Assembly (NCBI GenBank): GCA_913052465.1
Contig: CAJXEN010000004.1
Span: 1-37,484 of the forward strand
Direction: 5' to 3'
From: an uncultured Oceanospirillaceae bacterium
GTDB taxonomy: Bacteria > Pseudomonadota > Gammaproteobacteria > Pseudomonadales > Balneatricaceae
DNA: 37,484 bases
The position numbers and the translations under genes were made by a program. Of the stretch, positions 1 to 37,484 are shown piece by piece (the first letter of the stretch is position 1; every line of letters starts with the position of its first letter). Under the pieces are notes generated by a model that searched no databases, had not been told where the DNA came from, and saw nothing but the letters and a program-made list of their open reading frames with translations.

Positions 1-1318
1 AGAAAAAAGCGTGAAAAGGTATTGGCATCAAATAGGCAATGTTGAGTAGTGAACTAATCATTAAAATGACCATAATAACTAATTGTTCAGTTTCTAATGT
101 CGCCATTAACAAGTACCACTTGCTCCATGTTCCACCTGTGGGCGGTAAACCAATAATGCTAAGACTACCAATAAAGAACGCCACCATAGTAAAAGGCATT
201 TGCCTGCCCAAGCCTCGCATTTCGCTTATATTACTTTTATGTGCAGCAACCAAAATTGCACCAGCACAGAAGAATAAAGTAATTTTTCCAAAAGCATGCA
301 TGGCTATATTCATCGAACTCGCTATAACGCCTGATGATGTTGCTAGGAGCACACCAATAGTAATATAGCCCAGTTGGCTAACTGTTGAGTAAGCAAGCCT
401 TGCTTTTAAATTATCCTGTCGCATAGCAACGAACGAGGCAAGCAATACTGAAGCGCCACCTAGATATAGTAAAAACTGGGTAGTTGGTAAAACGACTAAT
501 AGATCGAGGCCAAAAATAAACACACCAACTTTCATTACGGTGAAAACACCAGCCTTAACTACAGCCACCGCATGCAGTAGTGCACTGACAGGTGTTGGTG
601 CAACCATCGCAGCAGGTAGCCATCGATGGAAGGGCATAATGGCAGCTTTACCAATGCCAAAAACAAACAGTACTAAAATTATACCTAGCAAAGTGGTATT
701 TGTGTCTACTGGAAATACACCGCCAGGGGTGAAATCTAGCGTACCAGAAAGCTCCCATGTACCAACAATTGCAAACAGAAAAAATGCTACAGAGGTGCCA
801 AGTAAAATACCAAGGTAAGTTCGCCCACCCTTTTTTGCATCCTCCGTGCCAGAGTGAGTCACAAGCGGATAGGTGGAGAGTGTGAGCACCTCATAAAAGA
901 TAAACAAAGTAAACAAGTTATCTGCAAAGGCAACCCCCATGACACTGCCTATGGCAATGGCAAAACAACAGAAAAACCGCGTTTGATGGTCCTCATTATG
1001 GCCACGCATATAACCAATGGAATAGATAATAGTCACAAACCAGAGAAAGCTAGCAATCAATGAGAATATCATCCCCAATGGTTCTACAGAAAAACTCAAA
1101 CTCAGTCCAGGTAAAATCTGTAGCCAATGAACAGTGGTGGTTTCACCAGCATCTAAACCTAGATAAATAGTAACCACTGCATAAAAGACACATAGGCTGG
1201 TAGCAAGGCTAACAGCCTCTCTTAAGTTTTGATGGTTCCTAAAGGCAATGATGCCAAGTGTGGCGAAGATGGGTAATATAATACACAGCTGCAGCAACAT
1301 TTCTAAAGAGTTGGTCAT
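1..1318 (-). CDS. MrpD/MrpA-like proton-translocating antiporter subunit (NuoL/M/N family), 3' end truncated by the left window edge
   Basis: My reverse-strand translation is open from ATG at 1318 (MTNSLEMLLQLCIILPIFATLGIIAFRNHQNLREA...GKAAIMPFHRWLPAAMVAPTPVSALLHAVAVVKAG...) to position 1 with no stop. The motif PFHxWLPxAMxAPTPVSALLHAxxVVKAG is typical of the family. The start overlaps the upstream stop as ATGA (1315-1318). Absent from the ORF track because it runs off the edge. Confidence 0.88.
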   Translation of the reverse strand, partial: MTNSLEMLLQLCIILPIFATLGIIAFRNHQNLREAVSLATSLCVFYAVVTIYLGLDAGETTTVHWLQILPGLSLSFSVEPLGMIFSLIASFLWFVTIIYSIGYMRGHNEDHQTRFFCCFAIAIGSVMGVAFADNLFTLFIFYEVLTLSTYPLVTHSGTEDAKKGGRTYLGILLGTSVAFFLFAIVGTWELSGTLDFTPGGVFPVDTNTTLLGIILVLFVFGIGKAAIMPFHRWLPAAMVAPTPVSALLHAVAVVKAGVFTVMKVGVFIFGLDLLVVLPTTQFLLYLGGASVLLASFVAMRQDNLKARLAYSTVSQLGYITIGVLLATSSGVIASSMNIAMHAFGKITLFFCAGAILVAAHKSNISEMRGLGRQMPFTMVAFFIGSLSIIGLPPTGGTWSKWYLLMATLETEQLVIMVILMISSLLNIAYLMPIPFHAFF

Positions 1319-2793
1319 GGGGCCACTCCAAACAAGCTTTGCGCCGCACCCGTGGCAACTTCTACAGTCATACGTGTATCAATGCCAAAGTATACATTCG
1401 CTAACACTAACATCCACACAGGTAAAAGGAAGGCCATGGGTGCTTCTTTAACAGGGTCCTTGCCAGTTATTGGGGTCTTAAAATAGGCTGTTTCAACAAT
1501 ACGCCAAACATAAACTACTGCCAATAAAGAACCTAATAAAACTAGGCCAGCCACCGGCCACCAACCCTTGTCAATCGCTGCTGTAACCAGATACCATTTG
1601 CTGACAAACCCAACCGTTAGAGGCACGCCAATAAGGCTTAACCCACCTATGACAATGGCAGCCATGGTTAATGGCATTTGTCGCCCTAAACCACGAAAGT
1701 CATCTATCCTAGTGCTGCCAATACGGTACATCACTGCACCCAAGGCTAAAAATAATGCTCCTTTCATCAGTGCATGATTAAACATGTGTAAGAGCATGGC
1801 ACTGAGCCCAGCATGGGTAGACATACTGAAACCAACAATCATATAACCGATCTGAGCTACACTAGAATAAGCAAATACATGTTTAACATTTTGCTGATAA
1901 ATAGCCACCGTGGAGGCTACGAATATGCCCAATAAACCCAGGGCCAAAAATAAGGTTTCCATAGGTAAAGTGGTAAAAGAAAATGACACGCCAAAAATAG
2001 AAAAGGTAAAACGAATCAGTAAGTAAGCTGCTACTTTAGTAGAGGTTGCAGCAAAAAACGTGGTTACTATTGACGGTGCATAAGTGTAGGCGTTAGGTAG
2101 CCAAAAATGCAGTGGGAACAAAGCTAGTTTTAAACAAACCCCAATAATAAAAAACACATAAGCGGTAGTGACTGTCCGTGTTTCTGCAACTTCAGGTAGT
2201 CGCGCTGCAAGATCGACCATATTAAGTGTACCTGTCATTTGGTACATTAGCCCTATCCCAATCAAGATAAACGTAGCACCGATAGTACCCATAATGAGGT
2301 ATTGAAAGGATGCCCAAAGCGCTCGTCGGTCTTTGCCAAGTGCAATTAAGGAATATGCTGACAGGGAGGATATCTCTAGAAAAACGAAAACGTTGAATGC
2401 ATCCCCAGTGGTAACTATACCCAACATGCCTGTTAATGAAAGTAGGTAGAGGATGTAAAAAAGAGTTTGTTTATTTTCAGGAATCTCTTTTTCAATGCTG
2501 GTTTGGGCAGCCAGTAAAACCACAGTGCTCACGCCAGAGATGATTAAGGCAATAAAGGCGTTGAGCTTATCTATACGGTACTCAATACCCCAAGGTGGGC
2601 TCCAGCCACCTAATTCATAGCTAACAGTGCCCGTTGACATGACCTGCTGAAGCAGAAAAATGCTAATAAAAAAAGTGATTGTGCTCACTAATAAAGTGAA
2701 CAACCAAACTAATTTTGGCCTGCTTAGGATCAAGCATGCCGGCGCTGCCATAAGTGGCACAATAACTTGCAATATAGGGAGGTGCGCTAACAC
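1315..2793 (-). CDS. mrpD: Na+/H+ antiporter subunit D (MrpD/MnhD)
   Basis: 492 aa NuoL/M/N-type protein (LPLHFWLPNAYTYAPSIVTTFFAATSTKVAAYLLIRF); sits in an mrp operon. Confidence 0.88.
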   Translation of the reverse strand: MLAHLPILQVIVPLMAAPACLILSRPKLVWLFTLLVSTITFFISIFLLQQVMSTGTVSYELGGWSPPWGIEYRIDKLNAFIALIISGVSTVVLLAAQTSIEKEIPENKQTLFYILYLLSLTGMLGIVTTGDAFNVFVFLEISSLSAYSLIALGKDRRALWASFQYLIMGTIGATFILIGIGLMYQMTGTLNMVDLAARLPEVAETRTVTTAYVFFIIGVCLKLALFPLHFWLPNAYTYAPSIVTTFFAATSTKVAAYLLIRFTFSIFGVSFSFTTLPMETLFLALGLLGIFVASTVAIYQQNVKHVFAYSSVAQIGYMIVGFSMSTHAGLSAMLLHMFNHALMKGALFLALGAVMYRIGSTRIDDFRGLGRQMPLTMAAIVIGGLSLIGVPLTVGFVSKWYLVTAAIDKGWWPVAGLVLLGSLLAVVYVWRIVETAYFKTPITGKDPVKEAPMAFLLPVWMLVLANVYFGIDTRMTVEVATGAAQSLFGVAP

Positions 2794-3176
2794 TGCTGAG
2801 GTTCCTTTTCTTGACTGGCCATTACCTGATTATCCATGGCCTGAATTTCATCCTCGTTAACACTGCCATAGGCTTCCTTAATCCTAACGGTTAGGGCAAG
2901 GCCCAATGCAGTGGTTGCTATACCCACAACAATGGCTGTGAGAATAAGCACGTGAGGTAGGGGATTTGAATATAGTATGATGCCCTCTTGCCATATTGGC
3001 GCAGTACCACCATCTACTTTTCCAAGGCTAATATAAAAAATAAACACGGAGATCTGAAAAATATTAAGCCCGACAATTTTTTTAATAAGATGGCCATGAG
3101 CAATAATGATATAAAAACCGATCATCATCAAAACGATAACAATCCAGTAGTTATAAAGGCCCAGTATCATGGTCAT
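2787..3176 (-). CDS. mrpC: Na+/H+ antiporter subunit C (MrpC/MnhC, NuoK-like)
   Basis: 129 aa, GFYIIIAHGHLIKKIVGLNIFQISVFIFYIS and DPLPHVLILTAIVVGIATTALGLAL-type motif typical of MnhC. Confidence 0.88.
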   Translation of the reverse strand: MTMILGLYNYWIVIVLMMIGFYIIIAHGHLIKKIVGLNIFQISVFIFYISLGKVDGGTAPIWQEGIILYSNPLPHVLILTAIVVGIATTALGLALTVRIKEAYGSVNEDEIQAMDNQVMASQEKEPQQC

Positions 3177-4147
3177 AACAATTCACCTTTATTAGCCTTT
3201 TGAAATTGACTGCGACCTACAAAGCTGTAAAAAATAATGATCATCACTGAAGCTACGGTCAAACCTACGCCCAATTCGATTAAAAGAATACCTAAATGTT
3301 GCCCAGCAATGGGGTCGGCAGCTAGTACGTTATAATCTAGGAAACTACCACCATTTAACATCGATACTAGACCAACGCTTCCATAAACCAGAACTCCAAG
3401 AGCAGATAGCATTTGCACTACAGGCTGAGTGATAACTCGTCGGGCGGCGCCGAGGCCAAATAACATGGCATACAGAATAATACCTGCAGCAAATATCACA
3501 CCGGCCTGAAAGCCACCACCTGGACCATAGTCACCATGGAATTGGACATAGAACGCGTATAGTACGATAAAGGGGATCATGGTTTTTATCACGATGCGTA
3601 AAATCAAATGCTTTTCATGCATCGAGTCATTAATAGCTTCCATTACCGCATCATCTTCTGGGCGTCGTGCTACTGATAGTAATGCTAAAACGCCAATTCC
3701 AGCAGTAAATATAACTGTAACTTCACCAAAGGTATCAAACCCTCGATAACTGGCAAGTACCGATGTCACCATGTTAGGCACACCAATTTCTTGAATTGAA
3801 TCATAAATATAGTGAGGTCCAACGTGCTGGTGGACAGGGGCATCTGCAGAACCAAAATAGGGCATGTCAAAGGTCCCATATATGAGTAACCCTCCAGTAA
3901 CGATAACCGCCACAAATGCCATCAGTGGCTTATGGGTGGCCTCATGATCTGTGCGCCCGGTCATTGCTACAGTTGTCAGCATAAGTAGTGTCGATATACC
4001 TGCACCTATAGACGCTTCCGTAAATGCCACGTCAACGGCGTCCATTGCCACAAAAAAACTAGCACAAACAAGGCCATAAATACCGGCTAGCATGACCACG
4101 GCAAACATATCTTTAATTCTACTAATGGCAATGGCAATAACAACCAA
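3173..4147 (-). CDS. mrpB: Fused DUF4040 (MbhD/MrpA C-terminal-like) + MbhE-like + MnhB subunit of Mrp antiporter
   Basis: N-terminal MFAVVMLAGIYGLVCASFFVAMDAVDVAFTEASIGAGISTLLML is DUF4040-like. The middle region (FDTFGEVTVIFTAGIGVLALL) is MbhE-like. The C-terminal part (FYVQFHGDYGPGGGFQAGVIFAAGIILYAM) is MnhB. The tracked start is TTG, so the true start may lie upstream. Confidence 0.82.
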   Translation of the reverse strand: MVVIAIAISRIKDMFAVVMLAGIYGLVCASFFVAMDAVDVAFTEASIGAGISTLLMLTTVAMTGRTDHEATHKPLMAFVAVIVTGGLLIYGTFDMPYFGSADAPVHQHVGPHYIYDSIQEIGVPNMVTSVLASYRGFDTFGEVTVIFTAGIGVLALLSVARRPEDDAVMEAINDSMHEKHLILRIVIKTMIPFIVLYAFYVQFHGDYGPGGGFQAGVIFAAGIILYAMLFGLGAARRVITQPVVQMLSALGVLVYGSVGLVSMLNGGSFLDYNVLAADPIAGQHLGILLIELGVGLTVASVMIIIFYSFVGRSQFQKANKGELL

Positions 4148-4170
4148 AAGTGTTAGTAAGACAATATCGA

Positions 4171-4530
4171 CTAAGATTTCGATGATTTATCTCCTGCGCT
4201 AGTGTCTTCTTCTAAAGGGTTTATATTCATATTTATCAGTGGCTGTAATTTATTGAGAACTGCAGCCTGACCTAATGCATGACTGGCTGCTGGGCTTATA
4301 AACAACGTCATCAATAGAATCATCATAAGCTTTATAATAACTAGCAGGTCAGGGTTTTGCAGCATTAACCCAATAAGTATCATTGCTGCAGCTAGCGTGT
4401 CAGTAACACCTACGGCATGCATACGAGTATAAAAGTCTGGAAAGCGCAATATTCCCACTCCACCTGAAAGACAGAGGAAACTACCAAACAGGAGACAAAA
4501 AGAACTCAACAATGTCAGCACAGTATCCAT
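4171..4530 (-). CDS. mrpG: Na+/H+ antiporter subunit G (MrpG/MnhG)
   Basis: 119 aa; GGVGILRFPDFYTRMHAVGVTDTLAAAMILIGLML is a clear MnhG/PhaG motif. Confidence 0.9.
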   Translation of the reverse strand: MDTVLTLLSSFCLLFGSFLCLSGGVGILRFPDFYTRMHAVGVTDTLAAAMILIGLMLQNPDLLVIIKLMMILLMTLFISPAASHALGQAAVLNKLQPLINMNINPLEEDTSAGDKSSKS

Positions 4531-4823
4531 TATGAATCCCTCTTTGCTGGCTCGGCTACAGGGCCGTTATGCTTAGCATTAAATGCGTCAGACAAACGCA
4601 ATACTCCGATCACACTGACAAAGTTAATCAGTGCATAGACCATGGCAATATCTAAAAATTCTGGCCGGCCCATGACAAAACCCAAGAGGGCAATAAGCAA
4701 CACTGTTTTAGTGCCAAACATGTTCACTGCCAGAATTCGGTCATACAGGCTAGGACCCACTACTGCGCGAATAATTGCTAATATCATGACCACAAGAACG
4801 GCCAGAGTTGCTGCTATAATCAT
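4530..4823 (-). CDS. mrpF: Na+/H+ antiporter subunit F (MrpF/MnhF)
   Basis: 97 aa; RAVVGPSLYDRILAVNMFGTKTVLLIALLGF motif of MrpF; overlaps mrpE. Confidence 0.88.
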   Translation of the reverse strand: MIIAATLAVLVVMILAIIRAVVGPSLYDRILAVNMFGTKTVLLIALLGFVMGRPEFLDIAMVYALINFVSVIGVLRLSDAFNAKHNGPVAEPAKRDS

Positions 4824-5293
4824 GAGTTCTCCAACTGACTAACCCGCCGATCCATGTCACCAGATTCAAGTGCTTCAATATTTTCCCTGATTAAGGCATG
4901 TACCATTATTTCATTACCCACCAGCCCTAGCGCCACAGTGCCTGGTGTTAATGTAATTGAATTTGCGTAGATCACTTTTCCAACGTCAGTTTTCTGGCTA
5001 GCCTTAACTGTTATTACGGTAGGGGAAATTGATTTGTTCCCAAGCCAGATGTGTTTAATGACTGTAAGATTAGCAACTACAATTTCTTTCGCCAGCCAGA
5101 TCCCAAATTTTGGAGCTGTTAGTGACAAGTTAATAGATTGCGACTCATGGTCTACTACGTCCATACGATGGGTAATAAATACAACGATGGCGATAGAAAC
5201 GGCACCCAAGGCAAGAATCAGATAGGTATAGTGTCCAGAGTTAAGCAACCAAAATAGTGCTAGAACAATAGAAAGGTTTATTTTATAACGCAT
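4820..5293 (-). CDS. mrpE: Na+/H+ antiporter subunit E (MrpE/MnhE)
   Basis: 157 aa; YANSITLTPGTVALGL...VHAL motif typical of MrpE. Confidence 0.88.
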   Translation of the reverse strand: MRYKINLSIVLALFWLLNSGHYTYLILALGAVSIAIVVFITHRMDVVDHESQSINLSLTAPKFGIWLAKEIVVANLTVIKHIWLGNKSISPTVITVKASQKTDVGKVIYANSITLTPGTVALGLVGNEIMVHALIRENIEALESGDMDRRVSQLENS

Positions 5294-5800
5294 ATTTTTT
5301 TACTCGTAAGCAACTTGAAAAGCCCCCACATGACTGGATTTTCAGTCCCTGGCTTTGCAGAAAAATGCTGGTGAGTTGCCATTTTGGACGCAGTAACGAC
5401 CGCCAGATACGATGGGCCAATCTCGCGTATAGTACCTCACAATCCTATCTGTCTCAACGCCGCAGGCCAATTCAGGCTGTTTAATTTCTATGGCTGTAAG
5501 TTTAGTTTATTGGTAATTCAAAAATCTGTAAAAATTAGCCGATGATTTTTCAATAGGTTCTGCTAGGCAGCTATACACTTAATTTGATCTGATTTTTTGC
5601 ATTGCCGTTTTTTATGACTTGTCTAATATACCAGCCACACATGTACCCGTTGCTTTTTTGAGCCATCAATTTGGTTGTCTTGGCACATAGCACTAGGTGG
5701 TACGCAAAAATAATGTCAATCGACAGGTCGATAAAACAGATAAAAGCAGAGCCCATTTACAAACTAGTAACAAAAGCCCAAAGTACTGCGATACCTTGAG

Positions 5801-5818
5801 GCCTTTATTGCTAAAGGC
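5801..5818 (-). other. Short hairpin downstream of pit gene (7-bp stem, GCAA loop on minus strand)
   Basis: Minus strand GCCTTTA-GCAA-TAAAGGC, 7 nt past the pit stop codon; no good U-tract, so not called a terminator. Confidence 0.4.
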
Positions 5819-5825
5819 TAGAGAA

Positions 5826-7100
5826 TTAAGAAAAAATGGCTTTAAATATGTAGAAAAAGGTAATCGATAATATTGCGCCAGCTGGAAGGGTAATTACCCA
5901 TGAAGTGAATATAGTTGCCACTATACGTAAGTTAATCGCAGCTAAACCGCGTGCTAAACCCACACCTAATACCGCACCTACAAGGGTGTGTGTGGTGGAG
6001 ATAGGTAAGCCAATGCCAGAGGCAAGTACCACTGTTGCAGAGGCGCCTAGTGTGGCTGCGAAGCCACGGCTAGGAGTTAACTCTGTGATCTTGGTGCCTA
6101 TAGTCGCCATTACTTTATAGCCATAGGTAACAAGGCCAACAACGATGCCTACACCACCGACTAAAAGTATCCATGCAGGCATACTAGATTTGGCAGTTAC
6201 AGCACCAGATTTGATAGTGGCGATAGCGGCTGCCATCGGGCCTACAGCGTTTGCTACATCGTTTGAACCGTGAGCAAAAGCCATCGCGCAAGCAGTAAAA
6301 ATCATTAACACAGCAAATACTTTTTCTACGTTGGCAAAGCGGTCTTCTGATTCAATGGCTTTGTTACGCTTTACACGGGTTAACATCATGCTGCCGATCA
6401 CTGTAACCAAAAGGCCCACTGCAGCTGCAACCAGCGACATTTCGAAGTAATTTAGACTAAAACCAATGTCCTTAAATACATGTTTTAGGCCTTTAATTAA
6501 GGTCACCATAGTGATCATAAAGCCCACCATAAACATATACATAGGTACATATCGTTTGGCGTTTTCAAATGGCGTTTCAGTGTCTAATATCAACCGCTGA
6601 ACACTCCTGAATAGCATGTAGGATATGGTGCTTGCCAACACGGGTGAAACAATCCAACTGGCCGCGATAGTGCTAACTTTGCTCCAATTCACGGCATCTA
6701 CAGAGATGGCAACAGCAGCAAAACCGACGATGGCACCCACGATAGAATGCGTGGTCGATACTGGCCAACCTAGGATAGTTGCGATTAATAACCAAGTGCC
6801 TGCAGCAAGAAGTGCTGAAAGCATGCCGTACACTAAGTATTCTGGAGTACCCTGTAGCGAAAGGGGATCAATAATACCTTTGCGAATGGTGGCAGTCACT
6901 TCACCACCTGCTAAATAGGCGCCTGCAAACTCAAAGACCATAGCGATGATGATCGCTTGCTTTAATGTAATAGCTCCCGACCCCACAGAGGTACCCATGG
7001 CGTTAGCCACATCATTGGCACCTACACCCCAGGCCATAAAAACACCAAATATGATGGCTAAAATGAGCAAAATTTGACCGTATTCGTTTAAAACTTCCAT
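5826..7100 (-). CDS. pitA: Inorganic phosphate transporter, Pit family
   Basis: 424 aa; GANDVANAMGTSVGSGAIT and AHGSNDVANAVGPMAAA repeats, the PHO4/PitA signature. Confidence 0.93.
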   Translation of the reverse strand: MEVLNEYGQILLILAIIFGVFMAWGVGANDVANAMGTSVGSGAITLKQAIIIAMVFEFAGAYLAGGEVTATIRKGIIDPLSLQGTPEYLVYGMLSALLAAGTWLLIATILGWPVSTTHSIVGAIVGFAAVAISVDAVNWSKVSTIAASWIVSPVLASTISYMLFRSVQRLILDTETPFENAKRYVPMYMFMVGFMITMVTLIKGLKHVFKDIGFSLNYFEMSLVAAAVGLLVTVIGSMMLTRVKRNKAIESEDRFANVEKVFAVLMIFTACAMAFAHGSNDVANAVGPMAAAIATIKSGAVTAKSSMPAWILLVGGVGIVVGLVTYGYKVMATIGTKITELTPSRGFAATLGASATVVLASGIGLPISTTHTLVGAVLGVGLARGLAAINLRIVATIFTSWVITLPAGAILSITFFYIFKAIFS

Positions 7101-7164
7101 GGGGTTTTCTCAAAGCTTTGTGGGTATTTATTATCGGTATTTATGCACAGACTTATCTATTGAG

Positions 7165-7839
7165 TTAGCGAGCAATAATAACTTGGATCTGTTCACCAGC
7201 ACTTTGTGCATGGTCAGCTAGGTTGCCAATTGATTCGATGGTTTTATACATAAACATTGCATCAAGAGGTGGCGAATCTGTTTCTATTTCGTGTAATTTT
7301 GCACGTAGAGTGATTTGACGCTTATCATTTTTGTCTTCTGCTTTTTCTAGTTTGGTAATACACCGGTTAATCCGGTCAATTTCACGCCCACCAAACCCTG
7401 AACCTATTAGTTCGTCAAGCTCATCGATCACTACCTTAGCCTCTACGGCTACAGCGATGGCAGATTTAACGTATGCCGTCATATCTGTGGCAATTTTTTT
7501 AGGGATTACTTGCTTACGACCCAAAATGATACCGGCAATATCTTTAGCAGTGTTACAAATCTTATCTTGTTTGCTAAGGAGCTGAATAAGGTCTGAGCGA
7601 TTAATAGGCATAAACAAACTTTTCGGCAAGTGGAGACGAATGTCTTGTTTTTGATCATCAGCCTGGCCTTCAAACACTGCAATGGCGTTATAAGTAGCTT
7701 CTACGGCTTCCCAGTCTTCCTTAATCACAGCTTGGAAGAATGGGGTTAACAGTTCCACACATTGCACGACTGTGTGCATGTGATTTTGTAACGGTTTAAT
7801 CGGTGAATGGCCAAACAAACTAAGGATGGGATTTGCCAT
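7165..7839 (-). CDS. PhoU-like DUF47 protein (TIGR00153 family)
   Basis: 224 aa; starts MANPILSLFGHSPIKPLQNHM, DQKQDIRLHLPKSLFMPINRSDLIQLLSKQDKI; next to the pit gene, the usual pairing. Confidence 0.88.
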   Translation of the reverse strand: MANPILSLFGHSPIKPLQNHMHTVVQCVELLTPFFQAVIKEDWEAVEATYNAIAVFEGQADDQKQDIRLHLPKSLFMPINRSDLIQLLSKQDKICNTAKDIAGIILGRKQVIPKKIATDMTAYVKSAIAVAVEAKVVIDELDELIGSGFGGREIDRINRCITKLEKAEDKNDKRQITLRAKLHEIETDSPPLDAMFMYKTIESIGNLADHAQSAGEQIQVIIAR

Positions 7840-7861
7840 GTGAATTGCCTCTACAAATAAT

Positions 7862-7899
7862 AAGGGTGCCTATAATCGGGGTGCATTATAGGCACCCTT
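7862..7899. other. 15-bp perfect inverted repeat between phoR and the DUF47 gene
   Basis: AAGGGTGCCTATAAT - cggggtgc - ATTATAGGCACCCTT, read directly in the sequence. Confidence 0.75.
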
Positions 7900-7939
7900 T
7901 GTTAAGGTAATATAAAGATTGTGAGTTTTTTTGAATTAA

Positions 7940-9709
7940 TTACTTTTGATCAGACAATGGAATTTCAACCGTAAAGGTTGAACCATGGTTAAGTTTACTT
8001 TTTAGATGCAAATTACCCCTATGGTTTTGCACGATATGTTTAACGATGGCAAGGCCAAGTCCAGTGCCACCAAGGGATTGTGAGCGAGCTTTGTTGACTC
8101 GATAGAAGCGTTCAAAAATCCGCTCTTGATCCGCCTCGTCAATACCTAAGCCGTTGTCTTTTACTGTCAGCACCGCGAGCCCAGACTGAGCCTTAATTTG
8201 TACGGTCACTGTGCCCATTTCTGCAGTGTATTTAATAGCGTTATCAATCAAATTAGTGGCCATTTGACCCAAGGCATTGTCGTCTCCAAGCAACGTCATC
8301 TGGCCACCTTCTATTTCCAACTCTAAAACTACTTTATGGCTTTGGGCTACAGCCTGTAAGTTAGCGCACACCCTTTGTATCACCTGCGTTAGATCTACTT
8401 GGGTATTAAATGCTTTGTCATTGCTTTCTAATCGAGATAAGGCCAAGAGGTCGGAGACTAGGTCTGACAAGCGTATAGATTGGCCATGAATTTTACGCAT
8501 AAAGCGCTGCCTAATCGTGGCATCTATGGTTTCACTCTCTATTAAGGTTTCTGCAAAACCACGAATCGCAGTAATGGGAGTTTTTAACTCATGGGACGCG
8601 TTAGCAACGAAATCTGCACGCATTTTATCGATACGCTGAACATCAGTAATATCTTGCAATACTAGTATGGCACCTGCTTGATGGGATTGTTTTAACAAGG
8701 TGACATGCAACCGATAGTGGCGCGCAAAAGTATACCCATCTAGTTGGATGGTCTGCTCCACACTGGATTGTTGTTGGTGGCACTGCATAAAAGCTTGGTC
8801 TAGGTTATTAGATCTATCGATGTCTTTTAATGATTGGCCTAAACAACGCTCACTACTGGTGCGCAACATACGGCATGCAGCAGCATTAACATGGGTAATA
8901 AGCCCTTCACTGGTCACAGTGATTACACCTTCGTTCATACTTTTAAGGATGGTGGAAAGTTGGTCACGCTCAGTCTTTATGATGTCAAACCGCTGGGCCG
9001 AAATATCAGCCATTTGGTTGAGCGAACGAGCTAAGTCACCTATTTCATCCCGTCTATGGCTAGGAATGCGTAATTGATAACGACCGTGGGCATAGTTATT
9101 GGCAATCAGCGTCATTTGCCTAAGAGGGCGGGCAAAACTCATGGCTAACCAATACCCTATAAATAGCGCGATTAATCCCGTCAGGCTCGCGGCGATGACG
9201 ATTACCCGGCGTAAATAGTTGATTTCTTTATCAATGCGTTCTGTAGACAAAGCAGTGCGGATATAACCCAGATCTGAGTTACTAGCTGTGGCTGGTACGG
9301 CCACATACAACATGGTTTTTTGTAAAGTTCTACTATAGCGCTGCGACTGTCCTATTGTTGATTTATTGGCCTGTATTATTTCTGGCCGATAGCGATGGTT
9401 ATCCATTTGTTCAGGGGTAAACTCAGAATCAGCGATCACTATCCCCTCTTTTGTGAGTAAGGTAATGCGGGTGTCGACACGGCGGCCAATCTGCTCCACA
9501 GTCTGCTGTATCTGTGTTTGTGTTTGGCCACCTATGTTAGGAAATGATTGCTGCAAAATGAAGGCTTGGCTAGACAAGTTGTTACTGATGTCCCGTAAAC
9601 TTGCCTGCTCAATTTGACGCTGAACCATTAGTCCAACAATTAAAATACTAAATAATATAACAACTGCAAAACCGGCGTAAAGTCTTATAAATATAGGAGA
9701 GTGGCGCAT
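7940..9709 (-). CDS. phoR: Phosphate regulon sensor histidine kinase PhoR (periplasmic sensor, HAMP, PAS, HisKA, HATPase)
   Basis: 589 aa; ANASHELKTPITAIRGFAETL H-box, NAIKYT N-box, GLGLAIVKHIV G-box; follows phoB. Confidence 0.88.
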   Translation of the reverse strand: MRHSPIFIRLYAGFAVVILFSILIVGLMVQRQIEQASLRDISNNLSSQAFILQQSFPNIGGQTQTQIQQTVEQIGRRVDTRITLLTKEGIVIADSEFTPEQMDNHRYRPEIIQANKSTIGQSQRYSRTLQKTMLYVAVPATASNSDLGYIRTALSTERIDKEINYLRRVIVIAASLTGLIALFIGYWLAMSFARPLRQMTLIANNYAHGRYQLRIPSHRRDEIGDLARSLNQMADISAQRFDIIKTERDQLSTILKSMNEGVITVTSEGLITHVNAAACRMLRTSSERCLGQSLKDIDRSNNLDQAFMQCHQQQSSVEQTIQLDGYTFARHYRLHVTLLKQSHQAGAILVLQDITDVQRIDKMRADFVANASHELKTPITAIRGFAETLIESETIDATIRQRFMRKIHGQSIRLSDLVSDLLALSRLESNDKAFNTQVDLTQVIQRVCANLQAVAQSHKVVLELEIEGGQMTLLGDDNALGQMATNLIDNAIKYTAEMGTVTVQIKAQSGLAVLTVKDNGLGIDEADQERIFERFYRVNKARSQSLGGTGLGLAIVKHIVQNHRGNLHLKSKLNHGSTFTVEIPLSDQK

Positions 9710-9710
9710 G

Positions 9711-10418
9711 CTAGGGTGCTTCGTTTGCTAGGGTTTTAGTATAGTTGGGGTCACAGCGGTAACCCACTCCGCGTACAGTTTCTATCGCTGATGCGGCCTC
9801 TCCCAACTGTTTGCGAACGCCACGGATGTGCACATCAACGTTACGATCGACTACTTCAGATTGCTCACCTAAGGCTGACAATATGAGCTGTTCTCTTGAA
9901 AATGCCCTGCCAGGCTGTGCCATCAAGGTATGCAACAGTTTAAATTCTGTGGTGGTCAGTTTCAACATTTTGCCATTTAGGCTGCAATGGTAGGCATCTA
10001 GGTCCAATAATAAAGAGCCCATGGAAAGTATGTTTGGGTTAGGTTTTCGGCGTAAGGCCACTTTGATTCTAGCTAATAATTCAGCTTGGCTAAATGGCTT
10101 GGTCATATAGTCATCAGCGCCCCTGCTAAGACCGCCAATAACGTCTGCCTCTTCGCTTCGAGCCGACAACATAATAATAGGTATTAACTGGGTTTTAGGG
10201 TCTGCTTTTAGTCGCTCACACACCTGCATGCCGTTTAGGCCGGGCAACATGATATCAAGTAATATTAAATCAGGATGTTTTGTTTGCGCTAGCTCTAAAC
10301 CTTTAATACCATCGTTAGCTAAAGTAACAGTATAGCCAGCCCTTTCAAGGTTGTAAGCGATAATCTCTTGAATATCAGCTTCATCTTCAATACATAAAAT
10401 GTTGTGTTCGCTGGACAT
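9711..10418 (-). CDS. phoB: Phosphate regulon response regulator PhoB (OmpR family)
   Basis: 235 aa; receiver (LILLDIMLPGLNGMQVCERLK) plus winged-helix domain (EVVDRNVDVHIRGVRKQLGEAASAIETVRGVGYRC). Confidence 0.9.
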   Translation of the reverse strand: MSSEHNILCIEDEADIQEIIAYNLERAGYTVTLANDGIKGLELAQTKHPDLILLDIMLPGLNGMQVCERLKADPKTQLIPIIMLSARSEEADVIGGLSRGADDYMTKPFSQAELLARIKVALRRKPNPNILSMGSLLLDLDAYHCSLNGKMLKLTTTEFKLLHTLMAQPGRAFSREQLILSALGEQSEVVDRNVDVHIRGVRKQLGEAASAIETVRGVGYRCDPNYTKTLANEAP

Positions 10419-10424
10419 AGATGG

Positions 10425-11783
10425 TTATTTCCCGATACAAAATGATCCAAAAATACGGCCTAGTAAGTCATCACTGGTGAAGCTTCCGGTAATCTCGTTT
10501 AAACATTCTTGGGCTAAGCGTAAGTCTTCAGCCAATAATTCACCGGCCTGGCTGTAAACCAGTTGTACGGCCCCTTCTTGTAATAGTGTTCGACATCGCT
10601 CTAATGCATCTAAGTGACGTCTGCGGGCACTAAAACCACCTTCTAGGGTAGCTTGATAGCCAACTGCTTGTTTTAACTGGCGCCGCAGGAGGTCTAAGCC
10701 GTGACCCTTTTTTGCACTTAAGTAAATACAGTCTACACCATCAACTTGAGTTAGGTTAGGTAGGTCGTGAGTGAGGTCTATTTTATTACGAACTAAAGTG
10801 AGTTGGCTGGGCATAGGTTGGGGGCCCATTAATCTAAGCCAGTGCTCCTTTGGAGACGCTAAATCGTGAGCATCTTGTAGCAATAATATCTGGTCGGCTT
10901 GACCAATGGCTTCAACAGCACGTTCAATGCCGATTTTTTCTACTTTGTCTGGGCTTTCACGCAAACCTGCGGTGTCTACAATATGTAACGGTAGGCCATC
11001 TATATTGATTGATTCTTTTAAAAGATCTCTTGTGGTACCTGCAATATCTGTGACGATAGCACGGTCTTGTCCTGCTAGTGCATTGAGCAAGCTTGACTTA
11101 CCAGCGTTAGGGGCGCCAGCGATCACCACTTGCATGCCTTCTTGTAAAAGAGTGCCTTGGTGAGCTTGTTGCAATAAGAGATCTAACTCTGCCTGAGCGT
11201 TATCTAATAGTGCCGCCACCTTGCCATCGGCTAAAAAATCAATCTCTTCTTCCGGAAAATCAATGGCAGCTTCCACGTAAAGGCGCAGATAAATGAGGTT
11301 TTCAACCAGGGTATTAATATGCGTGGAAAAGACTCCCTGCAAGGAACGAAAGGCGTTTCTAGCGGCTTGTTCTGAGCTAGCGTCTATTAGGTCAGCAATC
11401 GATTCTGCTTGAGCTAGGTCCATTTTATCATTTAAAAATGCGCGCTCAGAAAACTCTCCAGGGCGTGCTATACGTGCCCCAAGGTGAATCAGTTCACGCT
11501 GCAATACATCCATTACCACCTGGCCGCCATGGCCCTGAAATTCGAATACGTCCTCGCCCGTGAAAGACTCGGGCCCTTTAAAATAGAGGCTTATACCGGC
11601 ATCAATCTGGTCACCATTGTTGTCTAAAAAAGCGCCATAGTGAGCATGGCGAACGATGCCTTGATTACGGCTTAGTTGTTGGCCGTAGCTCAGGGCACTA
11701 GGACCAGATAGGCGAATAATACCCACACCACCCCGGCCTGGGGGAGTAGTTTGAGCGCAGATGGTGTCTAAATCTGATTGCAT
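10425..11783 (-). CDS. mnmE: tRNA uridine-5-carboxymethylaminomethyl(34) synthesis GTPase MnmE
   Basis: 452 aa; [14 protein letters not shown] G1 motif, [17 protein letters not shown]-terminal FGSFCIGK. Confidence 0.97.
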
Positions 11784-11855
11784 GGTAGTTAGAGTTTCGC
11801 AGACTTACTTTGAAACCTTCGGCTCCTGTGGTGCAAAAGGGGGTTTAATGATTAC

Positions 11856-11884
11856 AAAAAAGGCCTCACTAGGAGACCTTTTTA
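11856..11884 (-). terminator. Rho-independent terminator between yidC and mnmE
   Basis: aaaaaaGGCCTCactaGGAGaCCttttt: GC stem with A-tract and T-tract on opposite sides, 20 nt past the yidC stop. Confidence 0.75.
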
Positions 11885-11903
11885 TCATGTTTAGCACGCT
11901 AGG

Positions 11904-13577
11904 TTAACTTTTACGTGCAGCCATCGATTTTTCTATGCGCTTAGTAATGACATATTGCTGTGAAATCGACAATACGTTGTTGCATACCCAATACAAAACA
12001 AGACCAGCAGGGAACCAAAGGAAGAAGATGGTAAATACGATAGGCAACATCTTCATTATTTTAGCCTGCATTGGATCTGGAGGCGTTGGGTTAAGCATCT
12101 GCTGAATAAACATGGTGGCACCCATGAGAACTGGCAATACAAAATAGGGATCTTGTACTGAGAGATCTTGGATCCAAAGAAAAAATGGCGCATGACGTAA
12201 CTCTACAGTTTCCATCAACATCCAATACAAACCAATAAATACAGGCATTTGGATGATAATCGGGAAACAACCACTTAATGGGTTAGCTTTTTCTCTTTTG
12301 TAAAGCTCCATCATGCCCTGGGACATTTTGGCACGGTCGTCGCCAAACTTTTCCTTTAGCTTGGCAATTTCAGGGGCAAGCGCACGCATCTTAGCCATAG
12401 ACCGATAAGAAATAGCGGACGGGTAAAAGAAGAATGCTTTAACACATAAGGTGACCAATAAAATGGCCACACCCCAGTTACCTACAAACCCAAACATGGT
12501 GTTTAGTAACCAGAACAAAGGTTGAGAAACCCACCACAACCAACCATAGTCGACTACTAGATCTAAGTTCTCAGAAATAGCTTCAAGGTCTGCTTGGATT
12601 TTAGGGCCGGTATAAAAGTCTGCTGAAGTGGAACCAGACTGGCCCGCTTGTAATTCTAAGGCAGGGCTAACAAAGCCAGCAATATAGCTATTCTTGCTTA
12701 CACGCGTGCTGTAATTATGTTGTTGCTCTGGGTTAGGTACCCACGCACATACAAAATAATGTTGTAGCATGCCAACCCAGCCGCCTGGGGCGCTGCGCTT
12801 TAAGTTAGCATCATCCATGTCGTCAAAGTCGTAGCGATAATATTTGTCGTCTGGAAAGGAAAACGCTGGGCCTAAATAAGCCGACATACCCATGCCGCCT
12901 GAAGCACTAGGGTCTGCAGAGCGGTCGCGCTTAATTTGACCAAATAAGTTTGCAGACCAAGGTTGATTACTGCGGTTATCAACTGCATAAGTTAAGTTTA
13001 CTAGGTGACTGTCCCGGGTAAAGGTATAGATCTTATTGATCACAGCACCGGTTTTGTCTGTTAAGCTTAAAACTACTTCTAGACTTTGTTGACCGTCTAG
13101 TAACTCGTAGGTAGATTGCGTCGCCTTAAAAATAGGGCGTGTCTTAAGATCTGTGCCGTTGACCCCAATGAGTCCGCTTTGAGCAACGTAAGTTCGTTGT
13201 TGATTTTGTTCTAATAGGGTAAATGGCACATCGGAGTGCCCCATTTCCGCAAGGTATTTGGACAGCGAAGCTTGGATAATGTCTCCACCTTGGGTATCAA
13301 TTACCACTTGCAAGGTACCAGTATTAACCTCAATAAGGCTACCTGCACTGGCGTTCTCTGTCTGCGTTACCACTATGTCGGCATTATCACTGATATAGTT
13401 ACTGGGTTCTGCAGCCACAGCAAAATCTGTACTCACAGCTTCCGTATCGTAGGCGGAAACGCTAGTGACTTGTTGTGGGGCGAGGGCTTGTGTACCGTAG
13501 TCTTGGTTCCACTGCAGTACCATCAAGTAAGAAATGATGGCGACACCCGCAATTAGAATAATGCGTTGAAAGTCCAT
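11904..13577 (-). CDS. yidC: Membrane protein insertase YidC
   Basis: 557 aa; MDFQRIILIAGVAIISYLMVLQWNQDYG N-terminus, NPLSGCFPIIIQMPVFIGLYWMLMETVELRHAPF and VLYWVCNNVLSISQQYVI C-terminal domain. Confidence 0.97.
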   Translation of the reverse strand: MDFQRIILIAGVAIISYLMVLQWNQDYGTQALAPQQVTSVSAYDTEAVSTDFAVAAEPSNYISDNADIVVTQTENASAGSLIEVNTGTLQVVIDTQGGDIIQASLSKYLAEMGHSDVPFTLLEQNQQRTYVAQSGLIGVNGTDLKTRPIFKATQSTYELLDGQQSLEVVLSLTDKTGAVINKIYTFTRDSHLVNLTYAVDNRSNQPWSANLFGQIKRDRSADPSASGGMGMSAYLGPAFSFPDDKYYRYDFDDMDDANLKRSAPGGWVGMLQHYFVCAWVPNPEQQHNYSTRVSKNSYIAGFVSPALELQAGQSGSTSADFYTGPKIQADLEAISENLDLVVDYGWLWWVSQPLFWLLNTMFGFVGNWGVAILLVTLCVKAFFFYPSAISYRSMAKMRALAPEIAKLKEKFGDDRAKMSQGMMELYKREKANPLSGCFPIIIQMPVFIGLYWMLMETVELRHAPFFLWIQDLSVQDPYFVLPVLMGATMFIQQMLNPTPPDPMQAKIMKMLPIVFTIFFLWFPAGLVLYWVCNNVLSISQQYVITKRIEKSMAARKS

Positions 13578-13644
13578 AGAAACAAATCGTCTTTAGTTGT
13601 ATTGAGAAGGAGCCGTTAAAGAATCCTGTTAAAATCCAACAGTG

Positions 13645-13672
13645 ATTATAGGGCTTATGGTTCTATTGGCAA
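13645..13672 (-). promoter_or_regulatory. Candidate sigma70 promoter for yidC
   Basis: Minus strand TTGCCA - N16 - TATAAT, about 70 nt upstream of the yidC start. Confidence 0.45.
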
Positions 13673-13699
13673 TGGGCAGGTCATGGAACAGTGCAAAAT

Positions 13700-14077
13700 C
13701 TAGCCAGTTTGAGCCATTTTTTTACGTAATCGTGACCATTGTTTGAGAATTAGGCGGTGCAGTGTAGCATTATCGAGTTCGCCCAGACCTTTTCTAGACA
13801 ATATGACCAGGTCCAAAGGGGGAGAAAAATCGTTAGTTTGAGTGCACAGCGTTCTGAAACTGTCGCGCATCACCCTTTTTACACGGTTTCGATGAACAGC
13901 GAGCTTTATGCCTTTTTTGGCAATCACTAATCCTAGGCGGGAGTGATTGCCTAAACTTGGTCGAGCCAATATCAGCAGGTGTTGGTCTGAAACTTTAAAA
14001 TCAGCTTGTTCGAAGACCCTTCGAAAATCACTAGCGTTCAGCAGGCGCTGGTGCCGGGAAAAATCGAAGTCAGACAT
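13700..14077 (-). CDS. rnpA: Ribonuclease P protein component
   Basis: 125 aa; GLVIAKKGIKLAVHRNRVKRVMRDSFR signature; adjacent to rpmH. Confidence 0.95.
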   Translation of the reverse strand: MSDFDFSRHQRLLNASDFRRVFEQADFKVSDQHLLILARPSLGNHSRLGLVIAKKGIKLAVHRNRVKRVMRDSFRTLCTQTNDFSPPLDLVILSRKGLGELDNATLHRLILKQWSRLRKKMAQTG

Positions 14078-14098
14078 CTGCTAGCGTGCGACAGTCGT

Positions 14099-14233
14099 TT
14101 ACGCGCTTAGGACTTTACGGCCTTTGGCACGACGTGCATTGATGATGGCGCGTCCACCTGGAGTTGACATACGTGCACGGAAACCGTGAGTGCGTTTGCG
14201 CTTTAGGACGCTAGGTTGAAACGTTCTTTTCAT
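14099..14233 (-). CDS. rpmH: 50S ribosomal protein L34
   Basis: 44 aa reverse-strand [47 protein letters not shown], an unmistakable L34; below the ORF-track size cutoff. Confidence 0.97.
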
Positions 14234-14527
14234 GATCGGTCTCGCAAAATTAAGTTAGTGGCCAAAGTTTTGGCGTTGAAAATCTAGGGGCAAAATTATA
14301 TGAGAGGGAAAATCGAATAGCAAGCCTGATTCGCTGTTTAACTTACAAAATGACATAAAAACATTAACTTTATTCGCTGGCTCTAAATATTAAGCCTTAT
14401 CTTATGTTATCGGGCAGCGCCTGTGGATAACTTTAGGCACTTGGTGATAAAATAAAGCCTTTATTGAACCGACTAAACACATCCGTTTTTGACTTGTGAT
14501 TTAGTTTAATTTGGCTTTACTTTATAT
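14234..14527. other. Probable chromosomal replication origin (oriC) in the rpmH-dnaA intergenic region
   Basis: AT-rich 294-bp gap between divergent rpmH and dnaA, containing a perfect DnaA box (TGTGGATAA, 14422-14430). Gene polarity switches here. The rpmH-dnaA position of oriC is established for pseudomonads and relatives. Confidence 0.75.
14422..14430 (-). promoter_or_regulatory. DnaA box (TTATCCACA)
   Basis: Plus strand TGTGGATAA, exact consensus. Confidence 0.8.
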
Positions 14528-15991
14528 ATGTCACAAGCAGTATGGCAACAGTGTTTGGCGCGTCTTCAAGACGAACTGCCAAGTCAGCAATTTAATACTT
14601 GGATTCGACCGTTGAAAGTTAACGAAGAAGGCCGGGTGATACAATTGCTAGCGCCTAATCGTTTTGTGCAGGACTGGGTTAGGGACAAGTACTTTTCTAG
14701 AATACGTGAACTTGTGGCAGATTACGCCACAGATGCAACTCAAGGTGTGACATTAATAGTAGGTCCCTCTGGGAGTGCTTCGCCGAGGGTCAATGCTACT
14801 GGTGATCAGTCGCGCATCATCACCCCACCTACTTTCGTGCCTAGTGCTCCTTTGGCCAGCACTATGGCTAGTCAGTCCCCGCTAAGGCAAGAGCGTGCAA
14901 TAATCCAACCACAGCTACCGTTAGGCTCAGCGGCTGAGCGGGTGGTCCAGGTAGAGGGTTCAGTGCGTCACCAGAGCTATTTGAATAGAGCGTTTACTTT
15001 TTCCAGTTTTGTTCAAGGTAAGTCCAATCAATTGGCGTTAGCTGCAGCTAAGCAAGTGGCAGAAAATCCTGGTAGTTCCTACAATCCTTTGTTTTTATAT
15101 GGTGGAGTTGGTTTAGGTAAAACCCACTTAATGCACGCAGTTGGAGCGGCTTTAATTGAGCGTAACCCAAATGCGAAAGTGGTTTATTTGCACTCAGAGC
15201 GGTTTGTTGCTGACATGGTTAAGGCCTTGCAGCTAAATGCGATCAACGAATTTAAGCGATTTTATCGTTCGGTTGATGCTTTGTTAATAGATGACATACA
15301 GTTTTTTGCAGGAAAAGAGCGCTCTCAAGAAGAATTCTTTCATACCTTTAATGCTCTTTTAGAAAGTGGTCAACAGATGATATTAACCTGTGACCGTTAC
15401 CCCAAAGAAATAGCTGGTTTGGAGGACCGTTTGAAGTCACGGTTTGGTTGGGGCCTAACTGTGGCAGTAGAGCCCCCTGAGCTAGAGACGAGGGTGGCGA
15501 TCCTATTGAAGAAGGCTGACGAGGGTAATATAGCATTGCCAGAAGATGCCGCTTTCTTTCTTGCTAAGAAAATCCGCTCTAACGTACGTGAGCTGGAAGG
15601 TGCCTTAAAGCGTGTGGTGGCTAATTCGCATTTCACTGGTGAGTCAATTACTACGCCTTTTATACAAGAGTCTTTGCGAGACCTGTTGGCGCTCCAGGAC
15701 CGTCAGGTTAGTATTGACAATATTCAGAAGACTGTCGCTAGCTACTATAAAATTAAAATTGCTGATCTTTTGTCTAAACGTCGGTCACGGTCTGTGGCTC
15801 GTCCACGGCAGTTGGCTATGGCTTTGGCGAAAGAACTAACCAATCATAGCTTGCCAGAAATAGGTGATGCTTTTGGAGGCCGCGACCATACTACAGTATT
15901 GCATGCGTGCCGAAAAATAAAAGAGTTACGTGAAGCCGATCGTGACATTCACGATGATTATGATAATTTATATCGCTCGTTAACTGTCTAG
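14528..15991 (+). CDS. dnaA: Chromosomal replication initiator protein DnaA
   Basis: 487 aa; [30 protein letters not shown] Walker [43 protein letters not shown]. Confidence 0.98.
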
Positions 15992-16052
15992 GTTGATCTA
16001 TAAAGATCTAACTTGATAGCTCACCGGGTCAAACCTTTAACAGGATTGTAGT

Positions 16053-17156
16053 ATGAAATTTACCATCAGCCGAGAAGCCTTTTTAAAGCCCTTAGTGTTA
16101 GTTGCGGGCATTGTTGAGAGGCGTCAAACCCTTCCTGTACTGGCCAACATACTGGTCGTTGTTGAAGGTGATCAACTTACCCTTACGGGTACTGACCTAG
16201 AGGTAGAGTTGGTTGGTCGGGTGAGTTTAGACCAAGTGGGTGAAGATGGTGGGGTGACTATACCGGCGCGCAAGTTGATGGATATTTGCAAGTCACTACC
16301 TGATCACGCCATGATCGAAGTTTCTCAGAATGAAGAACACGTGTTAGTGCGTTCGGCGCGTAGTAAGTTTAAGTTATCCACACTTCCTGCTGCTGACTTT
16401 CCAAACGTAGAGGATAGTCCTGAGTCGTTTGAATTTGAGGTGCCACAAATGGCCCTTAAACAGTTGGTTGATCAAACTGGCTTTGCCATGGCTCAGCAAG
16501 ATGTCCGTTATTATTTAAATGGCATGTTGTTTGAGATTAAAGACAGCCAATTGCGCACAGTGGCTACTGATGGCCACAGGTTAGCGACGAGTTTTATGCC
16601 AGTTGCTTTGCCCGACCAAGCTGGACAGCAATTGATCGTGCCGCGAAAGGGAGTGTTGGAGTTGGCGCGCTTAATGACGGAACAGGATGGAACGGTGCGG
16701 TTAGTTGTTGGAGCGAGCCATATCCGTGCATTTACCAGTGAGTTCATTTTTACATCTAAGCTTGTTGACGGCAAGTTTCCGGATTATGAGCGTGTATTGC
16801 CGCGTAATGGCGACAAAGTTGTGCTCGTTGATCGCTTGGCGATGCGTGGCGTATTAAGCCGTGCAGCCATACTATCCAACGAAAAGTACCGTGGGGTCCG
16901 TATGACTGTAAGTGATACTAACTTACAGGTGGTGGCTAATAATCCAGAGCAGGAAGAGGCAGAAGAAAGCCTCATGGTGGATTATCAGGGTGCTCAAATC
17001 GAAATTGGTTTCAACGTTGGTTATGTATTAGATGTGCTTAATGTTCTGCATAGTGATCAGGTAAAAATAACCTTAAGTGATTCTAATTCTAGTGCGCTAT
17101 TGGCAGAGGGTGGCAATGGCGCAGCTCAATACGTCATCATGCCAATGCGCCTATAA
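16053..17156 (+). CDS. dnaN: DNA polymerase III beta subunit (sliding clamp)
   Basis: 367 aa; MKFTISREAFLKPLVLVAGIVERRQTLPVLANILV ... YVIMPMRL C-terminus. Confidence 0.98.
   Translation: MKFTISREAFLKPLVLVAGIVERRQTLPVLANILVVVEGDQLTLTGTDLEVELVGRVSLDQVGEDGGVTIPARKLMDICKSLPDHAMIEVSQNEEHVLVRSARSKFKLSTLPAADFPNVEDSPESFEFEVPQMALKQLVDQTGFAMAQQDVRYYLNGMLFEIKDSQLRTVATDGHRLATSFMPVALPDQAGQQLIVPRKGVLELARLMTEQDGTVRLVVGASHIRAFTSEFIFTSKLVDGKFPDYERVLPRNGDKVVLVDRLAMRGVLSRAAILSNEKYRGVRMTVSDTNLQVVANNPEQEEAEESLMVDYQGAQIEIGFNVGYVLDVLNVLHSDQVKITLSDSNSSALLAEGGNGAAQYVIMPMRL
16374..16382 (+). promoter_or_regulatory. DnaA box within dnaN coding sequence
   Basis: TTATCCACA exact consensus; intragenic, so function is uncertain. 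Confidence 0.4.
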
Positions 17157-17232
17157 CTGAGCTCGAACTGAAGCTTTTTCTGTGCGCCAGGTGTACTGGT
17201 GAACTTAGTTTATAAGCACTTTTTTAAAGGTG

Positions 17233-17241
17233 TTATACACA
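17233..17241 (+). promoter_or_regulatory. DnaA box in dnaN-recF intergenic region
   Basis: TTATACACA (TTATNCACA class), ending 13 nt before the recF start codon. Confidence 0.5.
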
Positions 17242-17254
17242 GGTAGTATGGTCT

Positions 17255-18343
17255 ATGTCTGTTCAGCATCTGAGTATTCAGCGGTTGCGTAACCTACAAC
17301 AAGTGGACGTTGAGTTTGATGTAGGCATCAATCTGCTTTATGGACTAAATGCCAGTGGCAAAACTAGCATTTTAGAAGCACTGTACATGCTCGCTTTAGG
17401 GCGCTCTTTTCGGAGTTTAAAGTTGGCTTCTGTTATTACCCAAGGTCACACAGATTGTCTGCTGTTTGCAAAGCTTAGAAACCCCCAGGGTGTTATTGAC
17501 TCATTAGGTATGACCCGTCGTTTGGATGGTGACCATAGCGTGCGCCTCAATGGTGAAACTCTATCTTCTATTGCGGAGCTTGCGAGCCTATTGCCTGTGC
17601 AGCTAATCGACCCTAGTACTGTGGGTTTGATTGAGGCAGGTCCAAGTGTTCGTAGGCAGTATTTAGATTGGGGAGTGTACCACCATAACCCCAGTTTTTT
17701 TGGCCTGTGGAAGCAGGCCCAGAGGCTACTAAAACAACGTAACAGCGCGCTTAAATGTGGTACAATGGCCGCCACTGTAAGGGCTAGTTTTGACCCGGGC
17801 TTGGTAGTTGTCGCGGAGCAGTTAAATAAGCTTAGAGCGGCGTATTTGAAGCTCCTTGAGCCGGTTTTCTTCCAGTTACTGTCTGGCTTGGTAGATTTGC
17901 CAGATTTAAAGCTAGGTTACTATTCTGGTTGGTCTGCAAATCGAGATTATTCCGACATACTTGAAGAAACCTTGGAGCGGGACTTGCGACTTGGTTATAC
18001 TCAGCGTGGTCCCCAGCGTGCAGATGTTAAACTAACGATCAATGGCGTTAACGCTGTTGAGCGCTTGTCCCGTGGTCAGCAAAAGCTGGTTGTGGTAGCG
18101 CTTAAGCTTGCCCAAGGCAAGTTATTAAGCGAGGTAGAGGGCCGCAAGTGTGTGTTTTTGGTTGACGACTTAGCAGCTGAGTTGGATTGGTCCCATCGGC
18201 GAGAGATATGTAGACAGTTAGTGAATTTAGACACGCAAGTGTTTGTCACTAGTGTGGGCCCTAATGAGCTAACGGGTTGTTGGCCAGAAGGTGAAAAAAT
18301 AAAAATGTTTCACGTGAAACAAGGACAAGTCAGTCAAGACTAG
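17255..18343 (+). CDS. recF: DNA replication and repair protein RecF
   Basis: 362 aa; GLNASGKTSILEALYMLALGRSFRS Walker A, LSRGQQKLVVVALKLAQ signature, LVDDLAAELD Walker B. Confidence 0.97.
   Translation: MSVQHLSIQRLRNLQQVDVEFDVGINLLYGLNASGKTSILEALYMLALGRSFRSLKLASVITQGHTDCLLFAKLRNPQGVIDSLGMTRRLDGDHSVRLNGETLSSIAELASLLPVQLIDPSTVGLIEAGPSVRRQYLDWGVYHHNPSFFGLWKQAQRLLKQRNSALKCGTMAATVRASFDPGLVVVAEQLNKLRAAYLKLLEPVFFQLLSGLVDLPDLKLGYYSGWSANRDYSDILEETLERDLRLGYTQRGPQRADVKLTINGVNAVERLSRGQQKLVVVALKLAQGKLLSEVEGRKCVFLVDDLAAELDWSHRREICRQLVNLDTQVFVTSVGPNELTGCWPEGEKIKMFHVKQGQVSQD
18306..18321. promoter_or_regulatory. parS-like centromere site, perfect 16-bp palindrome TGTTTCACGTGAAACA
   Basis: Exact bacterial parS consensus, lying inside the 3' end of recF and encoding part of ...KMFHVKQGQVSQD. 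Confidence 0.88.
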
Positions 18344-18402
18344 TTATCCATTGGGGTATTTAGCGTTGGCTGCCATTATTTAAGAAATTGACTTCGGAGT
18401 AA

Positions 18403-20823
<2,421 letters not shown>

Positions 20824-20848
20824 TGCCAAAAAGAGAAAATCTAACAAT

Positions 20849-20876
20849 AAAAAAGCCTCCATATGGAGGCTTTTTT
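20849..20876. terminator. Symmetric (bidirectional) Rho-independent terminator between convergent gyrB and glyS
   Basis: AAAAAAGCCTCCATATGGAGGCTTTTTT, a perfect 28-nt palindrome with A and T tracts, so usable from both strands. Confidence 0.9.
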
Positions 20877-20922
20877 GTAGCTGGAGAGTCATTTACGCAT
20901 TAAGTGTAAACTTACGGGATGA

Positions 20923-20938
20923 TGTTTCACGTGGAACA
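20923..20938. promoter_or_regulatory. parS-like centromere site TGTTTCACGTGGAACA
   Basis: One mismatch from perfect symmetry; embedded in a 28-nt inverted repeat GGATGATGTTTCACGTGGAACATCATCC (20917-20944) between gyrB and glyS. Confidence 0.85.
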
Positions 20939-20964
20939 TCATCCTTTGGCTGGGTGTGCTAGCC

Positions 20965-23013
20965 TCAACCAGCTAACAAACTGATGTCTGCAACGCGACC
21001 GAGCTCTAGCTGAACTTCAGCCAATAATGCAAGACGGTTGTTCTTTACGGATTCGTCATCAGTCATTACCATAATATCGGAAAAGAACTGTTCTAATGGA
21101 CCAGCTAAATGGGCTAATTGTTGCAGTGCATCATGGTAATTGCCCTGATTAATAGCAGCCAAATTCACCCGCCTAACTTCATTCAACGACTCTGCCAAAG
21201 TAACCTCAGCTGCTTCCGTTAATAACATAACATCAAATGCGGCATCACCATTGCCATTCTTGCTAAGGATATTAACAACTCGTTTATTACTGGCTGCCAA
21301 CGCGGGTGCGGCTTTAAGTTTCAAGAACTCACTTACTGCTTGAACCCGTTTGTTAAAGTCTAAGGGCGAATTGGTTTTATTTTCCATGACCGCAAAATAA
21401 ATATCTACCGCAACATTTTGATCCTCATAGTAGGCCCGTAAACGATCAAAAATGAAATTTAACAACTGAGGCCGTACTTTCTCTAAAGGAGCTGCAAGGC
21501 TATTATGTAGATCATAAGAGGCGTTTATTAGCACACAAAGGTCAAGTTCTAAGTCCTGCTCAATAATAATGCGCAATAAACCTACCGTCGCACGGCGCAA
21601 CGCATAGGGGTCTTTGCTACCAGTAGGTGGTTGTCCGATACCGAACAGTCCCACAAGAGTGTCCAGTCGATCAGCAATAGCAACAGCGCTAGCGACAGGG
21701 GATTCTGGCAGCTGATCACCAGAAAACTTGGGCCAATAGTGCTGCTCTAAAGCTGCCGCAACGGTGTCATCCTCTCCATCATTAAGTGCGTAAACGTGAC
21801 CCATTAGCCCCTGCAGGTCACTAAACTCGAGTACCATATTAGTATTAAGGTCTGCTTTGCATAGTGTCGCTGCACGAGCTGCAAGCAGGCTGTCGGTACC
21901 AATAAGTGAAGCGATTTGGCTGGCCAAATGAGCGACCCTTTGGGTCTTCTCTAATACCGTGCCTAGTTCTGCTTGAAACACTACTTTGCCTAAAGCGGCA
22001 TTGCGACTTTCTAGTGTGGTTTTTTTGTCAGTTTCAAAGAAAAATACGGCATCAGCAAGCCGTGGCCTAATCACCCGCTCATTACCAGCAATAACACGAC
22101 TTGCATCCTTACTGATAACGTTACTGACAGTCAAAAAGTGTGGTAAAATATCGCCATTATCATCTACAAAATGGAAGTATTTTTGATGTTCTTTCATAGA
22201 TGAAATTAATGCCTGTGCAGGCAGTGCCAAAAATGAGTTATCAAATCGACCTGTTAAGCAAACAGGCCGCTCCACTAAACCGGTTACTTCGTCGAGTAAC
22301 TTGTCATCAATTACAGCACTAGCCTTAAGAATCTGGGCTTGCTCTAATATTTGTTTATGGATGATTGCTTTACGCTCTTCGAAGCTAACGATCACATGTT
22401 GCTTACGTAGCTGTTTGGCATAGGTGAGTGGTGACTCAATAGTGATGTCGCCCTGGCTATGAAAGCGATGGCCACGACTAGTATGGCCGTTACTCAAATC
22501 GAACAACTGCGTGTCTACAAGCGCGTTTCCTAATGAAAGAATGAACCACTGTACCGGACGCACGAATTCATTTCTGGATATGCCCCAACGCATCCGCTTA
22601 GCAATTGGCAAGTTAGCCAGCGCTTTATCAATGATCCCTGCTAAAAGGTTGAGGGATTCTGCGCCTGGTATGTGCCGTTCAAATTCATAATATTGGCCTT
22701 TATCGGTATCAACAACCGTTAACTCACTAAGCCCAACTTGGCAGGACCGAGCAAACCCCTGCACTGCTTTTTCTGGAGCCTTAACTGACGGGCCGCGGCG
22801 ACTATCTTGGCGGTCGGCCTGACGCGTTTGTAAAGCTTCAATGATTACTGTGAGACGGCGGGGAGTAGCATAACGAGTAACGTTTGCATGGGCCAAGCCT
22901 AACTCTTTCAATTGACTGGTAATACTAGTTTCCAGTGCTTTAGACAAGCTGAGTAAAGACTTAGGTGGAAGTTCCTCAGTCCCCAGCTCAAACAAAAAAT
23001 CTGCGTGGCTCAT
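20965..23013 (-). CDS. glyS: Glycine--tRNA ligase beta subunit
   Basis: 682 aa; [16 protein letters not shown]-terminus, [33 protein letters not shown]. Confidence 0.97.
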
Positions 23014-23957
23014 GATTTCTCCTCTTCGTCGTGTAATAGCTCTTTTTTTAATTCTTCACTAGTAAGCGGAAACCCTAATGCTTTGCGGGCTGCATAATAT
23101 TCCAGTGCAACTCGGCGCGCAAGAGTTCGAACACGCAGTATATAGCGCTGCCTTTCGGTGACCGAGATAGCGTGGCGAGCGTCGAGTAGGTTAAATACAT
23201 GGGACGCTTTTAGTACAAATTCATAGGCAGGCAGTGGCAGTTTAGCGTCTACCATACGTGCACACTCAGCTTCGTAGTGGTTGAAGTTACTAAACAGCGT
23301 GTCTACGTGTGCATGTTCAAAGTTATAGGTCGACATTTCTACTTCTTGTTGATGGAAAATGTCTCCATAACTCACTGCTGTACCGTCACTTGCCCGGCTC
23401 CAAACGAGGTCATATACGCTATCCACGTTCTGCAAATACATTGCAATACGCTCCAAACCGATAGTAATTTCTCCCATCACTGGGTGGCACTCTAAGCCGC
23501 CAGCCTGTTGAAAGTAAGTGAATTGTGACACCTCCATACCGTTTAACCAGATTTCCCACCCTAGGCCCCACGCTCCCAGCGTTGGAGATTCCCAATTGTC
23601 CTCAACAAAACGTACATCATGTACTTGAGTATCAATACCAAGGTAATCTAGGCAGCTCAAGTAAAGTTCTTGAAAGTTCGTTGGTGAGGGTTTAATCACG
23701 ACCTGAAACTGGAAGTAATGTTGCAACCGGTTTGGGTTTTCACCGTAGCGGCCATCAGTTGGACGCCGGCTGGGCTGAACATAAGCTGCGCGCCAGCTTT
23801 CAGGACCAATAGCCTTAAGAAAAGTTGCCGGATGAAAGGTGCCAGCACCTACTTCCATATCCAGAGGCTGCATAATGTTGCAGCCTTGGGCAGCCCAGTA
23901 TTGCTGCAAGGCGAAAATGAGCCCTTGAAAAGTGCTTGTATCGGTTGTTTTATCCAC
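23010..23957 (-). CDS. glyQ: Glycine--tRNA ligase alpha subunit
   Basis: 315 aa; [42 protein letters not shown] start; overlaps glyS. Confidence 0.97.
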
Positions 23958-24160
23958 GACTTAGTCCCCGCATGAAGTAAAAAATAGAAACGCCTCAGCA
24001 CGGTGCCAATAGCAAGATTTAAGCGAAATATTATACACTAGCAGTTGCCAACTGGCATGCATCTAAAAGCATGCTAATCCCTCGTTTATGGCCCATTTAC
24101 GGGGTATGATTACCTAACTGAGCCAAACCTTAGGCTTTAGAACGAATCTTTGATTACCTT

Positions 24161-25060
24161 ATGTCTCAAAAATTAAAATCTAGCCTCGCAGTAGGTTTAT
24201 TACACTTGCTGGGAAAGTTACCCCTGTTGTGGTTACATCGTGTGTCCAAGGCGATATTACCCTTTATGCTTGTGTTGCCTAACCAAAGTGCAAGAGCCAC
24301 TAGGCTTAACATACAGCGATGCTTACCATATCTAAGTAGGCAGCAGCAAAACACTTTAGTCCGGCAAAGCTTGCTGCATACTATCTACGCTGCCTTAGAA
24401 ATGGGCATTAATTGGACCCAAACAAGTCAACGTGGATTAGATAGTATCAAATCCATCAACGGTGAAGTGTGCCTACGTGAAGCCCAAGACCAAGGCGGCG
24501 TAGTGCTATTGACTCCACATCTGGGAAACTGGGAACTGTTTGCTAACTGGGCGGCACATCAAACCAAAGTAACTGCACTTTACAAACCAGCCAAACTAAT
24601 CGGGCTTGACCAATTAATACATCAAGCCAGAAGCAATGCAGGTATGAAATTAGCCCCTGCATCGCCCAAAGGCGTTATGCAGTTAAAGTGGTCTCTGCTT
24701 AAAGGAGAAGTTAATCTGATATTACCAGATCAAGAGCCGCCACCAACAGCTGGCATTATTAGCCTTTGGTTTGACCAGCCCGCCTATACAATGACCTTAG
24801 CCAGTCAGCTGGCGAACACTAAAAACACCCGTATTATTTTAGGTTTTGCAAGGCGTCTGGATGCCAGCAAAGGGTTTGCGATTGAGTTGCAAGACATTAC
24901 TGATTTATGTGAGGTAGCTTGCTCTGTTGAGGTAACTAGCGACGTACTGGCAGCCAAGGTTCGGGCAATTAACTTGGCCATAGAGGGCTTGGTACTAAGT
25001 GCACCGGCCCAATATCAGTGGGAATACCGCCGGTTCAAACATACTCTAGATATAAACTAG
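24161..25060 (+). CDS. LpxL/LpxM-type lipid A lauroyl/myristoyl acyltransferase family protein
   Basis: 299 aa; VVLLTPHLGNWEL (HX4-type motif), LILPDQEPP, YQWEYRRFK near the C-terminus, typical of this family. Confidence 0.85.
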   Translation: MSQKLKSSLAVGLLHLLGKLPLLWLHRVSKAILPFMLVLPNQSARATRLNIQRCLPYLSRQQQNTLVRQSLLHTIYAALEMGINWTQTSQRGLDSIKSINGEVCLREAQDQGGVVLLTPHLGNWELFANWAAHQTKVTALYKPAKLIGLDQLIHQARSNAGMKLAPASPKGVMQLKWSLLKGEVNLILPDQEPPPTAGIISLWFDQPAYTMTLASQLANTKNTRIILGFARRLDASKGFAIELQDITDLCEVACSVEVTSDVLAAKVRAINLAIEGLVLSAPAQYQWEYRRFKHTLDIN

Positions 25061-25079
25061 ATATAAACACTTTGTACCA

Positions 25080-25664
25080 CTAACCTAATAAAGGCTTGCG
25101 CGCTATCAACAGGGCTTTACCAGCCAAGGGGTGTTGGCGCTGAGACAAGTCTTGTTCGTCGTGATACAACAAAGGCACTAGATCGCTAAATAACTCTAAC
25201 AGCTCACTTTTTGCTAACAGAAACTGAGTACGTCTTGGCTTATTTAGAGATTCACCTGCAATATCAGTAACTTGATTAAATGTTTGATAAAGCAAAATAC
25301 CACCTGGCTTAAGGTGTGAGACTATCTGTGGACAAAGTATTCGGTCTAGAAAAGCTGTTACGCAAATAAAGTCGAAATATTGGTTTGGCCATGGCGTATT
25401 AACAAGGTCTATACAGCGTTGATTTACTTCAACTTCTTGTAACGCACAGTGACGCTTCATTTGTTCAAGCCCAGCTAATGAATAGTCCCACCCATACATT
25501 TTAAGTCCATGTTTTTTAAGAAATATTGAGTTTTGCCCTAAGCCACATGCCAAGTCCAAACCAACACCAATATTGGGAATGAGATGAGGGTAACTTTGCA
25601 GCCCATAACAGACTGCTGGTAATTCAGAAAATACAGAATAGCGTTGGTTCCACTGCTGTGGCAT
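25080..25664 (-). CDS. Class I SAM-dependent methyltransferase (TehB-like)
   Basis: 194 aa; GLDLACGLGQNSIFLKKHGLKMYGWDYS motif I, HLKPGGILLYQTFN. Confidence 0.8.
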   Translation of the reverse strand: MPQQWNQRYSVFSELPAVCYGLQSYPHLIPNIGVGLDLACGLGQNSIFLKKHGLKMYGWDYSLAGLEQMKRHCALQEVEVNQRCIDLVNTPWPNQYFDFICVTAFLDRILCPQIVSHLKPGGILLYQTFNQVTDIAGESLNKPRRTQFLLAKSELLELFSDLVPLLYHDEQDLSQRQHPLAGKALLIARKPLLG

Positions 25665-25677
25665 AGATAAAAAATCC

Positions 25678-25698
25678 TGTGGATAAGTCTGTGAATAG
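25678..25698 (-). promoter_or_regulatory. DnaA box plus adjacent near-match, 12-bp phased
   Basis: TGTGGATAA (25678-25686, exact) followed after 3 nt by TGTGAATAG (25690-25698, one mismatch to TTATNCACA) in the trkH-methyltransferase gap. Confidence 0.4.
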
Positions 25699-25726
25699 GT
25701 TGGGAAAAATCAGTTAACAGAATAAC

Positions 25727-27214
25727 CTAGTCACGCCAAAACATGGGTGTAAACAATACTAATAGCGTGAAGATTTCAAGACGGCCTAAAAGCATAGAGA
25801 AGCATAAGATCCACTTAGCGGTAGTATTAATGTCACCATAGTTAACAGCCACATCTCCCAAACCTGGGCCTAAATTATTGAGCGTAGCACCCACCGCTGA
25901 CCAGGCAGTAACTTGATCCAAACCTGTACCTAATAAGGCAATCATCATGATTAAAAATACTAGTATATAAACGGAGAAAAACCCCCATACAGCCTCAGCC
26001 ACTCGGTCTGGGATTGGGCTAGAACCAAGTTTTACGTGAATGATCGCGTTGGGGTGTATCAACCGTTTTACCTCCCGTAGCCCTTGCTTCAATATAATCA
26101 GCACCCGTACCACCTTCATACCGCCGCCAGTCGAGCCAGCACAGCCGCCCATAAAGGCGGCACTAAACAAGAGAAAGGCTAACATGGGAGGCCACTGGGC
26201 AAAATCCGCTGTGGCAAAGCCGGTGGTGGTCGCAATGGACACTACCTCAAAAATGCCTTGGCGAAAGCTATCATTAAAATCCATATTGTTAGTGAGCCAT
26301 AAAGTGCCCACGGTAATGACGCTAATGAGGCCCAACACGCTTAGGAAGAAACGAAACTCCTCATCTTTCCAATAATGTAACAAACTAGCTTTATAATTTT
26401 TTTGTCGTATGGTCCGCGCAGTATGGAAGTGAAGGCTAAAATTAACTGCAGCCAAAATCATAAAAATGATGGCAATCGTTTCTATAGCTGCACTATCAAA
26501 ATACCCCAAACTAGCATCATGGGTGGAAAAACCACCAATGGCAACGGTCGAAAAACTATGTGTAATGGCATCAAAGGCATTCATACCAGCAAACCAATAA
26601 GCCAAAGCACAAGTGACCGTAAGGGCAAAATAAATGTACCAAAGTTGCTTCGCAGTTTCTGTAATTCTGGGTGTGAGTTTAGAATCCTTTACTGGCCCTG
26701 GAGTTTCAGCACGGTATAGCTGCATGCCCCCAATACCTAGCATGGGGAGGATCGCCACGGCTAATACGATAATGCCCATACCACCAAACCACTGTAGAAA
26801 TTGGCGATAAAACAATAAAGACTTAGGCAAAACATCAAGGTGCGTAATGACCGTAGCACCCGTGGTCGTCAGGCCAGAAAGAGATTCAAATAAAGCGTCT
26901 ACATAACTCCAGTTTAGGTTTAGAGTAGATAGCGGCTGGGAGAAGTAAAAGGGCAAAGCACCAAACAGTCCTAGTACAGACCAAAACATAACCACAATGA
27001 CAAAGCCATCTCGTGTACGCAGAACTTTATTATGTTTAGAGAATGGTAGCCACAACGAAAAACCAGACGCAAAAGTGATGAAAAAAGACAATGCAAAGGT
27101 CCATTCTGCACCATCTCCCTGAAAGCTAAGGGCAATTATTAACGAGGGCAGCATGGTGGCACTGAAAGCCATTAGCAGCATACCAATAATTTTTAAGGTA
27201 ACACGAAAGTGCAT
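25727..27214 (-). CDS. trkH: Trk potassium uptake system membrane subunit TrkH
   Basis: 495 aa; SLSGLTTTGATVI, FFRQFLQW-type GGMGIIVLAVAILPMLGIGGMQLYRAETPGP, MGGCAGSTGGGMKVVR. Confidence 0.93.
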   Translation of the reverse strand: MHFRVTLKIIGMLLMAFSATMLPSLIIALSFQGDGAEWTFALSFFITFASGFSLWLPFSKHNKVLRTRDGFVIVVMFWSVLGLFGALPFYFSQPLSTLNLNWSYVDALFESLSGLTTTGATVITHLDVLPKSLLFYRQFLQWFGGMGIIVLAVAILPMLGIGGMQLYRAETPGPVKDSKLTPRITETAKQLWYIYFALTVTCALAYWFAGMNAFDAITHSFSTVAIGGFSTHDASLGYFDSAAIETIAIIFMILAAVNFSLHFHTARTIRQKNYKASLLHYWKDEEFRFFLSVLGLISVITVGTLWLTNNMDFNDSFRQGIFEVVSIATTTGFATADFAQWPPMLAFLLFSAAFMGGCAGSTGGGMKVVRVLIILKQGLREVKRLIHPNAIIHVKLGSSPIPDRVAEAVWGFFSVYILVFLIMMIALLGTGLDQVTAWSAVGATLNNLGPGLGDVAVNYGDINTTAKWILCFSMLLGRLEIFTLLVLFTPMFWRD

Positions 27215-27222
27215 ATTAAGGC

Positions 27223-28605
27223 CTAAAAGAATCCAAGGGCAACGGCAAATAGTTGTTCAACATCACGAATCGCGTGTCTATCTGTTAAGAATAGAATGCA
27301 GTGGTCATCATTTTGGATGACGGTGTCATGGTGTGCAATCAGTACGTCTTCACCCCGAACAATGGCACCAAAACTTGTACCCTTGGGTAGGCGAATATCG
27401 GCTACGTTGCGGCCAACCACTTTGGAGGTCTTGCTATCCCCATGAGCCACAACTTCGATGGCTTCTGCAGCGCCACGCCTTAATGAGTGAACGTTAACAA
27501 TATCGCCTCGGCGTACATGGGTTAGTAGACTACTGATAGTCGTTTGTTGAGGAGAGATAGCGATATCGATAGTGCCATCTTCGATTAGGTCCACATAGGC
27601 TGGATTACTTATTAGGGTCATTACCGTGCGTACGCCTAGACGTTTAGCTAACATAGACGCCATGATATTGGCTTCGTCATCGTTAGTTAAGGCACAAAAA
27701 ACATCTGTGGACTCAATGTTTTCTTCAATTAAAAGCTCTTTATCCGAAGCGCTACCATGTAATACAACAACATCATTAAGACTGTCCGCTAGGTATTCAC
27801 AACGTTCTAACCCACGCTCAATTACCTTGACTCGGAAACGTTTACTTAAGTTTCGGGCTAGCCGAGCGCCAATGTTACCGCCACCTGCGATCATGATCCG
27901 CTTATAGGGTTTTTCTAACCTTCGAAGTTCGCTCATGACCTTACTAATATCAGCTTTAGCTGCGATAAAAAACACTTCATCATCAACGTGAATGTGGGTT
28001 TTTCCAGAAGGCACAATAGCTTTTTCGTTACGAAAAATAGCAGCAACACGCGAGTCGATACTAGGCATATGGCTACGTAAATCAGATACAGGTTTGCCTA
28101 CTAATGGGCCACCGTGGCATGCCGTTACGGCGACTAGCTGGACTTTACCTTTAGCAAAATCGAGTACTTGTAAAGCTGTGGGGTTTTCTATGAGTCGCTG
28201 AACATGAGCGGTCACTAACTTTTCGGGACTGATGATGACATCAATTGGAAAAGCTCTTGGCTCTTCTTTAAACAACGATTCGCGCTCTAATAAATACTGA
28301 TGTTCACGAATTCTGCTGATAATGGTGGTTGTGCCAAACATGGTTTTAGCAATTTGACAGGCTACCATGTTGACCTCGTCGCTGTTGGTTACTGCCACCA
28401 ACATATCAGCGTCTTCGGCACCAGCGCTCGCCAAGATATTCGGCAAAGAGGCATTGCCACGCACTGTACGGATATCAAGACGATCTTGTAAGTCTTTTAG
28501 GTGACCGGCATCTTGATCCACCACAGTCACATCATTGGCATCGTTGGCCAAGTTTTCAGCAAGGGTACGGCCAACCTGACCTGCACCAAGAATGATGATT
28601 TTCAT
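27223..28605 (-). CDS. trkA: Trk potassium transporter regulatory NAD-binding protein TrkA
   Basis: 460 aa; MKIIILGAGQVGRTLAENLA and a second Rossmann fold IMIAGGGNIGARLARNL; two RCK modules. Confidence 0.96.
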   Translation of the reverse strand: MKIIILGAGQVGRTLAENLANDANDVTVVDQDAGHLKDLQDRLDIRTVRGNASLPNILASAGAEDADMLVAVTNSDEVNMVACQIAKTMFGTTTIISRIREHQYLLERESLFKEEPRAFPIDVIISPEKLVTAHVQRLIENPTALQVLDFAKGKVQLVAVTACHGGPLVGKPVSDLRSHMPSIDSRVAAIFRNEKAIVPSGKTHIHVDDEVFFIAAKADISKVMSELRRLEKPYKRIMIAGGGNIGARLARNLSKRFRVKVIERGLERCEYLADSLNDVVVLHGSASDKELLIEENIESTDVFCALTNDDEANIMASMLAKRLGVRTVMTLISNPAYVDLIEDGTIDIAISPQQTTISSLLTHVRRGDIVNVHSLRRGAAEAIEVVAHGDSKTSKVVGRNVADIRLPKGTSFGAIVRGEDVLIAHHDTVIQNDDHCILFLTDRHAIRDVEQLFAVALGFF

Positions 28606-28689
28606 ACTAGAGCAAAATGCCTCAAGAGATACTTATGGCCACTATAATAGCAGAACAGATGCCAGAATCTACCACTATGAGCGCAACTT

Positions 28690-29985
28690 TTAGAGTGGTT
28701 TGTAGAGTTTAGCGTAGTAAAAACCATCGTGGCTTGTTGGGTTGGGCAGAAGCTGTCTACCGATATCAAGAGGTAAACCCCAGTCAGCTTTGATGGCACA
28801 GTGTTGAGCTTTTGGCTGCTGCTTCAAAAAGCGATTCACAAGGCGATCATTTTCTTGCCGTAATACTGAGCAAGTAGCGTAAAGTAAGTAGCCGCCTGGC
28901 TTCAACAAAGGCCAAAGATTAGTCAGCAGTTTTATCTGTAACTGAGCCAATGCCAAAATACTTTTATTGGTACGTAAAATTTTGATATCAGGATTACGGC
29001 GGATAACGCCTGTGGCAGAGCAGGGCGCATCAAGGAGTATGCGGTCAAAACTTTTGCCATCCCACCATTGATCTGGTTCGCTAGCGTCAGCACAGATGAT
29101 TTGTGCCTGCAAGTCCATCCGGAAGAGGTTATCTTTCATGCGCCCGATTCGTCGTTCTTCTAGCTCAACGGCGACAACACTTACATCTTCGGCTTCTAGT
29201 AAGTGGCAGGTTTTTCCACCAGGTGCAGCACATGCGTCCAATACATGGTGTCCTGGCTCTAGTTCTAACAATTGCGCACACAGTTGTGGCGCTTCATCTT
29301 GCACACTGAACCAGCCTTCTTCAAAGCCTGGTAATTGGATTACATCACTGGCTTTAACCAGCTGCACGCCAACATGGCTATGTTGGCAAGCATTAGCAAG
29401 ATGACCAGCCTCGGTTAAAGCTGCCATGAAGTCCTCACGATTAATTTTACGCGTATTAACGCGCAATGTGAGGGCTCCTTGTGGATCGTTAGCAGCTAAA
29501 ATTTGCTGCCAATGATCAGGCCAGTGGTTACTGAGTTTTGAAATCAGCCACTGTGGGTGATTATACCGATAGGCATCGTGCTCGTTGAGCACGTCGGCTA
29601 AGTCTTCGCCACCACGGATGTAAGATCTTAATACGCCATTAACCAACTTGTCTGCCCAGCGTTTGCCACTAGCTTTAGTGGCCTGCACCGTCGCATCTAC
29701 AGCAGCGTAGTCTGGCGTACGCATAGCTTTTATTTGGTATAAACCCATAAGGATGAGGGCATAAATGTCCTGATCTTGGGCTTTCATGGGCTTATTTAAT
29801 AATTGATCTGCAATCAGTTCTAGTTGTGGGAAATGCCTACAGGTGCCATAACACAACTGTTGAATGAGGGCTCGGTCACCGTGTTCGGCTGCCTCTAGGG
29901 CTTTGGGCAAACTAGAAGCTAAAGAACCTTGGTGGCACAGCACAGAAGTAAGAGCTTGGGCTGCTAATAAGCGTGGGTTTGCCAT
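28690..29985 (-). CDS. rsmB: 16S rRNA (cytosine(967)-C(5))-methyltransferase RsmB
   Basis: 431 aa; NusB-like N-terminus, VLDACAAPGGKTCHLLE, LLDAPCSATGVIRRNPDIK, LLYATCSVLRQEN. Confidence 0.95.
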   Translation of the reverse strand: MANPRLLAAQALTSVLCHQGSLASSLPKALEAAEHGDRALIQQLCYGTCRHFPQLELIADQLLNKPMKAQDQDIYALILMGLYQIKAMRTPDYAAVDATVQATKASGKRWADKLVNGVLRSYIRGGEDLADVLNEHDAYRYNHPQWLISKLSNHWPDHWQQILAANDPQGALTLRVNTRKINREDFMAALTEAGHLANACQHSHVGVQLVKASDVIQLPGFEEGWFSVQDEAPQLCAQLLELEPGHHVLDACAAPGGKTCHLLEAEDVSVVAVELEERRIGRMKDNLFRMDLQAQIICADASEPDQWWDGKSFDRILLDAPCSATGVIRRNPDIKILRTNKSILALAQLQIKLLTNLWPLLKPGGYLLYATCSVLRQENDRLVNRFLKQQPKAQHCAIKADWGLPLDIGRQLLPNPTSHDGFYYAKLYKPL

Positions 29986-29987
29986 GG

Positions 29988-30953
29988 TTAGTTTTCCACC
30001 TTAAGGCTGGTGAAGGCTTCACCAACTATCATTTTTTGTTTTAGGTTCATGAGCTCACTTTGACTTAGGGTTTTGCCACCGGGCCACTGCAATTGGGTGA
30101 TTTTAAGGTGGCCTTTACCGCAAGCTACCTCTAAGCCTGTTTTATCCAGAGCCACTAAAGTGCCTGCAGGGTGCACACCAGAAGCTTCTATTTCGTGAGC
30201 CATCCAGATGCGTAGCTGATTATCTCTCCAATCGCTATACGCGACAGGCCATGGGTTAAGGCCACGAACTTGTGAGCTGATTTGCTGGGCACTTTGGTGC
30301 CAATCTATAGCACCTTCTATTTTGGTTAGCTTGGCTGCATAGTTAGCTTGGCTGTGGTCTTGAGCTTGCGCACTGACAATAGCACCTTGTAGGCTATCTA
30401 AAGTGTCTACAAGGCTATGACAGCCCAGCACTGCCAGCTTTTCATACAAACTAGCGCTAGTGTCGATTGGTGTCACAGGGATCTGTGCTTTAAGCAGCAT
30501 AGGACCAGTATCTAGGCCTGCCTCCATTTGCATTATAGTGACGCCAGAGACGGCATCTCCCGCCAATATTGCCCGTTGAATAGGTGCAGCACCGCGCCAA
30601 CGGGGTAATAACGAGCCGTGTACATTAATGCAACCTAAACGAGGGGTGTCTAAAACTATTTGAGGCAGTAACAAACCGTAAGCCACCACGACCATGATGT
30701 CGGCGTCGTAGCTTGCCAACACTTTTTGAGCCTCTGCATCTTTTAAGTTTAAAGGTTGCTGTACTTCAATAGCGTGTTCAATGGCGAGTGCTTTAACAGG
30801 GCTTGCAGTAAGTTTGCGGCCACGCCCCGCAGGTCGGTCGGGCTGGCTGTAAACAGCCACTACCTTGTGTGGACTATCAAGCAATGCTTGTAAGTGCAGA
30901 GCTGCAAAATCTGGAGTACCTGCAAAAATAACTTTTAAGCCCTCTTGGCTCAC
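29988..30953 (-). CDS. fmt: Methionyl-tRNA formyltransferase
   Basis: 321 aa; [44 protein letters not shown]. Confidence 0.97.
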
Positions 30954-31507
30954 GCTTGGGTTGCCGCTTGAGCCTTGGCTTTGGCTTCGTATAGAGCATC
31001 TTTTTCATCATCACGGTGCTTTTTTTCAAGCTTTTTACGGATGCGCTCACGCTTAAGTCGCGAAAGGTAATCTACAAATAACTTACCATTAAGGTGGTCT
31101 AGTTCGTGTTGGATACACACTGCAAACAAACCTTCTGCCTGTTCAAAAATGATTTCGCCATTTTCATCAAGTGCGCTGAGTTGGATTTTGCTATAGCGTG
31201 CAACATCATCGTAAAACTCTGGTACTGACAGGCAACCTTCTTGGTAACTTTGTATTTCTTCAGTCGATGGTTCCCAGGTCGGATTAATGAGCACCCGAGG
31301 GTCATCACCATCATCGCTTACATCGATCACTACCAGGCGCTGATGTACATTTACTTGTGATGCAGCTAAACCGATGCCCGGGGCATTGTACATAGTTTCA
31401 AGCATGTCTTTAGCAAGTTGGCGAGTGTCGTCGGTAATTTGCCCAACATTTACCGCAACTTTGCGCAAACGTGGGTCTGGAAATTCTAAAATAGGTAATA
31501 ATGCCAT
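30950..31507 (-). CDS. def: Peptide deformylase
   Basis: [33 protein letters not shown] motifs. The conserved start [18 protein letters not shown] places the start at 31507 rather than the tracked 31540. Confidence 0.96.
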
Positions 31508-31612
31508 GGGATTCAGTGTTCTTAGGGTCTGGCGTAACACGCTATGACAGCTACTTACGCAAAAATGAATTTATTCACTAGAATTATACCACTATCTGCC
31601 TTTAGTAATGGA

Positions 31613-32734
31613 ATGATTATGGATGATCATCATTTAGCTTGGCTTGCGCTGAGTGAACTCAATTTAACTTTTAAACAAAGTTCTGTTCTGGCCGCACTTT
31701 ATGGTCATGGATCAACCATTCTAGAGCAACAGTCTTCGGCACAGGTGGCGTCAGTTTTGAACCATACGCAGCTCAGACTCCTAGCCACCTTAACATTAAA
31801 CCCGTTACACACTAGTCTAGCTTGGCAATTACAATGGGCACAGCGCCATCACGCCTCATTGTTATTATATGACGATTTGAACTACCCCGATGCTTTAAAG
31901 TTAATCCACTACCCGCCAGCATTTTTATGGCTTCAAGGCCGTTCGATCTTGCTTAATGAGCCCAGTATTGCCATGGTGGGTGCTCGTAAAGCTACAACCA
32001 ATGGCATGTTATTAGCCAAAACCTTTGCTGGCAGCCTAGGGTCAAGTGGCTTGACCATTGTTAGTGGCCTGGCTTTAGGCATTGACGGTGCTTGTCATCA
32101 AGGGGCTCTAGATGCACAAGCGGATACTATTGCAGTACTTGGATCAGGACTAGGCCAAATATATCCTACCAAACATCAGCCATTGGCTCATCGTATTATC
32201 GCTGGTGGAGGGTTGCTAGTGTCACCTTGGCCGCTTATGGCCAAACCTTTAGCGTACAGGTTCCCCGAGCGTAATCGTATTATAAGTGGATTAAGTATGG
32301 GAGTCTTAGTAGTTGAGGCTGCACTGCGAAGTGGCTCCCTGATAACCGCTAAAACTGCTCTGGAACAAGGCCGAGAAGTATTTGCGGTACCTTCTAGTGT
32401 TCATAATCTTCAGGCCCAAGGCTGTCATCAACTCATACGGGATGGTGCCATTTTAGTGGATCAGCCGCAGCAAATTTTAGCAGAACTAGCACCTCAACTA
32501 AAGCCGTTGGTAGAGCGCTATCAATCCCAAGACCCTAGACAAAATCAAGAATTAGTAGATATTGAGGAAGAATTACAAATATTGCTGCGACTTTTTGGAT
32601 ATGATCCGGTGCCTGTTGATATACTCTGTACACAGTTGGCTGCGCCATATAACGTTGTTGCAGCCCAATTGGTAGAATTGGAGCTACTTGGCCTTTTGAG
32701 ACTTACAGCCGGCGGTTATGAGAAAGTGCTGTAG
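31613..32734 (+). CDS. dprA: DNA-processing protein DprA (Smf)
   Basis: MVGARKATTNGMLLAKTFAGSLGSSGLTIVSGLALGIDGACHQGAL, FPERNRIISGLSMGVLVVEAALRSGSLITA. Start is uncertain (tracked 31544; MIMDDHHLAWLAL at 31613 or 31619 looks more natural). Confidence 0.93.
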   Translation: MIMDDHHLAWLALSELNLTFKQSSVLAALYGHGSTILEQQSSAQVASVLNHTQLRLLATLTLNPLHTSLAWQLQWAQRHHASLLLYDDLNYPDALKLIHYPPAFLWLQGRSILLNEPSIAMVGARKATTNGMLLAKTFAGSLGSSGLTIVSGLALGIDGACHQGALDAQADTIAVLGSGLGQIYPTKHQPLAHRIIAGGGLLVSPWPLMAKPLAYRFPERNRIISGLSMGVLVVEAALRSGSLITAKTALEQGREVFAVPSSVHNLQAQGCHQLIRDGAILVDQPQQILAELAPQLKPLVERYQSQDPRQNQELVDIEEELQILLRLFGYDPVPVDILCTQLAAPYNVVAAQLVELELLGLLRLTAGGYEKVL

Positions 32735-32784
32735 TAATAGCATAATACAGTAGGCGAATGACTTAGGAGCTATTAGGAACTATT

Positions 32785-33351
32785 ATGAAACCCAGTGATT
32801 GGCATTTAACATGCGCCATCCAAGCCTTAACGACAGGGGGCATCATAGCCTATCCCACAGAGGCTGTTTGGGGTTTAGGTTGTGATCCATGGAATGTGCT
32901 GGCTGTGGATAAAATACTTGAACTAAAACAACGCCCTATGTACAAAGGTTTGATATTGGTTGCATCCCAATGGAGTCAGTTTGAACCTTTGACTGCAGCC
33001 CTAACGAAGCAACAAATTGAGCAGCTTAACGCCTCGTGGCCAGGGCCAAATACCTGGTTAATACCAGACCCACAAGACTGGGTACCACTATGGATTAAGG
33101 GCCAGCATACAAGTGTTGCTTTGCGTGTTTCGGCCCATCCGTTAGTGGCTGCTTTATGTGATCACTTTAATGGGCCTATAGTGTCCACATCTGCTAATTT
33201 AGCAGGTTGCGAACCAGCTAGAAGCCGCTCGCAAATAGATCTGACTTTTGGTGATCAACTTGATTATGTAATTGATGGTGAGTTAGGTCAGAACAAACAA
33301 CCAAGCCAAGTGAAAGATTTAGTGTCTGGCCAAATCATTCGGCCAGCGTAA
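32785..33351 (+). CDS. tsaC: Threonylcarbamoyl-AMP synthase (Sua5/YciO/YrdC family)
   Basis: 188 aa; [49 protein letters not shown]. Confidence 0.94.
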
Positions 33352-33373
33352 ATTAATATTTAAGGAATTCTTA

Positions 33374-34285
33374 GTGTCCAACGTTGATATTAACGCAGTA
33401 AAAACATACCTTCTTGGCCTGCAGCAAACCATATGTGATGCCTTGCAAGAGTTAGATGGCGGTGCACAATTCATCGCTGATCAATGGCAACGTGAAGCGG
33501 GTGGTGGTGGCATTAGCCGCGTATTGTCAGGGGGCAGTGTGATAGAAAAGGGAGGAGTGAACTTTTCCCACGTTATGGGTCAATCCATGCCTGCGTCGGC
33601 CACGGCTCATCGCCCAGAGCTAGCAGGGCGTAGTTTTCAGGCTATGGGGGTCTCATTAGTCATCCATCCTAGAAACCCGTATGTGCCTACATCTCACGCC
33701 AATGTTAGGTTTTTTGTTGCAGAAAAACCAGGTGAAGACCCTGTGTGGTGGTTCGGTGGTGGATATGACCTTACGCCATATTATGGTAACCAAGAAGACT
33801 GCCATCATTGGCATGCTACTGCCAAAGCCGCCTGTGATCCCTTTGGTAGCGACCTTTATCCCAGATTAAAAAGCTGGTGTGATGAGTATTTTTATATCCC
33901 TCACCGTGAAGAAGCTCGAGGTGTGGGTGGACTATTCTTTGATGACTTAAATGATCCAGATTTTGATACTGCGTTTGCTATTATGCAAAGTGTTGGTGAT
34001 AGCTACCTGAAGGCATATGGCCCAATTATTGAAGGTCGCAAAGATATGGCATATGGTGAGCGTCAACGGGATTTCCAGTTGCACCGTCGTGGCCGTTATG
34101 TGGAATTTAATTTGGTGTATGACCGAGGCACCTTGTTTGGTTTGCAGACTGGGGGGCGAACGGAATCTATTTTGATGTCACTACCAAGTGAAGTGCGCTG
34201 GAGCTACGATTATCAAATTGATGAAAATTCAGAAGAAGCCATACTGGGGCGGGATTATTTACCTGCCAAAGATTGGCTGGAGTAA
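33374..34285 (+). CDS. hemF: Oxygen-dependent coproporphyrinogen-III oxidase
   Basis: 303 aa; [73 protein letters not shown] start. Confidence 0.97.
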
Positions 34286-34289
34286 CCCC

Positions 34290-35153
34290 GTGGTTTTAGA
34301 TACAGCAGTAGGGCAGAGTTTAGATAAGAACATAGACCAGTATCGTGTTTTTGGTAATCCTATCCATCAAAGTAAATCCCCTAACATTCACAAAGCATTT
34401 GCGCATGCCACCAACCAAAATATCAACTATCAAACACAGCTGGTGGCAGTAGATGAGTTTGAGCACAGTGTTAAGGCATTCTTTACAGCTGGTGGCAAAG
34501 GATTAAATATCACAGTACCTTTTAAGCAGCGGGCTTTTGCTATGGCGCAAGTAGTAAGCCCCGCTGCGCAAAAAGCAGAAGCAGCCAACACTCTATACTT
34601 AAATGAACAAGGGCAGCTAGTGGCTGATAATACCGATGGCATGGGTCTAGTACGGGATATATGTCACAATCTTAACGGCCAATTAAGCGCTAAACGAATT
34701 TTAGTATTAGGGGCAGGTGGGGCGGTTAGGGGGGTATTACAGCCAATACTAGCGCAGTTACCAAAACAGGTGGTCATAGCCAACCGAACCTTTAGTAAAG
34801 CTAAATCTTTGGCTGTTTCATTTACACACTTAGGTGCTATTGAAGCCTTACCTATGGATCAACTAAAAGGCCCATTCGACTGGATAATCAATGGTACCTC
34901 TGCCAGCCTTGCTGGAGATCTTCCCCCATTGCTGGATGGTTTGCTCACTAGTAATAGCCGCTGTTACGATATGATGTACTCCGCCCAAACGACCGTATTC
35001 AATACATGGGCCTTAAGGCAAGGGGCAGCCTGTGCCGATGATGGTTTGGGTATGCTAGTGGAACAAGCGGCTCAGTCCTTTGGTTTATGGCGCGGTATTT
35101 TGCCGCCGACGGCCGTTGTATTATCGGCTTTAAGAAGTGAGTTGAAGGCCTAA
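34290..35153 (+). CDS. aroE: Shikimate dehydrogenase
   Basis: QYRVFGNPIHQSKSPNIHKAFA, KGLNITVPFKQ, DNTDGMGLVRD, LGAGGAVRGV. Likely GTG start at 34290; the tracked 34188 start would be embedded in hemF. Confidence 0.94.
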   Translation: MVLDTAVGQSLDKNIDQYRVFGNPIHQSKSPNIHKAFAHATNQNINYQTQLVAVDEFEHSVKAFFTAGGKGLNITVPFKQRAFAMAQVVSPAAQKAEAANTLYLNEQGQLVADNTDGMGLVRDICHNLNGQLSAKRILVLGAGGAVRGVLQPILAQLPKQVVIANRTFSKAKSLAVSFTHLGAIEALPMDQLKGPFDWIINGTSASLAGDLPPLLDGLLTSNSRCYDMMYSAQTTVFNTWALRQGAACADDGLGMLVEQAAQSFGLWRGILPPTAVVLSALRSELKA

Positions 35154-35632
35154 TGTATAAAGGTAATGGTGAGGGTGTGGGAGGACTGAACGGAAAGTGC
35201 CTTTGCGCAGCCGTTGAATTTGAAGTCTTGGGTCGATTACCAAACCTTTACCATTGCTACTGCTCCTTGTGCCAGAAGCAAACGGGTGGTTCCCACAACA
35301 CAGCCACGCTGGTCAATGACAATCAATTCAAGTGGCTTAAAGGAGAAGAGTATATTGCCACCTTTACCAAAGCAACAGGCTTCAGCGCCCATAGTTGCAG
35401 ACACTGTGGCTGCCCTGTACCCAATAACTTGAAAGGCACTGGTAAATACTGGATTCCCGTTGGTCTATTAGACCGTTCCATGGTGACTAAAGAACCCTGT
35501 AAAGACGCACCCAAAGTTGTGTTACACATGCACCTAGATTCTAGAGCGCCTTGGCAACCTATGCCAGAACAGGGCCATCAATTTGGCGCCATGCCAGATT
35601 TAATAACCATCTGCAGCTTGCTGGAGCCTTAA
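35153..35632 (+). CDS. GFA (glutathione-dependent formaldehyde-activating enzyme/CENP-V) family zinc protein
   Basis: 159 aa; CLCAAVEFEV, HCYCSLCQKQTGG, HSCRHCGCPV cysteine motifs. Confidence 0.87.
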   Translation: MYKGNGEGVGGLNGKCLCAAVEFEVLGRLPNLYHCYCSLCQKQTGGSHNTATLVNDNQFKWLKGEEYIATFTKATGFSAHSCRHCGCPVPNNLKGTGKYWIPVGLLDRSMVTKEPCKDAPKVVLHMHLDSRAPWQPMPEQGHQFGAMPDLITICSLLEP

Positions 35633-35635
35633 ACT

Positions 35636-36328
35636 ATGAAAACGATTGGTCTTATCGGCGGAATGAGCTGGGAATCCACCAGCCTGTATTACAGTGCGAT
35701 TAACCAAGGTGTTAAGAACTCCTTGGGTGGCTTGCACAGTGCAAAAATATGCTTATATAGCGTTGATTTTCATGAAATAGAAAAATTGCAGCATCAAGGA
35801 AGTTGGCGGCAAACTGCACATATTTTGGCTAAGGCGGCGCAAGCGGTTGAAGCTGGTGGAGCAGATGTGTTTTTGATTTGTACTAACACCATGCATAAAG
35901 TGGCGGAGGAGATACAAGTGGCAGTCAATATCCCCATGATACATATTGCAGACGCCACTGCTAGGGTGTTATTGGCAAACGGTATGACAAAGGTAGGTTT
36001 GCTGGGAACAGCATTCACCATGCAAGAAGACTTTTACAAAGGCAGGTTGAGCCAAGAATTTGGTCTAGAGGTTGTTGTACCTAATGCTGAACAGCAGGTC
36101 ATGGTGCACGAGGTGATTTACCAAGAGCTGTGCCTGGGTGAAATTAACTTAGACTCTAAACAGAAGTATGTAGATGTTATACAAGACTTGTATAACCAAG
36201 GCGCTCAGGCAGTGATTTTAGGGTGCACCGAGATCACTTTGCTGGTGCAGCAAAAAGATACCCCAGTACCGCTTTATGACACTACAGCCATTCACGCCCA
36301 AAGCGCAGTGGCCGCAGCATTAGGCTAA
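35636..36328 (+). CDS. Aspartate/glutamate racemase family protein
   Basis: 230 aa; MKTIGLIGGMSWESTSLYYSAIN, FLICTNTMHKV, VILGCTEITLLV. Confidence 0.92.
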   Translation: MKTIGLIGGMSWESTSLYYSAINQGVKNSLGGLHSAKICLYSVDFHEIEKLQHQGSWRQTAHILAKAAQAVEAGGADVFLICTNTMHKVAEEIQVAVNIPMIHIADATARVLLANGMTKVGLLGTAFTMQEDFYKGRLSQEFGLEVVVPNAEQQVMVHEVIYQELCLGEINLDSKQKYVDVIQDLYNQGAQAVILGCTEITLLVQQKDTPVPLYDTTAIHAQSAVAAALG

Positions 36329-36359
36329 AGCTAGATTAAAACCTAGCACTATAAGTTTG

Positions 36360-37091
36360 TTAATCGATTTCGGCGCTGTGATAAACGTTTTGTACGTCAT
36401 CAAGGTCTGTTAGCATATCTAAAAAAGTGTCAAACATTACTGCATCATCACCCGTAACCGGGCTACTGTTTTGCGGGATGAATTGAATCTCGTCCAGTTC
36501 AAATTCAAACTCACCTTTATCGTTGCCTAGGGCATCAATAAGCGCTTGTTTGGTTTTATTATATTCAGTGTTAGGGGCAAATACAGTAGTCTTACCATCC
36601 TCACACTCAACGTCAGTCACATCTACGTCGGCTTCCATCAGTACTTCTAGTACAGCATCTTCGTCATCACCGGCAAATACAAAAATAGCACTGTGATCAA
36701 ACATGTGGCCTACACTGCCCGAGGTGCCAATTTTGGACTTGGTCTTAGTGAAGCACTGGCGTACGTCACCAAACGTTCGGTTTGGATTGTCTGTTAGGCA
36801 CTCTACAATCACCATACAGTTGCCTGGACCATAACCTTCATAACGCGCTGTGGAGTAGTCTTCACCGCCACCACCTTTGGCCTTTTCTAATGCCTTGTCA
36901 ATCACGTGGCTTGGCACTTGATCTTTTTTGGCCCTATCTATCAGTGAACGAAGTGCTAAGTTACCATCAGGTTCAACACCACCGGCTTTTGCACAAACGT
37001 AAATTTCACGGCCGTATTTGCTATACACCTTAGCTTTAGCGTCAGATGTTTTGGCGATGTCTAACTTTTTGTTTTGGTAGGCTCTGCCCAT
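36360..37091 (-). CDS. YebC/PmpR-family (TACO1-like) regulatory protein, YeeN-like branch
   Basis: 243 aa; [52 protein letters not shown]-terminus [11 protein letters not shown] differs from the MAGHSKWANI form of YebC. Confidence 0.87.
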
Positions 37092-37199
37092 GGTATCTGT
37101 CCAGTGGAAAAAATCAGCTTAATTTTACCTGTATATTTGATTGGGCGAAAGCTACAGTTGTAACATTGCCGCAAGCTAAAACTAGTTTAGGATCGACCC

Positions 37200-37460
37200 A
37201 TGATCATCCGCGAAGCCATTGAACATGACTTTGAAGCCATTTGGCCGATTTTTCATAGCATTGTTAAAACAGGAGAAACCTATGCTTATGCGACAGATAC
37301 TACTAAAGAGCAAGCCCAAAAAATATGGCTACAATACCCCCGCAAAACTTATGTGCTGGAACAAGCAGGTGAAATACTGGGCACCTACTATCTAAAGACT
37401 AACCAACAAGGTCCGGGCAAACATGTATGTGAGACCTTTGCACGAAACTCAAATGATTGA
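37200..37460 (+). pseudogene. GNAT family N-acetyltransferase, apparently truncated near 37430
   Basis: MIIREAIEHDFEAIWPIFHSIVKTGETYAYATDT...KTYVLEQAGEILGTYYLKTNQQGPGKHVC is a GNAT N-terminal half; homology appears to end at HVC, then 8 unrelated codons and a stop. Confidence 0.65.
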
Positions 37461-37484
37461 TGCTTTTTCCAATCTCCAGAATAA

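Follow-up and report, generated by a model that had tools for sequence, protein, structure and literature searches.

The recF–gyrB region and its parS sites

The window, a 37,484 nt stretch of DNA from an uncultured member of the Oceanospirillaceae, carries recF and gyrB beside a putative replication origin, together with two parS sites (Table 1). The first of these matches the consensus TGTTYCACGTGRAACA exactly, at 16 of 16 positions, and is thus the flawless palindrome that the earlier note had described. Its reading in frame within the RecF tail likewise stands, with the codons (A)TG TTT CAC GTG AAA CA(A) giving M F H V K Q in the context KMFHVKQG. Dinucleotide shuffles produce 0.17 parS matches (up to three mismatches) per window versus the two seen, which have zero and one mismatch; for exact copies, the window's composition predicts 1.2e-5 by chance over the window, and 7e-4 over the whole 2.29 Mb assembly. 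As a control, the parS pattern read backwards returned no match in any of the 56 genomes searched.

Table 1. Features of the recF–gyrB region (positions within the window)
Feature	Position	Strand	Remarks
Putative oriC, rpmH–dnaA gap	about 14233..14527	.	inferred from conserved gene order
recF, 362 aa	17255..18343	+	tail ...IKMFHVKQGQVSQD
Eroded internal site of recF, at the place of parS1 in P. aeruginosa	17676..17691	.	6 mismatches; in ...LDWGVYHHNP
parS, perfect 16 bp palindrome TGTTTCACGTGAAACA	18306..18321	.	in frame in recF, M-F-H-V-K-Q
gyrB	18406..20823	+	between both parS sites
Extended 28 bp palindrome around second parS	20917..20944	.	one mismatched pair
Second parS TGTTTCACGTGGAACA (reverse complement TGTTCCACGTGAAACA)	20923..20938	.	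between convergent gyrB and glyS

The distance from the recF-tail site to the putative oriC was measured as about 3.9 kb, in keeping with the 4 kb proposed earlier, the origin itself being placed from gene order only; this gap contains one exact DnaA box (14422–14430, minus strand). A further origin-proximal consensus match, on which the earlier note had made its reading depend, is present as the second parS, which departs from a perfect palindrome by one mismatch and, read from the opposite strand, is the canonical variant TGTTCCACGTGAAACA. Both canonical sites fall within about 6.5 kb of the putative oriC, and no other was detected in the 2.29 Mb, 84 % complete assembly. Near-matches with two or three mismatches (contigs C159, C18, C35 and others) were set aside, as the backwards control gave 16 versus 10. 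The pairing of parS1 with parS2, whereby an internal recF site lies about 620–630 bp upstream of the tail site, is not retained here, the internal site being eroded.

Amongst relatives, the gyrB–glyS parS is often enclosed in a longer palindrome, the flanking letters of which vary between species whilst their symmetry is kept; additional symmetric pairs per side number 11 in L238 (1304–1341) and eight in both L237 (1146–1177) and L239 (2777–2808). Such flank symmetry is mostly missing at recF parS sites. The extension may be a terminator hairpin separating the two convergent genes, or may have arisen through template switching that made the flanks symmetric. Just 3′ of gyrB, about 45 bp ahead of the second parS, there is also a near-perfect inverted repeat (AAAAAAGCCTCCATATGGAGGCTTTTTT, 20850–20877), which is likely a bidirectional terminator.

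It is extremely improbable that the recF palindrome instead acts as a transcription terminator, or as a CACGTG regulator site, independently of ParB. Whilst a weak RNA hairpin can be folded from it (z −1.9), there is no terminator-like match at 18306–18321, leaving the terminator reading unsupported; moreover, the match spans all 16 parS bases, those genomes without ParB that were examined do not have the site, and its counterparts are proven in Pseudomonas aeruginosa.

The partition genes of the host

The genome encodes one chromosomal-type ParB, with ParB_N, HTH_ParB and ParB_C domains, in the gene order mnmG–rsmG–parA–parB–atpI on contig C142 of the same assembly, apart from the recF contig. 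The assignment of parAB to the genome bearing the recF parS is made by binning and by linkage in relatives, the assembly being 84 % complete and the contigs separate; parB and recF share one contig in four relatives (G004, G008, G011 and G013). When aligned to Caulobacter ParB (6t1f, with residue numbers in the deposited chain read as 10 lower than in the paper), the host protein keeps Q162, G170, K171, S172, R173, N178, G201 and R204, which are parS contacts and specificity residues (PMC7383237). The remaining two specificity positions, 179 and 184, are occupied by Leu and Gln, respectively, and vary among ParBs (PMC7383237).

Codon constraint in close relatives

The recF-tail codons were compared across 11 genomes with the tail parS, comprising ten of the same genus and G022 from another. 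The palindrome is intact (16/16) in all 11, amid surrounding codons that vary. Its four degenerate codons (TTT CAC GTG AAA, for F, H, V and K) are invariant, whilst in the rest of recF the codon is invariant in just eight of the 139 columns that hold an invariant, degenerate amino acid. Where the codon straddling the end of the palindrome is free to vary it does so, appearing as CAC, CAT or CAA.

Four genomes of the same genus (G003, G005, G011 and G014; L232–L235) are missing the recF-tail parS, and their RecF tails read FTLQQG, FTIEQG, FAIEHG and FSIEQG. The alignment of C-termini suggested in the earlier note bears it out to the extent that His and Lys/Glu are gone where the palindrome is gone. 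The Phe, an aliphatic residue and the Gly are nevertheless kept in these tails, as they are in Escherichia coli RecF (ending MFTVEKGKITD), and for this reason F, V and G are RecF's own motif, F-x-V-x-x-G. The His, the Lys/Glu and the choice of codons, by comparison, are imposed by the centromere. Consequently, the earlier proposal that the last RecF residues are dictated by parS holds for His, Lys/Glu and the codons, but not for F, V and G.

These data bear on whether RecF simply needs FHVKQ, with the palindrome a by-product of codon choice. Retention of F, V and G in the absence of parS, both in E. coli (MFTVEKG) and in many relatives, is what would be expected of conservation at the protein level; however, H and K/E are lost in the clade of the same genus whose recF has no tail parS, and synonymous positions are frozen in the tail for codons with shares of 35 % (GTG), 45 % (CAC) and 50 % (GAA) in the rest of recF. 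Codon invariance, along with residue loss in the parS-less clade, led to this explanation being rejected as extremely improbable.

A further alternative, in which function rests with the intergenic parS at 20923 and the copy in recF drifts as a relic, is also very unlikely, if marginally less so. In its favour, the internal recF site is already eroded and the tail site is missing in four genomes of the same genus; against this, the ten same-genus keepers and G022 hold the tail site at 16/16 whilst neighbouring codons vary, a pattern that is not one of drift. Its loss in four genomes does indicate that an individual recF-tail parS is dispensable where others exist. In those four genomes parS is kept solely downstream of gyrB, where it occurs two or three times rather than once, as if the number of origin-near sites were maintained.

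Breadth across Gammaproteobacteria

Amongst recF genes from 100 families of Gammaproteobacteria, each family represented by a single gene, in a sample that leaned towards recFs more like that of the window and from which the least similar matches were absent, 88 bear a tail parS at two mismatches or fewer (61 exact, 22 with one mismatch and five with two). The reading frame is identical in all 88, and a control stretch of recF gave no parS match in any of the 100 genes. An internal recF parS, about 620–630 bp upstream, is found in 88 of the 100 at up to two mismatches and in 85 at up to one, with 75 genes having both the tail and the internal site. Within the 85 tails of the form FHV(K/E)(H/Q/R), valine is always encoded by GTG and Lys/Glu always by GAA or AAA (85/85 for each), with CAC in 83/85; corresponding shares in the rest of recF are 35 % for GTG, 45 % for CAC, 50 % for GAA and 61 % for AAA. 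Some class members (L070:1187, L080:1165, L113 and L116) carry an additional parS overlapping, or just past, the recF stop codon.

One frame of parS can encode the RecF motif, as xTG TTY CAC GTG RAA CAN, or x-F-H-V-K/E-H/Q. The wobble position of the Phe codon co-varies with the opening base of the Lys/Glu codon across 83 relatives and class members, the combinations being C–G in 31, T–A in 26, T–G in 22 and C–A in four; this follows the prediction of a palindrome, although overall base composition may contribute. Absence of the tail parS was recorded for G203 and G226, class members without a ParB match, and for recF of E. coli, an organism without par genes (PMC4368675). Beyond the class, none of the eleven recF loci listed as belonging to the same phylum has a tail parS.

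The two-site dual-coding pattern as such is well supported across the class. A wider proposition is more tentative, and is perhaps rather less likely to be right than wrong: that most Gammaproteobacteria have two dual-coding parS sites in recF at fixed codon positions, both over native RecF motifs; that the partition system would thus have acted on the form of the RecF tail from an early point in the history of the class; and that the Phe wobble base predicts Lys versus Glu. Such an arrangement might also couple the occupancy of ParB to the expression of recF/gyrB or to the function of RecF.

Known counterparts

In P. aeruginosa PA7, recF has sites at the same two places, the internal one reading TGTTCCACGTGGAACC and the tail one TGTTCCACGTGGAACA, and these are identical to the published parS1 and parS2 (PMC4368675), which have been located within recF, at a distance of about 4 kb from oriC (PMC3909081, PMC5521831). 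The kinds of experiment proposed in the earlier note, binding of the gel shift type and synonymous recoding with a segregation assay, have been done on these counterparts: the intragenic parS sites were recoded with the protein unchanged and ParB binding was measured (PMC4368675). With parS2 alone P. aeruginosa segregates normally, a parS-null strain does not, and single parS mutants have no phenotype (PMC4368675).

On sequence grounds, the recF-tail site of the window is best filed as the counterpart of P. aeruginosa parS2, with which it shares its gene, its place and frame at the RecF C-terminus (MFHVEHG in P. aeruginosa), a perfect palindrome and a distance of about 4 kb from oriC. The two differ in that parS2 (TGTTCCACGTGGAACA) encodes Glu whereas the window site encodes Lys, and in that P. 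aeruginosa, with a total of 10 sites, still has parS1 inside the gene, whilst here the internal counterpart has eroded and the only other site found is intergenic, after gyrB. As parS1 and parS2 lie in recF and have been shown to be ParB-bound, recoded and tested, the arrangement is a known one and not a new kind. Xanthomonas citri similarly has a parS in a coding 3′ part of the dnaA–dnaN–recF–gyrB cluster, about 3 kb from oriC, but reported at the 3′ end of dnaN, as annotated there, rather than of recF (PMC3937727). In repABC replicons, too, centromere sites are under selection inside genes, albeit with another parS sequence and a plasmid/chromid partition system (PMC9040568).

Within the literature searched, which had the main survey (Livny 2007) outside it, statements on recF parS concern P. 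aeruginosa only, and none was found on class-wide, same-frame dual coding, which is the most interesting point here. The Caulobacter literature mentions a hot spot for transposon insertion around recF/gyrB.

Proposed function

The ParA/ParB operon, the second parS, the synonymous constraint, absence from ParB-less genomes and the correspondence to parS2 together support the palindrome at 18306–18321 as almost certainly a chromosomal parS of the host ParB; since it is laid over a RecF motif that one parS frame can encode, the site would be dual-coding. There is a high probability that it is functional in the source organism, where ParB binding and a role in segregation are inferred.

ParB proteins of this family nucleate at parS, need CTP to leave and spread by sliding, with ParA moving the complex (PMC7053999, PMC8367383). 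By this family mechanism, a host ParB dimer would load on the recF-tail parS and, through CTP clamp formation and spreading, build a partition complex near oriC that ParA would move in segregation; no sign of a different partition mechanism was seen in the window. With the site overlaid on the native C-terminal motif F-x-V-x-x-G, purifying selection at the DNA level would fix the synonymous codons as well as the His and Lys/Glu. As excess ParB in P. aeruginosa lowers expression of genes around parS1–4, including gyrB (PMC3909081), a mild effect of ParB on recF–gyrB expression is possible in the source organism.

One segment of DNA would thereby serve as both protein code and centromere, upon a protein motif pre-adapted to host parS, and probably marks where the partition complex of this lineage forms. 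Its relatives provide natural cases of gain and loss for the study of parS turnover, with the internal site lost, the tail site kept or lost, and the post-gyrB site gained.

Gene content of the origin region varies within one genus. In the window, phoB–phoR, a pit-type transporter and mrp antiporter genes adjoin mnmE (1315–11783), as they do in G013; G004 has a shorter arrangement by mnmE, with mnmG–rsmG–parAB nearby.
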